Below, in pieces: positions 1 through 64,000 of a stretch of DNA of 64,000 nucleotides; the first letter of the stretch is position 1; every line of letters begins with the position of its first letter. A program made the translations under genes and the position numbers. The notes under the pieces are model-generated. The model searched no databases, was not told where the DNA came from, and saw only the letters and a list, made by a program, of their open reading frames with translations. Origin of the DNA: Tepidimicrobium xylanilyticum (lineage in GTDB: Bacteria > Bacillota > Clostridia > Tissierellales > Tepidimicrobiaceae); contig NZ_FNNG01000012.1 in assembly GCF_900106765.1 (NCBI RefSeq), positions 1-64,000 of the forward strand. The letters are read 5' to 3'.

Positions 1-804
1 GTAGCTAGTGGTAATGAAAAAGGCCATGTAGAAAGAGGAATAGAATTTGTCAGGAGAAAGGTTTTCTCAAGTAAAAGTGAATTTGATTCAGTAGAGGAAG
101 CAAACAAACACCTAAAAGAAACACTAGATAAACTTAATTCTAGAGAAAGAAACTGGTTAAAAAACAAGAGTCCAAAAGATATCCTAGGGAAAGAATTGGA
201 TTATCTACTACCTTTAAAACCATCTTACGATACAGCTAGAAGAATAGAAGTTAGAGTTAATAAATATAGCGTAATTAATATAGATCAAAACAAATATTCA
301 GTACCAGATTACCTTGTAGGTAAATTTGTGATGGCTAAAATATATCCAGACACAATAGAAATATTCTACAAAGATAAGCTAATAGCAAGCCATAAAAGAT
401 CATACTTAAATCACAACTGGACAGTAGACATAAATCATTTTATCCATACATTAAAAAAGAAGCCTGGAGCGCTGCATTCTTGTGTAGGTAGACATCAGCT
501 CTCTCCAGAACTTCAAGAAGTATATCAAAAATATTATACCAATAATCCTAAGGATTTCATAGTACTTTTAGAACTGATAAAAGAAAAAGATTTAGAAAGT
601 GTGTTAGATGCCATAAAAGAACTAGAAAAAATCAAGGTAGAGATGGTAAATACAGACAATATCAAAAATATAATTTTCAAATCTCCCACTATGGATAATC
701 CTTTGGGAAGTGAAGATATATCAATACAAAAAGCATCTTTGGAGCAAATTTCAATTTTAAATGAGATGTTTAAACTAAATTCGGTGGGAGGTTATGAAAA
801 TTGA
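1..804 (+). CDS. istA: IS21-family transposase IstA, C-terminal part
   Basis: The frame is open from base 1, so the gene is cut by the window edge. An internal TTG at 196 is not its start. The first visible residues (GNEKGHVERGIEFVRRKVF) match the end of the DDE integrase core of IS21 transposases, where the GNEKG...E segment carries the last acidic catalytic residue. The C-terminal beta-barrel region follows (KYSVPDYLVGKFV). IstA catalyses cut and strand transfer of the element. Its stop overlaps the TTG start of istB by 4 bp (TTGA), which implies translational coupling, as is usual for IS21. Confidence 0.93.
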   Translation, partial: VASGNEKGHVERGIEFVRRKVFSSKSEFDSVEEANKHLKETLDKLNSRERNWLKNKSPKDILGKELDYLLPLKPSYDTARRIEVRVNKYSVINIDQNKYSVPDYLVGKFVMAKIYPDTIEIFYKDKLIASHKRSYLNHNWTVDINHFIHTLKKKPGALHSCVGRHQLSPELQEVYQKYYTNNPKDFIVLLELIKEKDLESVLDAIKELEKIKVEMVNTDNIKNIIFKSPTMDNPLGSEDISIQKASLEQISILNEMFKLNSVGGYEN

Positions 805-1559
805 ATGAGATAATAAGTGAAATCAAAGAATATGTTAAAGAGCTTAAGATACCAGGAATAAATCAGGGATTAAGGATGAAGATTGAAGAAGCATACAAGC
901 TAAATCAGCCCTATGAAGAGCTTTTAAGGGACATTTTCATGGAAGCCTATGATATGAGAATGGAAAATGGTAGGAAAAACAGGATTAGAAATGCTCGTTT
1001 TCCATACAAAAAATACTTAGATGAACTTCAGGTAGATTATCTACCTGAAGATGCTAAAAAGAAGTTTAAAGAGCTTAAAACCTTAAGATTCATAGAAGAA
1101 GGCAGAAACATAATCTTAGCAGGAAACCCTGGCACTGGAAAGACCCATTTATCAATAGGCCTTGGTATTAATGCCTGTAATAAGGGGTATAAGGTGTTTT
1201 TCACCACAGCCGCATCCTTAATAAACGAGCTTAAGGAAACCAAGAGTGATAAAAAGCTATATACATTTGAGAAGAGATTTGAAAAATATGACCTAATAAT
1301 TTTAGATGAATTAGGATACATCTCCTTTGACAAGGAAGGTAGTGAGCTTTTATTTACATTTCTTTCATTAAGAGCAGAGAGAAAATCAACCATAATAACT
1401 ACAAACCTATCCTTTGATAGATGGAATGAAATATTTAATGATGCAGTTCTAACAGCTGCACTAATTGATAGGATGACCCATAAATCCTATGTGTTAAATA
1501 TGAATGGTGAATCTTACAGAATAAAAGAAACCAGAGAGTGGTTAGAAAAGAGCAATTAA
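801..1559 (+). CDS. istB: IS21 helper ATPase IstB
   Basis: This 252-aa AAA+ ATPase has the normal IstB length. Walker A is GNPGTGKTHLS near residue 108, Walker B is LIILDELGY near residue 165, and a sensor-like IITTNLSF follows near 198. IstB assembles on DNA and activates IstA for target selection. The TTG start overlaps the istA stop, and the reading frame is intact, so the element may still be active if istA is complete upstream. It is a distant relative of the DnaC/DnaI loader at 38600-39595 but is clearly the IS form from context. Confidence 0.95.
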   Translation: MNEIISEIKEYVKELKIPGINQGLRMKIEEAYKLNQPYEELLRDIFMEAYDMRMENGRKNRIRNARFPYKKYLDELQVDYLPEDAKKKFKELKTLRFIEEGRNIILAGNPGTGKTHLSIGLGINACNKGYKVFFTTAASLINELKETKSDKKLYTFEKRFEKYDLIILDELGYISFDKEGSELLFTFLSLRAERKSTIITTNLSFDRWNEIFNDAVLTAALIDRMTHKSYVLNMNGESYRIKETREWLEKSN

Positions 1560-2772
1560 TTTTTTATTTCAACTGGCCCAGTTTTCGATTGAAATATGGT
1601 ACAGTTTTCGGTTGACAAATACAATAGAACTAAATTCTTTCCTTTTAACCCTATCTTATTCATCCGTGTACTTCTATACAATATTCCTGAATAGCCTTTG
1701 CTGATTAAATGATTCGCTAGATAATGAAATGGTACATATGCTTTAAGTTCTGGGTCTTCTTCAATATCAACTGGTAAGAAAACCGCTTCATCAATGCTTT
1801 TCATAATTAAATTAGCCAAGTAAATCTCCGTTTCTTTCCTAATTATAGACCTTATCTGTTTATCTTTCATCTCTTTCTCTATAATTTTCTTAATTGCTTC
1901 TTCTTTTTTCAGGCTAGTTCTTATTTCTTCTTGATATTTTTTATTAGTAAGAATCTCATTCACTTTCACTTCAATTATTGTATTTATAAATTCCTCTGAT
2001 TTTCCATCTATTTCATCATAACCTATATCTTCATAACACAAATTAATAATTTTACCATCGCTTTTTACAGGTTTGAATTTACATATACTTACATATTCAT
2101 CCTTTTTTAATCTTATCTCTTCAAAACAAGTTTTTTCTATAAAATTAATAACTTCATCGTACTGCTTAACTTCCTCATCCAAACATAAATAAATAAAAGC
2201 AACGCCTTCAGGATTCCATCTATTTTTTTTGCATATTCTTCTTTTGGAATCATTCTTTCGTAATTATTAAAATGCTTACCTCTTTGCGCTCTATATAAAT
2301 TTTTTAAATCCCCTAACTTTTTTACAAAGATATTTTCATATTTAGAAATACAACTTTCATGTATATCATCAAAAACTTCAAGAAAACTTTTCTCCGTAAC
2401 AGTATCACTTTTCTTTTCAATTATACTATTCCAATGATTAAATATTTGACATTGAAGATTCTCCCTATATGTATCTTTAAATATAGAGACAATATCACCA
2501 ATAAAATAATTATAGCGTTGCAAATATTTTAGATATTGTTCAAAAAAGTTATCTATCATTAGTTTTTTCTGACTTTCACTAAAATCATTACAAACATCAA
2601 GTATGGCCTTACATGTATTATTTAAAGCATTTATTATTATATATATAAATTGTCTCTTCTTTGTATCATTAATGCTTTCTAAAGCCCTTCTTAAAATAGT
2701 GAATTTGAATTCATGTTCATAAATATCGACCATTCTATTTAACTCAAATGTTAATCGATAGTTATAAAACAT
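1556..2772 (-). pseudogene. RES-domain protein, frameshifted and cut by the IS
   Basis: Two overlapping frames together make one RES-domain protein. The upstream frame (ATG at 2772 after a GGGGAGG ribosome site) gives an N-terminal helical region of about 190 aa and then LYRAQRG, the start of a RES domain. At an A8 run (plus-strand T8 at 2223-2230) the homology moves to the other frame, which continues RWNPEGVAFIYL...YLANHLISKGYSGILYRS...GKNLVLLYL. One extra A would join them. The last 20 residues of the second frame (STENCTIF...) are translated IS21 end, so the natural C-terminus is lost. RES proteins are toxin-type NAD+-degrading enzymes. The gene is called broken, although slippage at A8 could still make some fused product. 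Confidence 0.75.
1571..1617. repeat. IS21 right-end repeats
   Basis: Two direct copies of CAGTTTTCG(A/G)TTGA lie at 1579-1592 and 1602-1615, followed by CA. IS21-family ends typically carry such multiple transposase-binding repeats. The final bases are the probable outer end. Confidence 0.65.
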
Positions 2773-2840
2773 TACCAAATCCTCCCCATTTTTTAGCGTT
2801 CACAATTATATTTTAAACATATATTAAATCTTTAAATTAA

Positions 2841-3989
2841 TCATTTATATAATGCCCTAAATTCATATAACGCTCTGTTTAATGTCAATCCTGTTGATAA
2901 CCTACGCTTACATTCTTTAGCATAAAATTCATTACTTATATCAATTTTATAATATCTCTTGTCTGCTTCGACTATATATGATTCAATTAGGTCTTGTTTG
3001 TTTTCAACATAAAATTCAAATTCTGACTTTTCTTCTTCATTTTCAAAATATAAAACTACCTCATCAAACCTTCTCTTTGCATATACCTCTTCTTCATTTT
3101 CTTCATCAAAAAGAAACTGCTGTAATTTATAATCTATGCTATCTTTTAAAAAATATTTGTATGTGAATTTATGGTTATGCCCCCATTCATCATAACCTGC
3201 AAAGCCCCATCTTGGCACAGGCGTTTCATACCTCCCACTATCAAGCACAACTAATTGAAACTCTTTTAACACCGTTCCACTGCACATTATCTTTAGATTT
3301 TTATACATAAATCGTGAATTTCTTTGAGAATATACATAGAATTCACCTGCATCCCTATCATATTCATCATCATATTCTACTTCTAACTTAAATTCAGGCT
3401 TATAAATATTATAGTAAGTATTTTCATTCTGTGACCATTCTAATTTATTCTCCAATCTTTTGGCTATCTGTAATAATGGAGGTTGTGTTAATCCGAACCT
3501 TTTCTTCCAAAGCATCTCTATCTGTTGTATAGTTGCATTTTGGTTTATGGGAGTATTCCTATCTCCAATCCTTGTGTATATATATCCTTCTCTAATATTA
3601 TTGTATTTTTTACCCCTAGTCTTCAAATAAAAAGGCACATTATATGAATTGAATATGGTTAAAACATCTATTTCTTTTCCCTCAATTTTTATTGTATCCA
3701 AACGAACTTCAGGAATATTATCACCAGCAAAAACTGTATTCGAAAGCAAGTCCAGTATATCTGCTTGCCTTCTTCTGTTTTCTTCACCTACACCAACTAT
3801 TTCACCTGAATCAGATACACCAATTATTAAATAGCAATCCTTATCATGCACTGTATTTGCAAAACAAAGGATATCATGTAATAATCTTTCATTATCTTTA
3901 TGCCATTCCTGTTTAAAATCCCAATATTCACCTTCTGATTTTCTATCAATTAAGTTTTTTATTTTTGATTTAATATTTATATAATTCAT
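2841..3989 (-). CDS. AlbA_2/Schlafen-type putative DNA-binding protein
   Basis: This is a 382-aa protein. Residues about 12-160 match the AlbA_2 (Schlafen AAA_4) fold: the family's E-x-x-x-x-DFK motif (EGEYWDFKQEW), then DILCFANTVHDKDCYLIIGVSDSGEIVGV and RIGDRNTP. The remaining 220 residues are acidic and not recognised. Members of this family occur as transcription regulators, in toxin-antitoxin-like pairs and in defence clusters. Here the gene lies next to the broken RES toxin-like gene and the IS, with 62 bp between them, which suggests an accessory or defence origin. The function is not known. Confidence 0.7.
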   Translation of the reverse strand: MNYINIKSKIKNLIDRKSEGEYWDFKQEWHKDNERLLHDILCFANTVHDKDCYLIIGVSDSGEIVGVGEENRRRQADILDLLSNTVFAGDNIPEVRLDTIKIEGKEIDVLTIFNSYNVPFYLKTRGKKYNNIREGYIYTRIGDRNTPINQNATIQQIEMLWKKRFGLTQPPLLQIAKRLENKLEWSQNENTYYNIYKPEFKLEVEYDDEYDRDAGEFYVYSQRNSRFMYKNLKIMCSGTVLKEFQLVVLDSGRYETPVPRWGFAGYDEWGHNHKFTYKYFLKDSIDYKLQQFLFDEENEEEVYAKRRFDEVVLYFENEEEKSEFEFYVENKQDLIESYIVEADKRYYKIDISNEFYAKECKRRLSTGLTLNRALYEFRALYK

Positions 3990-5058
3990 AAACCCACATC
4001 TCCAAATTTAAATTTATTAATTTAAAAACCTATCCCATAATACCACTTTATTTCCATTTTAATATAACTTAATCCTTCACGAAAGAAACTTTTCTGTTTT
4101 TAAATTCTTTACTAATCATATTATAAACAGAAAAAATACGCCAAGTTCTTGTAAAAATAAAATAATGTCCTATTTTATTTTTCCTTTTATTCACATTACT
4201 GTTATATTTCATATGATTTATCCCCATTCTTGTTTCATAAAATGTGAATAAAATCCTAATACAAGAACTTTATTTTCTTTTTGCAATTACTTTTCTGCGA
4301 TAAAAGGACTTTTTTGTTTCTTACAATTTTAACCATGCTATTTTTTGAAACAGAAAAAAAGGCCTATGTTGTATAGAAAAAGTAAATAAATTGCTTTCAC
4401 AAATTACCTTTAAATACCATATACCTTTATCCTAAAACCTTATCTAAACCTTGTATTCTCAACACTTTCCCTTATTCCTTATCCCTTTTTATAAAACTAC
4501 TTTATTTTATTTTTGCAACAACTAATTAACCCCTATTTTAAGCCCAAAATGTTTCCTATTTTCCTTACCCCTTTTTCCTTAATCCTAACTATATGTAACC
4601 CAAACAAACTTCTTTCCTTTTTCAAATAAACTCCTTTCACAAATCCCCCTCAAACCCTTGAAAACACTGGCTTGTTATTCCTTGCCAATTTCCCATTTAA
4701 TTCCTATTCACTTAATCTTTACTCCTTAAAGTCCTTTCATTCCTAAATTTTTAGGTCAAAAAATGAAAATAAAATGATTATAGGATTGAGGGTTTAGGGG
4801 GAAGGATTAAGGGGGGATTTTGTCCATTTCCTCTTCCATTTTCTTTTCCATTCAATCTCTCAATCCATTGATTTTACTGAATTTAAACCTTATCCCTTAT
4901 TCCTTTTCACCTTAAAATTCCTAATAAAAAAACATGGCCTACAGGGTATTTCCTTATCCCTAATAAACCATGTTTCCTAAAAGTACTTTATTTACTCCTT
5001 CTCAAACATTTGAAAAATGAAAGGAGTTTATTTGATGTAGACAAATATCTACTTTGCA
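3990..5058. other. gene-free, repeat-rich intergenic region
   Basis: No convincing coding region is visible on either strand in this stretch of about 1 kb. The plus strand is strikingly rich in C and T. It contains several imperfect hairpins, for example AAGTTCTTGTA near 4143 against TACAAGAACTT near 4261, TTTCTGTTT/AAACAGAAA pairs near 4092-4133, and AAACATGG/CCATGTTT near 4931-4974. It also has similar direct segments (AAATAAAxTxCTTTCACAAAT near 4384 and 4624). Confidence 0.6.
4623..5034. repeat. 412-bp segment bounded by a 17-bp inverted repeat
   Basis: CAAATAAACTCCTTTCA at 4623-4639 is repeated perfectly in inverted orientation as TGAAAGGAGTTTATTTG at 5018-5034, just downstream of recR on its coding strand. 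The enclosed DNA has no ORF but has G-rich and C-rich partner tracts near 4645 and 4790-4820. It could be a relic of a non-autonomous mobile element or a structured transcript. Confidence 0.5.
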
Positions 5059-5658
5059 TCATAGTTCTCTTCTATTTTCCATAGCCTTAGAAAGGGTTAC
5101 TTCATCAAAATATTCTAAATCTCCTCCTACTGGTATGCCATGGGCAATTCTTGTGGTCTTTATTCCTAAAGGTTTTAATAGCTTTGCAATATATAAGGAT
5201 GTAGCTTCACCTTCTACCGTTGGGTTTAAAGCTAATATTATTTCCTTGACCTGCTTATTATAGACCCTGTCTAGTAATTCCTTTATTCTTATTTCATCAG
5301 GTCCTATATCCTTAATAGGGGATATGACCCCATGGAGCACATGGTAAAGTCCTTTGTACTCTCTTATTTTCTCCATAGCAACCACATCTCGAGGCCCTTC
5401 AACAACACAAATTGTACTTTCATCTCTATTAGGATTTTTACAGACATTACAAAATTCATCATCCGTTAAATTAAAACATTGTTTGCAGTAATGAATTTTC
5501 TCCTTAGCATTTATTATTGAATTGGCTAACTTTTCTACCTCTAAAGGATCCATTTCTAAAACATATAGGGCTAGCCTTTGGGCCGTTTTTTTCCCTATGC
5601 CTGGGAGTTTAGAAAATTGCTCTATTAAATCTGCTATAGGCAATGCGTAGTAGTCCAT
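5059..5658 (-). CDS. recR: recombination mediator RecR
   Basis: This is a 199-aa protein of normal RecR length. An N-terminal helix-hairpin-helix ([15 protein letters not shown], residues 17-31) is followed by a Cys4 zinc finger (CKQC...CNVC near 58-73), a Toprim domain opening with [12 protein letters not shown], and a C-terminal Walker-like segment (GHGIPVG-type, here [12 protein letters not shown]). RecR acts with RecF/RecO to load RecA at gaps. It is the last gene of dnaX-ybaB-recR, a conserved Bacillota order, 16 bp after ybaB. Repeat-rich DNA follows it. Confidence 0.97.
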
Positions 5659-5674
5659 TCAAATCAACCTTCCC

Positions 5675-6010
5675 TTAAAACAGGCCTGGTATATTCATAC
5701 CTCCTGTCAATTTGCTCATTTCCTTAGCTACCATTTCTTCAGCATTTCTTAAAGCCTCATTTACAGCAGCTAATACTAAATCCTGTAGCATTTCTACATC
5801 ATCAGGATCTACAACCGATTCGTCTATGGTAATAGATATAATTTCCTTTTTTCCATTGGCCCTAGCAATAACTGCTCCGCCTCCTGCGCTAGCTTCTACT
5901 TCAGTTTCCTCAAGCTGTTTTTGTAATTCTTCCATTTGCTTCTGCATTTTTTGCATCTGTTTCATCATATTTCCCATATTACCCATTCCTGGGAATCTGC
6001 CTTTTGCCAT
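5675..6010 (-). CDS. YbaB/EbfC nucleoid-associated protein
   Basis: This is a 111-aa protein with a Met/Gly/Gln-rich N-terminus ([21 protein letters not shown]), a coiled segment, and then the conserved [11 protein letters not shown]...[10 protein letters not shown] core and the [21 protein letters not shown] helix. These proteins are dimeric DNA-binding proteins of the nucleoid and are almost always encoded between dnaX and recR, as here. The start ATG at 6010 follows an AAAGGAG ribosome site. Confidence 0.95.
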
Positions 6011-6028
6011 ATTGATTCTCCTTTCATT

Positions 6029-7636
6029 TTATTCTATTTCAACAATATCCTCTCCAAAGAAGTCAATGACTCCCTGGAATTTATTCTCTTCTTCTATTTC
6101 CTCCTCAAAACTATCTTCCATTATGAAGTTTATCCTTATATCTTTATTAAAATAGGAGGAAGTAATTTTTTCTACAAGTTCTTTATTATTAGGCCTTTCC
6201 ATAGCTTCCTTATGAATTCCATAACCATCTTTATAAGCTATAAATAGGTTACCATCCTTATAGGATTTTACCTTTCCTTCTATTAAAAAAGCATGGGTTC
6301 TAATATTCTTTTCCTTTACAAAAGTCAATACCTTTTTCCATTCCTTCTTTATAGTTTCCAAAGACAATTCTTCTTTGCTATCGAGAGGCTGGATTGGTTC
6401 TATCTCTATAGTTTCCTCTTCCATTTGTGACTGTTCCAACTTCTTTTTAGGTTTTTCTACAGTTTTAGCTGCTACTGGTTTGCTAATCTCAATTTGTCCA
6501 GTATTGATAATTTCTTCTAGTCTCTTAATCCTTTCCTCTAAATTCATCTCATCTTCTAAGTTTACCAGTTTTATCATAGCCATTTCAAGTATTATTCTAG
6601 GTTGAGTAACCCATTTAGCTTGGTTTTCACTTTTATTCAATATATCTAAGGATTTTAGTATGAAATCTAGTGAGATATCTTGACTTTGTTGTATAAACTG
6701 ATCAATAACTTCCTCATCCAAATCTAACAAATCAATAGCATTTTTCGATGTTTTAACGATTAATAGATTTCGAAAATGAAGTATTAAATCTTTAATAAAC
6801 TGGTTTACATCCTTGCCTTGTTGTATTAGATCATCTATTTTAAATAAAAGGCTGTGCAGGTTATTATCTTTTACGTCCTCCACTATGGAAAATAATAAAT
6901 CCGTATTGGCTATTCCCAATACGTCCAATGCATCCTGATAGGTTAATTTCTCACCCTTATAGGATATACATTGGTCTAAAAGGCTTAGGGCATCTCTCAT
7001 AGCTCCATCGGAATTTCTTGCTATTAACTTTAAGGCCCTTTCTTCAACGAATATATTCAATTGGTTACATATATTCTTCATATTAGCTACAATATCCTTT
7101 GTTGTAATCCTCCTAAAATCAAATCTTTGGCATCTAGAAAGGATGGTTTGAGGTAGTCTCTCCTTTTCAGTAGTGGCCAATATGAATATTAAGTGTTTAG
7201 GCGGTTCTTCCAAGGTTTTTAATAGGGCATTAAAAGCTCCCTTTGACAGCATATGAACCTCATCTATTATATATACCTTATATTTGGTACGAGAAGGAGG
7301 GTAAACTACTTTATCCCTTAACTCCCTTATATCATCTACGCTATTATTGCTCGCAGCATCCATTTCTATTATATCCATTATGGATTCATCCAATATGCCC
7401 TTACATATTTCACATTTGTTACAAGGGTTGCCTTCAATTGGGTTTAAACAGTTAATTGCTCTTGAAAATATTTTAGCAGTAGAGGTTTTACCCGTTCCCT
7501 TAGTCCCAGAAAACAAATAGGCATGACCAATGTTTTGCTTTTTAATCTGATTCTTTAATGTTGTCGTTATATGTTTCTGCCCTAAAACTTCATCAAAAGT
7601 TCTTGGCCTATATTGTCTATATAATGCTTGATACAT
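6029..7636 (-). CDS. dnaX: DNA polymerase III subunit gamma/tau
   Basis: This 535-aa clamp-loader ATPase has Walker A GTKGTGKTSTAK near residue 45, a zinc-binding CNKCEIC region near 75, Walker B IIDEVHMLS near 120, and the SRC motif LSRCQRFDF near 170. Domain III and a Glu-rich linker follow (about 385-425). The C-terminal 110 residues form a tau-like domain. No slippery heptamer plus hairpin was recognised, so a separate gamma product is not claimed. It is the first gene of dnaX-ybaB-recR. Confidence 0.97.
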   Translation of the reverse strand: MYQALYRQYRPRTFDEVLGQKHITTTLKNQIKKQNIGHAYLFSGTKGTGKTSTAKIFSRAINCLNPIEGNPCNKCEICKGILDESIMDIIEMDAASNNSVDDIRELRDKVVYPPSRTKYKVYIIDEVHMLSKGAFNALLKTLEEPPKHLIFILATTEKERLPQTILSRCQRFDFRRITTKDIVANMKNICNQLNIFVEERALKLIARNSDGAMRDALSLLDQCISYKGEKLTYQDALDVLGIANTDLLFSIVEDVKDNNLHSLLFKIDDLIQQGKDVNQFIKDLILHFRNLLIVKTSKNAIDLLDLDEEVIDQFIQQSQDISLDFILKSLDILNKSENQAKWVTQPRIILEMAMIKLVNLEDEMNLEERIKRLEEIINTGQIEISKPVAAKTVEKPKKKLEQSQMEEETIEIEPIQPLDSKEELSLETIKKEWKKVLTFVKEKNIRTHAFLIEGKVKSYKDGNLFIAYKDGYGIHKEAMERPNNKELVEKITSSYFNKDIRINFIMEDSFEEEIEEENKFQGVIDFFGEDIVEIE

Positions 7637-7835
7637 ACAACCACCCTTAATTATTAATATATATATTATACCAGAAGGAAGGAATAATTACACTAAATTA
7701 ATGGTGGTTATGAATAATGACCTATTATAAATTATAAATTGGAAATTACGGATTTTATCCTTTTCAAAAGTAATGGTTGACATATTTGAATAATTTCTGT
7801 ATAATATAAATCTGTAGCAGATATTATTTGACTGT

Positions 7836-7928
7836 GGAGAGATGGCTGAGTCTGGTCGAAGGCGCACGACTGGAAATCGTGTATACCCCAAAAGGGTATC
7901 GAGGGTTCGAATCCCTCTCTCTCCGCCA
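7836..7928 (+). tRNA. tRNA-Ser(GGA)
   Basis: A class II tRNA with acceptor GGAGAGA/TCTCTCC, anticodon loop CTGGAAA (anticodon GGA), a long variable arm (TACCCCAAAAGGGTA), a GGTTCGAATCC T-arm and encoded CCA. It may be the tRNA sensed by the serS T-box in this window, whose apparent specifier is UCC. Confidence 0.97.
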
Positions 7929-7940
7929 TTTTAATTTTTA

Positions 7941-8206
7941 CCGTGCTAGATGGGGAGGTAGCGGTGCCCTGTAACCTGCAATCCGCTATAGCAGGATCGA
8001 ATTCCCAGTCTAGGCGTTTATATTTCAGGGTCTGCCCTGAATAAGTGGCGTTGACGAATGGGTCCTGCGCAACGGAAATCTATGAACCCCGTCAGGTCCG
8101 GGAGGAAGCAGCGGTAAGTAGACACTTTCGTGTGCCGCAGGGGTGCCTATTCCGAGCTAACTGTTCAGGTAACGCTTGGGATATGGCGGCGAAGCTGGGT
8201 GCACGG
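7941..8206 (+). ncRNA. ffs: signal recognition particle RNA, long Gram-positive form
   Basis: The conserved domain IV hairpin is visible: GTCAGGTCCGGGAGGAAGCAGCGGTAAG near 8091-8117 (quoted here as GTCAGGTCCGG and GGAAGCAGC). The ends CCGTGC at 7941 and GCACGG at 8201 pair, giving about 266 nt, the size of the Bacillus-type scRNA with an Alu domain. The order tRNA-Ser, ffs beside dnaX is common in Bacillota. A terminator hairpin follows. Confidence 0.93.
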
Positions 8207-8215
8207 TTACATAGC

Positions 8216-8248
8216 AAAAAAGCTGTGGAAATTTCCACAGCTTTTTTT
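8216..8248. terminator. bidirectional terminator, SRP RNA / fliS
   Basis: A perfect palindrome AGCTGTGGAAATTTCCACAG is flanked by A6 and T7 runs, so it can end the SRP RNA on the plus strand and the flagellar operon on the minus strand. Confidence 0.9.
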
Positions 8249-8687
8249 ATCCCTCAAAACTTTTGTTTTCTCTTAACGTATATTCCCCTAAATTACTCTT
8301 TCCATAGATTAAGCCTGCTACTGCTCTTGGCTTTTCCCTTACCTCTAATTCTTGAAAGCCTTCCAGTATAGGCATAATTACCTTAATATTGGTTTCAAAG
8401 GAGGATATGGATTTCTTTATTTCGCCTTCAGTCATGGTTTTATTGATAAAGAGGTAAATTTCCCGTAAGGTTGAAGAAATTTCATCATTTCCACTGAATT
8501 GAACTGTTAATTCAGTTAATATGGCCCTAGAGTTATTGTTTAACTCCGTTATTTTATCGTAATCTCCTTCTTCTATGGCAGATATACAATTCTTGAAATT
8601 CCCTATTAACCTTTCAAATAATATGGCAATTAAGCCTGCCTCATTGGTGGTGGAAATCCTCTTTTTTAATTCATTAATATCAGTCAT
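8247..8687 (-). CDS. fliS: FliS-like flagellin chaperone
   Basis: This is a 146-aa helical protein. The segment LIAILFERLIGNFKNCISAIEEGDYDKITELNNNSRAILTEL (about residues 18-60) has the FliS pattern (TxxELIxxLYxxAIxxxxxA...NxxKAxxII), although TxxEL is weak. FliS binds the C-terminal D0 helix of newly made flagellin and prevents early polymerisation. It is encoded 11 bp after the flagellin gene, which supports the assignment. It is diverged, so the symbol is a family-level call. Confidence 0.7.
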   Translation of the reverse strand: MTDINELKKRISTTNEAGLIAILFERLIGNFKNCISAIEEGDYDKITELNNNSRAILTELTVQFSGNDEISSTLREIYLFINKTMTEGEIKKSISSFETNIKVIMPILEGFQELEVREKPRAVAGLIYGKSNLGEYTLRENKSFEG

Positions 8688-8698
8688 CTAATCATCTC

Positions 8699-9589
8699 CT
8701 ATTGTAACAATTGGAGCATGGTCTTAGGTAATTGGTTAGCTTGAGAAAGCATTGCCACTCCTGCCTGTTGTAGTATATTTAGCTTAACGAATTCACTCAT
8801 CTCAAGAGCCATATCAGCATCTTCAATTCTAGATTGTGCAGCAGTCAGATTTTCTGCTGTATTATCAACATTCTTAATAGTATGTTCTAGTCTGTTTTGG
8901 TAAGCTCCCAATTGGGAACGATAGGAAGCTACCAGTTTTACTGCATTGTCATAGATTGTTATTGCTTTACTAAATTTTGATGAGTCCAGTTGTTCTCCAT
9001 CAACTACTTTAAAACCAGAACCATCCCTTACAATTATTTCGTTAATAATTTTTAAACCTTCATCATCTTCGCTAACAGTAATATTTATATTCTTCATATC
9101 AACGTCAATATATTGGTCTTCATTAGCACCAATTTGGAGTCTTAACTTTCCTTCTGTATCGCCTGAGTACAGTTCTCCCTTTAACAAGAATATTCCATTG
9201 AAGGTAGTTTCCCTGGCTATCTTATCTATCTGCTCTGTAAGCTCTTTCAACTCATCAGCAATGGCTTTTAAATCGTCTTTCTCATATACTTGATTGGCTC
9301 CTTGTACTGCTAGTTCTCTCATCCTTTGAAGCATAGCATGGACTTCATTTAAAGCCCCTTCTGCTGTTTGAATTAATGAAATACCGTCTAAAGAGTTCCT
9401 TGAAGCTTGTCTAAGACCTCTAACCTGTGCTTCCATCTTTTGAGATATGGCTAGGCCCGCTGCATCATCGGAAGCCCTGTTGATCCTTCGCCCAGACGAT
9501 AATCTTTCTAAGGTCTTTTCCAAGCTACTATTAGTTAAACCTAACATCCTATGAGTATTCAAAGCAGGTATATTATTATTTATTCTCAT
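8699..9589 (-). CDS. hag: flagellin
   Basis: This is a 296-aa flagellin starting MRINNNIPALNTHRML. The ATG at 9589 is preferred over an in-frame GTG nine bases upstream because GGAGGGTG lies at the right distance. The conserved N-terminal D0/D1 (RLSSGRRINRASDDAAGLAI) and C-terminal D1/D0 (SRIEDADMALEMSEFVKLNILQQAGVAML, ending LPKTMLQLLQ) are intact. The central variable part is short, with little room for D2/D3 domains. It forms the filament and is exported by the flagellar type III system. It lies in an operon with a FliK-like gene and fliS behind a sigma-28-type promoter. Confidence 0.97.
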   Translation of the reverse strand: MRINNNIPALNTHRMLGLTNSSLEKTLERLSSGRRINRASDDAAGLAISQKMEAQVRGLRQASRNSLDGISLIQTAEGALNEVHAMLQRMRELAVQGANQVYEKDDLKAIADELKELTEQIDKIARETTFNGIFLLKGELYSGDTEGKLRLQIGANEDQYIDVDMKNINITVSEDDEGLKIINEIIVRDGSGFKVVDGEQLDSSKFSKAITIYDNAVKLVASYRSQLGAYQNRLEHTIKNVDNTAENLTAAQSRIEDADMALEMSEFVKLNILQQAGVAMLSQANQLPKTMLQLLQ

Positions 9590-9800
9590 CTCTTTCACCC
9601 TCCATTTTATTTACCTTTTCTATAAAAGATAGGGTTTCTCCAAGGATTTCAAACAACTCCTTAGGAACCTTTTCAATACTCTCCAAAACTAATTCTTCTT
9701 TAATGTCTATTTTACTTTCCACATTTTTTCGTTCATAGGCCTTCTTCAATTGATTTTTAGTAACCAATCTTATCTTTTGATTATCACCTAAGTTCTTCAT
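9576..9800 (-). CDS. small charged protein in the flagellar operon
   Basis: This is a 74-aa, lysine- and glutamate-rich protein with no family recognised. It overlaps the end of the FliK-like gene by 17 bp and the flagellin start by 14 bp, so it is probably translationally coupled to both. The C-terminal half is predicted helical (KVPKELFEILGETLSFIEKVNKMEG). A role in flagellin synthesis or export is inferred only from position. Confidence 0.6.
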   Translation of the reverse strand: MKNLGDNQKIRLVTKNQLKKAYERKNVESKIDIKEELVLESIEKVPKELFEILGETLSFIEKVNKMEGERDENK

Positions 9801-12156
9801 TAGCTTTAAGCTCCTCCAAAGTATAGCCTATCCTTTCAAGGCCTTCCTTTAATAAGTTCGCATTTTCCCTTATTGCTTCATCCTTATCCGAATTAAAATC
9901 CACATACATTTTTTTGCCCTTTATCTGTATATTGAATCTCGTCTGCCCTAAATTGTTTAAATCCATATTGAAGTAAAACACCATATCATTCTTGTTAATT
10001 CCCTTTTTAACATTTGGAATTATCAAATTTATATTATTATAAGTTCCATCTATAAATATTGGAAGCTGGAACACTAAATCATCCTTGGATAAATGGCTTT
10101 GTAAGCTTAGGAATTCATCTAATTGCATTAATCTATCTTCCTTATTCCTTTCATTAGAACCATTAGAGTTAAATGAGCTACTCAAATCCTTAATAGCATT
10201 CAAGGTTTCCTTATATTCTTCTTTGATTTCATGTTTGCCATTTTTCAATGAGCTGGAAAACTCCTTAATCTTTGTCTCCAATATCTCAATCTTTTCCTGT
10301 AAATCCTTGCTGTAACTATCCTTGTTGTTTAAGACCTCATTAAATATGCTGCCGAGTCCTTTAGCCCTATACAATAGGGAATTGATATTATTTAATTTAT
10401 CTATAGACATATTTAAATCATTTTTCAATACTGTAGATATTAAGGATTCTTCTCTCCCCTTTAAATACTTTATTTCATTTATTAACCTTTGGGCCTCCCT
10501 ATACCTATTTATCTTCCTATCAATATACTGATTCAATTCTTCCAATGGCATATGTTCAAGGGCTATTCCTTCTTTAATGCTTTGTTTTATTAGGCTCAAT
10601 GTGGTATTGTTCTTAGCATTTAAATACTCCTGTCTTATTAAGTTTTCTTCCACTTTGGCTATAGGCTCTACTACAACTTCCTCTTTTGCAGCCACTTCCA
10701 AGTGAGATAAGTATAGGTTATTCAATGTAATAGCATTAAACCTTCTATAGGTTAGGGCTATGGTATTTGAATTCAGGTCTTCCAAAGTATTGAATATATT
10801 CGATAGGGTTTTTACTTTTTCTATGACCTTCCCATTCAAGTCCTCTGGTGGAATATCAGTGGTAATTAATTCTTTTAAATTTTCTATTTTAAAATCCTTT
10901 CCGCTTTTAATCAATTTGAGCAATTCCTTATCGCTAATAGCCTTCAAGGATTCTATTTCCTTTAATATATCCGATGATTTTTCTGAGAGGTCATTATCAT
11001 TACCATCTTTTTCCTTTAACTTTTCCACTAATAGGAATATATCTTCTTTTAATGGATCTATTCCTTCTTCCATTAAGAAAGCTACTTTATTTGAATCCAA
11101 TTTATTTACCAATTCATTTAATGCAGCTTTCATATCCATTAATTTTTGAATATTCCCTTCCGTTACCTCGATTCCATTTAGTAGAAACTCCCTGATCATT
11201 TGGATATTTTCGCTTTTTGCATCGAGATTTAACTTCTTTAAAATTTCCAATATATAATTGTAGATTTCTTCCTTTTCTATAGTATATACTTCATATACTG
11301 GAGATAAAATATTCCTTTCTAAGCTTTTATTATTATAAGAATGTTTATATTTATAGAGATTGTCGATATTAAAGGGCAGATCTTCTTTAAAAAATCTTAC
11401 TAGGGTTTCCTCTTTATAATCCTTTAAATCGTAAAGTTTATCTATTACCTCCATGACCCTTTCAATGTTTTCTTTATTTATTGGGATTCCCTCTTTATGT
11501 AAAGCTATTATACTATCATAGACATCTTTTCCCATTCTCCTGCCATAAATCTTCTTGGCTATTGACTCTGCTTCCTTGTAGCTCAATTTCCTATCTAATT
11601 TTATTAACTCCTTGAAGGACAATCCTTTATCTTCTTTTATTTCCAACAGGGCCTCTGCAATTTTCTGAAGAGAATCCCCTTTCAAGTCTATGCCCTTTTC
11701 CATTAGCTTAATGCAGGATTCAAAATCTAAATTCTTTATTATTTCTTCTAGATATTTTTTGGATGTATTATAAGCTAATATATTCTCCTTGGTTATTGGA
11801 ATATTGTTCTCTAACAAATGCTCTATAGCCCTAATATTTTCTTCTGAATCCTCAATTCCCATATTATCCATGACTTCCTTATAACCTATAGAATTTTCCT
11901 TCTCTTCTTCCACTTCTTCTACCTTCATGGATAATATATTCTCTTTATTGATTAGCACCTTTTCCCCTAGCACCTGGTTAACTTCTTCCCTTACCCTTAA
12001 GGAATAGAGAACTTTTTTGTCCTCAAAGACCTTTTCAATAGTTATATCCTTGCCTTTCTTCTCCACAAGGGTTCCTTCTACATCATAAAAAAGGGTAGGA
12101 GCCAAGCCATAAGCATCTACTATATTTTTCTTAGTGCTGAAATTAATAGCTTCCAT
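9784..12156 (-). CDS. large FliK-like (hook-length control-like) protein
   Basis: This is a 790-aa, Lys/Glu-rich, mostly helical protein. The C-terminal ~100 residues resemble the Flg_hook domain of FliK: MVFYFNMDLNNLGQTRFNIQ, then GKKMYVDFNSDKDEAIREN and LKEGLERIGYTLEEL, matching the family pattern LxPxxLGxVxVxI...V.F......R..L......L...L...G. The long N-terminal part repeats the theme 'NNIPITKENILAY / EGIPINKENIERV / NGIEVTEGNIQKL / EGIDPLKEDIFLL', about once per 60-90 residues. It resembles Clostridia proteins annotated as DUF6240. Role in flagellar assembly is inferred from this domain, the operon with flagellin and the sigma-28-type promoter. Confidence 0.65.
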   Translation of the reverse strand: MEAINFSTKKNIVDAYGLAPTLFYDVEGTLVEKKGKDITIEKVFEDKKVLYSLRVREEVNQVLGEKVLINKENILSMKVEEVEEEKENSIGYKEVMDNMGIEDSEENIRAIEHLLENNIPITKENILAYNTSKKYLEEIIKNLDFESCIKLMEKGIDLKGDSLQKIAEALLEIKEDKGLSFKELIKLDRKLSYKEAESIAKKIYGRRMGKDVYDSIIALHKEGIPINKENIERVMEVIDKLYDLKDYKEETLVRFFKEDLPFNIDNLYKYKHSYNNKSLERNILSPVYEVYTIEKEEIYNYILEILKKLNLDAKSENIQMIREFLLNGIEVTEGNIQKLMDMKAALNELVNKLDSNKVAFLMEEGIDPLKEDIFLLVEKLKEKDGNDNDLSEKSSDILKEIESLKAISDKELLKLIKSGKDFKIENLKELITTDIPPEDLNGKVIEKVKTLSNIFNTLEDLNSNTIALTYRRFNAITLNNLYLSHLEVAAKEEVVVEPIAKVEENLIRQEYLNAKNNTTLSLIKQSIKEGIALEHMPLEELNQYIDRKINRYREAQRLINEIKYLKGREESLISTVLKNDLNMSIDKLNNINSLLYRAKGLGSIFNEVLNNKDSYSKDLQEKIEILETKIKEFSSSLKNGKHEIKEEYKETLNAIKDLSSSFNSNGSNERNKEDRLMQLDEFLSLQSHLSKDDLVFQLPIFIDGTYNNINLIIPNVKKGINKNDMVFYFNMDLNNLGQTRFNIQIKGKKMYVDFNSDKDEAIRENANLLKEGLERIGYTLEELKANEELR

Positions 12157-12187
12157 ATAACCATCCTCTTAAATATTCTCATTTAGT

Positions 12188-12214
12188 ATATCGACAAATT
12201 TTTATTATTCTTTA
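12188..12214 (-). promoter_or_regulatory. sigma-28 (SigD/FliA) type promoter for the flagellar operon
   Basis: On the minus strand TAAAGAAT, 11 bp, then GTCGATAT closely fits the SigD consensus TAAAGTTT-N11-GCCGATAA. It ends 32 bp before the start of the FliK-like gene. Confidence 0.75.
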
Positions 12215-12239
12215 AATAAATATAATAAATAAAACATTC

Positions 12240-12266
12240 AACAATTTACATAATAGTTGCCGATAT
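12240..12266 (+). promoter_or_regulatory. possible sigma-28 type promoter for yaaR
   Basis: AACAATTT, 11 bp, then GCCGATAT. The -10 box is nearly perfect; the -35 box matches 5 of 8 positions. It lies 33 bp before the yaaR start and is divergent from the flagellar promoter. Confidence 0.5.
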
Positions 12267-12298
12267 TATATAATAGAATAATAAGGGAGAGTGACTTT

Positions 12299-12745
12299 AT
12301 GGTAAGGATAGAAAAAGTTGGTGTGGATAATTTACAACCCGTTGACAATATAAAATCTGCCAATAGAAAGCAGGTAAGTGAAACCTTCAAAAATAAATTG
12401 ATGGAAATAGAGCAAGAGCGCATTAGGGAACAATTAAGAATCTTGTATGATAAAATTGAAATTCAATCAGAAAAATTAAGGGATAAATTATTTATCGAAG
12501 ATTTAATTGAGTATAAAAAATTGGTAAAGGAGTTCTTAGATGTAACCGTTAACAATTCTCATGTTTTTTATAAAGAGAATTCCTTAGATAGAAGAGGTCG
12601 CCATAGAGTATATTCTTTAGTGAAGAAGGTAGATAATGAATTAGATGAATTAACTAAGGACTTCTTAAATATTGAAGAAAATAGGATCAAAATCCTAAAA
12701 AGATTAGAAGATATTAAAGGCTTACTTTTAGATATCCTTGCTTAG
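12299..12745 (+). CDS. yaaR: YaaR family (DUF327) protein
   Basis: This is a 148-aa, highly charged helical protein. The ATG at 12299 is chosen because AAGGGAGAG lies just before it; an in-frame upstream start has no ribosome site and would overlap the promoter. The segment LIEYKKLVKEFLDVTVNNSHVFYKENSLDRRGRHRVYSLVKKV is the family core (quoted as VKEFLDVTV and DRRGRHRVYSLVKK). Molecular function is unknown. In Bacillus the gene lies near dnaX-recR, so the neighbourhood is conserved here, but its apparent flagellar-type promoter is notable. Confidence 0.85.
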   Translation: MVRIEKVGVDNLQPVDNIKSANRKQVSETFKNKLMEIEQERIREQLRILYDKIEIQSEKLRDKLFIEDLIEYKKLVKEFLDVTVNNSHVFYKENSLDRRGRHRVYSLVKKVDNELDELTKDFLNIEENRIKILKRLEDIKGLLLDILA

Positions 12746-12918
12746 TATGCTACTTTTAGTAATATTAAAGAATTAATAAAGTCATTGGTTCAGTTAGTAG
12801 TCTTTTGTAGTATTTATGTATGTATTTACAAAATTTATTGAAAATATATGTATAATAAAAAATTACCAATTTTTTCGAAATTGTTCTTGATTTTTAAGTA
12901 AATATATGATATTATCAC

Positions 12919-12936
12919 GTGGTAAAAAATTAACAA
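12919..12936. promoter_or_regulatory. Rex-like operator before the alcohol dehydrogenase
   Basis: Read on the minus strand, TTGTTAATTTTTTACCAC resembles the clostridial Rex box TTGTTAA-N4-TTAACAA (one perfect arm, the other 5 of 7). It lies immediately after a possible -10 TATGAT near 12905. Rex represses alcohol dehydrogenase genes at low NADH/NAD+, so the placement makes sense. Confidence 0.4.
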
Positions 12937-13069
12937 ACGTAGATAATAATGGAATGTACAAGCCTAATTTAAAATGCTCAATATAAACAATAAATTAAAA
13001 GATTACATAGCTCTAAATTTTCAAAGTTTTATAATAAATATTCAACAATCAAAAGGAGGAATTGGCATA

Positions 13070-14239
13070 ATGAGGTTTACCTTACCACGCGATATATATT
13101 ATGGTGAAAATGCCCTTGAACAATTGAAGCACATAGATGGCAAAAAAGCCATATTGATTTTAGGCGGCGGGTCAATGAAGAAGTTTGGTTTTGTTGACAA
13201 GGTTATTAACTATTTACAGGAAGCTGGAATTGAAACTAAATTATTTGAAAATGTTGAACCAGACCCATCCGTTGAAACAGTCATGAAAGGTGCAGCAGCC
13301 ATGAGGGAATACGAGCCTGATTGGATTATAGCCATGGGAGGCGGTTCACCCATAGATGCTGCTAAGGCTATGTGGGTATTCTATGAATATCCTGACTTAA
13401 CTTTCGAAGACATTATTGAACCATTTTCTTTACCAACTTTGAGACAAAAAGCAAGATTTATTGCTATTCCATCTACTTCTGGTACAGCTACAGAAGTAAC
13501 TGCATTTTCAGTCATTACAGATAATGAAAAAGGAGTAAAATATCCTTTGGCAGACTATAATATAACACCAGATATTGCAATCGTTGATCCCGAGTTAGCT
13601 CAAACTATGCCACCAAAATTGGTAGCTCATACGGGAATGGATGCCTTAACCCATGCCATCGAAGCTTATGTATCAACAGCTAATAGTCCATTTACAGATC
13701 CACTTGCAATAAAAGCTATTCAAATGGTTGTAGAATACTTGTTAGATTCCTATGAAGGAGATAAGGAAGCAAGAGCACAAATGCACTATGCACAATGCCT
13801 AGCGGGTATGGCCTTCACAAATGCATTACTTGGTATAGTACATTCCATGGCACATAAAACAGGAGCAGCTTTTTCTACAGGACACATTCCACATGGTTGT
13901 GCTAATGCAATATATCTTCCTTATGTAATCCAATTTAATAAGAAGAATGCAAAAGATCGTTATGTAGATATCGCCAATAGTATAGGTATTTCTGGAACAG
14001 ATGAAGAATGTGTAAAATCGTTATGTAATAAGATAAATGAAATTAATGAAAAATTAGGCATTCCTAGAACCTTAAAGGAGTTTGGAATTAATGAACAAGA
14101 ATTTAAAGAAAAAGTCTCAAAAATTGCCAAACTAGCTGTAGAAGATGCTTGTACTGGTTCCAATCCAAGACCAATCACTCCTGAAGAAATGGAAAAATTG
14201 TTAGTTTGCACTTACTATGGATATGAAGTTGATTTTTAG
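13070..14239 (+). CDS. iron-containing alcohol dehydrogenase
   Basis: This is a 389-aa type III Fe-ADH. The ATG at 13070 follows a strong AAAAGGAGGA site; upstream ATGs in the same frame have none. The nucleotide-binding motif GGGSPIDAAKAMW lies near residue 95 and the iron-binding region spans DALTHAIEAY near 195 to HSMAHKTGAAFSTGHIPHG near 260-278, with the His ligands present. The sequence resembles NAD(P)H-dependent alcohol/butanol dehydrogenases that reduce acetaldehyde or longer aldehydes. Substrate cannot be fixed from sequence. It is a single-gene transcript with its own Rex-like operator and terminator. Confidence 0.9.
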   Translation: MRFTLPRDIYYGENALEQLKHIDGKKAILILGGGSMKKFGFVDKVINYLQEAGIETKLFENVEPDPSVETVMKGAAAMREYEPDWIIAMGGGSPIDAAKAMWVFYEYPDLTFEDIIEPFSLPTLRQKARFIAIPSTSGTATEVTAFSVITDNEKGVKYPLADYNITPDIAIVDPELAQTMPPKLVAHTGMDALTHAIEAYVSTANSPFTDPLAIKAIQMVVEYLLDSYEGDKEARAQMHYAQCLAGMAFTNALLGIVHSMAHKTGAAFSTGHIPHGCANAIYLPYVIQFNKKNAKDRYVDIANSIGISGTDEECVKSLCNKINEINEKLGIPRTLKEFGINEQEFKEKVSKIAKLAVEDACTGSNPRPITPEEMEKLLVCTYYGYEVDF

Positions 14240-14268
14240 TAATTAAGTCCAGTAAATTAATATAATCT

Positions 14269-14300
14269 GTGCTGGTTCTTGCAAGAACCAGCACTTTTTT
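14269..14300 (+). terminator. terminator of the alcohol dehydrogenase gene
   Basis: Perfect stem GTGCTGGTTCTTG / CAAGAACCAGCAC followed by T6. Confidence 0.92.
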
Positions 14301-14489
14301 AAAATAAAATTCGTATTATTTATCAATAGAATATTAAATTATTTTTGAATTGGGGTATATTATAATATATGGTATAATTATTGATGAATATTAAGATGCT
14401 CAAACAAATTGATTCTATCTAAGTGAAAAAGCAATTTAAAAACGGAATAAAATATCGATAAGAAAAATATTAGTAAAATTATTTAATGT

Positions 14490-14581
14490 GGAGGGATAAG
14501 ACCATCTTGAAAATGCAAGATGGTTTCTTAATATGGAAAACAACTATGCTAATAAAAGGTTTAAAGAGATTATCTCTGTAG
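14490..14581 (+). promoter_or_regulatory. hairpin and possible leader peptide before the UbiB-like gene
   Basis: A good GGAGGG site (14490-14495) is followed not by the UbiB start but by a TTG (14507)/ATG (14513) in another frame that gives a 22-24 aa peptide ending at 14581, inside the UbiB gene. ACCATCTTG/CAAGATGGT (14501-14524) forms a hairpin between that site and the UbiB ATG at 14533, which has no clear site of its own. Translational coupling is inferred. Confidence 0.35.
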
Positions 14582-16110
14582 CATTAAAGCATGGATTTAA
14601 AAATGGAATAAAGGACCCTAAGGAACTAAGGCTAGCATTGGAAGAACTAGGACCTTCCTTTGTAAAAATAGGCCAAATATTGTCTACAAGGCCTGATATA
14701 CTGCCTATTGAATATGTAAATGAGTTTCAAAAATTGCAGGATAATGTACGCCCTCAAAAATTCTCCATAATGAAAGAAATTATAGAAAAAGAATTGAAAT
14801 TCCCTATAGATGAAATATTTTTAGACTTTAATGAAGTTCCTATTGCTTCTGCTTCCCTTTCCGAGGTGTATTTGGCTAGATTAAAAAGCGGTGAAAAAGT
14901 AGTAGTAAAGGTGCAAAGACCCTTTGTAAAAGAAAAGATGTTAGCTGACATACATATATTAAAGAAGTTATCCCCTTTCATCAATTTTACTACTAAGGAA
15001 ATAGTAGATGTAAAAAAGGTAATAGATGAACTTAGTCAGGCCGCAGAAAAAGAATTAAACTTCATAGAAGAGATAAACAACATAATAAAGTTTAAAGAAA
15101 ACAATAGGAATATAAAATTTATTCGTGTTCCTAATGTTTATAGGGAATACTGTACTTCAAAGGTCTTAGTTATGGATTATATATCTGGTATTAAAATCGA
15201 CAACATAGATGATTTAAAAAAAGCAGGCTATGATATAGAAGATATAGCAAATAAGGTAATCTATAACTATTTCAAACAGGTATTTGAAGATGGTTTTTTT
15301 CACGCTGACCCCCATCCAGGAAATATATTAATTAGTAATGGTGCCATCAGCTATATTGATTTCGGTCTGATGGGAAGCCTAGATTTGGGTTTAAGGAAAA
15401 AATTGAATGAATTATTAGAAGGGGTTGCAACTAAGGATTTAGACCTTATGGTTAAATCCATTTTAAAAATAGGCATTATAAAAAGTTCCATAGATTTAGA
15501 TAAGTTATATAAGGATGTAGATAACCTATATAATACCTACATAGATGTACCCTTTCACAACTATGATATACCGCAAATTTTGGATGAGATACTAAGGGTT
15601 TGTAAAAAGAATAATATAACCATGCCCCATAATATTGTGTTATTGACTAAAGGGGTAATGACCCTCCAAGCTGTATTAGCTAAAATAAATGATGAACTAA
15701 CCATAATGGAAGTAGCACTCCCATATTTCAAGAACCGGATAATTAGAGAAAAGGTTAAAAACCTGGACTTGTTAGAAATAATCACTTTTCTATATACCTC
15801 ATTTAAATCAACCCTCCAACTATCCTCCAAAGTTGTCGACTTCATAAATACAGGATTAGAAGGAAGGTTGAAGTTGGGCTTGGAATTTAAAGATGTAGAA
15901 GAAAATATTAATGAACTAAACAAAATGGTTAATAGGCTTATATTTGCCATAATAATTACGGGACTATTAGTAAGCTCTTCTTTAGTAATAAATGCAAATG
16001 TAGGTCTTAAAATATATGGAATTTCCTCCATAGGAATTGTAGGTTATCTAGGAGCAGGATTAGCTGGCCTATTATTATTAATTTCCATTATCAAGTCAGG
16101 AAAACTTTAA
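14533..16110 (+). CDS. ABC1/UbiB family atypical kinase (AarF-like)
   Basis: This is a 525-aa protein. The ABC1 core is visible: KxGQ-type motif [17 protein letters not shown] (about residue 40), ATP-binding VVVKVQRP near 115, catalytic [10 protein letters not shown] near 257 and metal-binding YIDFGLMG near 275. Two hydrophobic segments at the C-terminus (about 475-522) anchor it in the membrane. The family includes UbiB/COQ8, needed for quinone synthesis, but many Clostridia without ubiquinone carry it, so the role here is open. Its stop overlaps the convergent cbpA stop by 4 bp. Confidence 0.9.
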
Positions 16111-16994
16111 CTATTGTTTTGAATCCGTCGTAATTCTTCATATAATCTTTTCTGTTCTTCGGTTAATTTAGGGGGATTTATTATATTTATTTCAACATAT
16201 AAATCCCCTATGTTTCCATTAGAATCCTTATATCCCTTCTTAGGTATTCTGATTTTTTTCCCAGCCTCCATATTCTCTGGAATTCTTATTTTAAATCTAT
16301 CCTCTATACCTTCAACTATTGTTTCCGTGCCTAAAGCCGCATCCCAAGGATATAGATTTATCTTCTTATATAGGTCTAAACCCTTTAATACTAGTCCTTC
16401 ATTTTCGATAAAATTCACCTTTATTAGTATATCGCCATTTATTCCAGCTTTTTCACCTTGAATCTTTATTTTTTTCCCGGGCAATATTCCCCTTGGTACT
16501 TTTATCGACAAGGATTTTGTTTCATTTCCTATTCTAATGGATAAGGGTTTAGTAGTTCCCTTATAACCTTCCTCTATGGTTATATTTATTTGAGCTTCAT
16601 ACCTTTGTCTTGTATCCCTAGTAAATATATCCTTCCCAAAATTATGGTCTCCAAAGAACATATTGAAAAAATCGCTAAATCCCTTATTAGCACCCCTAGT
16701 AAATGTAAATTTACCGTTCCTAAAGCCTCCAAATCCAAATTGTGATGGATCAAAATGCTGACCATGGTTGAAATTGAAGTTACTTCCAAAAGCATCATAT
16801 CTCTTTCTTTTTTCCTCGTCGCTTAGCACTTCATAAGCTTCATTAATATCCTTAAACTTTTCCTGTGCTTCCTTATCATTCGGGTTTAAATCGGGATGGT
16901 ATTTTTTTGCTAATTTTCTGTAAGCCTTTTTTATTTCCTCTTGATTAGCATTTCTATTTACACCTAGTATTTTATAGTAGTCCTTATACTCCAT
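16107..16994 (-). CDS. cbpA: DnaJ-class co-chaperone, CbpA-like
   Basis: This is a 295-aa J-domain protein. The start at 16994 ([12 protein letters not shown]) follows GGGGTGAGC; a longer in-frame ORF begins upstream without a site. The J domain occupies residues 1-65 with the HPD motif in [10 protein letters not shown] Gly/Phe-rich linker (about 70-120) follows, then two C-terminal substrate-binding beta domains. There is no zinc-finger CxxCxGxG region, so it is CbpA-type rather than DnaJ. It stimulates DnaK ATPase. It is a lone gene converging on the UbiB-like gene. Confidence 0.9.
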
Positions 16995-17108
16995 AAGCTC
17001 ACCCCTAAAAGGTTTTTGACTTTCCTTGACTTTTCTTATTATAACCATTTTTTCTATAAAAATCAATATTTTATGATACTCTACTTTAGAGGTGAGCTTT
17101 TTTGTAAA

Positions 17109-17261
17109 TTATTTTTCTTTTAACTTTTCTTTGTTATGCAAATATTCTAATATGAGTAAGTCAAGTTCCTTACTAAGTCTCTCAATATGTTGCCAATCCG
17201 TTTCTTCTCTATTTAATTGTTCAGATATTTTATTCCTTAGCTTATTAATTCTGAAAATCAA
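17109..17261 (-). CDS. Spo0E-like aspartyl-phosphate phosphatase
   Basis: This is a 50-aa ORF starting at TTG 17261, eight bases after an AAGGGGGGGG ribosome site. The peptide has the Spo0E layout: an N-terminal helix (INKLRNKISEQL), a short loop (NREETDW) and a second helix with the signature LSKELDLLILEY, close to the family SQELDxLIxxY. Spo0E-type proteins remove phosphate from Spo0A~P and delay sporulation. It is divergent from an XRE regulator, 150 bp away. Confidence 0.75.
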   Translation of the reverse strand: MIFRINKLRNKISEQLNREETDWQHIERLSKELDLLILEYLHNKEKLKEK

Positions 17262-17411
17262 AAAAATTTCCCCCCCTTAGAACAAAACGATAATATTTAC
17301 TCTATTAATAGCATAATATATTTCATGCTTATTGGCAACCTTATTTTTGTGCTTTTAGCATATTTAGTTATTGAAAATTTAATATTAAAGTTAACATAAG
17401 GGAGTGACAGA

Positions 17412-17813
17412 ATGGATAAGAATGTGTTAGATTTTAAAGAAATAGGTTCAAGAATAAGAACGGAAAGAGAAAAGCTAGATTTGACAAGGGAAAAATTTGC
17501 AGAAATTGTAGGACTATCGTCCTTTTACATAGGGCAAATCGAAAGAGGAGAAAGGAAAATGAGCCTGGAAACTTTGGCTAAAATCTCCAAGGCTCTTCAT
17601 ATGTCCACAGATTATCTTCTCTTTGGCAATAATTTTAGTTATGATTCAACAGCTCAAAATATTTCCGTTTTAGAATCAGCCGATAATAGCTATGATTCCA
17701 ATCCAAAGGGAGATTTACAAGAACTTTTATCCATTTTACTTCGATGTTCTGATAAGGAAGTATCCTTGGTCAATGACTTAGTAAAGCTGATTCTTCCCCA
17801 CATCAACAAATGA
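17412..17813 (+). CDS. XRE-family transcriptional regulator
   Basis: This is a 133-aa protein. An N-terminal helix-turn-helix of the Cro/cI type lies at residues 8-68 (IGSRIRTEREKLDLTREKFAE, with recognition region LSSFYIGQIERGERKMSLETLAKI, quoted in part). The C-terminal 60 residues are of unknown function and may mediate oligomerisation. The start ATG follows AAGGGAGTGA. Target genes are unknown; the divergent Spo0E-like gene is a natural candidate. Confidence 0.88.
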   Translation: MDKNVLDFKEIGSRIRTEREKLDLTREKFAEIVGLSSFYIGQIERGERKMSLETLAKISKALHMSTDYLLFGNNFSYDSTAQNISVLESADNSYDSNPKGDLQELLSILLRCSDKEVSLVNDLVKLILPHINK

Positions 17814-17833
17814 TATATTAAATGATATAGCTT

Positions 17834-19003
17834 TTATCTACAGTTTCTAACTTTACCCTTAACTATAGCCATTAAAATGTTTATATCTCGGTCAAAAACG
17901 ATTAAATCTGCATCTTTTCCTATTTCAATGCTTCCCTTTGTCCTTTCCACCCCAATAACCCTTGCAGGGTTTAAGCTGGCCATCCTAACTGCATCTTCAA
18001 GGGAAACTCCAACCAGATGGACCATGTTATATACAGCCCTATCCAAGGTAAGGGTTGAACCTGCCAAAGTTCCATCTTCTAACCTTGCTGCTCCATCCCT
18101 GACGTATACATCCTGACCTCCTAGCTCATACTTTCCATCTTCTAAGCCTGTAGCCATCATGGCATCCGATACCAATACTATGCCATCTTTCCCCTTCATC
18201 CTTACTGCCAATTCCATAGCCCCTACATGAAGGTGGATTCCGTCACATATAAGCTCACAAGCTACTCTTTCATCAGTCAAAGCTGCTCCAATTATTCCCG
18301 GTTCCCTGTGGGAAAAGTCCCGCATCCCATTATATAGGTGGGTTATTAAAGTTATTCCCATATCCATCCCTAATTTGGCTTCCTCATAGGTTGCAACGGT
18401 ATGAGCTGCTGATATAGTTATTCCCTTTTCCCTTAAGAATCTAACAGCCTCCTTTGCCCCATCTATTTCAGGAGCTAGAGCCACTATTTTGATATTGTTT
18501 TTGGAAAGGTCTATAAACTCCTTTAACTCTCCTATATCTGGAGTTTTAATATATTCCTCTGGCTGGGCTCCCTTTTTCTCTACTGCAAAATAGGGCCCCT
18601 CCAAGTATATTCCTAACATCTGGGCCTTGATTTTAGAATCCTTACTACCAGATTCAATATATTCTCCAACACTTATTAAAGCCCTTCTAATAGCACTATC
18701 CTTTTGGGTTATGGTGGTGGCTAAAAAGGAAGTCACTCCATTTTTAATATGGAAATCCGCCATAATATCAAAGGCTTCAAAAGTCGCTTCCATAAAATCA
18801 TGACCGAAATTTCCATGGTTATGAATGTCTATGAAGCCAGGGGATAGGTAATTCCCTTCCGCATCTATAATATCGTCAAAGGATCCATCTTCACATAGGC
18901 CTTTACATATATTAATGATCTTCCCATCTTCTATAACTAGGCTACTACTCCTCTTAATCTCATAAGGAGTAACTATATTAGCATTTTTTATCAATATTTT
19001 CAC
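17834..19003 (-). CDS. nagA: N-acetylglucosamine-6-phosphate deacetylase
   Basis: This is a 389-aa amidohydrolase of normal NagA length. The metal-binding FIDIHNHGNFGHDF near 57, EGPYF near 130, SAAHTVATYEEA near 195, HLYNGMRDFSHREPG near 217 and the catalytic-Asp region LVSDAMMATG near 275 are all present. It converts GlcNAc-6-P to glucosamine-6-P and acetate in amino-sugar or cell-wall recycling. No nagB or PTS gene lies beside it, so it appears to be a single-gene unit. Confidence 0.95.
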   Translation of the reverse strand: MKILIKNANIVTPYEIKRSSSLVIEDGKIINICKGLCEDGSFDDIIDAEGNYLSPGFIDIHNHGNFGHDFMEATFEAFDIMADFHIKNGVTSFLATTITQKDSAIRRALISVGEYIESGSKDSKIKAQMLGIYLEGPYFAVEKKGAQPEEYIKTPDIGELKEFIDLSKNNIKIVALAPEIDGAKEAVRFLREKGITISAAHTVATYEEAKLGMDMGITLITHLYNGMRDFSHREPGIIGAALTDERVACELICDGIHLHVGAMELAVRMKGKDGIVLVSDAMMATGLEDGKYELGGQDVYVRDGAARLEDGTLAGSTLTLDRAVYNMVHLVGVSLEDAVRMASLNPARVIGVERTKGSIEIGKDADLIVFDRDINILMAIVKGKVRNCR

Positions 19004-19118
19004 TATAAATTCCTCCTTGTATCATTTATGAGCATCTTTGAATCCCTTATTATATGTTATCATATATTTTTAGATTAAGTTTCTTAATTATATGTACCCA
19101 AAATCCAATTCAAACAAA

Positions 19119-19147
19119 AACCAAGAAAACTTTACAAGTTTTCTTGG
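19119..19147 (-). terminator. terminator of the copper operon
   Basis: Stem CCAAGAAAAC/GTTTTCTTGG followed on the minus strand by TTTTTG, directly after the csoR stop. Confidence 0.85.
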
Positions 19148-19417
19148 CTATTTTATATATTTATCTATCACAGTAATTATCTCCTCTATCTTCTCTTGAC
19201 CTTCCTCTTCTCCTTGTAATATGGCATCCTTTACACAGGACCTAATATGGGCATCTAATACATCTATATTGGCCTTTTTTAATAGGGCTATGGCAGATAA
19301 TATCTGGGTAGACACATCTATACAGTACCTATCCTCCTCTATCATCTTAATTATTCCATCTATTTGCCCTTTTACAGTTTTGAGTTTCATTGCTGCTTTC
19401 TTTTTGCCTTCATTCAT
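19148..19417 (-). CDS. csoR: CsoR-family copper-sensing repressor
   Basis: This is an 89-aa all-helical protein. It has the CsoR Cu(I) set: Cys in RYCIDV near 36, His and Cys in DAHIRSCV near 61-65. The tail IEEIITVIDKYIK closes the helix bundle. The DUF156 start (KLKTVKGQIDGIIKMIEEDRY) is clear. Cu(I) binding releases it from the operator. It is the last gene of copA-copZ-csoR, so it controls its own synthesis. Confidence 0.92.
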   Translation of the reverse strand: MNEGKKKAAMKLKTVKGQIDGIIKMIEEDRYCIDVSTQILSAIALLKKANIDVLDAHIRSCVKDAILQGEEEGQEKIEEIITVIDKYIK

Positions 19418-19431
19418 AAGCTCACCTACTA

Positions 19432-19638
19432 TTATTTAATTTCTACTACATCATAACCTGCCTCTTCTACTGCTTCCTTTAAACTTTCATCCATTAGGTT
19501 TTCTCCAGAAACTTCCACCTTTTTACTATCTAAATCCACCTGAACATCAGTTACCCCTTCTAATTCCTTAAGTGCATTGGTAACTGCCATTACACAATGG
19601 TTACAAGACATACCTTCTACTAACATAGTTTTTTTCAT
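19432..19638 (-). CDS. copZ: copper chaperone CopZ
   Basis: This is a 68-aa heavy-metal-associated domain with the metal site GMSCNHC near residues 9-15. The ATG at 19638 is preferred over one 9 bp upstream because that one touches the GGAGAGGAG site. The fold pattern (VEGMSCNHCVMAVTNALKEL ... VEEAGYDV) is complete. It carries Cu(I) to CopA. It lies between copA and csoR, with 10-20 bp spacing. Confidence 0.94.
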   Translation of the reverse strand: MKKTMLVEGMSCNHCVMAVTNALKELEGVTDVQVDLDSKKVEVSGENLMDESLKEAVEEAGYDVVEIK

Positions 19639-19657
19639 ATTTCCCATCTCCTCTCCA

Positions 19658-22030
19658 TTATTTAAAATTTCTCAACCTCAATGAGTTGGTTACCACTGAT
19701 ACTGAACTAAAGGCCATGGCTGCCCCTGCTATCATGGGGTTCAAAAATCCTAAGGCTGCAAAGGGAATGCCTATAGAGTTATAGAAGAAAGCCCAGAATA
19801 AGTTTTGTTTAATGGTTTTCATAGTTCTATGGCTAAGCCTTATTGCCGTAACAATCCCCATTAAGTCCCCCCTCATAAGGGTTATATCTGCTGCTTCCAT
19901 AGCTACATCTGTTCCCGTTCCTATGGCAAATCCCACATCTGCTGCTGCTAAAGCAGGTGCATCATTAATGCCATCTCCAACCATTCCTACATATTTCCCT
20001 TGAGATTTTATCCTTTCCACCATTTCAGCTTTATTTTCTGGCAATACTTCTGCTAATACATTATCAATACCTACCATTTTGGCTATAGCTTTGGCAGTCC
20101 TTTCATTATCTCCTGTAATCATATATACATCCAATCCCATATTCTTCAACTCTTCTATGGCCCTTTTAGAGCTGTCTTTTATTCTGTCTGCTACAGCTAT
20201 TATTCCCGAGATTTGTCCATCTATCCCCACCATCATAGCAGTTTTGCCTTCTTCCTCTAGTCTGTTAAGTTCAGGTTCTGCTTCATCTATATGGATATGT
20301 GCATCTGACATTAGCTTCCTATTTCCTATATATATTTCCTTTCCTTCTAAAGCAGCCTTTAGGCCTTTTCCTGGTATAGCCATGAATGAATCTGGCTCCG
20401 TTAACATCAATAGTTTTTCTTCTCCCCTTCTAACTATTGCCTGACCTAATGGATGTTCGGATGCTTTCTCAACTGTGGCCGCAACTCTTAATAACTCATC
20501 TTCCTGCATGGAATTAAAGGTTATTATATCTGTAACTTCCGGTTCTCCCTTGGTAATGGTGCCAGTCTTATCCAATACTATAGCTTCCATATTATGAGCC
20601 CTCTCCAAATGTTCCCCCGATTTAATGAGTATTCCATTTTCAGCCCCTTTGCCAGTACCCACCATTATAGCTGTAGGTGTGGCTAAACCTAATGCACAGG
20701 GACAGGCTATTACTAAAACCGCTACAGCATTTATAAGTCCAGTTGTAAAATCCCCTCTTACCAAGTAAAAACCAATAAAAGTTACAAGAGCAATTAGCAC
20801 TACTACAGGAACAAATATCCCAGATATTTTATCTGCCAGCCTTTGAACTGGTGCCTTAGAACCTTGAGCGTCCTCAACAAGTTTAATTATTTGAGCTAAA
20901 ACCGTATCCTTTCCAATCCTTTGAGCTTCAAATTTAAAGGATCCGAATTTATTTATAGTGGCTCCTATTACCTTATCCCCTTCCTTTTTATCTACAGGAA
21001 TACTTTCGCCCGTTATCATGGATTCATCTATGGAAGAATGACCTTCTATTATAATTCCATCTACAGGAATTCTTTCCCCTGGCTTCACTACTATTACGTC
21101 CCCAATATTTACCTCCTCTATTGGAATATCCTTTTCTATTCCATCCCTGATAACTCGAGCAGTTTTAGGCTGTAATCCCATCAACTTCTTTATAGCTTCT
21201 GAAGTCTTCCCCTTGGCTACTGCTTCAAAGGTCTTTCCTAATAGGATTAAGGTAATAATAACTGCTGATGCTTCAAAGTAGTATTCATGTACTCCTTTTA
21301 TAACGTTATATAAACTATAAAAATAGGCTGCGGAAGTTCCCATGGATACCAATACATCCATATTGGCTCCTCCGCCCCTTAGGGAATTATAAGCTCCTTT
21401 ATAAAACCTATATCCGATTATAAATTGGACAGGGGTCGCTAATAGCAATTGGAAATACCCATTGGTCAATATATTCTCCTGACCTGCCATGTGAAAGAAC
21501 ATGGCTGAAAAGAGAGGAATGCTTAATATTGCTGATATTATGAAGGACCTTTTAAGAGACTTTATCTCCTTTTCCCTTAATTCCTTTTCCCTATCCCTAT
21601 CTACTTCTCTTTCCACCTCTGCCTTATAGCCAGCCTTTTCAACTGCTTTAACTAGTATCTCCTCTTCTATGGCTCCAGAAGGGTATTCTATTATAGCTTT
21701 GTTGGTAGATAGATTTACATTGGCCTTTATAACACCATCCAATCTACTTAATGCCTTCTCTACCCTGGCTGAACAAGCTGCACAGGTCATACCTTCTATT
21801 AATAAAATCTTTTTCTCTATAGGAACCTTATAACCTGTTTTTTCTATAGTATTTACTAGAGTATCTATATTCATTTTTTCATCATCGTATTCTACGGTGG
21901 CTTTTTGAGCTAATAAATTTACAGAAGAATTAATTACTCCTTCCAACTTGCTTATAGCCTTTTCCAACCTAGCTGAACAAGCTGCACAGGTCATGCCTAA
22001 TACATCTATAGCAACCTTTTTATGGGCCAT
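19658..22030 (-). CDS. copA: copper-exporting P1B-type ATPase
   Basis: This is a 790-aa pump. Two N-terminal metal-binding domains carry [10 protein letters not shown] near residues 12 and 81. Eight membrane helices follow, with the Cu site CPC in VIACPCALG in helix 6, phosphorylation motif DKTGTIT, SEHPLG, MITGDN and [10 protein letters not shown]. The HP, TGD and hinge motifs are all intact. It exports Cu(I) from the cytoplasm. It is the first gene of the copper operon behind a strong promoter overlapped by a CsoR-type operator. Confidence 0.97.
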
Positions 22031-22050
22031 TTGAATTCCTCCTTTCCATA

Positions 22051-22075
22051 ACCACCCCCCCGGGGCGGGTGTCTA
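22051..22075. promoter_or_regulatory. CsoR-type operator
   Basis: ACCACCCCCCCGGGGCGGGT is a GC-rich imperfect palindrome in a very AT-rich setting, typical of CsoR boxes. It covers the expected transcription start of copA. Confidence 0.75.
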
Positions 22076-22080
22076 CGTTT

Positions 22081-22109
22081 AGTATAAACTATTTTTCCCA
22101 TTTTGTAAA
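22081..22109 (-). promoter_or_regulatory. copA operon promoter
   Basis: On the minus strand TTTACA, 17 bp, TATACT. The -10 box ends six bases before the CsoR-type operator. Confidence 0.8.
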
Positions 22110-22267
22110 CATATTTTATAATATTTATAATCCCCATTTATAATTTCTTTTTATCTTTTGCCACTCAATAATCTATTACATTTTAACAATATTATAATGT
22201 TAATCGTCGATAACTACATATATTCCTTTCTGCCAACTAATAATTGGAACTAATACTGGCTGGCGTG

Positions 22268-22296
22268 TTGAAATATATATTTTTTGGTAATATAAT
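22268..22296 (+). promoter_or_regulatory. pncB promoter
   Basis: TTGAAA, 17 bp, TATAAT: a near-consensus sigma-A promoter 45 bp before the pncB start. No NiaR-like box was seen here. Confidence 0.75.
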
Positions 22297-22341
22297 TATT
22301 ATGATGAGAATTTTACAAATATTTAAAAGGAGATAATTTCT

Positions 22342-23796
22342 ATGACCAATTTGGATTGGAAGGATAAAAAAAATTTAACCATGTTAGCAGATTTTTATGA
22401 ATTCACCATGGCCAATGGATATTTTGAATGCGGGCTAAAAGATCAAATTGCCTACTTCGATATGTTCTTTAGAGCCATCCCCGATAATGGCGGATTTGCC
22501 ATAATGGCTGGAGTAGAACAGCTTATTGAATATTTAAAAAACCTCCGATTCTCTCAAGAAGATATTGAATACTTTAGGTCTAAAAACATGTTTAGCCAAG
22601 AGTTCTTAGATTATCTTAAGAATTTCAAATTTGAATGCGATGTATGGGCTATTCCTGAAGGCACCCCTATTTTCCCATTGGAGCCTATTGTTATCGTAAG
22701 AGGTCCCATAATACAAGCACAGATTATAGAAACAATGGTATTGTTAACTATCAACCATCAAAGTCTAATTGCAACAAAGGCCAATAGAATAGTGAGAGCT
22801 GCTCAAGGTCGGCCTGTAATGGAATTTGGATCTAGAAGAGCCCAAGGTTACGAAGGGGCTATACTCGGAGCAAGAGCAGCCTATATTGGAGGAACTGCAG
22901 GCACTGCTTGTACTATCGTAGACAGGGATTTCAGCATTCCAGCTTTAGGCACAATGGCACACAGCTGGATTCAAATGTTCCCATCCGAACTGGAAGCTTT
23001 TAAAGCCTATGCAAGAATATATCCAGATAATTGTGTTCTATTGGTAGACACTTACAATGTACTAAAATCGGGAGTTCCCAATGCAATTAAGACCTTTGAT
23101 GAAGAAATAGTTCCAAGGGGCTTTAGACCTAAGGGCATTAGAATCGATAGTGGTGATATCGCATACTTATCTAAAGAGGCTCGTAAAATGTTAGATGCAG
23201 CAGGTTATGAGGATTGCCCAATTGTAGCATCTAGTAGTTTAGATGAATATGTAATTAAGGATTTATTAGACCAAGGAGCAAAGATCAACTCCTTTGGAGT
23301 AGGAGAAAGGCTAATTACTGCCAAATCTGAACCAGTATTTGGTGGAGTCTATAAGCTTACTGCCATCGAACAGGATGGACATATAATCCCTAAGATAAAG
23401 GTAAGCGAAAATGTAGGAAAAATTACTACTCCTGGATTTAAACAGCTTTATAGGTTATACGATAAGAAAACTGGAAAGGCAATTGCAGATGTAATAACTT
23501 TGCATGATGAGGAAATTGACGAAAGCAAACCTTATGAAATATTCCACCCACTATTTACTTGGAAGAGAAAGACCCTTACCAATTTCCGAGCCAGAAAGCT
23601 ATTAGTCCAATTATTCGATAAAGGTAAACAGGTATATCAAAGTCCTCCAATTGATGAAATCAGAGACTATTGTAGGGAACAGATTGACACCCTTTGGGAT
23701 GAAGTCCTTAGGTTTGAAAATCCTCATGAATATTTCGTAGACCTATCTAAGCCATTATGGGAAATTAAATACAACTTGTTAAAAGAATATGAATAA
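22342..23796 (+). CDS. pncB: nicotinate phosphoribosyltransferase
   Basis: This is a 484-aa enzyme of NAD salvage that joins nicotinate and PRPP with ATP hydrolysis. The start ATG follows AAAAGGAGA. Recognisable family blocks are MLADFYEFTMANGYF at the N-terminus, FGSRRAQGYEGA near 172, GTMAHSWIQMFPSE near 210 with the catalytic His, VDTYNVLKSGVPNAI near 238, and RIDSGDIAYLSKEAR near 272. It is a single-gene unit with its own promoter and shares a terminator with iorB. A possible NiaR regulator is encoded at 37865. Confidence 0.95.
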   Translation: MTNLDWKDKKNLTMLADFYEFTMANGYFECGLKDQIAYFDMFFRAIPDNGGFAIMAGVEQLIEYLKNLRFSQEDIEYFRSKNMFSQEFLDYLKNFKFECDVWAIPEGTPIFPLEPIVIVRGPIIQAQIIETMVLLTINHQSLIATKANRIVRAAQGRPVMEFGSRRAQGYEGAILGARAAYIGGTAGTACTIVDRDFSIPALGTMAHSWIQMFPSELEAFKAYARIYPDNCVLLVDTYNVLKSGVPNAIKTFDEEIVPRGFRPKGIRIDSGDIAYLSKEARKMLDAAGYEDCPIVASSSLDEYVIKDLLDQGAKINSFGVGERLITAKSEPVFGGVYKLTAIEQDGHIIPKIKVSENVGKITTPGFKQLYRLYDKKTGKAIADVITLHDEEIDESKPYEIFHPLFTWKRKTLTNFRARKLLVQLFDKGKQVYQSPPIDEIRDYCREQIDTLWDEVLRFENPHEYFVDLSKPLWEIKYNLLKEYE

Positions 23797-23811
23797 TTGT
23801 AGTTCTTAAAT

Positions 23812-23850
23812 AAAAAGAGAAGGGCTAAATTCTTACCCTTCTCTTTTTAT
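23812..23850. terminator. bidirectional terminator, pncB / iorB
   Basis: Stem AAAAAGAGAAGGG/CCCTTCTCTTTTT with an 11-nt loop serves both converging genes. Confidence 0.9.
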
Positions 23851-24420
23851 TTATTGGCTTAATCCCCTTTCGAAAGCTTTTATGTTGACCTCATGAACCC
23901 TTTCAGGTAAATTTTCTTTTATCAATTCTATCCAATCTATATCCTCAAGACCTAATTCTTTTACAATAGCACCTAATATTACAATGTTCTGGCATCTAGG
24001 TTCTCCCAATTCTTCTGAGATCCTTCTTGCTTCAATTATTTTTACATTTTCCACCTTATCTACCATCTTATCTAAAATACCCTCAGGATATTGAACACTC
24101 CCTGTTAATACGGATAAAGGGTAAATTTCTTCATCATTTACTATTAAAGTACCTCTTTTTTTAAGGTGGTCTATATATCTAGCAGCTTCTAATTTTTCAA
24201 AAGCTACCAATAGGTCAGCTTCACCTTTATTTATAGCAGGCGAATAGACCTCTTCCCCAAATTTAATCTGCGTAGTTACGCTGCCTCCTCTTTGCGACAT
24301 TCCATGAATTTCAGACATTTTAACATCGTATTGAGCTTTTACCAAACCTTGAGAGAGTATCTTTGAAACGAGGATTGTGCCTTGCCCTCCAACTCCCACT
24401 AATAGCAAACTATTGGACAT
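23851..24420 (-). CDS. iorB: indolepyruvate:ferredoxin oxidoreductase, beta subunit
   Basis: This is a 189-aa gamma-type subunit. The start at 24420 (MSNSLLLVGVGGQGTILVSK) is chosen for its AGGTGA site; it overlaps the iorA end by 11 bp. The GVGGQG motif, the MSQRGGSV loop and the domain of the pyruvate/2-ketoacid oxidoreductase family are clear. With IorA it oxidises aryl pyruvates from aromatic amino acids to acyl-CoA, reducing ferredoxin, a step in Stickland-type fermentation. Confidence 0.95.
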   Translation of the reverse strand: MSNSLLLVGVGGQGTILVSKILSQGLVKAQYDVKMSEIHGMSQRGGSVTTQIKFGEEVYSPAINKGEADLLVAFEKLEAARYIDHLKKRGTLIVNDEEIYPLSVLTGSVQYPEGILDKMVDKVENVKIIEARRISEELGEPRCQNIVILGAIVKELGLEDIDWIELIKENLPERVHEVNIKAFERGLSQ

Positions 24421-26197
24421 GAAAATCACCTGCTTTCCCCTTTAACTCTATAGCATCAAAAGGACAAACTTGAAGGCAGATACTACATCCATTACATTGA
24501 GCTCTATCCACACTAATAACATTATCCCTAAAAGATATAGCAGGACAACCAATCCTTAGACAAGCTTTACATTTCCTACATTTTTCTTGGTCAACTTCAC
24601 AATAAAGTCCTCTTCTTGCCCTTTGAACCTCCTTAATTAATGCACATGGTCGTTTTGTAATTATTACAAAAGGCTCTTCTGATTCATAAGCATCTTTTAC
24701 CGCTTCCCTTGTCTCTTTTAAATTATATGGATCTGTAACTCTTATATTTTCTTCTTTAATCCCTACAGCTTTAACCAGACTTTCAATATCTATCATGGGT
24801 GCTTGTTCTCCTAATATATTCCTTCCAGTTCCAGGATTTTCCTGATGCCCTGTCATTCCAGTAGTCCTATTATCCAATATTACAATAACCATATTAGTTC
24901 CATTATAGATCCCATCGATTAAACCAGTAATTCCAGAATGGAAGAAAGTAGAATCCCCTACGAAACCAAAAACCTTTTTGTTCCTATTGGCTTTTTTATT
25001 AACCCTGTCAAATCCAATACCTGCAGATATTCCAGCCCCCATGCATATTACAGTATCTCCAACCCCAAGGGGGGGAGCCATTCCCAGTGTATAGCAACCT
25101 ATATCGCTAGTTGCAATTATTTTATCCTTATATTTGCTGACTTCATAAAATATTCCTCTATGAGGACAACCAGCACATAGAGTTGGAGGTCTTGCAGGTA
25201 TTTCCATATCTAGAGTATAACTTTCCCTTTCTTCTTCCCCTAGTAGGGCCTTTCTTATAATTTCTGGGCTTAATTCTCCACAGATAGGGAGTACTTCCTT
25301 TCCTATGCAATCAATGCCCATAGCCTTAATAAAGTTTTCCATATAGGGTTCATTTTCCTCTATTACATATAGTTTGTCTACTTGTTCTGCAAATTCCCTA
25401 ATCAATTTATCTGGTAGTGGGTAGCTAAAACCTATCTTTAAATAAGATGCCTTGTCTTTAAATACTTCCTTAGCATGATAATAAGATATACCATTAGCAA
25501 TAATTCCAATACTTTTATCGTTATATTCAATCCTGTTTAAGGACGTTGTATTTGAATATTCTTGTAGTTTTGGAAGCCTTTCTTTTTCTATTTCCACATG
25601 CTTAACTTTAGCATTAGCAGGTACCATAATATATTTTCTTAGATCCTTTACGTATTCCTTAATTCCTACTTCTTTCCTATCTTTTAGTTCTACCAATCCC
25701 TTGCTATGGCAAACTCTTGTAGTTACCCTAAATAATACGGGTGTATCAAACCTTTCGCTGATTTCAAAAGCTTCCTTTATGAAATCCTTACATTCCTGAC
25801 TATCAGCAGGTTCTACCATTGCCACCTTTGCATGGGCAGCATATAGCCTATTATCCTGTTCATTTTGTGAACTATGCATCCCTGGTTCATCGGCAGTAAT
25901 TATTACTAGCCCTCCATTTACCCCTTCATAGGCTATTGTAAATAAAGGGTCTGCTGCTACATTTAATCCCACATGCTTCATAGCAACCAAGGCCCTAGCA
26001 CCAGCAATAGAAGCACCACATCCTACCTCTAGGGCTACTTTCTCATTAGTAGACCATTCAGAGTATATTTCCCTGTATTGGGAAACGTTTTCTAGGATTT
26101 CAGTACTAGGTGTTCCTGGATAGGCGCTAGCTATTAAACAACCTGCCTCATAGGCTCCCCTTGCAATAGCTTCATTGCCTGTTAAAAGCTTTTTCAT
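24410..26197 (-). CDS. iorA: indolepyruvate:ferredoxin oxidoreductase, alpha subunit
   Basis: This is a 595-aa protein. The N-terminal pyrimidine-binding domain starts LLTGNEAIARGAYEAG and has AYPGTPSTEI. The core has the TPP-binding part with CAGCPHRG near 340 and GDSTFFHSG...NGTN near 415, followed by MTGHQENPGTG. A C-terminal ferredoxin domain carries two 4Fe-4S sets, CRKCKACLRIGCP and CNGCSICLQVCP. It is the catalytic subunit partnered with IorB. The order iorA-iorB with overlap is standard. Confidence 0.97.
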   Translation of the reverse strand: MKKLLTGNEAIARGAYEAGCLIASAYPGTPSTEILENVSQYREIYSEWSTNEKVALEVGCGASIAGARALVAMKHVGLNVAADPLFTIAYEGVNGGLVIITADEPGMHSSQNEQDNRLYAAHAKVAMVEPADSQECKDFIKEAFEISERFDTPVLFRVTTRVCHSKGLVELKDRKEVGIKEYVKDLRKYIMVPANAKVKHVEIEKERLPKLQEYSNTTSLNRIEYNDKSIGIIANGISYYHAKEVFKDKASYLKIGFSYPLPDKLIREFAEQVDKLYVIEENEPYMENFIKAMGIDCIGKEVLPICGELSPEIIRKALLGEEERESYTLDMEIPARPPTLCAGCPHRGIFYEVSKYKDKIIATSDIGCYTLGMAPPLGVGDTVICMGAGISAGIGFDRVNKKANRNKKVFGFVGDSTFFHSGITGLIDGIYNGTNMVIVILDNRTTGMTGHQENPGTGRNILGEQAPMIDIESLVKAVGIKEENIRVTDPYNLKETREAVKDAYESEEPFVIITKRPCALIKEVQRARRGLYCEVDQEKCRKCKACLRIGCPAISFRDNVISVDRAQCNGCSICLQVCPFDAIELKGKAGDFHVQ

Positions 26198-26407
26198 ATT
26201 CCACCCTCCTATCTTTAAACCCTCATTTATATTATATCAGAATACATATTGACTTTATAGGTAATTTAAAATTTTTCATAATAAATCAAATTTTTTTCAT
26301 TAATTTTAGTTAAATTATTAATATTGTTTATTATCGCTTTAAACTAGTGAAGGATTCTTTTTTCTTCTACTTTTTTTTGCATTTTATAGTAAAATTATTG
26401 TGAATGT

Positions 26408-26632
26408 GAAGGCGAATCTAAATATATTGTCGAAAGAGGTGTTATTCAATTCAAAAACTTTGAACAAAATGAACTTAAAAGCCAAATAAATCAAGTAAGA
26501 GAACAGCTTCACAAATTAATTGAAGGTGAAGAAATAGATCTAACGGATAATAGAATAATATGTCTAAGTCAATTACTAGACAAACTGATATGTCAGTACC
26601 ATGACTTAGAATAACATTCTAGATTCGCCTTC
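26408..26632. repeat. 13-bp inverted repeat enclosing a Spo0E-like gene
   Basis: GAAGGCGAATCTA at 26408-26420 and TAGATTCGCCTTC at 26620-26632 are perfect inverted copies. They bracket the whole small gene at 26444-26614, so a transcript could fold with the coding region as loop. Confidence 0.8.
26444..26614 (+). CDS. Spo0E-like small protein with unclear start
   Basis: The frame from 26393 to the TAA at 26612 has no ATG, GTG or TTG at a sensible place, yet it encodes a Spo0E-like peptide: helix 1 (LKSQINQVREQLHKLI), loop, and helix 2 LSQLLDKLICQYHDL, which contains the family SQxLDxLIxxY signature. AAAGAGG at 26433-26439 would serve an ATT start at 26444, giving 56 aa. Either an unusual AUU initiation or a decayed gene is possible. 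If made, it would dephosphorylate Spo0A~P. It is unrelated in position to iorA (divergent) and hsp20 (convergent). Confidence 0.55.
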   Translation: MQFKNFEQNELKSQINQVREQLHKLIEGEEIDLTDNRIICLSQLLDKLICQYHDLE

Positions 26633-26649
26633 CATTTTTAGTCAAAAAA

Positions 26650-26672
26650 AATAGGCACTAAGTGCCTATTTA
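26650..26672. terminator. terminator between the Spo0E-like gene and hsp20
   Basis: AATAGGCACT-A-AGTGCCTATT, flanked by A8 and TTTATT, can work on both strands. Confidence 0.75.
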
Positions 26673-27113
26673 TTCAATTTGTATTCTATTTCTTCCTGAA
26701 GAAGTCTCTGGCTTCTTAGGGAGAACTATTTTGAGGATTCCATCTTCAAATTTAGCCTTTATCTTGTCTTGATCCACATCATCTACATAAAAGCTTCTAC
26801 TATAAGAACCATACCTTCTTTCCCTTCTAATATAGTTTTCCCTTTCTTCTCGTAATTCTTCATCCCTTTCCACAGCAATTGTTAAAATATCGTCTTTTAC
26901 CTCTAATATAATATTATCTTTTTTTGCCCCCGGTATTTCTGCCTCTAATACATATTCCTTACCCTTATCCTTTATATCTACCTTCATTGGAGAATAGGGA
27001 TAGGCAATAGATTCAAATTCTTCTAACATATTATCAAAGAATCTGTCAAAGTCGAATCCCCATCTCCTCGATAAACTGCTAGCCCTTCTGCCAAAAGGTG
27101 TAATTCCAAACAT
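26670..27113 (-). CDS. small heat-shock protein, Hsp20 family
   Basis: This is a 147-aa alpha-crystallin-type holdase chaperone. The start at 27113 (MFGITPFGRRASSL) follows GGAGGTGA. The alpha-crystallin domain runs from about residue 42 (MKVDIKDKGKEYVLEAEIPGAKK) to the conserved AxFxDGxLxIxLPK motif (AKFEDGILKIVLPK), and the tail NRIQIE contains the I-x-I oligomerisation motif. It binds unfolded proteins without ATP. No CIRCE element was seen upstream. Confidence 0.94.
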   Translation of the reverse strand: MFGITPFGRRASSLSRRWGFDFDRFFDNMLEEFESIAYPYSPMKVDIKDKGKEYVLEAEIPGAKKDNIILEVKDDILTIAVERDEELREERENYIRRERRYGSYSRSFYVDDVDQDKIKAKFEDGILKIVLPKKPETSSGRNRIQIE

Positions 27114-27285
27114 AAAATTCACCTCCAAAATCGTTTAACTTTGACTTACTTTGACCTTCATCTATAAGATATCATTTACTTCCATAATATTCAAATGCTA
27201 TATATTATGTTAACCTCCCGAATATTTAAATTATATATTGTTTTCTTAATTTATCTCATTATTATTCACTATTTCTATAAAATTT

Positions 27286-27307
27286 AAAAAGCCCATATGG
27301 GCTTTTT
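27286..27307 (-). terminator. terminator of the MoxR/DUF58/DUF4129 operon
   Basis: AAAAAGCCCATATGGGCTTTTT palindrome; on the minus strand it ends in T5 just after the DUF4129 stop. Confidence 0.88.
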
Positions 27308-27309
27308 CA

Positions 27310-28524
27310 TTAAATCTTTTTATATAATCTCTTCATCTTATCTACCTTGCTTTTATCTATTTCAGTTCCTCCATATCTAGCTTCGATGTAAATTTCCCTT
27401 ACATCTTTTAAGATCTTTTTATCTACATCGTTCTCTGCCTTAACATTAATCTCCAAACTGGTGTCAGAAGGTATTATATCTACTCCTTTTCTATACAGTT
27501 TTATTAAGGCTTTCCTATAGTAATACCTAATCTGTTCCTTAAGGCCCTTGGGCCTGAATAAGAATTGTTTGCCTTTATCTTTGTCTCCACCTACTATATT
27601 AATGAATTCCCTCTCTTCACGATAAGCTATTTCCTCCTTACCTTTACCAGCTACCTTCTTCTTAAACAATCTATAGGATATATAAGCTATAAACAGGATC
27701 AGAGCTATCATCAAGACTGTAGACAAAAATCTACTCAACCAAGGGAGGAAGGAAGGGGACTTTTGAACCCATTCACTAAAATCCACAACCGTTTCCAACT
27801 CTTCCGATGGCAACTCTACAGTATGATTAATGAGCAGGGAAATAATATACCTTATAAATTTCTCAACAACATAGCTCAAATATACAATAGGCCAATAGAG
27901 GATATTAAATAGCATTTCTGTAAACCAAAAATAGATTGACCTAACTAGTTGGTACAGAAATATCTTTAGCCTTTCTATACCTAGCACTAGATATAAAATA
28001 AATACGGATATAGCAAATATTAGATTGGTTCTATTTATCTTATTCATATTAGGACTATGTTCTAAATGCCTAAGGCTTCGCAATAGTATAATGGTAGATA
28101 TGAAATAAATTAACATAAAAGGTATGAAATCTTTACCGCTAGTTTGAAGCCTGCCCATAATCCCCGATAGCCCCATGAGAATAAACAATATTTTTAATTT
28201 TCTTTGAAAACCTCTTCTAAAAAAATTAATGCTTACTTCACTGGAGTATTGAAAAATAAAATAGAATGTATAGTAGGCAGCAATAAATAAAAAAACTATA
28301 TTTTCAATGGAAGGATATTTAATAACTGGAAGAAGTAAAAATAAATTTAAATAGAAGTATTTTTTGCCTTTCCTTTTGAAAAGGACCTCCATATAAGATA
28401 CTAGTAGAAACAAGAAAAATATTGCAATAAAATTATCTATGGTTAAACTTGGAATTACAACTATTAATAGAGCAAATATGAAAGACACAATACTTATTAA
28501 CTCTAATAAAATTATGCTATTCAT
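27310..28524 (-). CDS. membrane protein with C-terminal DUF4129 domain
   Basis: This is a 404-aa protein. The ATG at 28524 is 10 bases after AGGAGA and overlaps the DUF58 end by 8 bp. About six to eight hydrophobic helices occupy residues 1-290, including a strong one near 270-290. The cytoplasmic C-terminus (KGLKEQIRYYYRKALIKLYRKG ... GTEIDKSKVDKMKRLYK, quoted in parts) is the DUF4129 pattern. In related operons this domain is fused to a transglutaminase; no transglutaminase core (Cys-His-Asp) was seen here. It probably acts with MoxR and the DUF58 protein at the membrane. Confidence 0.75.
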   Translation of the reverse strand: MNSIILLELISIVSFIFALLIVVIPSLTIDNFIAIFFLFLLVSYMEVLFKRKGKKYFYLNLFLLLPVIKYPSIENIVFLFIAAYYTFYFIFQYSSEVSINFFRRGFQRKLKILFILMGLSGIMGRLQTSGKDFIPFMLIYFISTIILLRSLRHLEHSPNMNKINRTNLIFAISVFILYLVLGIERLKIFLYQLVRSIYFWFTEMLFNILYWPIVYLSYVVEKFIRYIISLLINHTVELPSEELETVVDFSEWVQKSPSFLPWLSRFLSTVLMIALILFIAYISYRLFKKKVAGKGKEEIAYREEREFINIVGGDKDKGKQFLFRPKGLKEQIRYYYRKALIKLYRKGVDIIPSDTSLEINVKAENDVDKKILKDVREIYIEARYGGTEIDKSKVDKMKRLYKKI

Positions 28525-29614
28525 AGGGTACAATTCTCCTAACGTATTTTATAATGGAAGAGCTTAATTTATCTAATTTAGCTTCATCTAAGGAAATGAG
28601 AATAAGCTTATTATTTCTCTTTAATCTTTCTAGAGATTCTATATAGCTATCGAATATTCTAGGTGTAACTACGATAAATGTTGTAAATTTTTCCCTCTTA
28701 TTGATTATACTATCAATTAACGTTTCAAACTTAATTGCTGCTCCATAGGATACTTTACCTAGAACATTTAATACATTTTCATAATTACTAGAATAGCTAG
28801 TAACTCCACTTCCCCCATAGGAGTTGTTGATAAAGCTGTATAAAATTTTATTCTTCTCTAATTCCTCTACAATCCCTCTACATAAGGAGATGCAGGTTTC
28901 AATTTCATCTTTTTCAATGCCACGCCAAAAAGGTTGTGTACATTCCACATTCAATATTATATTTACAGAGTATTCCGAAGTAAAATCGAATTCCTTAACC
29001 ATCAAGTTTCCATATTTTAAAGATGAAGGCCAATGAATATGTTTTTCTGGTTCATTGCCCGTATACTCTCTAATGCCAACATTCATTAACGGGTCATCTA
29101 TTATCCATCTCTTAACAGACACTTGACCATAATAGCTCCCATAAGGTACCAAATTTTCATCTAAATCTAAAACCTTTGGTAATACTACTAACTCTTGTAG
29201 ATAGTACTTTGTAACGGAAAACGTATTTAATCCAATAAAGTCTCCTACTATTAGGCTTACATTTCTAAAGGTATAATAGCCTCTTTTATTTCCAATAAAG
29301 GAATAGATTCGCTTTACCCTTTGATAAGGCATTACGAACATGGCAGTTGAAAATTCAAAATAACCATCCTCTTCACGTTCATCTATTATCCCTTTACAAT
29401 TGAGGGCTGCAGGAAATTTTTCCGTTATCCTTAAATAGGGTACTGGAAGAGGCTTTCTATTTTCAATTACAGTATGTACCTCAAAAGGTTCGCCTATCTC
29501 CACCATGCTTTTAGATAATGTCCGCATATGGTGCAAATTCTTAAAACCATATTTCATGCTAACCCTATTAAATCCAAAGGTAATAGCTACAATTCCAATT
29601 AATAACCAAAACAT
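28517..29614 (-). CDS. DUF58 domain-containing protein
   Basis: This is a 365-aa protein. Two short hydrophobic segments would normally start such a protein; here only a first helix (MFWLLIGIVAITFGF) is visible. Beta-rich residues 40-150 lead into the DUF58 core IREYTGNEPEKHIHWPSS...GNLMVKEF (residues about 178-205), followed by a von Willebrand A-like region. MoxR-DUF58 pairs act as chaperone systems for membrane or metalloprotein assembly. It overlaps the DUF4129 gene and lies 3 bp after moxR. Confidence 0.88.
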   Translation of the reverse strand: MFWLLIGIVAITFGFNRVSMKYGFKNLHHMRTLSKSMVEIGEPFEVHTVIENRKPLPVPYLRITEKFPAALNCKGIIDEREEDGYFEFSTAMFVMPYQRVKRIYSFIGNKRGYYTFRNVSLIVGDFIGLNTFSVTKYYLQELVVLPKVLDLDENLVPYGSYYGQVSVKRWIIDDPLMNVGIREYTGNEPEKHIHWPSSLKYGNLMVKEFDFTSEYSVNIILNVECTQPFWRGIEKDEIETCISLCRGIVEELEKNKILYSFINNSYGGSGVTSYSSNYENVLNVLGKVSYGAAIKFETLIDSIINKREKFTTFIVVTPRIFDSYIESLERLKRNNKLILISLDEAKLDKLSSSIIKYVRRIVPYE

Positions 29615-29617
29615 AAT

Positions 29618-30553
29618 CTATATCCTTTCTAAAGGCACTTCTATTGTACTAAGTATTCTTTCTATTAATTTTTCATTGTCTACCAAATTATTCCTGCCCT
29701 TAACTATAATTCTATGATTTAACACCTTAGGTACCATGGCCTTTACATCCTCTGGTATGATGTATTTTCTTCCGTTAATAGCAGCATAAGCTTGGCAAGC
29801 TTTGAAAAGAGCTATAGTTCCCCTAGGGCTAACTCCCAATTGTATTTCTGCCAAGTTTCTTGTTTGATCTACTATATCCATGATATAATCCATCACATCG
29901 GGGGAACATTCCACTTTACTGACATTTTCAAATAAATAATCCAATTCTTCTGCTGATACAATACTTTCTAAATCCTCTATGGATTTGCTTAAATTGCTGT
30001 GGATTATTTCTTTTTCCTCTTCCCTAGTGGGATAGCCTATTTTTATTCGCATAAAAAATCTATCCAATTGGGCCTCTGGTAGTGGAAAAGTTCCATAAGA
30101 TTCTATTGGGTTTTGAGTAGCTAAAACCATAAAGGGTTTATTGAGCATTCTAGTTTCTCCATCTACAGTAACCTGTCCTTCCTGCATGGCTTCCAATAGA
30201 CTCGATTGGGTCCTAGGAGTAGCTCTATTAATTTCATCTGCTAATACTATATTAGAAAATATAGGGCCCTTTCTAAATTGGAAATCTCCTAGCTTTTGAT
30301 TATAATAATTTATTCCCATAATATCGGAGGGAAGTAGATCAGGTGTAAATTGGATCCTTTTAAAGGGCAATCCTAAAGTCTTAGAAAAGGCCTTAACCAT
30401 CATAGTTTTTCCCATACCAGGAAGGTCTTCTAATAATATGTGGCCTTTAGATAGGAAGGATACTATAATTAGTTCCATTACCTTTTCCTTGCCTATTACC
30501 ACTTGAGACATATTATTAATTACTTTCTCTTTAAATTCTACGAACTGGTCCAT
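29618..30553 (-). CDS. MoxR-family AAA+ ATPase
   Basis: This is a 311-aa ATPase. Walker A is EDLPGMGKTMM near 38, Walker B LADEINRATPRTQSSLLEAM near 100, sensor 1 VLATQNP near 135 and the arginine-finger region PLPEAQLDRFFMRI near 148. The C-terminal lid carries SPRGTIALFKACQAYAA. It is the first gene of a moxR-DUF58-DUF4129 operon, a common arrangement. Its client is not known. Confidence 0.95.
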   Translation of the reverse strand: MDQFVEFKEKVINNMSQVVIGKEKVMELIIVSFLSKGHILLEDLPGMGKTMMVKAFSKTLGLPFKRIQFTPDLLPSDIMGINYYNQKLGDFQFRKGPIFSNIVLADEINRATPRTQSSLLEAMQEGQVTVDGETRMLNKPFMVLATQNPIESYGTFPLPEAQLDRFFMRIKIGYPTREEEKEIIHSNLSKSIEDLESIVSAEELDYLFENVSKVECSPDVMDYIMDIVDQTRNLAEIQLGVSPRGTIALFKACQAYAAINGRKYIIPEDVKAMVPKVLNHRIIVKGRNNLVDNEKLIERILSTIEVPLERI

Positions 30554-30676
30554 TTAGTTTCCCCCTTATAAAGTTGCTTCCATTTTTTGTATCAGTATTA
30601 TAATATATTATATTTAACAATATCTCAACCTTTTATTTCTGCGAATATTCAGTTTCATCGAGCTTTCATATGGAGC

Positions 30677-30709
30677 AAAAAAGGAGAACAAACTAATAGT
30701 CTATTCTCC
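30677..30709 (-). terminator. terminator of the DUF1622 gene
   Basis: GGAGAA/TTCTCC hairpin followed on the minus strand by TTTTTTG; it overlaps the stop codon. Confidence 0.75.
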
Positions 30710-31075
30710 CTGATTCTTAGCTTGAGCTTCAAAATCCTCATCCGTAGGATTTTCTTTCTTTTTACACTTTATTTCCCAGTGAATTACAAAACTTATAATA
30801 ATCCTTAAAAAGGTTACAAATGCTAATATTACGAACTCATCTAGGCTTCTGACGATAATAGTCTTTAATATCTCTGCTGCCAATTTGAACTCTAAACTCA
30901 ATGCAAGAGCCTTTACAAATTCAATTTTATAATACTCATAATTAAAATTAAATCTTCCTCTAATTAAACTGAAAACAGATCTAATGGTAGCAATAGCAAT
31001 GATAATTACGCCTATTATTTCTAATATACCTGTTATATAAGGAATGATTTCTTCTAAAATTAGCTCAATATACAA
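30701..31075 (-). CDS. DUF1622 membrane protein
   Basis: This is a 124-aa protein starting at TTG 31075 after AGGAGGAAAGGA. Two strong membrane helices are visible, near residues 12-36 (ITGILEIIGVIIIAIATI) and 78-97 (FVILAFVTFLRIIISFVIHW), separated by RGRFNFNYEYYKIEFVKALALSLEFKLAAEILKT, which is the conserved DUF1622 core (shown in part). Its function is unknown. It is a single-gene unit. Confidence 0.85.
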   Translation of the reverse strand: MYIELILEEIIPYITGILEIIGVIIIAIATIRSVFSLIRGRFNFNYEYYKIEFVKALALSLEFKLAAEILKTIIVRSLDEFVILAFVTFLRIIISFVIHWEIKCKKKENPTDEDFEAQAKNQGE

Positions 31076-31215
31076 ATCCTTTCCTCCTTAACAAATATAA
31101 TTCCAAATAATCAAAACCTACACAAAGAAAATATATCGCTTTTATAGCAAATTGTCAAGAAATCTTCGAAATAATCAAAAAATTAACATATGATCATCAT
31201 ATTTCTTAAAATATA

Positions 31216-31241
31216 AAAACCTAGCTTGAGCTAGGTTTTTA
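31216..31241 (-). terminator. terminator of tRNA-Ser(CGA)
   Basis: AAAAACCTAGCTTGAGCTAGGTTTTT hairpin (stem ACCTAGCT/AGCTAGGT) just after the tRNA on the minus strand. Confidence 0.88.
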
Positions 31242-31245
31242 TATA

Positions 31246-31338
31246 TGGCGGAGAGAGAGGGATTCGAACCCTCGGTACAGCATTTAACTGTACAGTGGTT
31301 TTCGAGACCACCACCTTCAACCACTCGGACATCTCTCC
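31246..31338 (-). tRNA. tRNA-Ser(CGA)
   Basis: Class II tRNA with acceptor GGAGAGA/TCTCTCC, anticodon loop CTCGAAA (anticodon CGA), long variable arm (TGTACAG...CTGTAC) and encoded CCA. Confidence 0.96.
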
Positions 31339-31360
31339 AGAATATATAGATCATATTAAA

Positions 31361-31816
<456 letters not shown>

Positions 31817-31831
31817 TCACCAAAATAAATA

Positions 31832-31908
31832 TGGTGCACCCGAGAGGATTCGAACCCCCGACACACGCCTTAGGAGGGCGCTGCTCTATCCTACTGAGCT
31901 ACGGATGC
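31832..31908 (-). tRNA. tRNA-Arg(CCT)
   Basis: Acceptor GCATCCG/CGGGTGC, D-arm GCTCAGTAGGATAGAGC, anticodon loop CTCCTAA (anticodon CCT), T-arm GGGTTCGAATCC and encoded CCA. Confidence 0.95.
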
Positions 31909-31922
31909 ACAAATATTTGCTA

Positions 31923-33161
31923 TTATATTTTACAACTTTTTTTAATAATTGTCAACACATCTGAATCATTCACAGCTATAGTTAATAATTTCTCAATGAT
32001 TTTTCCAATAATCCTTTTAACATATCTATAGATCCTAATGAATATATTAGCCTTTTCTACATCTTGGTGAACTACTAAGTCTATTTGGTCTAAAATCTCA
32101 CCATTTAACAGGATATTCAACCTTCCTATCTTTTCCATTGACTTTAAAGGCAAGGAAATATCTTCATTTACTAAAACTTCCCTATGAATACTGTCCCCTT
32201 TTCTTACTGTGATGGTAAAATTTCTAGTTGGATATACTTCTATGACCTCATTTTTGCTGCTAGGTAAATATATTAAATCTACAGGCATATTTTCTTTTGC
32301 TATTATCCTTCTAGTATAGTTATTAAGCCCATATTCAATTAATTCTTTGCTTAATTCCTTTCTTTTTTCCTCATTTCCCGATCCCATTATTATGGAAATT
32401 AACCTAAAATCCTCCGTTTCTACATTATCCCCTTTGATATTTATGGTGGCAACTAAGCAATAGCCTGCCTTATTGGTAAAACCAGTTTTAAGTCCATCAA
32501 CGCCTTTTATTTCTTTCAACAATGGATTTGTATTTTCTTTGTCATAGTCCCTATTTTCCAAATGAATATTGGGAATGGAGGTAAAGGTTAAAGTTTCAGG
32601 AAACTCTCTTATTATATACCTAGATAGCTCAAATATATCTTTGGTGCTCATTTTATTCTGTTCTTCCCCTTGAGGTAGTCCTGTTGAATTAATAAAATAG
32701 GCACTTTCTAATCCTAAACTTTGAGCTCTGTAATTCATCCTTTTTACAAATTCCTCCTCCGACCCAGCTACATATTTGGCCAAAGCATAGGTAGCATCAT
32801 TTGCAGATACCACTAAACTTGCCTCTAATAATTGTCTTACGGTAAATACCTCTCCTTCTTTTAGTTCTAGGCTAGACCCTTTAATTCTAGTTACATCATC
32901 ATCTATATATACTTTATCATCTAATCCGATTTCTCCCCTATCTACATGTTCCATTACAATTAAATAGGACATTAATTTGCTAATGCTGGCAATTTCTATA
33001 GGTTGGTATGCATTATATCCCTCCAATATTTCTCCCGTTTCAAAATCCCCTAATAGATAAGCCTTAACTTCATCTTCTATGCCGACGGAAGCTAAAGCAA
33101 GAGGGTTTAGCAATAATATAAAAAATAATGATAATATAATTCCTCTAATAATCCTGTTCAT
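31923..33161 (-). CDS. dacF: D-alanyl-D-alanine carboxypeptidase (DacF-type)
   Basis: This is a 412-aa penicillin-binding protein. The start MNRIIRGIILSLFFILLLNPLALAS (33161) gives a signal peptide; an upstream in-frame start is less likely. The three active-site motifs are present: SISK near 62, SAN near 119 and KTG near 223. A C-terminal PBP5-type beta domain and a Lys-rich amphipathic tail (VKRIIGKIIEKLL) follow for membrane attachment. It trims pentapeptides of peptidoglycan. DacF-type enzymes often act in sporulation. It lies just ahead of tRNA-Arg on the same strand. Confidence 0.92.
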   Translation of the reverse strand: MNRIIRGIILSLFFILLLNPLALASVGIEDEVKAYLLGDFETGEILEGYNAYQPIEIASISKLMSYLIVMEHVDRGEIGLDDKVYIDDDVTRIKGSSLELKEGEVFTVRQLLEASLVVSANDATYALAKYVAGSEEEFVKRMNYRAQSLGLESAYFINSTGLPQGEEQNKMSTKDIFELSRYIIREFPETLTFTSIPNIHLENRDYDKENTNPLLKEIKGVDGLKTGFTNKAGYCLVATINIKGDNVETEDFRLISIIMGSGNEEKRKELSKELIEYGLNNYTRRIIAKENMPVDLIYLPSSKNEVIEVYPTRNFTITVRKGDSIHREVLVNEDISLPLKSMEKIGRLNILLNGEILDQIDLVVHQDVEKANIFIRIYRYVKRIIGKIIEKLLTIAVNDSDVLTIIKKSCKI

Positions 33162-33276
33162 AATAACATTCCCCCTATTAAAAATGAAATAATAGCTACA
33201 AAAAGGTAACATTTGTATCCTAACCTCTATATAATGTATTAGGCAAAGTACTAGAACTTTAAAAGGAGGTTATAGA

Positions 33277-33390
33277 ATGTCTGATCTTCAAAGAAGAGGT
33301 GGCATCTGGGATGGCGATGACTCTAGTTTACTATTTTTCTTCCTGTTATTAGTAATACTTTTTGGTGGTTTCGGCGGTAGAAGATATTAG
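33277..33390 (+). CDS. 37-aa hydrophobic YjcZ-like peptide
   Basis: ATG at 33277 follows a perfect AAAAGGAGGT. The peptide has a polar N-terminus (MSDLQRRGGIWDGDDSS), one membrane helix (LLFFFLLLVILFGGFGG) and a basic end (RRY). Length and layout resemble the YjcZ/sporulation-associated small membrane proteins of Bacillota. A terminator follows. Function is unknown. Confidence 0.7.
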   Translation: MSDLQRRGGIWDGDDSSLLFFFLLLVILFGGFGGRRY

Positions 33391-33394
33391 GCTA

Positions 33395-33421
33395 AAACGG
33401 AGGGCCTTGCCCTCCGTTTTT
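33395..33421. terminator. bidirectional terminator, small peptide / M1 peptidase
   Basis: AAAACGGAGGGC-CTT-GCCCTCCGTTTTT; it also covers the stop of the converging M1 peptidase gene. Confidence 0.92.
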
Positions 33422-34907
33422 ATCTGCCATATAACCACTTATGGGCCCTCTCTTCAAAAGGCGAGTTAGTCACCTTTTCACATATATTTAAAAAATCCTT
33501 TGTAGTTGCTATTTTGAACTTATATGTTTTATAGTACCTTTCTAATATTTGGTACAATGTGTCGATTCCAAACTCTTTTTTTATCTCATTTAAGAAAACA
33601 GCTCCTTTTGCATATACCAAAATCCCGTAATCATCCCAACTATTAAATTCGTCTAAGGATTTAACCACCACATCAGAATCAATATATTTTTCTCCATAAT
33701 CATAGGGCATTTGGCAGGTATAATTAAAATAGTCTTCTCCGTCCTCTTCTCCATATTTATGGTGAACATATAAAACTTCCGAATAAGTTGCTAAGGATTC
33801 GTCTAACCAGGCTTCGTCTATCTGGTCGTTTCCTACTACCCCATACCACCATTGATGGGCTGTTTCATGGACTATTATCCTTTCTAAAGTATCCTCTTGA
33901 TGATGCGTATAGCAATCCCTGTTTATAAAAACTATACCTGGATACTCCATACCAGAAGGAAACTGTGTCATCACTATGGAATAAACTCCATAAGGGTATT
34001 GGCCAAATAGATTATTGAATATTTCTATGGAATCTTTTCCTACTTCTAATACATAATCAGCTATACTAGGCCTATCTTCCATTGCATAAAGCCTTATTAT
34101 TGTGTCCCCTACTTGAGTTTCCTCTATAATAAATTTAGAGCTGGCAACCCAAGCAAAATCTCTAATCAGTTTTCCTTCTATTACATAGGTTTTTGTATTT
34201 CCCCTAATTTTTTCAGAAATTATATTCCCACTGGTTCCAATTATAATATTCTTTGGAACCTTAATAGTTACGTCGTAGTTGCTTACATTGCTATAAAAAG
34301 GATCTCCTATATTATAATAAGGGTCTAAATTCCAACCAGTATCATCGTGCATACACGCTATTGGATACCAATTACCAAAGTTGAATACATCTTCTCCAAA
34401 CCCGAATCTATCTATGTTAATTGGAAGCTTGACATTATATGTAAATTCAATTTTGATTCTATCTTTAGCCTTCAAAGGCTTAGGTAGTATTAATCTTAAT
34501 ATGGTATCTCCTCCCCCCCCTATTTCATAATCCGCCCTTTTATTCCCTATTTTTATTTCTTCTATTTCCATAAACCCTGGCTCATATTCCTTAGATATGC
34601 TCTTGCCAGCAAATAATATAGGGGCTGTTTCCATACTTTTAAAAGCATTAGGGTAAAGGTGGAAATAAATTTCCCCTAGTTCCCTCCCAGAATTATTAAT
34701 ATAATCAACCCTTTGATAAGCCCAATAGCTTTTATTTTCAGGATCAAAATCCACTTCTATGCTATAATGGTCTACATCATTTATGTCAATACCATTTAAA
34801 TCATCTACCACAAGTGTAGGAATATGGTTTGTTTTTACCCTACAGCCAATAAGATTCAGAATTAATAAAAATGACAATAAAAAACATATACTCCTTTTAA
34901 TATTCAA
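33420..34907 (-). CDS. M1-family zinc metallopeptidase, lipoprotein
   Basis: This is a 495-aa protein. A lipoprotein signal with lipobox LIGC lies at residues 19-22 (LLILNLIGC). The gluzincin motif HETAHQWW is near 317 and the third zinc ligand in DEAWLDESLATY about 18 residues later. The exopeptidase motif appears as MEYPGI (instead of GAMEN), so strict aminopeptidase activity is uncertain. It lacks the long C-terminal domain of full-length aminopeptidase N. It would act outside the membrane on peptides, fitting a peptide- and amino-acid-based lifestyle. Confidence 0.88.
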   Translation of the reverse strand: MNIKRSICFLLSFLLILNLIGCRVKTNHIPTLVVDDLNGIDINDVDHYSIEVDFDPENKSYWAYQRVDYINNSGRELGEIYFHLYPNAFKSMETAPILFAGKSISKEYEPGFMEIEEIKIGNKRADYEIGGGGDTILRLILPKPLKAKDRIKIEFTYNVKLPINIDRFGFGEDVFNFGNWYPIACMHDDTGWNLDPYYNIGDPFYSNVSNYDVTIKVPKNIIIGTSGNIISEKIRGNTKTYVIEGKLIRDFAWVASSKFIIEETQVGDTIIRLYAMEDRPSIADYVLEVGKDSIEIFNNLFGQYPYGVYSIVMTQFPSGMEYPGIVFINRDCYTHHQEDTLERIIVHETAHQWWYGVVGNDQIDEAWLDESLATYSEVLYVHHKYGEEDGEDYFNYTCQMPYDYGEKYIDSDVVVKSLDEFNSWDDYGILVYAKGAVFLNEIKKEFGIDTLYQILERYYKTYKFKIATTKDFLNICEKVTNSPFEERAHKWLYGR

Positions 34908-34994
34908 GACTTCACCTCCGACAATTCTATTCTAATATATTCTATATTCTCATAGGAATATTATAACTTATTTCATCCTAAGAATAGAAAATAA

Positions 34995-35030
34995 AAATTC
35001 TCCCTACGGAGAACATACCGTAAGGAGAAT

Positions 35031-35032
<2 letters not shown>
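34995..35032 (-). terminator. terminator of serS
   Basis: Stem AAATTCTCC(T)TACGG/CCGTA(G)GGAGAATTT with TTATTTTC following on the minus strand; it starts within the stop codon. Confidence 0.85.
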
Positions 35033-36329
<1,297 letters not shown>

Positions 36330-36351
36330 TTATATTAAAATTAATTATATT

Positions 36352-36554
36352 AAAAAAACCCTCGCTCCCTAACAATTTTAGGGACGAGAGTATTCCCGCG
36401 TTGCCACCCTAGTTAACCATAATGGTTCACTCGTATACATATTAGCTCAGGGATGGATTCAATAATAAGCCTTGCCAATTCTCACCAACCATTGGCTCTC
36501 TTAAAAGTACTTTATTATTTACTAGGTCCCCTCATAGCCTTAATATGGATTTTA
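36352..36554 (-). promoter_or_regulatory. serine T-box leader of serS
   Basis: The T-box core AGGGTGGCAACGCGGG lies at 36395-36410 (minus strand), followed by terminator CTCGTCCCTAA...TTAGGGAGCGAG-T7 (36352-36388). In stem I the context GAA-TCC-A (codon at 36455-36457) is the probable specifier, reading serine UCC and matching tRNA-Ser(GGA). Uncharged tRNA-Ser would favour antitermination. Confidence 0.92.
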
Positions 36555-36560
36555 ATAGGT

Positions 36561-36589
36561 AGTATAACATATTTTATGAAGAATATCAA
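36561..36589 (-). promoter_or_regulatory. serS promoter
   Basis: On the minus strand TTGATA, 17 bp, TATACT, just upstream of the T-box. Confidence 0.8.
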
Positions 36590-36608
36590 TTATTAATTCA
36601 TACTTATG

Positions 36609-36661
36609 AACAAAAGGCACCGACATGGATAAAAGTCAGCACCTTTTGTTAATTTTTTTTT
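36609..36661 (+). terminator. plus-strand-oriented terminator without an obvious gene
   Basis: AACAAAAGG(C)ACCGAC...GTC(A)G(C)ACCTTTTGTT, with imperfect pairing, is followed by AAT9 on the plus strand only. Both neighbouring genes run on the minus strand, so the oriented transcript is unidentified. Confidence 0.5.
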
Positions 36662-36759
36662 GTTTATTAGGGATTTATCTTTAGTAAGAGGGGCCAAAGC
36701 ATTTCTACTTTGACTTAATGACTATTTACTCATAAAAAGATCTTTATAACATAATATTG

Positions 36760-37800
36760 CTATAATTTCATATCTCCCATTTTAATATATCCCTTCTTCC
36801 TCATCCATTCGGATATTATAAAGGATATTAGTCCAGGCAGAATAAAATGGAGTAGAAGAATTTCCACTATAGTTTTTGCCCCAGTGCCCATTACCTCTAT
36901 AGTTGCAAGTTGTCCTACCAGACCACTAGTACCCATACCTGCACCTATTCTATTCCCTTCCATCTTAAATATTACAGTAGAAGCTGGACCAAGGATTGCA
37001 GATGCTATAATAGGTGGGATCCATATTTTAGGGTTCTTTATTATATTGGGTATTTGAAGCATTGAAGTCCCTATACCCTGGGCTATAAGCCCACCGAATC
37101 CATTTTCCTTAAAGGATGAAATTGCAAATCCTATCATCTGAGCTGAACAGCCAACGGTACTAGCTCCTGCTGCTAAGCCACTAAGTCCTAAGGATATGGC
37201 CAATGCAGCACTGCTAATGGGCAATGTAAGAACTATTCCCATTACTACTGAAACTATTATTCCCATTGGTAAGGGATGTAATTCGGTAGCTTTATTAATC
37301 ATATTCCCAATTAAAGTCATAAAAGAACTGATAAAGGGTCCTATGTAGTTTCCAGCTAATCCACCCGCCAAGATGGTAGCTAATGGAACCAAAACTATAT
37401 CTACCTTGGTTTTTCCTCCAATGAGCTTCGAAAATTCCGCTCCTACTAATGCAGCTACAAAGGCTCCTACTGGCTCTCCAATTTTGATTATTGCTACCCC
37501 TTCTTCAAAGGAAATGGTACCAGCACCAATTGCCCCAGTAACTGCTGATGCAAAAATAGCCAATGGAGGCGCTCCTACCCCATACGCAACTCCTGTACCA
37601 ATAGCTGGCCCCATTAACAATTGAGCCATTTCACCAAAAATCACCATCCATCGGATGTTAAAAATGGTGCCCAACTGCTTTATTATTAATCCTATTATCA
37701 AAGAAGAAAAAAGTCCTAATGCCATCCCATTAAATATTTTCACAAAATAATTCCTTATACCGCCTTTCTTTTCATTAAGTTTATCTTTCAATTTAGCCAC
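36760..37800 (-). CDS. PTS-EIIC-type membrane protein (PTS_EIIC_2)
   Basis: This is a 346-aa, Gly/Ala-rich integral membrane protein with about nine to ten helices. The run RNYFVKIFNGMALGLFSSLIIG (in part), GPAIGTGVAYGVGAPPLA and GFGGLIAQGIGTSMLQIPNI matches the PTS_EIIC_2 (PF13303) family. It has no EIIA/EIIB domain and no partner PTS genes nearby. It is adjacent to niaR (64 bp), with a NiaR-like box in its promoter, which suggests transport of a vitamin such as nicotinate rather than a sugar. That substrate is an inference only. Confidence 0.72.
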   Translation of the reverse strand: MAKLKDKLNEKKGGIRNYFVKIFNGMALGLFSSLIIGLIIKQLGTIFNIRWMVIFGEMAQLLMGPAIGTGVAYGVGAPPLAIFASAVTGAIGAGTISFEEGVAIIKIGEPVGAFVAALVGAEFSKLIGGKTKVDIVLVPLATILAGGLAGNYIGPFISSFMTLIGNMINKATELHPLPMGIIVSVVMGIVLTLPISSAALAISLGLSGLAAGASTVGCSAQMIGFAISSFKENGFGGLIAQGIGTSMLQIPNIIKNPKIWIPPIIASAILGPASTVIFKMEGNRIGAGMGTSGLVGQLATIEVMGTGAKTIVEILLLHFILPGLISFIISEWMRKKGYIKMGDMKL

Positions 37801-37824
37801 CCTTTCTGGTATTAATTAATGTAT

Positions 37825-37843
37825 ATACACCTGTCTTGTCACC
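37825..37843. promoter_or_regulatory. candidate NiaR operator
   Basis: TACACCTGTCTTGTCACCT resembles, from memory, the NiaR/YrxA box with a TGTCTTGACA-like core. It lies 25 bp before the EIIC-like gene and beside niaR. Confidence 0.45.
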
Positions 37844-37864
37844 TCATAGTAAAAATATATCATC

Positions 37865-38389
37865 TTAATCTTCCTTTATCAAGTAGTTTTTACTCATAAG
37901 GGCTTTCTTTATTCTTTCAAAACTCCCCCTATCGTTTACTTCTATGGTATGGATATGGATACCTTCTGTTAAAGATGATAAGGGTTCCGCATTAGTCTCT
38001 CTAATATTTGTCATAAATTCCTGCAGATCTAATCTTGAACAGATTTGAAGGGGGCTTTTTATTTCTCCATAGAGGGGATGATCTACTATTACATCTATGA
38101 TTCTACCTCCCAAATCAACAATGGTTCTTAATTCATCCTCCATTTCATCATATCCCCAATGTTTGCAAACTATTTTCTCTATCAACTTATTTTTTCGATG
38201 GCTATTAGGAATTATATATCCTTGTGGGGTGGCTAATATTTCCTCCCCTCTAGCTCTTAATAGAGCAATGTCCTGGACTATTATTTGCCTACTCACATTA
38301 TATTTTTTTGATAATTCATGACCCTTTATAGGTTTATTGCTCTCTTTCAATTCCTTTAGTATTTTTTCTCTTCTTTCGCAAGCATTCAT
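37865..38389 (-). CDS. niaR: NiaR-type transcription repressor (HTH + 3H domain)
   Basis: This is a 174-aa protein. The start at 38389 (MNACERREKILKELKESNKP) follows GAGGAAGGGAAG; upstream in-frame starts lack a site. An N-terminal HTH_11 domain (IKGHELSKKYNVSRQIIVQD, residues 20-40) is followed by the 3H domain, with its three conserved histidines in HWGYDEMEDEL, VDHPLYGEI and HIHTIEV. NiaR uses nicotinate as co-repressor for NAD synthesis and niacin uptake genes. It precedes the EIIC-like gene on the same strand. Confidence 0.9.
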   Translation of the reverse strand: MNACERREKILKELKESNKPIKGHELSKKYNVSRQIIVQDIALLRARGEEILATPQGYIIPNSHRKNKLIEKIVCKHWGYDEMEDELRTIVDLGGRIIDVIVDHPLYGEIKSPLQICSRLDLQEFMTNIRETNAEPLSSLTEGIHIHTIEVNDRGSFERIKKALMSKNYLIKED

Positions 38390-38491
38390 AATGGTTCTTC
38401 CCTTCCTCATTAATTTATACATTAATTCTATCATATAATGTTGACAAGGCCTATTTATTATAGTAGAATAGATAACAGTTTGTGTAATTAA

Positions 38492-38566
38492 GGCCCTATG
38501 GTCAAGTGGTTAAGACACCGCCCTTTCACGGCGGTAACCCGGGTTCGAATCCCGGTAGGGTCACCA
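38492..38566 (+). tRNA. tRNA-Glu(TTC)
   Basis: Acceptor GGCCCTA/TAGGGTC, anticodon loop CTTTCAC (anticodon TTC), T-arm GGGTTCGAATCCC and encoded CCA. It is transcribed away from niaR. Confidence 0.96.
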
Positions 38567-38570
38567 ATCA

Positions 38571-38606
38571 AAAATAGGTGCTTACCTGTTGGTAGGCACC
38601 TATTTT
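38571..38606. terminator. bidirectional terminator, tRNA-Glu / dnaI
   Basis: AAAATAGGTGC/GCACCTATTTT stem, overlapping the dnaI stop codon. Confidence 0.85.
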
Positions 38607-39595
38607 GCTTCCCATCTATAATACCTTAAATCGGGACCAAAAAATTTTAAAGGTATGAACCTATCTAATATTCTTGAAAATACCCGCTCCGTATAGATTT
38701 CAGAAATCTCCTTTGGAGTTAAATTGGTGGATATGATGGTTTTAGTATTGTTTATCAATCTGGTATTGACTATGTTGAAAATCTCCGCATTGGTGAAGGC
38801 ATTGGATAGTTCCGTTCCTAAATCATCTATTATCAATAAGTCCGCTTCAAATAATAAATCATACTCCCAATCATTGAATCTTTCAGAATCTCTGCCAAAC
38901 CTTCGTTTTTCTATTATTTCAAGGATCCTAAATGCAGTTTGGTATATAACTATCTTATTTTTATCCAATAGAGCCTTAGCAATACAGTTACACATGAATG
39001 TTTTCCCTAAACCAGTAGAACCATAAAATAATAGGTTTTCCCCGTTCTTATCATCAAAATTGCTAACAAAGCCTTCGCATATACTAGTTATATTAGCCAT
39101 ATTTTCTCTAGGAGTCATGGTTTCCCCTTCTACTGGCTCATTTGGAAATATATTTATATTAAAGGTTTGGAAGTTTTCCCTCTCTAGTACATCCTCAATA
39201 TTGGACATCTTATAGGCCTTATTTATAAGGGCTTGCTTTAGGCAGCTACACTTATCACCATTGGATAAATAGCCTGTATCATAACATTTTTTACATTCAT
39301 ATATAGGCTCAAGATAGTCTAATGGAATATTGTTTTCAGTTAGAAGATAGGCCTTTTCCATCTTTAATTTCTCAATTTCCTTTTTTACCCTTTCCATGTT
39401 TTCTATATAGTTCCCAGGATTTTCGATCACAGCCTTAGATATCTGTAATCCCATTTCCCGTATGGTCCTATCTATTTCCCTAATTCTGGGAATTTTGTTG
39501 TAAATCCTTTGAATCCTGATATTCTGTTCATAGATAGCCCTGTCCCTCTTCTTTTCATATTCCATCAGAATATCTCTTAAAATCTGGTCATACAT
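38600..39595 (-). CDS. dnaI: helicase loader DnaI/DnaC-like
   Basis: This is a 331-aa AAA+ protein. The N-terminal part has a zinc-binding ECKKCYDTGYLSNGDKCSC (four Cys near residues 98-115), as in DnaI. Walker A is GSTGLGKTFMCN near 190, Walker B LLIIDDLGTE near 250, and sensor 1 TIISTNLTP follows. DnaI loads the DnaB helicase onto DNA at replication start. The start overlaps the dnaD stop by 1 bp (TAATG). The helicase dnaB lies 4 kb upstream on the same strand. Confidence 0.94.
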   Translation of the reverse strand: MYDQILRDILMEYEKKRDRAIYEQNIRIQRIYNKIPRIREIDRTIREMGLQISKAVIENPGNYIENMERVKKEIEKLKMEKAYLLTENNIPLDYLEPIYECKKCYDTGYLSNGDKCSCLKQALINKAYKMSNIEDVLERENFQTFNINIFPNEPVEGETMTPRENMANITSICEGFVSNFDDKNGENLLFYGSTGLGKTFMCNCIAKALLDKNKIVIYQTAFRILEIIEKRRFGRDSERFNDWEYDLLFEADLLIIDDLGTELSNAFTNAEIFNIVNTRLINNTKTIISTNLTPKEISEIYTERVFSRILDRFIPLKFFGPDLRYYRWEAK

Positions 39596-40686
39596 TATTT
39601 GCCTTCTCCCTTTCCTTTAAAATAATATTCTTCCCGCTTTCTCCTGGCAATCTCCTCAAGCTGTTCAGCTGTATAATTTGAGGTTCTCTGTTGGAAATTA
39701 TGAAACTTAGTTTTTATGGGTTTTACTTTTTCGACCTTATAATCCGCCCTATCCTTTTTATTCTGGAGTTTATCCTTTTCTTCTATTTCATCTACCGATT
39801 TTATGCCCTTATTATACCAGGAAGTTATAATTCCATCTATATAGTTTATGCTGGGATTTGAGGTCTTTCCTGAATTCTCGCAAGCCTTAAGAACTAAGTC
39901 CATGGTAAATTCATATTCTTCAAACCACTTATCGATAACTTTCATTTCTCCAACGCTAGGTAGCCTATTTCCATGTCCCAAATGTTTCAGAATCTTCTCA
40001 TATCTATAATACTTTTCATCCGTCTTTTTAAAATGTTCCTGCAAGGCTTCCACATTGGTTATACCCTGATCATACCAATTTCTTACAATAGCAGCTACAT
40101 AATTTATACTCCTCTTTCCCTTTTTCTCTATACCATAAAAGAAGGCCTTTATAATCATATCTGGATTCATGTTATAGTTATAAATCCATTCCAATATCTT
40201 TTGTTTTTCATTAGGCACCAAGGGTCTTCTCATTATATAATCTATTTCGTTAAACATATTGTTGATTGCAGGAATCTGATTAGCATCAATTAAGTCTTCT
40301 ACAGCACATGTATATGTCTTCTTATTCATTTCCTCTCCAACACTAACAGGCCTATAATTATTCTTTATATATAATTGCTTTAAATTCAAAAATTTAACCT
40401 TGTAATTGAATTTATCCTCCTTGTTTTCCCATATCTTTTCTATTATTCCCTTCTTCTCCCAAAAATCCCAGGCATTTAATACATCAGACAGGGGTATGTC
40501 TAGATGCTTAGCTATAGTCCTATTATCTACATGGATGTTACTATCCTTATCATAGGCATATTTATATCCAAGTAAATATACTTTTACATAGGTACCATTC
40601 GCCATAGGCATAAAATCGTTGATAAATATATTCTCAATGGGGGTATCCCCTAAATCGATTTCAGTCGTTTCGATTATAAAGCCCAT
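39595..40686 (-). CDS. dnaD: DnaD-domain replication initiation protein
   Basis: This is a 363-aa protein with an N-terminal winged-helix part (about 20-95: DNRTIAKHLDIPLSDVLNAWDFWEKKG) and two tandem DnaD/DnaB_2 domains (about 145-210 with KILEWIYNYNMNPDMIIKAF and 235-300 with FEEYEFTMDLVLKAC). Each ends in the YxxxIxxxWYxxGI pattern (INYVAAIVRNWYDQGI and INYIDGIITSWYNKGI). It is a primosome component that remodels origin DNA. It pairs with dnaI as an operon. Confidence 0.93.
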   Translation of the reverse strand: MGFIIETTEIDLGDTPIENIFINDFMPMANGTYVKVYLLGYKYAYDKDSNIHVDNRTIAKHLDIPLSDVLNAWDFWEKKGIIEKIWENKEDKFNYKVKFLNLKQLYIKNNYRPVSVGEEMNKKTYTCAVEDLIDANQIPAINNMFNEIDYIMRRPLVPNEKQKILEWIYNYNMNPDMIIKAFFYGIEKKGKRSINYVAAIVRNWYDQGITNVEALQEHFKKTDEKYYRYEKILKHLGHGNRLPSVGEMKVIDKWFEEYEFTMDLVLKACENSGKTSNPSINYIDGIITSWYNKGIKSVDEIEEKDKLQNKKDRADYKVEKVKPIKTKFHNFQQRTSNYTAEQLEEIARRKREEYYFKGKGEGK

Positions 40687-40700
40687 TTTATCCCTCCTAT

Positions 40701-41903
40701 TTATAATACGACCTGTCTAAAATGGGACAATAGATCCTTGCAGATTTCTCCCCTATCTGCCATGCCTTCCATAATTAGTAGGGCCTCCTTGGGAGACATT
40801 TTTGCCCGATAAGGTCTTTCCTCCGTTAGTGCTTGGTATATATCCGCTAAGGCTATTATCTGATCTTCCTTTTTTATACTTTGCCAATCTAGTTTCTCAG
40901 GATATCCAGTGCCATTTAGTTTTTCATGATGGTTTCCAGCCCATTCTGCTATATCTTCTAAACCCTTCACATACTTTAAAATCAGCTTTGTATAATAGGC
41001 ATGGGATTTGATTATCTGAAATTCCTGATCATTTAATTTACCTGGTTTTTCTAGAATCTCTAAAGGAATTACAAACTTTCCAATATCATGTAGATTAGAT
41101 GCAATAACTAATTTTTCAACCATTATAGGATTATATCCTAAATAGGTGGCAAAATTACCTACAATATTTGAAATTCCCTTAGTGTGTTCATAGGTAAATT
41201 TGCTTTTAGCATCTATTAAAAGAGCAAAAGCTTCCGATATCTTATGTAAATCCTTAATGCCTATATAAATGCCCTTTCTGGGTTCCACCATCTGAAGGGC
41301 CTGGTCTAAATTAGTTGGCCTTAAATCGAACCAAAATTTTTCCTTCTTTGCCACTTCATAAAATATCTCACATACTTCTTTTTTAAATCGCTTATCTTTA
41401 TGTTTGCCCAACCATTTATCTATATGGTCTAAATTTGCGATATAAGTATCATCTTCCATTTTTCTTAAAAAGAAAAGCTCAAAATAGTCTGCCAGGCTGA
41501 TTATCTGACAAGCTAAAGGAATTTCCTCCCCTTTTAAACCATAGGGGCCTGTCCCCTGCCATTCCTCATGGTGATGCAATATATATTCCTTTATTTTCCC
41601 CATAAAAGATAGTTTATCCAGTATCTTGTAGCCATAATAGCAGTGTTCCCTTTTTAATTCTTCTTCAAAATGAATCTGGTCAACGCTGTATTTAGATAAA
41701 TAACCTGCCATGCCTATGTCGTGGATAAGGGCAGCATAGTATATATCTGCAGCTTCCTCGTCATTTAGTTCCATTTCCTCCGCTATACAATAAGCTATGT
41801 AAGCAGTTCTTCTGGAGTGGTTATAGTATCTGTTTTCAGCTACCTCTAATGAAAAGGATAAGCTATTTAATAATTGGCTTAGCTTAATATTTAAATTTCC
41901 CAT
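40701..41903 (-). CDS. tandem HD/HD-GYP-type phosphodiesterase-like protein
   Basis: This is a 400-aa protein with two HD-type halves. The first has HDIGMAGYL near 73 and HHEEWQGTGPYGL near 112; the second has HDIGKFVIPLEIL near 277 and HHEKLNGTGYPEKL near 325, matching HD-GYP signatures (HHE..dG.GYP). HD-GYP enzymes degrade cyclic di-GMP. Double-HD proteins like this also occur as regulators. The stop is 14 bp before dnaD, and the start overlaps the GNAT gene by 20 bp. Confidence 0.85.
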   Translation of the reverse strand: MGNLNIKLSQLLNSLSFSLEVAENRYYNHSRRTAYIAYCIAEEMELNDEEAADIYYAALIHDIGMAGYLSKYSVDQIHFEEELKREHCYYGYKILDKLSFMGKIKEYILHHHEEWQGTGPYGLKGEEIPLACQIISLADYFELFFLRKMEDDTYIANLDHIDKWLGKHKDKRFKKEVCEIFYEVAKKEKFWFDLRPTNLDQALQMVEPRKGIYIGIKDLHKISEAFALLIDAKSKFTYEHTKGISNIVGNFATYLGYNPIMVEKLVIASNLHDIGKFVIPLEILEKPGKLNDQEFQIIKSHAYYTKLILKYVKGLEDIAEWAGNHHEKLNGTGYPEKLDWQSIKKEDQIIALADIYQALTEERPYRAKMSPKEALLIMEGMADRGEICKDLLSHFRQVVL

Positions 41904-42501
41904 TAAGTTCCTCCTGTATTTTGAAAAAAGCCTTTCTATCTACCTTCATCTTATATACATAATTATATACTTTTCTATCTATTATTACAAAAGCAGATCT
42001 TTCTTGAATGAAATAAGGATTATTAAAATCTATATTTTGATCGAAAAATTCCTTTAAGTATCTGTCTATTATTCTAAACCCGCATTTTTCATAACACCTA
42101 ATAGCCCTCTTATTAAATTGAGCTACTTCCAAAAATAATCTTTTCATTCCCATTTGAAAAAAATAGTATTTTAAATAGGTTGTAATGGTTTCCGTACCAT
42201 AACCTTTATTTACGTAATTGGGATCAAATACTATTCCTAGTACTGCATCCCTCCAGAGTTTCCTTATATTCTTAATTCCCATATAGCCAATAAATCTGTT
42301 TTCTTCATTAAATATGCTATAGTATTTCCTGTCCCTGCTGCCAGTTTTATAATGATACCATTCTTTTATTTCCTCATCGGTTACCGAGGGTAGATTATAA
42401 TCGTAAAGCAAGGGGTTTTTATGGACCCCCCAACGCCTCATATAATAAGCATCTTCTAATTTTAAAGGAAGTATCTTTACCCTTTCTCCTCTTATTTCCA
42501 T
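41884..42501 (-). CDS. GNAT-family N-acetyltransferase
   Basis: This is a 205-aa protein. Residues 10-160 fit the RimJ/RimL-type Acetyltransf_3 pattern: LKLEDAYYMRRWGVHKNP near the start, the YMGIKNI strand, the acetyl-CoA loop region VNKGYGTETI near 95, and FNKRAIRCYEKCGF near 125. The substrate is unknown. The last 40 residues are basic. It overlaps the HD-GYP gene. Confidence 0.88.
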   Translation of the reverse strand: MEIRGERVKILPLKLEDAYYMRRWGVHKNPLLYDYNLPSVTDEEIKEWYHYKTGSRDRKYYSIFNEENRFIGYMGIKNIRKLWRDAVLGIVFDPNYVNKGYGTETITTYLKYYFFQMGMKRLFLEVAQFNKRAIRCYEKCGFRIIDRYLKEFFDQNIDFNNPYFIQERSAFVIIDRKVYNYVYKMKVDRKAFFKIQEELNGKFKY

Positions 42502-42534
42502 AGATAATCCTCTTCCATCAGTAATTTTAGAAAT

Positions 42535-42573
42535 TAATACTTCGAAGAAGAACTTATCTTCTTCGAAGTATTA
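42535..42573 (-). terminator. terminator-like hairpin after dnaB
   Basis: A perfect 16-bp stem TAATACTTCGAAGAAG/CTTCTTCGAAGTATTA lies between dnaB and the GNAT gene. No long T-run follows, so it may instead stabilise the 3' end. Confidence 0.7.
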
Positions 42574-42643
42574 GCTTTGCTGGTTCAATTATAATAGCTT
42601 TTTTCCGAACAGTACATATTTACCCAGGAAGAACCTTTAGTAA

Positions 42644-43981
42644 CTACTCTCTTATATTCTCCTTGTTTAAGAATTTAGTAAATTCTTTTTTCCAGACCAA
42701 TTCCACAACGCCTGTTGGTCCATTCCTATGCTTAGCAATTATTACCTCACCTATATTCTTCTTATCCGAATCATTATGGTAGTATTCGTCTCTATATAAG
42801 AATAATACTACATCGGCATCCTGCTCTATGGCTCCCGACTCCCTTAAATCTGAAAGGATAGGTCTATGATCAGAACGAAGTTCTGGGGCCCTGGAAAGCT
42901 GGGATAAGGCTATTACGGGACATTCTATTTCCTTGGCCAAAGCTTTTAATCCTCTTGATATTGCAGATATCTCCTGCTGCCTGTTTTCATACCTGCTATC
43001 GGATTGCATCAATTGTAAATAATCTATAACAATTAAGTCCAAACCCTTTTCTATCTTCAGCCTTCTACATTTTGCTTTCATCTCAGTAAGGGATACTCCA
43101 GCAGTATCATCGATAAAAACCTTTGCTTGGGACAAGGGCGCCATAGCATCTATTATTCTAATCCACTCATCTTCGCTTAATCTACCGCTGATTATCTTCT
43201 GTAAGTCCACATGGGCAACAGAACTGATCATCCTCTGAACCAGTTGCTCTTTAGACATTTCCAAAGAAAATATGGCTACACTAGCTCCTGCCTTAAGTGC
43301 CGAATTAATAGCGATATTGATTCCCAATGCGGTCTTTCCCATGGAAGGCCTCGCTGCCAATAGTATAAGGTCTGATTTTTGTAAACCAGATAACTTTCTA
43401 TCTAAATCTATAAATCCTGTGGTAAGACCTGTCAATTCTCCTTCCCTTGCTGCCATCTCTTCAATTTTAGAAAAACTATCTAATAATACCTGCTTTATAG
43501 GAGCAAATCCATCTCTATGGCGACTCTGAGTTATGTCGAATATGCTCTTTTCAGCCTCCTCTATAATTTGATTTACATCTTCGCTACCCTCATAGCTTTT
43601 CGCCATTATATCGTCACAGGATTTGATTAATCGCCTTAATATGGACTTTTCCTTAACTATATCGCAATAATATTTTACATTAGAAGTTATAGCTACCCCA
43701 CCTGTTAATTCAGCAAGATAGGTAACACCACCTAAATTCTCTAGAGTTCCTCTTCTCTTTAATTCCTCCGATAGGGTAATAAGGTCCACTGGTTCATTTC
43801 TATTGAATAATTCTATTATAGCTTTAAATATCTCCTTATTTCCTTCTTTGTAAAAATCTTCTGCATGTAGATGCTCTATAGCCGTATTAATAGCTTCCTT
43901 ATTTAAAATCATAGCACCTAGTACGGATTGTTCAGCTTCTAAACTATGAGGTGGGATTTTCCCAAATGCATACGCTTCTAT
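42644..43981 (-). CDS. dnaB: replicative DNA helicase DnaB (apparent AUA start)
   Basis: This is a 445-aa helicase if counted from ATA at 43981. The conserved N-terminus KIPPHSLEAEQSVLGAM is encoded upstream of the first ATG (43912), so the gene must start before it. Between the TAA at 43984 and that ATG no ATG, GTG or TTG occurs in frame; ATA 43981 lies five bases after GGGGTGA. The RecA-like core has Walker A ARPSMGKTALG, Walker B VIDYLQLM and the arginine finger region GVVELVWKKEF. DnaB unwinds the fork. It lies just after rplI, a conserved order. Confidence 0.93.
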   Translation of the reverse strand: MEAYAFGKIPPHSLEAEQSVLGAMILNKEAINTAIEHLHAEDFYKEGNKEIFKAIIELFNRNEPVDLITLSEELKRRGTLENLGGVTYLAELTGGVAITSNVKYYCDIVKEKSILRRLIKSCDDIMAKSYEGSEDVNQIIEEAEKSIFDITQSRHRDGFAPIKQVLLDSFSKIEEMAAREGELTGLTTGFIDLDRKLSGLQKSDLILLAARPSMGKTALGINIAINSALKAGASVAIFSLEMSKEQLVQRMISSVAHVDLQKIISGRLSEDEWIRIIDAMAPLSQAKVFIDDTAGVSLTEMKAKCRRLKIEKGLDLIVIDYLQLMQSDSRYENRQQEISAISRGLKALAKEIECPVIALSQLSRAPELRSDHRPILSDLRESGAIEQDADVVLFLYRDEYYHNDSDKKNIGEVIIAKHRNGPTGVVELVWKKEFTKFLNKENIRE

Positions 43982-43994
43982 TTAAATCACCCCA

Positions 43995-44441
43995 TTATCC
44001 TTCTATTACTTTAACCTTTAAACTAGCAGTAATTTCTGGGTAAACCCTTATTTCAACTGAGGTTTCACCTATGGATTTAATATTATCTTTTAATTCAATC
44101 TTCTTCCTATCTATTTCTATTTTATGCTGTTTTTTCAAAGCTTCAGCTATATCCTTGGAAGTAATGGAACCAAATAGTTTTCCACCCTCTCCAGACTTCC
44201 CTTTCAATTCAACAGTTAGACTTTCGATCTTTTCTTTTAATTTTAACGCTTTTTCTCGTTCCTTCCTTTGCTCTTCTGCTTCAATCTTCTTTCTTTCTTC
44301 CCATTTCTTTAGATTATTTGGTGTAGCCTCTATGGCTAAATTCTTAGGAAATAGATAATTTCTTGCATATCCATCCTTTGCATTAACTAAGTCTCCTGCT
44401 TTTCCTAAACCCTTTACATCCTTTAATAAAATTATTTTCAT
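43995..44441 (-). CDS. rplI: 50S ribosomal protein L9
   Basis: This is a 148-aa protein of normal L9 length. The N-terminal rRNA-binding domain [32 protein letters not shown] (quoted in part), the long linking helix ([28 protein letters not shown]) and the C-terminal domain with [12 protein letters not shown] are intact. The start overlaps the gdpP stop by 4 bp (ATGA), and dnaB follows. Confidence 0.97.
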
Positions 44442-46438
44442 TCCTTTTCACCTTCCTTTAAATATTCATCTATGGTTTCAATAAGCATATCTTCTACCTG
44501 TTTTATGGTCTTACCTTCTATTTGAGTTCCAGCACTGGTTAAATGCCCTCCCCCTCCTAATTTCTCTAATATTAATTGAGCAGATATATTCCCTAAAGAT
44601 CTGCCGCTTATATGAACCTTATCTTCCCAGCGAGTTAAGACGAAAGAAGCTTCTACTCCATTTATATTCAATAGGTCATTAGCAGATTGAGCTGCAATTA
44701 ATATTGAATCTTCCAAGTCCTCTTCTAACCTACCAATAGCTACTTTCCCAAAAACAATCTTTGAATTTTTTATCACATCTGCCTTTTGCAAAAATACATT
44801 AAAATCATCTCTAAATAATTGTCTTACATTTGTTGTATCAGCACCTGCTCTCTTTAATATGGAAGCAGCCTCAAAAGTTCTAACTCCCGTTTGGAATGTA
44901 AAATTCTTAGTATCTACGGCTATGCCAGCCAAAAGAGCATCAGCTTCAAATTTAGTCATTTCTAGCTTATCCGACATATAGTAAAGTATTTCTGTTACCA
45001 ATTCACAAGTGGATGAAGCATAGGGCTCTAGATAAGTTAGAACTGGATCTTCGATAAACTCAGCTCCCCTCCTATGATGATCGATTAATACTATCTTATC
45101 CGTCATACCTAAAAGTTCTGGTACTTCTGCAAAGCTAGGCCTGTGATTATCTACAACTATCAGAAGGGAAGATCTATTTACCATATCTATAGCATCGTCA
45201 GGACTCAATATTAGGTTTAAATACTCTGGCTCCTCCTTGATCATTCTATCATATATGTTCTTAATGGATGGATTTATCCCTCCTAATACGAAATAAGCTT
45301 TTTTACTCCTGTTCTTTGCAGCCCTAATTATACCTATGCTGGCCCCAAAGGAATCCATATCTGCATTTTTATGTCCCATAACAATTACTTCTCCCGCTTG
45401 ATCAATTAATTGCATTAATGCATGGGCAATAACTCTAGATCTAACCTTATTTCTCTTTTCTATAGCCTTGGTCTTGCCTCCATAAAAGCTTAAATTGTTT
45501 TTATCCTTTATGACTGCCTGGTCTCCACCTCTACCTAAAGCAATGTCTATAGCTGCTCTAGCATATTGATAATTTTCATTGGGATTCTTGCCATTTATTC
45601 CTACTCCCATACTTAAAGTTATTGCTATGGGATTTCCTTTATCAATCTCTCTAATCTGATCTAATATGTCAAATTTCCTGTTCTGAATTTCCTTCAAATC
45701 CCTGTTATGAAATATGAGCATGTATTTATCGCTTTCATATTTTCGCATAAGTCCATTGTGCATGGTAGTGTATGCCCTTATTACCTTATCTATTTCTGCT
45801 AATACAATAGGCCTGCTCATCTCAGGAGTGGCATTCTTTATTTCATCGTAGTTGTCTACATAGGCTAGGCAAACTGCTGACATTTCATCCTTGTACTTAT
45901 TATATAGGAGAACCTGATCCGATTTATTTATCCAATAAAGCATTATAATATTTTCCTTTGTACTGATAGACTTTTTATTATCTACAATATTATAATGAAC
46001 TTCATAATATTGGTTCTTATGCGTTATTTCCAATGGCCTTTTATCCTGATCCTTTATTATATCTTCTAATTTCAGTTGAGGTAGCAATTCATCTATTCTC
46101 TTATTCAATATATCCTCAGATTCAAATAGGTCTTTAAACCTAGTATTATACCAAGATATAGTCCCATCCATATCTAATAATACTAATGGGAAGGGCATAT
46201 TAAATACAGCATGTTTAGTGGCAGAATCAAATTCTTCCGACAGACCTTCTATATATTTTGTCCATTCCCTTTCTCTGTCCCTAAGGGTAACTATATATTT
46301 ATAGATTAGATAGCCTAAAGCTGCTGTCAACAATAATGCAAGTAAAGGTTGATAATAGGCTATTATTGCTATTAGAACTCCTATAATTATTAGATAGGTT
46401 TTTCCATCCTTCCATTTAAAAAAGTTATTATTATCCAT
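44438..46438 (-). CDS. gdpP: cyclic di-AMP phosphodiesterase GdpP-like (DHH family)
   Basis: This is a 666-aa membrane protein. Two helices (about 14-50) are followed by a PAS-like domain ([18 protein letters not shown]), a degenerate GGDEF domain (about 170-305), then DHH-DHHA1: [15 protein letters not shown] near 355, [16 protein letters not shown] near 450, and [10 protein letters not shown] near the C-terminus. It hydrolyses c-di-AMP to pApA and so affects turgor and cell-wall homeostasis. It lies between the DUF2232 gene and rplI, the usual yybS-yybT-rplI-dnaB order. Confidence 0.96.
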
Positions 46439-46458
46439 AATTTTCCTCCTAATAGGAA

Positions 46459-47406
46459 TTAGGAATATTTCCTTAAACCTCTAAAATCAAATATGATATC
46501 CAATACCCCGATAAAGGGCATAATACCTATAATGGGTAGAATCAAAAAAACATAAATAAGTAGCCGAAGAATAATCTTAACATTTTTTATCTTCAACTTA
46601 TAGTCTATAACTGCCAATCCCTGGGTTAAAAATAAGAAGGATACTATTGCAGTTAAGTTTATAAATATGGTTTCATAATAAAATATCTCAAGTTTTTTAA
46701 TTATAAAAGCTCCCAAAAACATTAGGCCTGTTCCTAATAAAAAGTTATTAGGAAGTTTGAATTTAGAAAATCTAGGGATGGAAACTACCCCATATCCAAG
46801 CCTACTGAGGAGCAAGGTAGCTAATAAAAAATTTAAATAGGCAATGATTAAAGAAAAAATCATTGTTAATGCTGGTACAGTCAAAATCAAATATTCAAAC
46901 CGCTCCTCTAAAAATTCCCTTGCCTTTAGGATTTCATAATTGGAAGAACCTATGTCCTTCAATACATCTATCCAATAGTTAATTGTTTGATTGGATATAT
47001 CTGATAATTGACCGATAATGCTTATGCCAGTCATATTTTTGCTAATATTTATCATTAACAAAATTGAAAATAAAAAAATTAAAGTATTAATGCATAAAAT
47101 GGTTAGAGAATCCCTCCTACTTTTCATGGTGTAGATAAGGGATAAGCACAAGGGAGCAAACATCACAAATATTAATATTCCTGATACCATATCTAACATT
47201 AAACCAGTGGATACCGCTGATAAAATTAATGCTAATAAAGCGTGATTTATGTCATATTTAAATCCTAATAAAATGAAGGGCAATGGATATAAAAACATGA
47301 ATCCAGTAAAATAATAGGTTCCCATGAACATTAATATTAATGAAGTGGTTATTGTAAATATAAACTCTACTATTTTCCTTTTATAATCTATTTTCAATAT
47401 ATTCAC
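46459..47406 (-). CDS. YybS-family (DUF2232) membrane protein
   Basis: This is a 315-aa integral membrane protein with about eight hydrophobic helices. Length, hydrophobic pattern and position directly upstream of gdpP-rplI-dnaB match the YybS/DUF2232 family. The N-terminus MNILKIDYKRKIVEFIFTIT follows a weak AGGTG site. No function is established. Confidence 0.85.
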   Translation of the reverse strand: MNILKIDYKRKIVEFIFTITTSLILMFMGTYYFTGFMFLYPLPFILLGFKYDINHALLALILSAVSTGLMLDMVSGILIFVMFAPLCLSLIYTMKSRRDSLTILCINTLIFLFSILLMINISKNMTGISIIGQLSDISNQTINYWIDVLKDIGSSNYEILKAREFLEERFEYLILTVPALTMIFSLIIAYLNFLLATLLLSRLGYGVVSIPRFSKFKLPNNFLLGTGLMFLGAFIIKKLEIFYYETIFINLTAIVSFLFLTQGLAVIDYKLKIKNVKIILRLLIYVFLILPIIGIMPFIGVLDIIFDFRGLRKYS

Positions 47407-47416
47407 CTCTTCACAA

Positions 47417-47737
47417 TCAATTCCTATTGGATTTCAAAAAAACCAATAATTCATTCAAATCTCCATACCATTTCTCTATTTTATGCCCTTCTAAAATATT
47501 CAATTTTATCTTATCTATAAGGTTTGAGCTTATATCCTCATAGCCTATTCCTAGCCTTTTACCAAGTAAATAGGATAATAGTATCATATTAGCTATTAAG
47601 TCCTCTATATCCTCTTTGATATAGTCTTCCCCTTTTGACAGCAATTGATAAATCTGGGCAATATTAGATAATATTTCGCTTTTTAGCCATTCTATAGTCC
47701 TTAGATTTTTTATTATATCCATATTATTCTGGTCCAT
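47417..47737 (-). CDS. MazG-like family protein
   Basis: This is a 106-aa all-helical protein. ITKNLRTIEWLKSEILSNIAQI-type first helix (here IKNLRTIEWLKSEILSN), EDIEDLIANMILLSYLLGKRLG and KLNILEGHKIEKWYGDL fit the MazG-like family (PF12643). It lacks the full EExxE and D metal set of active MazG pyrophosphatases, so catalysis is uncertain. It begins the yybS-gdpP-rplI-dnaB operon behind its own promoter. Confidence 0.75.
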   Translation of the reverse strand: MDQNNMDIIKNLRTIEWLKSEILSNIAQIYQLLSKGEDYIKEDIEDLIANMILLSYLLGKRLGIGYEDISSNLIDKIKLNILEGHKIEKWYGDLNELLVFLKSNRN

Positions 47738-47781
47738 AATTTCACCCTTTAATTAATAATCATAAAAACAACCTTATTAAA

Positions 47782-47810
47782 ATAATACAAAGTATAATAT
47801 TATATGTCAA
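47782..47810 (-). promoter_or_regulatory. promoter of the mazG-like/gdpP/dnaB operon
   Basis: On the minus strand TTGACA, 17 bp, TATTAT: consensus -35 and good -10, directly after the rpsR terminator. Confidence 0.8.
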
Positions 47811-47811
47811 A

Positions 47812-47834
47812 TAAAAAAGAGAGGTTACTCCTCT
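47812..47834 (-). terminator. terminator of rpsF-ssb-rpsR
   Basis: GAGAGGAGTAACCTCTC followed by T6 on the minus strand, two bases after the rpsR stop. Confidence 0.88.
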
Positions 47835-47835
47835 C

Positions 47836-48060
47836 CTAGTCTGCACTATATGGTAACAAAGCAACTTGCCTTGCTCTTTTTATTGCCGTAGTCAATTCTC
47901 TTTGATGTTTTGCACAGTTACCAGAAATCCTTCTTGGAAGGATCTTTCCTCTCTCAGTAATATATTTTTTCAATCTATTTATATCTTTATAATCTATATA
48001 TTCAACTTTGTCTTGACAAAAGCTACACACTCTTTTTCTTGGTTTAAACCTTCTTTGCAC
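47836..48060 (-). CDS. rpsR: 30S ribosomal protein S18
   Basis: This is a 74-aa basic protein. The segments [20 protein letters not shown] and [21 protein letters not shown] are typical of S18. The N-terminus has a CSFCQDK motif; together with the Cys in GNCAKH it may form a zinc site, as in Cys-containing ('C+') ribosomal proteins. It is last in rpsF-ssb-rpsR. Confidence 0.97.
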
Positions 48061-48075
48061 CTTTCTCCCTCCTTC

Positions 48076-48507
48076 TTAGAATGGAATATTATCGTCATCT
48101 ACTGGCTCGAATCCATCTATTCCTGAAAAATCTAAATCTCCGCTATCAAAACCTGTATTGTTATCATTACCCCACTCTAGGAATTGAACTCTATCTGCTA
48201 CTACTTCAGTTACATATCTTCTTGAACCATCTTTGGCGTCATAGGATCTAGACTGAAGTCTGCCTTGAATAGCAGCAAGCCTTCCTTTGGTTAGGTAATT
48301 TGCACAATGTTCAGCTTGTTTACCCCATACTACAATATTTATGAAATCTGCTGTCGGCTGTCCTTTAGCTTCCATTTCCTGTTTTTTCTCCCTGGACAAC
48401 TGTTTATCTACAGCTAGACTAAAAGTTGCAACCGGTGTTCCTGTATTGGGTATATATCTTAATTCTGGATCCCGAGTAAGCCTTCCAATCAATATAACAC
48501 TATTCAC
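48076..48507 (-). CDS. ssb: single-stranded DNA-binding protein
   Basis: This is a 143-aa protein starting at GTG 48507. The OB fold covers residues 1-105 (VILIGRLTRDPELRYIPNTG, FINIVVWGKQAEHCANYL). The acidic tail ends DDDNIPF, the protein-interaction tip that recruits replication and repair partners. It sits between rpsF and rpsR, the conserved order. Confidence 0.97.
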   Translation of the reverse strand: MNSVILIGRLTRDPELRYIPNTGTPVATFSLAVDKQLSREKKQEMEAKGQPTADFINIVVWGKQAEHCANYLTKGRLAAIQGRLQSRSYDAKDGSRRYVTEVVADRVQFLEWGNDNNTGFDSGDLDFSGIDGFEPVDDDNIPF

Positions 48508-48527
48508 TCAATACACCACCTTGGATT

Positions 48528-48812
48528 CTATTCATCTTCCCTAATTATCATATGCCTCATTATACCGTCGGTAATTCTGCACACTCTGTCTAGCTCTTTC
48601 ACAATCGCTGGGGTAGATTCAAAGTTTATGATTGTATAATAGCCCTCTGTGTGGTCATTAATTTCATAAGCCAGCTTTCGAACTCCCCATTCATCTACGT
48701 TTGAAATAGTACCATCGGATTCAATAATACCTTTCAATCTATCCAATTGTTGGTTTCTCACTTCATCTTCGAGAGTAGGCACAAATATAATAAGAGCTTC
48801 ATATTTTCTCAT
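48528..48812 (-). CDS. rpsF: 30S ribosomal protein S6
   Basis: This is a 94-aa protein. The ATG at 48812 (MRKYEALIIFVPTLED) follows AAGGAGGTG; a longer in-frame ORF upstream is not supported. WGVRKLAYEINDHTEGYYTI is the S6 core. The end MRHMIIRED is normal. It opens the rpsF-ssb-rpsR operon. Confidence 0.97.
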   Translation of the reverse strand: MRKYEALIIFVPTLEDEVRNQQLDRLKGIIESDGTISNVDEWGVRKLAYEINDHTEGYYTIINFESTPAIVKELDRVCRITDGIMRHMIIREDE

Positions 48813-48913
48813 GTATTTCACCTCCTTTTGGACTAACGGCCCTATTAAATAGAGCAAGGATTTATCTATGAAATTATACCATTAATATAAACTTAGTGCA
48901 ACAGAGTTTTTAA

Positions 48914-50974
48914 TTAAATCTTAAAAAAAGACAATTCATTATTTAGTTCTTCGGCAATTCTGGATAATTCCTCACTGGCACCTGATATTTGTGCCATAGA
49001 AGCTGTCTGCTCTTCAACTGATGCTGAAGCTTCTTCAGTACCAGCTGCATTTTCCTGTGAAATAGCAGATAGATTCTCTAAAATTTCGAGTATTTTTTCT
49101 TTTTCTTCAATCATTTGACTAGCAAATTTATTAACTGTTTTTATCATTTTTTGCATTTCTTCCAAGGCATAAGCTATTCCATCAAATTTAGCACTGGTTT
49201 GTTCTACACCTAAGCTTTGTAGATCAGTTGCTTTTTTCACCTCATTCATAGCATTAACAACAATGGATGTTTTACTAGTTAGGTCATCAATGATTGAACT
49301 AATTTCCTCTGTAAATTGAGTTGATTGTTCTGCTAACTTTCTTATTTCATCAGCTACAACTGCAAAACCTCTTCCAGACTCTCCAGCTCTAGCAGCTTCA
49401 ATTGCAGCATTTAAAGCTAAAAGATTAGTTTGGTCTGATATATTTTTAATCATTTCACTAGCTATTGCAATTTTTTCTACACTCTGATTAGTGTCGTTTA
49501 TTGCCTTTTCTATTTCTTCTGCAGAACGAATATTAATTTCTGTTTTTTCTATCAAATCTCTTATCAGTTCAGAGCCTTCATTTTTAAGTTGATTAACTTC
49601 TATGGTAGAGTTGTTTAATTCTTCCATATAGTTTGTATTTTGAACAACCATATCTCCAAGTTTTGTGGCTGCAAAAAAACCCACTTCCGTATTCTCTGCC
49701 TGATCACTAGCACCGCTTGCTATACCTTCTATAACCTTAGATATTTCATCCGCTGCCGCTGCTGATTGTTCAGTAGTTGCAGTTAATTCCTCTGAATGGG
49801 TAGCAACGGTTTCAGCTTTTTTTAAAATATTTTCTATAATATTCCTTACTGAGCTTTGCATTATATTTACTGAGTTTGATATTTCACCAAATTCATCCTC
49901 TTCCCTTAACAATTGGTCAGATAGATTCTTAGTAAAATCCCCTGAAGCTATCAATTTCAAATGTTCTTTCAATTGGTTAATAGTATTTACAGCATCATGA
50001 GATAATCTATATAGTATGACAACTAAAAGAATAATAGCGGCAATTCCTGTTGCAACTATTTGAATAATATTTTTACTAATAGATTTGTTAATATCCTCCA
50101 TAGAAAAACCAATGCTTACCGCCCCTATAAGTTCATCATCTACAATAGCTGGATATACTAAATCCAAAACTTCAATCTTTTCCTCGCCATATAAATACTC
50201 TGATGAATAAGGCTTTTGTTCTCTAATTGCTGAGACAGAGCCTTTATCTTCAGATAAATCTAAACCTATTCGCTCTGTATCGCTGTGGGCAGCAGCCTTT
50301 AAATCCTTATCAATAAAAACTGCATATACAATTTCTCTACTTAAAGCTAATTCTTCAACTAACCTTTGATATTTAAACTGTTCAGTTAGGGCATTTATAT
50401 AATCAGCATTTATCCCCACTTGCACAAAAGTACCATCTGAGTTTTTTATAGCACCATATTTCCTATATGTATTTGAGACTGCATCTTTTCTAATGTCCTC
50501 AATTAATTCCGTTTCACTGCTATTCATAAAAGAGTATAGAGGATGGCTCTCATCAAATTTCCAACCTATATTTTTGGGAATATTAGAATATAGTATTACT
50601 CCTTCCGAGTTAAAGTAATTTAATTCATCTATGCCCAAATTTGTTGCAACTCTTGTTAACTTTTGGTTATCTAGTTGCTCAAAATCCATGAGAGTCTTAA
50701 CTGCTTTTCTGATTTCATCTTCTATCATCCAATTAATAGTTTCTAAAGATTTATAATTATCATTTAGGCGCTCTACAAATTGTTCTAATATAAATTGACC
50801 ATTTTTATGCATTTCTGCAAGTAAGCTATTTCTAACAGAAATGCTTGAAAATATGCTTATTAAGACAATAGATATTATTACTAATGTAATGGGTATTATA
50901 ATCAATTTTGTTTTTATTGACTTTTTTCTAATGCTCCCACTAGATTGTGTAACTTCTGGTTTTTTACTTCTCAT
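48914..50974 (-). CDS. methyl-accepting chemotaxis protein
   Basis: This is a 686-aa chemoreceptor. A first membrane helix lies at 25-47 ([19 protein letters not shown]), an extracellular sensor of the Cache type at about 48-300, a second helix near 305-325 ([19 protein letters not shown]), a HAMP domain, and then the cytoplasmic signalling domain with hairpin tip [20 protein letters not shown] near 525. The ligand is unknown. It follows the prd cluster and permease on the same strand, so sensing of proline or a related amino acid is a reasonable guess, nothing more. Confidence 0.93.
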
Positions 50975-51038
50975 TTAATACTCCTCCTAATTAATTCAAT
51001 CTAATTAATTCAATGCTTTGCAAAATCAAACGAAAATT

Positions 51039-51109
51039 GAGGACTCAAATCCTCTGTGTTACAGTGTTTTACTGAAAAACAAATACCTTCCAGAAAGGAT
51101 TAAGTCCTC
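51039..51109 (-). promoter_or_regulatory. multi-stem RNA-like element before the chemoreceptor
   Basis: GAGGACT(T)AATCCT and AGGATT(TG)AGTCCTC pair as a long outer stem and enclose a small CAGT-AAAAC-ACTG hairpin. No T-run follows. It lies in the 281-bp gap between the permease stop and the chemoreceptor. No known riboswitch class was recognised. Confidence 0.45.
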
Positions 51110-51255
51110 ATGCAAAAATTATACCAGCAAAACATGGAAAAAACAACAATAAAAACTCCTTTTAAAAAAGAATCCTCTATCAGCCCGACATTCTACCTAA
51201 TGCAGCTCATCAAAAAATTTTTCTTTAAATTTATTTTACATTATCTTTAACAAAA

Positions 51256-52137
51256 CTATCCTATCTCTGTCGCTCTTGTTGGTTCTTCAACTTTTACTTC
51301 CTTCAACATTTTAACACCTGTATAGATAATAATTCCAGTTACTAACCAAGTTAATAAATTAATCGGTAATGATTTCACAATAAAGTATGCTATTAAAACT
51401 CCAACCACTCCCCCTGCTGTAAGCCCCATAGATGCCTTCCTATCATATGCTCCTTCTTTAACAAATCTCATACCTGCTGCGGGCATTAAAAATGCGCAAG
51501 AACCCATCATTATTGGAAATGCCACCCTAGGACTCATACCTAAAGCGTAAATCAAAGCCATACAAGGAGCGTATAAACCAATACCAACTGTCATAAATGC
51601 ACCAAGCATGAAGTTTACAACAACTCCAATCACTAATTTAATCCCTGTTAACCCTACTGCCTCACCACCTGATGGCATCCAGCCTAGTTGTCCTGATACC
51701 ATCAACCCTGCCACTGCTAGTAAAGCAATACCCATTACTAATCTAATTCGATTTACAGGTAGTTTAGAGACGATTCCAGCCGCTACTATAGCACCCAAGG
51801 TTGCTGAACCTAATAATAAGGTTAGTGTTAATGGTTCTACTTCTATAGCTCTAATAAATAGAAAGGCTTCTAAAACTACTGGTATTGTGTGTCCAACATT
51901 CAATGTTCCTGGCATTGTTTTATCATCTGTCATTTTCCCAATTTTAAATAGTGAAACTGTAGGAGCAAAACTACCAATGCCTAAAGTATCAAAAAAATCC
52001 GTTATAAAACCTACTCCTAGAAGCTTGTCCCATCTAGTTGTAGATAAGGAATCTTTATTTTCAAAAAAGTCTTTGAAAAAGTAAATTGCAAATATTCCCG
52101 TCAAAATTCCTAGAACTGTAAGGACTAATGTAACCAT
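51256..52137 (-). CDS. TauE/SafE family permease
   Basis: This is a 293-aa membrane protein. The ATG at 52137 (MVTLVLTVLGILTGIF) follows AAGGAGGTC; an upstream in-frame ATG does not. About eight helices are visible, with the family-type repeats GVGFITDFFDTLGIGSFAPT and LGAFMTVGIGLYAPCMALIYALGMSP (in part). The family exports sulfite, sulfoacetate and other small organic anions. Its place after prdF on the same strand suggests a role in proline metabolism, perhaps moving 5-aminovalerate or another product. This is inference. Confidence 0.85.
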   Translation of the reverse strand: MVTLVLTVLGILTGIFAIYFFKDFFENKDSLSTTRWDKLLGVGFITDFFDTLGIGSFAPTVSLFKIGKMTDDKTMPGTLNVGHTIPVVLEAFLFIRAIEVEPLTLTLLLGSATLGAIVAAGIVSKLPVNRIRLVMGIALLAVAGLMVSGQLGWMPSGGEAVGLTGIKLVIGVVVNFMLGAFMTVGIGLYAPCMALIYALGMSPRVAFPIMMGSCAFLMPAAGMRFVKEGAYDRKASMGLTAGGVVGVLIAYFIVKSLPINLLTWLVTGIIIYTGVKMLKEVKVEEPTRATEIG

Positions 52138-52246
52138 AATAGACCTCCTTAAAGTTATATTTATCATGTAAATCTAAATAAGAATTCAAAACTCAAACCT
52201 TCTATGGTATAATAATCAATGTTAGAAAATAAATATTTTTAAATTT

Positions 52247-52329
52247 GGGCAGAGAATTTTTTACCATGGTATTTAAAAATTGACTATTTGATAATCTCAA
52301 ATAAAATCTCCAAAGCTATTTCTCTGCCC
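52247..52329 (-). promoter_or_regulatory. three-stem RNA-like element between prdF and the permease
   Basis: GGGCAGAGAA (52320-52329 on the minus strand) pairs perfectly with TTCTCTGCCC (52247-52256). Within the loop, ATTTGA/TCAAAT and the palindrome TACCATGGTA form further stems, giving a possible three-way junction of 83 nt. It might be the prdF terminator or a leader of the permease gene. Confidence 0.5.
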
Positions 52330-52341
52330 TTGTAACAATAC

Positions 52342-53349
52342 CTATCCTAATACAAACCCATACTTAATGGGATCAGAGTCGTCAATTACAAAATGATTAA
52401 ATCCTGTTATATACGCAGAACCAGTTATCTCGGGTATAATAGCCTTAAACCCTCCAACAGTTACTTCTTCTAATATCCTCCCTTTAAATTTAGTGTTAAT
52501 TATACTCTCGTATACAAAAGGTTCCCCTATATCTAATTCTCCTTTTGCATATAAAGTAGCCATCTTAGCACTTGTACCGGTTCCACACGGCGATCTGTCT
52601 AACTGACCATTTCCAAAAACAACTACATTTTGGAAGTTTGCCTCTTTGGATTTTGGTTCTCCATAAATTTCAACTAAATCTACTGTGTTAATATGTTGTT
52701 TGACAGGATGCATTACTGGAATCTCTTTATTTATAAGCTCCTTTAGTTTCATGGCCCTCTCGGATATAATATTTGCATTTTGAGGATCAATTTTAACCTT
52801 TAGTTCACTATCTTTTACTATTGCAAAAAAACTACCTCCAAATGAAATATCAAAAGTAACTTTGCCAACATTAGGCAGTTCTAATTGCACATCTTTTTTA
52901 TACAAAAAAGATGGTACATTTGTAATAGAAACTTCTTGTGCCCTTCCATCTTTAACTTTTATTCTTGATTTAACTAATCCAGCAGGAGTTTCTAATATTA
53001 TATTTGTATAGGGCTCCTTTACTTCTATCATCCCTGTTTGTACTAGAACAGTAGAGGCTCCAATACTCCCATGTCCGCACATATTTAGATATCCTCCACT
53101 ATCCATAAAGATAATACCTATATCCGCCTCTGGCGTGGTTGGTTCTGTTATTATAGAGCCAAACATATCATTATGCCCTCTTGGTTCATGCATTATAGCA
53201 GTTCTTATATAGTCCAAGTTACTTTCCAAATATTGCTTTTTTTCTTGTATAGTCTTCCCAGGTATAACTGGGACTCCACCCACTACAACTCTGGTGGGTT
53301 CTCCCATGGTATGAGAATCAACAGTATGCAAACTTCTTCTAATTTTCAT
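52342..53349 (-). CDS. prdF: proline racemase
   Basis: This is a 335-aa enzyme that interconverts L- and D-proline. The two catalytic thiols are in MCGHGSIGAST (about residue 91) and DRSPCGTGTSAKMA (about residue 255). Both are Cys, whereas some clostridial racemases have selenocysteine. The N-terminal motif VDSHTMGEPTRVVVGG is typical. It supplies D-proline to the reductase encoded just upstream. Confidence 0.96.
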   Translation of the reverse strand: MKIRRSLHTVDSHTMGEPTRVVVGGVPVIPGKTIQEKKQYLESNLDYIRTAIMHEPRGHNDMFGSIITEPTTPEADIGIIFMDSGGYLNMCGHGSIGASTVLVQTGMIEVKEPYTNIILETPAGLVKSRIKVKDGRAQEVSITNVPSFLYKKDVQLELPNVGKVTFDISFGGSFFAIVKDSELKVKIDPQNANIISERAMKLKELINKEIPVMHPVKQHINTVDLVEIYGEPKSKEANFQNVVVFGNGQLDRSPCGTGTSAKMATLYAKGELDIGEPFVYESIINTKFKGRILEEVTVGGFKAIIPEITGSAYITGFNHFVIDDSDPIKYGFVLG

Positions 53350-53493
53350 TTTTACTCCCCCTCATATCAAATAAGGTTTTAAATACAAACTTATATCTAT
53401 TTTTTAGAATTTTTGGTTAAATATGGCTGTTATAGGTTCAAGAATATATAGCTATGACTCCCGATAACAAATTATTGTTTTATACCTAACCTA

Positions 53494-54219
53494 CTATATT
53501 TTTGCTTCATATTCATATGGAAGCGGAACTATAGTCCCTGGTGTTTGAATTTTAACTAGTTGTTCTAATGAGTCTTTGACAATATTCGTTTGCATTTTTA
53601 TATTATTTGGCTCTCCAGCATTTGCACCCATAGGAACCTTAGGCGCTACAATTCTTGGAGAACCATTTTGCCTTGCTACTGGTGGCAATGCAGCGATTAA
53701 TATTGTGGGAATCCCATTTTCTTCAATTACTCTCTGCAATATCACGGCAGAGCGGTGACAAGTTCCTCAGCCAGCAGTTAATAAAACTGCATCTACATTT
53801 TCTTCACGTAATTCTTTTGCTATGCTTGGACCAGTTTCATTTGTGAACTTTTCAACATTCCCTCCACCGCCCATAACTCCAAAGTTAATAGGTGCTAGTG
53901 CTTTAATGAAACCCTCTTTTGCCAATTCTTTCATTCTATCTATTGGAAACATACAGTTGATGTCCTTGTTGACATCACTATTGTCATATCCTCCATGGGA
54001 TACCATTAAATCTTTGCTATCCACATCTCCTGGAATTATTCTGTAGCTAGTATCTCCTGCTAAATTAAATCTTTTATCAGATTTTAAATGGACTCCTGCA
54101 CAAGTTACTAAAGCAACGGTCATTTCACTTAACTCTTTTGTTACCGGTGTCCATACTGGATCTGGTGTGATGGGCACATATATTTCTGATTTCATGCCCT
54201 TTACTAGGGTCATACTCAT
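53494..54219 (-). CDS. prdB: D-proline reductase PrdB, selenoprotein (UGA at 53769-53767)
   Basis: This is a 241-aa selenoprotein if the in-frame TGA at codon 151 is read as Sec. Without read-through it appears as two ORFs (150 aa, then 83 aa). The context TAG-U-GTCHRSAV matches the Sec motif known from Clostridium sticklandii PrdB. The start MSMTLVKGMKSEIYVPITPD is typical and follows AAGGAGGT. A hairpin lies after the UGA. With PrdA, PrdB reductively opens D-proline to 5-aminovalerate; the selenol is the catalytic nucleophile. It follows prdA and a small gene in the same operon. Confidence 0.95.
53732..53769 (-). promoter_or_regulatory. SECIS-like hairpin of prdB
   Basis: Fourteen bases after the UGA on the minus strand, CTCTGC-CGTGATATT-GCAGAG forms a 6-bp stem, the size and distance of bacterial SECIS elements bound by SelB. 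Confidence 0.6.
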
Positions 54220-54236
54220 TTTGCTACCTCCTTTTC

Positions 54237-54437
54237 CTATTCTAAGACCTCTGGATAAGTCATCATAAATCCTACTTTTTTTCCAGTTACCAATTCACTT
54301 TTGCTAATGATCATTCGCTTTGGAATTTTTAAAATCCCTAGACGACCATTTAGCTCTATTTCCACCCCTCCATCATAAACATTCACTATTCTGCCTTGAA
54401 AATAATTCTGATTTATATAATTATCTGCTAATGTCAT
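54237..54437 (-). CDS. small protein of the prd operon (CBO2463/CBO2479 type)
   Basis: This is a 66-aa protein, MTLADNYINQNYFQGRIVNV at the start. The middle YDGGVEIELNGRLGILKIPKRMI looks like a small beta-barrel. Similar short proteins, annotated as CBO2463/CBO2479 domain, lie between prdA and prdB in other clostridial prd operons. It lies 8 bp after prdA and 17 bp before prdB. Its function is not established; the position is conserved, so a role in reductase assembly is possible. Confidence 0.75.
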   Translation of the reverse strand: MTLADNYINQNYFQGRIVNVYDGGVEIELNGRLGILKIPKRMIISKSELVTGKKVGFMMTYPEVLE

Positions 54438-54445
54438 TTTTTCAC

Positions 54446-56323
54446 CTACTCTTCATCTTTTTCGTATATGGTCCTACGTTTCTCACTGATTTTTAAAGAC
54501 GTTTCATTTACAGGTCTTTCTATTTTTCGACCTGTCACTTTTTCTATTAGCCTTATATTTTCTTCTTTCACATTTGGGTTCCATTTTCTATCAGCCTTCT
54601 CTATTTTTTCTCCAGCCATCTTTAACTTCAACATAGCTAACGCTCTTATTGCATCTTCTTGAGTTAAGCAATTGTTACTTAATATTTCGTTCTCTATTCC
54701 TTGCCGCGATTTATTCAAATCGATCATTGCATCCATATATTTGTTTCCCACAACTAGTTGACCTTGTACTGCAGCAAAAGTCATTCCAACTACTGGAACT
54801 CCCCTCATGCCCACTTGTTCTATATGGCTGGCAAAGTCTATATGGTTGTTACCAAAGCCCTCGGTCGTTACAATAGCACCATCTAAATCCATAGTTTCTA
54901 TCATAGAACCCAATAATCTAGAAACATAAAACTTCTCTGAATTTGCTTGAGGCGAACCAATAAGTACTACTCCAGCTAAATCTATTTCTTCATCTTCCAT
55001 AGCTTCCATGACTAATGGCTCTCTCCAGTAATGTCTTGATGTCTCCTTAGATGCAGGTCCAATACAGGTTAAAGCATGGACACATCCATCTAATATCTGT
55101 AAAGGTGTTACCACTACAGGCACATTCCCTAAATCCACATTTGCTTTAGCTCCTACAGTTCCCACCGGTTCATCTGGCATCAAGAAATTATCATGCATAG
55201 CCCCTTGCCCCATTATTTCCTTTATTATTAAGACCTTCTTCCTATTAGGTCTACGCTTCTGCACTAATTCTTCTACTTTATAAACTAGACTTTCATCTAC
55301 TTTTTTTAATACTTCTCTTATCTCCTGCGTTATAAAATCTGTTGCTCTATGGACAGACATAGGTCCTGGCCTTTCCATGTTTTTCCCTGCTTTTATGGTA
55401 ACTTTCGTTTTTATCAGTATTTCTCCCTCATCTGGAGAACCAGGTCTACCAAATAGTATATTCCTATCCATTTCTCCTTCTGATGAACCAAATTCCCCAA
55501 TCTGTACCCCATTTTCATCAATACCAGTAACAATAACTACTACCCCATCAATAACTCTAGTAATACCCTCGCCTAATTGCCCCTTTTCTTTAACTGCTAT
55601 TGGTTGGACATCCATTATAGTATCGCTATATTCCCCATACCGGTCAGGAGTTATTATATCTATTTCTAAATCAGTTACTAATTCTTGAGAATCCATAGCA
55701 TCTTTTGCAATATCCTTTCTTATATATAGGGTGGTTCCTTCTATTTTAGTTTCTTCTCCAAATTCAACTTTATCTATTTTAATATGCTTTCTAACCAACG
55801 TTCTTATTATCTTCTCTTCATCAACATTTATCTCCTTATCTGCCGTTGGACAGTTTGACTCTATTGGTAATATACCAGTATCTGGAAAATCACCCCATGA
55901 GCAAATAGGAATTTCTAAATTTATATCTTTCCCTTCTCCTATATGAATTCTTACAAATTGGTTATTTGAACTTGCGGGTATGTTTGTTCCTAAACCCTTT
56001 TGAAAATCAGTTTCATTTGTTTCCTTTTTGATTTCTTCTCTTACCTCAGAAATCTCTTGTGAAATTTCATTGACCCCATCTACCAAATCTGGTGTAAGGG
56101 GGGTTAGCGCTTCAACAGTTTTTAAAAGTTTCTTTCCTAAGACTTGTCCTATGGTTAGACAATTATCTGGAATGTTTATTAACCCCGAATCTTCAAGATC
56201 TGGTAATATCTTAGGATCTTCAATATTAGATGGTTTTATCACTTCACCAGCTTCAAATCTACAGCAAGTTACAGCAAAATCATTCTTATGCTCTTCTGCC
56301 TGTTCAATAGTTATAGCCATCAT
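54446..56323 (-). CDS. prdA: D-proline reductase proprotein PrdA
   Basis: This is a 625-aa proprotein. It is made as one chain and cleaved to two subunits, the smaller with an N-terminal pyruvoyl group derived from cysteine. The expected site is present as DGCVHALTC-IGPAS, with Thr419-Cys420 (the C. sticklandii site is reported near 421). The N-terminal part has CCRFEAGEVI and ICSWGDFP. The pyruvoyl binds D-proline as PrdB's Sec attacks. The start ATG (or the next, 3 bp later) follows GGAGGG, ten bases after the prdC stop. Confidence 0.97.
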   Translation of the reverse strand: MMAITIEQAEEHKNDFAVTCCRFEAGEVIKPSNIEDPKILPDLEDSGLINIPDNCLTIGQVLGKKLLKTVEALTPLTPDLVDGVNEISQEISEVREEIKKETNETDFQKGLGTNIPASSNNQFVRIHIGEGKDINLEIPICSWGDFPDTGILPIESNCPTADKEINVDEEKIIRTLVRKHIKIDKVEFGEETKIEGTTLYIRKDIAKDAMDSQELVTDLEIDIITPDRYGEYSDTIMDVQPIAVKEKGQLGEGITRVIDGVVVIVTGIDENGVQIGEFGSSEGEMDRNILFGRPGSPDEGEILIKTKVTIKAGKNMERPGPMSVHRATDFITQEIREVLKKVDESLVYKVEELVQKRRPNRKKVLIIKEIMGQGAMHDNFLMPDEPVGTVGAKANVDLGNVPVVVTPLQILDGCVHALTCIGPASKETSRHYWREPLVMEAMEDEEIDLAGVVLIGSPQANSEKFYVSRLLGSMIETMDLDGAIVTTEGFGNNHIDFASHIEQVGMRGVPVVGMTFAAVQGQLVVGNKYMDAMIDLNKSRQGIENEILSNNCLTQEDAIRALAMLKLKMAGEKIEKADRKWNPNVKEENIRLIEKVTGRKIERPVNETSLKISEKRRTIYEKDEE

Positions 56324-56332
56324 ATCCCTCCA

Positions 56333-57619
56333 TTACTTCTTTATTTTCCTATATAAGTCTAGGCCATAGGCTCTTAAAACATGGTCTGTACTATGATAAA
56401 CTGGAACTCCTAACCTAGGAGCTATATCTGAAACCGTGTTAGTTCAGTCCTGACAAGACCCTATTAACAAAACCTCAGCGCCATTCTTTTTCAACTCTAA
56501 TACCTTCTCTGCCTGACCAGGGCAGACTCCTGGTTTATCACATCTATACCGTTCCCCTACCTTTACCATCCGTTTACATCGAGTACTTGCTACAACATTT
56601 GCCCCCATTCCTTCAGCTATCTCTCTTAAACGCTGATCTCCTCCTCCACATTCACAAAGAAGAAGGCCTACATTCCTTTCTTCCTTAGGGAAAGGCATAG
56701 TTAAAGCAATTCCTCCACTTGTTTTGGTTATTGGTGAATTTTCATAGCCATGAAATCCGGTAAAGGCACCACCTATAAGGTACTCTCCATGAGGTTTTAT
56801 TGGTTTCCCAACCTGTTTAATTAAGTCTTTGACCATAGTGCCTATTGGAACATCAAATAGGACTTTTCCACTTTCTGCCCCTTGGATTCGTCCTCCAACG
56901 GTGATATCTTTGTCTATTACTGGTTTTCTTTCTTCTATTGCTAGGGTAATATTTTTTAAAGTTTCTACATTACATATGACTGCATTTGCTTCCAATGGTA
57001 GCTGGCCCGGTTTTAGTTCTACTCCTAACAATTCCCTTACTATTACTCTTTCATCTCCAGAAGGGTACATATCCGATAAGTATTTAATTTCAATACTAGG
57101 ATCATCCTTAATAATTTTTGCAATATTTATTAAGGCTCTTTTATTTTTAGGTTTAATTGCAATAATTCCCTTCGAGGCACTGGTTATCTCCATTACATAT
57201 TTCAAGCCTTTTACTACTATTTCCGGGTTTTCTTCTATATATTTTATATTGTGCCTTAAATTTGGCTCACATTCAGCAGCATTTGCTATTGCAAAACCGC
57301 CTTTCAAGGATGTACTTAACTTTATATGTGTTGGAAAACCCGCTCCTCCTGCTCCTACTATACCAGCCTCTTTTATAGTTTCTAAATGGTTAAAAGTATC
57401 TTTTATCTTCACATAATCCTTAGGCTGATCATCAGGACCATGGATTTCAATAAAATTTTCTGTTACTTGCTCAACTATTCCTTGCACCGACGAATGCACA
57501 TTTGCTCCTAATCCATTAGGTACTGCAATTAGTTGTCCTCTATTTACCATTTCTCCTTCTTTCACTATTGGCATTGCTGGCTTTCCAATATGTTGTAATA
57601 AGGATATTAAAATTTTCAT
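56333..57619 (-). CDS. prdC: PrdC, RnfC-like electron-transfer selenoprotein (UGA at 56446-56444)
   Basis: The gene continues past an in-frame TGA (codon 392) for 36 codons to TAA at 56335-56333, giving 428 aa. The context GSCQD-U-TNTVSDIAPR-LGVPVYH keeps a clear coding character, and PrdC selenoproteins are known from other clostridia. The protein has an RnfC-like barrel-sandwich N-terminus (HIGKPAMPIVKEGEMVNRGQ) and NQO1-like FMN/NAD part with GAGGAGFPTHIKL near 95. It has no obvious ferredoxin domain. It is proposed to pass electrons to the reductase. A sigma-54 promoter precedes it. Confidence 0.94.
56407..56446 (-). promoter_or_regulatory. SECIS-like hairpin of prdC
   Basis: About 22 bases after the UGA, CTCCTA-GGT-TAGGAG forms a tight 6-bp stem with a GGT loop, in line with bacterial SECIS elements, which often expose G and U in the loop. 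Confidence 0.6.
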
Positions 57620-57663
57620 TATTTCACCTCTCTTTCTTGATTAAAATTTCACTATTTTTTAAG

Positions 57664-57679
57664 AGCAAAATATATGCCA
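57664..57679 (-). promoter_or_regulatory. sigma-54 promoter of the prd operon
   Basis: On the minus strand TGGCAT-ATATT-TTGCT fits the -24/-12 consensus TGGCAC-N5-TTGCW at 10 of 11 fixed positions. It is 45 bp before prdC. A short palindrome AGTAT-TT-ATACT near 57692-57703 may be an activator site. Confidence 0.8.
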
Positions 57680-57740
57680 ATATTCTTTTAGAGTATTTAT
57701 ACTGATAAATTTAACCTTATTATTTAAAGAACAAAAAATA

Positions 57741-57779
57741 AAAAAGGCTTTTTACTAAGCATTGTAGAAAAGCCTTTTT
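57741..57779 (-). terminator. terminator of prdR
   Basis: AAAAAGGCTTTTxTAC.../...AAAAGCCTTTTT stem; T5-6 follows on the minus strand. It separates prdR from the prdC promoter. Confidence 0.85.
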
Positions 57780-57874
57780 AAAAAAAATATAACTCAACTT
57801 TTTAATTTTTGTTTTATCATTAAGGATTTTTTAGTTCATTATAAAAATAAACGTCAATAATTTGACATTCCAGT

Positions 57875-59650
57875 CTAATCATTGACATTTATTCCATAAT
57901 TGTCTATTTTATAATGTAAAGTACTACGAGGAATTTTTAAAATATTTGCTGCCTTGGCTATATTTCCTTTTGATTCTTTTAAAGCTTTGTTAATTAGATA
58001 CTTTTCATAACTATCTAATAGCTCTCGTAACCCCGTTTCTTTCTTATCAAGCTTGTCCAAAACACTCATATCTTCATTTCTTTCTACATCATGTATTATG
58101 TATTCTGGTATCATATCCTTAGTTATAAAATCCTTCCTACATAAAACAACCATCTGTTCTACTACATTTCTAAGTTCTCGTACATTTCCTTTCCATTTAT
58201 AAGATGTAAGAATATTAATTACATCCGTATCAATCCCTGTTAAATCTTTACCATATTCTCTATTTAATTTCTCTAAAAAAAATTTAATAAACAAAACAAT
58301 ATCTTCTTTCCGCTCTCTCAAAGGAGGTATTTCTATTTTTATTACATTTAAACGATAATATAGATCCATTCTAAATTTTTTCCTTTGCACCAATTCTTCT
58401 AAATCCCTATTAGTTGCAGAAATTATCCTCACATTTATCTCTTTATCACGCTCTGATCCCAGCCTTCTTATGGCATTATCCTGTAAGGCCCTTAGCAATT
58501 TAGACTGCATGTCCATGGGGAGATCTCCTATTTCATCCAAAAAAAGAGTTCCATTATTAGCAAGCTCAAAGTAGCCAGCCTTTCCTTTCCTACTAGCCCC
58601 TGTAAATGCCCCTTCTTCATAGCCAAAAAATTCAGATTCAAATAGTTCTCTTGGAATTGCACTGCAATTTACAGGAATAAATTCTCCTTCTAAGCCGCTA
58701 ATTTTATGGATATATTTTGCAAAAACCTCCTTTCCTGTACCGCTTTCTCCTAAAATTAATATTGGTGCACTGCTTTTTGCTGCAAGTTCTGCAATTTCTA
58801 TTTTTTGTTGTATTACTTTACTTTTACCTATCACTAATCCCTTTTCCCTATTAGATATCTTTTCTAACTCTTCTTTTAAAAAATTCACCTTTTCTGTAGC
58901 TTTTTTTAGCTTATCAGAAAGTTGTTTCATTTCTGTAACATCCTTGTCTGTACTTACAACCCCCATAAATTCATTGTTTAATATGATTGGGGCTGCGCTA
59001 ATAACAATATGTGTTCCATCTCTAGGTTCATGATAGCAATTTTCGATAACCTTTCTTGTTTTCAACACTTTCATATTTATTGCATTAGGAAAAAATTCAT
59101 CTAATGGCCTTCCTATAATTTTTTCTTTAGGTAAATTATATAGTTTTTCTGCATTTTCATTCCATACAATAACAATGCCTTTATTGTTTATCACACATAC
59201 TGCCTCATGAATATAATTTATTGCAGTCTTTAAAATTTCTGATGTTTCTTCAACTTTCATATAATAAAAGTCCCTGATATGTTCTTGCCTAATCACTCCA
59301 ACAATTTTCCCTTCTTTTAATACAGCTAGTCGTCCCACATTATTTTTTAGCATTATATTTCTGCATATTAGTAGATCGGAATCCTCAGAAACGCTTATAA
59401 CTCCCTTTGTTGCAATGTCTATAGCACATTTTTGATTTATATTTGACTCCTTTTCTCTTACAAAATTGCATATGTCTTTCATAGTGATTATCCCCTGCAC
59501 CTTGTCAGCCTTATCGTATATAAACACTTCCTTTTTATAATCTCTTATTAATTCTTCTTTAATCTCTGATATAGGGGAATCCTCATATGCAATTAGAAAA
59601 TTCTTGTCCATTACATCTTTTACCAAAATTTCTTTTAAAACCAAAGACAT
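57875..59650 (-). CDS. prdR: sigma-54-dependent activator PrdR
   Basis: This is a 591-aa regulator. The ATG at 59650 (MSLVLKEILVKDVM) follows GGGGTGTGGG. Domains in order: CBS pair (about 10-130), PAS (about 145-245, ICVINNKGIVIVWNENAEKLY-type), coiled linker, AAA+ central domain with Walker A GESGTGKE, the sigma-54 contact loop EGAFTGASRKG and Walker B GTLFLDEIGDLP, and a Fis-type HTH (GNIAKAANILKIPRSTLHYKI). In C. difficile PrdR activates prd genes in response to proline. The adjacent sigma-54 promoter supports the same role here. Confidence 0.95.
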   Translation of the reverse strand: MSLVLKEILVKDVMDKNFLIAYEDSPISEIKEELIRDYKKEVFIYDKADKVQGIITMKDICNFVREKESNINQKCAIDIATKGVISVSEDSDLLICRNIMLKNNVGRLAVLKEGKIVGVIRQEHIRDFYYMKVEETSEILKTAINYIHEAVCVINNKGIVIVWNENAEKLYNLPKEKIIGRPLDEFFPNAINMKVLKTRKVIENCYHEPRDGTHIVISAAPIILNNEFMGVVSTDKDVTEMKQLSDKLKKATEKVNFLKEELEKISNREKGLVIGKSKVIQQKIEIAELAAKSSAPILILGESGTGKEVFAKYIHKISGLEGEFIPVNCSAIPRELFESEFFGYEEGAFTGASRKGKAGYFELANNGTLFLDEIGDLPMDMQSKLLRALQDNAIRRLGSERDKEINVRIISATNRDLEELVQRKKFRMDLYYRLNVIKIEIPPLRERKEDIVLFIKFFLEKLNREYGKDLTGIDTDVINILTSYKWKGNVRELRNVVEQMVVLCRKDFITKDMIPEYIIHDVERNEDMSVLDKLDKKETGLRELLDSYEKYLINKALKESKGNIAKAANILKIPRSTLHYKIDNYGINVND

Positions 59651-59792
59651 AATCCCACACCCCATATAACTAATAAATAATATCTTTGATTAATATATTA
59701 TACTATTTGGAAAAATTATACTAGAGTTCATTGTTATTAATTTAACCTATAAATTGTCTAGGATAGATCTTATATATATTTTTGGATAACTT

Positions 59793-59832
59793 TTTACATG
59801 GATTTTACATTTCTAATACAATAGATTTTACA
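59793..59832 (+). promoter_or_regulatory. Pho-box-like direct repeats before pstS
   Basis: TTTACA occurs at 59793, 59804 and 59827, with a weak copy (AATACA) at 59815, so the period is about 11 bp. This is the pattern of PhoP boxes TT(A/T)ACA. A -10-like TATGCT lies near 59842. Induction under phosphate limitation is inferred. Confidence 0.7.
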
Positions 59833-59886
59833 TATACAAGATATGCTTATATTGAATATAGATTTAAGAAAGGTGGGAAATGATTT

Positions 59887-60795
59887 ATGAAAAGATTTTT
59901 AAGTACATTTTTAATTGCTCTTATAACAATAATCATGATAGTAGGTTGTACAAACAAAGTAGAAGATAGTAACTCCACCAACCCTAGTTCTAATAATAAC
60001 AGCTTCGATACTAATAGGACAATCAATGTAATTACAAGGGAGGAAGGTTCAGGAACTAGAGGAGCTTTTGTTGAAATAGTAGGAATACTAGAAAAAGACG
60101 AAAATGGAAATGAAAATGATAGAACTTATTCAGAAGCAATAGTACAAAATAGCACCAATGCAGTTATGACTACTGTGGCAGGGGATGAATATAGCATAGG
60201 ATATATTTCCCTTGGTTCATTAAACAACAGTGTAAAAGCGGTAAAGGTAGATGGAATTGAAGCTACAGCCGAAAATATACTAAATGGTTCTTATAAGGTA
60301 GCAAGGCCTTTTAATCTTGCATATAAGGGGGATTTAACTCCTTTAACCCAGGACTTCTTAAATTTCATACTTAGTGCAGAAGGACAGGAAATTGTAGCTA
60401 ATGAAGGGTATGTACAAGTTGATACTCAAGCACCAAATTATGAAGCTAATAGTCTCCAATCGGGAACCATAGTTGTAGCAGGGTCTACTTCCGTCACTCC
60501 TTTAATGGAAAAATTTGTTGAAGCATACCAGAAGTTAAATCCTGACGTGTCTATAGAAATTCAATCTACCGGTTCTTCTGCTGGTATGCAGTCTGCTATG
60601 GAAGGTACAGCTAATATAGGCATGGCTTCAAGGGAATTAAAGGAATCCGAACTCAAGGAACTCAAAAATGTAGTCGTAGCATTAGATGGTATTGCAATCA
60701 TAGTGAATAACAATAACCCAACAGACAATTTAAGTATTGACCAAATAAAATCCATCTATATGGGTGAAATTACTAATTGGAATGAAATAGAGTAA
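59887..60795 (+). CDS. pstS: phosphate-binding protein PstS, circularly permuted lipoprotein
   Basis: This is a 302-aa lipoprotein with lipobox MIVGC near residue 21. The order of PstS parts is changed: the usual C-terminal block TREEGSGTRGAFVE and FILSAEGQEIVANEGYV comes first (50-178), and the usual N-terminal block GTIVVAGSTSVTPLMEKF ... GSSAGMQSAMEG ... IKSIYMGEITNWNEIE follows (195-302) and ends the protein. In normal PstS, ITNWNEI leads directly into TREEGSGTR. All phosphate-binding elements are present, so it should be functional. It is the first gene of a Pho-regulated pst operon. Confidence 0.9.
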   Translation: MKRFLSTFLIALITIIMIVGCTNKVEDSNSTNPSSNNNSFDTNRTINVITREEGSGTRGAFVEIVGILEKDENGNENDRTYSEAIVQNSTNAVMTTVAGDEYSIGYISLGSLNNSVKAVKVDGIEATAENILNGSYKVARPFNLAYKGDLTPLTQDFLNFILSAEGQEIVANEGYVQVDTQAPNYEANSLQSGTIVVAGSTSVTPLMEKFVEAYQKLNPDVSIEIQSTGSSAGMQSAMEGTANIGMASRELKESELKELKNVVVALDGIAIIVNNNNPTDNLSIDQIKSIYMGEITNWNEIE

Positions 60796-60807
60796 ACTCC
60801 CCTTCAA

Positions 60808-60839
60808 TCCATATAGCCTAGCCCATTAGGCTATATGGA
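60808..60839 (+). terminator. hairpin between pstS and pstC
   Basis: A perfect 13-bp stem TCCATATAGCCTA/TAGGCTATATGGA with a 6-nt loop. No T-run follows, so it is more likely a partial terminator or RNA-stabilising element that raises PstS over the permease. Confidence 0.7.
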
Positions 60840-60882
60840 TTCATAGTTCATCATAGATAAAAAAAGAAATGTAGGTGAAGAT

Positions 60883-61746
60883 ATGAAATCTAAATCTGTT
60901 GAAAGCATTATGAAAGGAATATTCTTTATATCCGCGACCGTATCGGTAATTGCCATAGTACTCATAAGCTTTTTTATATTTGCTGGAGGAATTCCATTTA
61001 TAAAAGAATATGGGTTAAAGGATTTTATATTTGGAACCCTCTGGAAACCTAACAATACTCCCTCGGCCTTTGGAATCCTTCCCATGATAATGGGTTCCAT
61101 TTATGTTACTATAGGAGCCATTGCCATAGGGGTTCCTATAGGTATTTTAACTGCAATCTATTTAGCCAAGTTTTGTGATAAAAAGATATATAAATTCATT
61201 AAGCCCTGCATAAACCTAATGGCTGGAATACCCTCCATTGTTTATGGCTTTTTTGCTTTAGTAGTAATTGTGCCAGTAATTAGGGATATTTTCGGCGGAA
61301 CTGGTATGAATATAATTACAGCTTCAATTTTATTGGGAATTATGATCCTTCCCACAATTATAAATATCTCTGAAGCAGCCATTAGAGCAGTTCCTCAAAA
61401 CTATTATGAAGGAAGCATTGCTCTTGGAGCTTCCCATGAAAAATCCATCGTCTTTGTAGTATTACCTGCTGCAAAATCTGGCATATTGTCCAGCATAATC
61501 CTTGGAATAGGTCGTGCAATTGGAGAAACTATGGCAGTCATATTAGTAGCAGGAAATCAGGCTCGCATGCCAGCAGGATTAATAAAAGGAGTAAGAACCC
61601 TTACTACTAATATAGTAATGGAAATGGCTTATGCCACAGATGAGCATAGGCAAGCTCTAATTGCAACTGCTACCATACTATTCTTATTTATACTAATTAT
61701 AAATGGAAGCTTTTTAGTAATTAAAAGGAGAGCTAATAATGGATAG
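60883..61746 (+). CDS. pstC: phosphate ABC transporter permease PstC
   Basis: This is a 287-aa protein with six membrane helices. FGTLWKPNNTPSAFGILPMI and [17 protein letters not shown] are typical of PstC. The EAA loop appears as EGSIALGASHEKSIVFVVLPAAKSGI. It forms the channel with PstA. The start follows AGGTGA. It overlaps pstA by 8 bp. Confidence 0.95.
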   Translation: MKSKSVESIMKGIFFISATVSVIAIVLISFFIFAGGIPFIKEYGLKDFIFGTLWKPNNTPSAFGILPMIMGSIYVTIGAIAIGVPIGILTAIYLAKFCDKKIYKFIKPCINLMAGIPSIVYGFFALVVIVPVIRDIFGGTGMNIITASILLGIMILPTIINISEAAIRAVPQNYYEGSIALGASHEKSIVFVVLPAAKSGILSSIILGIGRAIGETMAVILVAGNQARMPAGLIKGVRTLTTNIVMEMAYATDEHRQALIATATILFLFILIINGSFLVIKRRANNG

Positions 61747-62557
61747 AGTAATAAGGATAACAGTAAAAATATCAGCTTTTATTACATTTAGTGCTTTATT
61801 CTTCATAATAGGGTATATTTTATTAAAAGGAATTCCAAATTTAGACATATCCCTATTTTCGTTAAAATACACAACAGAGAACATGTCCCTTTTCCCAGCT
61901 ATGGTTACGACTTTAATGTTAATACTATTGACTTTAGTGATAGCTACACCCATAGGAATATTTACTGCCTTCTATCTTGTAGAGTATGCAAAAAAGGATA
62001 GTAAAATAGTTGAAATAATTAGGATAGCAACGGAAACCTTATCTGGAATACCTTCAATAGTATATGGACTATTTGGAATGTTGTTCTTCGTTATTAGACT
62101 TAATTTTAAATATTCCCTGTTAGCAGGGGCTTTAACAGTTGGAATTATGGTACTACCGCTTATAATTAGAACTACAGAAGAAGCTTTGCTTTCCGTAGAT
62201 AATTCCCTAAGGGAAGCCAGCCTTGCTCTTGGAGCTGGTAAATTACGTACCATATTTAAGGTAGCTCTTCCAGTAGCTATGCCAGGGATTCTTTCTGGAG
62301 TCATACTTTCTATAGGCCGTATTGTAGGGGAAACTGCTGCTTTAATGTTTACATTGGGAACTGCTGCAAAAATCCCAGAAGGACTTTTTTCCTCTGGTCG
62401 TACTTTGGCCCTTCATATGTACGTGCTTTCTACTGAAGGCCTCCATGTTAATGAATCCTATGCAACAGGAATCATCCTATTGATTGTAGTGTTGATTGTA
62501 AATGGATTATCTACATTATTAAGTAATAAATTGACAAAGGGGAATGAAAATGAGTAA
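61739..62557 (+). CDS. pstA: phosphate ABC transporter permease PstA
   Basis: This is a 272-aa protein with six helices. Family marks are [28 protein letters not shown] and the EAA loop [21 protein letters not shown]. It pairs with PstC. It overlaps the pstB start region by 8 bp. Confidence 0.95.
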
Positions 62558-63302
62558 ATTTATAGTTAAGAATATGAATTTATATTATGGTAATTTCCAT
62601 GCACTAAAAGATATAAGTATTAATATAGAGAAAAACGAGATAACAGCCCTTATAGGACCTTCAGGCTGTGGAAAGTCTACTTTATTAAAAAGCTTAAATC
62701 GTATGAACGACCTAGTTGAAGGTTGCAAAATTGAAGGAGAAATATTGCTTGATGGAGAAGATATATATTCAGAGGATTTTAATGTGAATCTGCTTAGAAA
62801 ACGAGTAGGAATGGTATTTCAAAAACCAAATCCTTTCCCGATGAGCATATACGATAATATAGCCTATGGTCCAAGAACTCATGGAATAAAAAATAAATCC
62901 AAATTGGACGAAATCGTTGAAAGAAGCTTAAAGGCTGCAGCTATTTGGGATGAGGTGAAAGATGATCTTAAAAAGAACGCTCTTAGAATTTCAGGAGGAC
63001 AACAACAAAGACTCTGCATAGCAAGGGCATTAGCTGTGGAACCAGAGGTGCTATTAATGGATGAACCCACCTCTGCTCTCGATCCCATTTCCACAGCAAA
63101 AATAGAAGAATTAATCCAGGAATTGAAAAAAATTTATACGATAGTAATAGTGACCCATAATATGCAACAGGCTACTAGGGTTTCTGATAAAACGGCTTTT
63201 CTATTAAATGGCAAATTAATAGAATTTGGTCCAACCGTTGAGCTGTTTTCCGTCCCAAAGAACAAGAAGACGGAAGATTATATAACGGGCAGATTTGGTT
63301 AA
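62550..63302 (+). CDS. pstB: phosphate ABC transporter ATPase PstB
   Basis: This is a 250-aa ATPase. The ATG at 62550 ([14 protein letters not shown]) is preferred over one 6 bp upstream because of AAAGGGG spacing. Walker A is GPSGCGKST, the signature is [16 protein letters not shown], and Walker B is [12 protein letters not shown]. The Q-loop [14 protein letters not shown] is the PstB-specific form. It energises phosphate uptake. Confidence 0.97.
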
Positions 63303-63323
63303 TGAATTGAAAGGATGATAAAT

Positions 63324-63974
63324 ATGATTAGGAGTAAATTTGATAAAGATTTAGATTTACTCAATGATGAATTGATAGAAATGGGTAATCTAATAGAAAG
63401 TGCTATTAATGCCGCTATAACAGCTCTTAAGGAACAGAATGTAGACTTAGCAAAGCAAATAGTGGAAAGCGATAAGGAAATAGACGATATGGAAAGAACT
63501 ATTGAACAAAGATGCTTAAGGTTATTACTCCAACAACAGCCTGTGGCTAGAGATTTAAGGTTTATATCCTCCGCTTTAAAGATGATAACCGACATGGAGC
63601 GAATTGGAGATCAAGCAGCAGATATTTCAGAAATAGCCATAAGATTAGCCGATCAAACCTACTTAAAGGAATTAGTCCATATACCTCAAATGGCAGATGT
63701 GGCAATTAACATGGTAAAAACTAGTATAGATTCCTTTGTAAGAAGGGATATAGAATTAGTAAAAAAAGTAATAGCCTATGACGATAAAGTAGATGAATTA
63801 TTTGATATAATAAAAAATGAATTAGTAGATTTAATAAGAGAAAATATAGAATATAAAGAGCAAGTAATAGATTTATTGATGATAGCAAAGTATTTAGAGA
63901 GAATAGGAGACCACGCGCAAAATATAGTTGAATGGGTATATTTTGCAATAAAAGGCGAGCACTATACTTGGTAG
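63324..63974 (+). CDS. phoU: phosphate signalling protein PhoU
   Basis: This is a 216-aa protein. The ATG at 63324 (MIRSKFDKDLDLLNDEL) is preferred to an ATG 9 bp upstream that sits on the ribosome site. Two three-helix PhoU repeats each contain the acidic metal motif: DMERIGDQAADISEIA near 90 and YLERIGDHAQNIVEWV near 190. PhoU links Pst to the PhoR-PhoP system as a negative regulator. Confidence 0.96.
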   Translation: MIRSKFDKDLDLLNDELIEMGNLIESAINAAITALKEQNVDLAKQIVESDKEIDDMERTIEQRCLRLLLQQQPVARDLRFISSALKMITDMERIGDQAADISEIAIRLADQTYLKELVHIPQMADVAINMVKTSIDSFVRRDIELVKKVIAYDDKVDELFDIIKNELVDLIRENIEYKEQVIDLLMIAKYLERIGDHAQNIVEWVYFAIKGEHYTW

Positions 63975-63985
63975 AGGTGGTTTAG

Positions 63986-64000
63986 ATGCCATTAATCTAT
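63986..64000 (+). CDS. start of the next gene, probably a PhoP-type response regulator (partial)
   Basis: GAGGTGG, then ATG CCA TTA ATC TAT (MPLIY) runs off the window. Clostridial OmpR-type regulators after phoU often start this way (MPLIYxVEDD). Only five codons are seen. Confidence 0.4.

Follow-up and report, generated by a model that had tools for sequence, protein, structure and literature searches.

The 302-amino-acid lipoprotein encoded on the forward strand at positions 59887 to 60795 of the window (the whole stretch of 64,000 nucleotides of Tepidimicrobium xylanilyticum that was analyzed) is a natural circular permutant of the phosphate-binding protein PstS, and its gene heads a complete pstSCAB-phoU operon. 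A sequence-only reading of this DNA had proposed such a permutation, in a protein that starts with a TREEGSGTR half after its lipobox and ends at ITNWNEIE. Both features were seen in the translated open reading frame, and the permutation itself was confirmed by sequence matches in swapped order, a high-confidence structural model, and the solved structure of a permuted relative. The reading frame is complete from lipobox to stop codon. A lipoprotein signal peptide, called by eye (59887 to 59949), ends at the lipobox cysteine, Cys21, which is invariant in all 14 aligned permuted proteins and conserved at 90% or more in a 45-sequence alignment. A 21-residue linker then leads into the TREEGSGTR half. 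This half (residues 43 to 178; 60013 to 60420) carries the REEGSGTR anion loop and corresponds to the C-terminal part of an ordinary PstS, while residues 190 to 302 (60454 to 60792), which run from AGSTSV to ITNWNEI, correspond to the N-terminal part; both were delimited by profiles, alignments, and rotation. Between them lies an 11-residue junction linker (residues 179 to 189; 60421 to 60453), placed by the rotation scan and gap counts, which connects the old C terminus to the old N terminus. The protein ends in ITNWNEIE. The tryptophan of the end motif is kept in at least 90% of 45 aligned permuted sequences; in two Anaerococcus records (L075 and L111) the ITNW.E. motif is without its tryptophan, and the proteins end in EIKNTGELN and ELRNTSKLGK.

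Profile searches recovered the two halves in swapped order. Positions 6 to 125 of PF12849 matched residues 189 to 300 of the window protein, and in a profile scan of the genome, profile positions 130 to 267 (60013 to 60381) lay upstream of profile positions 6 to 126 (60451 to 60801). Against TIGR02136 (PstS_2) the protein reached 215.3 bits (cutoff, 206.6) when two stretches were added up; these were swapped and did not run collinearly along the profile. This swapped order of the profile stretches indicates that the protein is not a PstS of ordinary topology. The profiles of E. coli-type PstS were missed (TIGR00975, 67.5 bits against a cutoff of 205; NF008171, 29.8 bits against 339). A phmmer search of the PDB returned one collinear match, 4H1X, over residues 43 to 301 (E value of 2.2e-73), and 4Q8R, 4GD5, and 1TWY each matched as two swapped stretches. 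The mature protein, unrotated and in all 260 rotations, was also compared with four ordinary-order PstS proteins from the same phylum, with 100 shuffles each; all four relatives that were entered are reported. Rotation restored a full-length match, as in a natural permutant, to all four and raised their scores about 1.8-fold (359 to 642, 331 to 599, 326 to 608, and 316 to 554), the highest shuffle score being 74. Cutting before residue 174 or 179 scored best, cuts at 171 to 195 did nearly as well, and the rotated protein was identical to that of locus L024 at 140 of 247 aligned residues. The C-terminal half precedes the N-terminal half and the break follows the ITNW.E. motif, which is the arrangement of 4H1X. 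In neither the phmmer search nor the rotation scan did the unrotated protein give a collinear full-length match to a standard PstS, an outcome that would have contradicted the sequence-only reading.

Structure prediction and comparison, which the same reading had recommended, led to the same result. The AlphaFold model of the window protein had a mean pLDDT of 90.8, with 45 aligned permuted sequences as input (the window protein and 44 of the best 80 of at least 486 relatives). Foldseek ranked 4H1X first (E value of 7.4e-39; next best, 1.3e-6), and VIA-align superposed the model on it with a Z score of 37.1 and an rmsd of 1.3 Å over 257 of 257 residues at 48% identity; the TM-score was 0.96 by target length and 0.82 by query length. 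The full-length fold of the predicted model is the same as that of 4H1X (PstS2). Ordinary chains aligned essentially by one half, which is the signature of a permutation. 1TWY (model residues 40 to 178 against chain residues 138 to 276), 4GD5, 4Q8R, 4OMB, and 4N13 covered only the model from residue 40 to 178-184, against their C-terminal halves, while 9L8J (model residues 189 to 302, chain residues 2 to 117) and 4PQJ (190 to 268) aligned only by their N-terminal parts. The alignments of two further ordinary PstS structures, 4EXL (model residues 40 to 252) and 4JWO (40 to 189), reach beyond a clean half.

The operon was described as complete and as lying under a Pho-like box, and both descriptions were borne out. 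Downstream of pstS and on the same strand follow, in order, the permease genes pstC (60883 to 61746; TIGR02138, 280.3 bits, cutoff 196.45) and pstA (61739 to 62557; TIGR00974, 262.2 bits, cutoff 193.45), the ATPase gene pstB (62544 to 63302; TIGR00972, 431 bits, cutoff 343.2), and phoU (63315 to 63974; TIGR02135, 227.3 bits, cutoff 130.25), all above curated cutoffs and in the arrangement of a Pst importer operon. A phoP-like response regulator gene, recognized by eye from its translation, begins at 63986 on the forward strand and runs off the window at 64000; a phoR-like histidine kinase gene comes next (L117, 3987 to 4649 and 4652 to 5713 for the two genes, named by eye). Upstream of pstS, at 59792 to 59809 on the forward strand, an exact match to a Pho box, TTTTACATGGATTTTACA, consists of two TTTTACA repeats 11 bp apart, and a third Pho-type repeat, TTTTACAT, is found at 59826 to 59833. 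The box is the sole match in the window, where 0.14 matches were expected at one mismatch or fewer, and 13 of 100 shuffles had one. Among the best 80 of at least 486 relatives, 79 had enough upstream DNA for this survey, and in 69 of these a comparable box precedes the permuted pstS at a per-locus shuffle P value of 0.05 or lower, with shuffles that preserve base composition only. The divergent gene upstream of pstS (57875 to 59665, reverse strand) encodes a PrdR regulator (NF041552, 842.3 bits, cutoff 795), beyond which two open reading frames appear by eye to be proline reductase-like. The same genome carries, on contig C15 (L118, 4739 to 8175), a second Pst-like operon with pstS-like, pstC, pstA, and pstB genes. 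The binding protein of this operon is in ordinary order and has the anion loop RDIGGGAHEVF versus RE.GSGTR.AF; it lacks the GSGT loop, and its ligand may be different.

The permuted PstS is a lineage trait that is wider than the clostridia and not unique to the window genome. The guess that it might be a lineage trait was right, and the recommended survey of related genomes found the same permuted order in many relatives. In the sample of the class, 58 of 291 genomes had a permuted match (56 nearly full length and two partial across the junction); the phylum sample gave 14 of 398, and a sample of the class to which an Aerococcus genome belongs gave 5 of 299. The counts were made by eye among the matches listed, and some genomes are in both the class and the phylum sample. 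Under the rule of one match that starts at query residue 45 or earlier and reaches residue 290 or beyond, 56, 14, and 5 genomes qualified, and the class count adds two shorter junction-crossing matches (G460, residues 36 to 227, and G631, residues 142 to 301). G588 was counted despite a stop in its match; locus L137 has an open permuted reading frame. Left uncounted were G558 in the class sample (one half only) and, in the phylum sample, the double-PstS genomes G311 and G354, G152 (residues 147 to 301 and then 45 to 179, the ordinary order), and G086 and G153 (ordinary gene matches running through stops). Of the 291 genomes in the class sample, 156 had any match at an E value of 1e-10 or lower. 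Of the 58 with a permuted protein, 50 had no other scored match at this threshold, part of the first-look candidates per genome having been scored; G504 and G610 had only a permuted pair among their scored matches. The pairs are of neighboring permuted pstS matches (G504, contig 12; G610, contig 14).

Named records with permuted PstS include ones from Tissierellia, Peptoniphilus, Anaerococcus, Lachnospiraceae, Oscillospiraceae, Peptococcaceae, and Acidaminococcaceae and, within the Lactobacillales, from Granulicatella, Aerococcus, and Desemzia. At least 486 relatives of the permuted query were confirmed, and the named loci, being the best 80 of them, are biased toward permuted forms; pstC follows the permuted pstS in 79 of the 80, the exception being L041. 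The Desemzia locus (L064, 5905 to 12783) has a permuted pst operon with an ordinary pst operon directly after it. Permuted PstS also occurred in metagenome bins named Helicobacteraceae and Coriobacteriia (L065, L077, and L108). We do not accept these bins as proof of spread outside the Bacillota, since their PstS sequences nest among Bacillota rows, and binning error (or transfer) is possible.

Split or partial matches are all that single-profile searches return, which would also suit an ordinary PstS that had been cut, misassembled, or deprived of a domain. The likelihood of this is vanishingly small, and truncation or assembly error is ruled out by the complete reading frame, with lipobox and stop, in an intact operon, by the finding of this order in independent genomes (all 80 named loci, the best 80 of at least 486, with L109 cut by a contig end), and by the crystal structure 4H1X, which has the same permuted order. 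Nor does a missing domain lie downstream, as the 87 bases between the pstS stop and pstC are too short for another half. A match of residues 1 to 73, on the signal peptide and linker, to the phage profile PF25682 of Pfam (22.3 bits, below the cutoff of 27) was taken as chance. With the permutation accepted as real, the next question is whether it happened once or several times independently at the same hot spot. The gap between the half matches is 11 to 13 residues in 103 of 129 permuted open reading frames and the second half is followed by 0 to 8 residues in all 129 (duplicate loci included in both counts); together with the corresponding loop of 3 to 8 residues in 34 ordinary reading frames, these trailing residues place the break at one place. 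The 129 reading frames comprise 117 distinct sequences, which were taken on to tree building. Recurrent permutation is suggested by a quick PstS tree of 110 rows (thinned from 153 distinct), which needs two changes because the divergent L022 falls outside the permuted clade. It is also suggested by four OpuAC entries, which align with the model in the same order over nearly its full length (207 to 216 residues, Z scores of about 10, 8 to 11% identity); these alignments and the permutation reported among glycine betaine-binding proteins in passages of PMC2395249 indicate that the fold tolerates such breaks. However, one change is enough once long rows are dropped and rows are thinned. In a careful PstS tree, built with the halves restored to order, without the long branches L162, L002, and the L092 paralogue, and with permuted rows thinned to 36, the 36 permuted of 70 rows were split off by one branch (support of 94/88), which was present in 93% of 200 bootstrap trees. 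A tree of PstC, which is itself unpermuted, built from 60 of 140 sequences, set 31 of 60 rows apart as permuted systems (71/96; 73% of bootstrap trees, in a bootstrap that was unsettled) and kept L022 among them. Both trees lend moderate support to a shared ancestry of the window protein and the remaining permuted PstS proteins, and 4H1X, which is not itself a tree row, had only permuted sequences among its ten best-scoring rows, with Granulicatella L068 as the closest (155 of 257 residues identical). We consider several independent permutations improbable; the agreement of the careful PstS tree with the PstC tree favors, with moderate support, one old permutation event that would have been co-inherited with the operon.

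The statement that all binding loops had been kept also held, as R51, E52, G54 to R58, G199, S200, S202, S230, G233, S248, and R249 are invariant in 45 permuted sequences, including that of the window. Each of these loop residues presumably has a role in binding, and the anion-loop residues of the TIGR02136 family are present in the window protein. With the loop residues invariant, phosphate capture should be unchanged by the swap, and the window protein most likely binds phosphate like any PstS. Phosphate would be bound between the two lobes and handed to PstCA as in other Pst systems. A different role for the permuted protein, in binding another oxyanion or chiefly in signaling phosphate status, is very unlikely. 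In its favor, Asp56 of E. coli PstS has no counterpart at the matching place in the window protein (S248 or R249). The missed E. coli-type profiles (67.5 bits for TIGR00975, cutoff 205) and the second, ordinary-order Pst-like operon of the same genome point in the same direction. Against this stand the invariant anion-loop residues, the pst gene order, the Pho box, and the two-component neighbors, as well as the part that pneumococcal Pst2 takes in phosphate uptake according to passages of PMC4913102.

The window protein is best explained as a circularly permuted lipoprotein that binds phosphate for a high-affinity Pst importer. In its chain a short linker connects the old N and C termini, and the new termini are in the short loop after ITNWNEI. 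A single event is the probable origin: pstS would have been duplicated in tandem and the outer halves lost, after which the permuted gene would have been passed on together with the operon, perhaps with occasional horizontal transfer. Single-chain double PstS proteins of the order N-C-N-C are found in two genomes of the phylum (G311 and G354; L020 and L021), which shows that an intermediate of the type required for this route does occur. Their middle part has the permuted order of the window protein; they differ in that one chain holds two complete ordinary modules. Their genes (L119, 7850 to 9481, and L120, 9632 to 11224; 527 amino acids from the first start codon) come from genomes of one family, contain similar repeats, and lie upstream of pstC, pstA, pstB, and phoU in both genomes, and each lipoprotein possibly has two phosphate-binding modules. 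As a direct ancestor the double PstS was rejected, because it groups inside ordinary PstS and is not sister to the permuted rows, and it serves as an analogy only.

In ordinary PstS, lobe I is split and lobe II is continuous. The model of the window protein has long strands at residues 139 to 146 and 260 to 273; if these are the lobe crossings, lobe I would be continuous, lobe II would be split between the two ends of the chain, and the lipid anchor would leave from lobe II, an assignment based on predicted secondary structure. It is conceivable, but rather unlikely, that the permuted PstS marks a separate class of Pst importer in which the anchor shift and the continuous lobe I alter tethering, opening, and docking. 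Such a class would have kinetics or PhoU signaling unlike those of ordinary Pst and would dock on its own co-inherited PstC-PstA, and it would account for the permuted-only genomes and for the keeping of both forms in pneumococcus and Desemzia. We consider it very probable that the window protein is a permuted Pst binding lipoprotein with the fold and binding proposed above and, probably, a single origin by duplication.

The permuted order over the whole chain, as in the window protein, is also that of PstS2 of Streptococcus pneumoniae (SP_2084, 4H1X). 4H1X is labeled PstS 2 of this species, and we equate it (strain TIGR4) with the PstS2 of PMC4913102 (strain D39) by name match. In passages of that article, the pneumococcal pst2 operon is described as having its own phoU, as the window operon does, but no recognizable Pho box, unlike the window operon, and as being expressed constitutively in high phosphate. 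Zheng and others report there that Pst2 is active in phosphate uptake and controlled by PhoU2, and they term Pst1 and Pst2 evolutionarily distinct (PMC4913102); the string "permut" is absent from the main text. PBP-1 of Clostridium perfringens (4Q8R, 4GD5) shares the REEGSGTR-type loop and 47% identity over the matched half with the window protein, but has the ordinary order of halves, and the window protein aligns with it only as two swapped stretches. The CPSARST article (PMC2395249) lists, in passages on binding proteins, circular permutation among glycine betaine-binding proteins, molybdate-binding proteins, and CysB, which provides a precedent in the binding-protein superfamily. OpuAC and other glycine betaine-binding proteins are a case of natural permutation within the same two-lobed superfamily and differ in ligand. 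PstS is absent from section 11 of that article, and a term search of it for phosphate-binding and 1TWY gave nothing. A search of the open-licence literature, which other wording could escape, found no report of permutation in PstS; the swap is unremarked within the literature searched and may be in print elsewhere.

The permuted PstS is a natural experiment in protein topology within a core nutrient importer, apparently from one old swap that was co-inherited with the partner permease and left the binding residues without visible loss. Family profiles break such proteins into two partial matches, and alignments or trees blind to the swap can misplace them. S. pneumoniae offers a natural pair, PstS1 (4EXL) and PstS2 (4H1X), both with solved structures, that is suited to studying the influence of lobe order and anchor position on an ABC importer. 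The case is striking as protein evolution, and its physiology should be regarded as ordinary unless the swap proves to affect function. Two Lachnospiraceae records contain a second, divergent permuted PstS-like protein (L103, 2347 to 3024, and L092, 1412 to 2341). In L103 the gene closely follows phoP- and phoR-like genes, which were assigned by eye, and this divergent protein could be a phosphate sensor partner.
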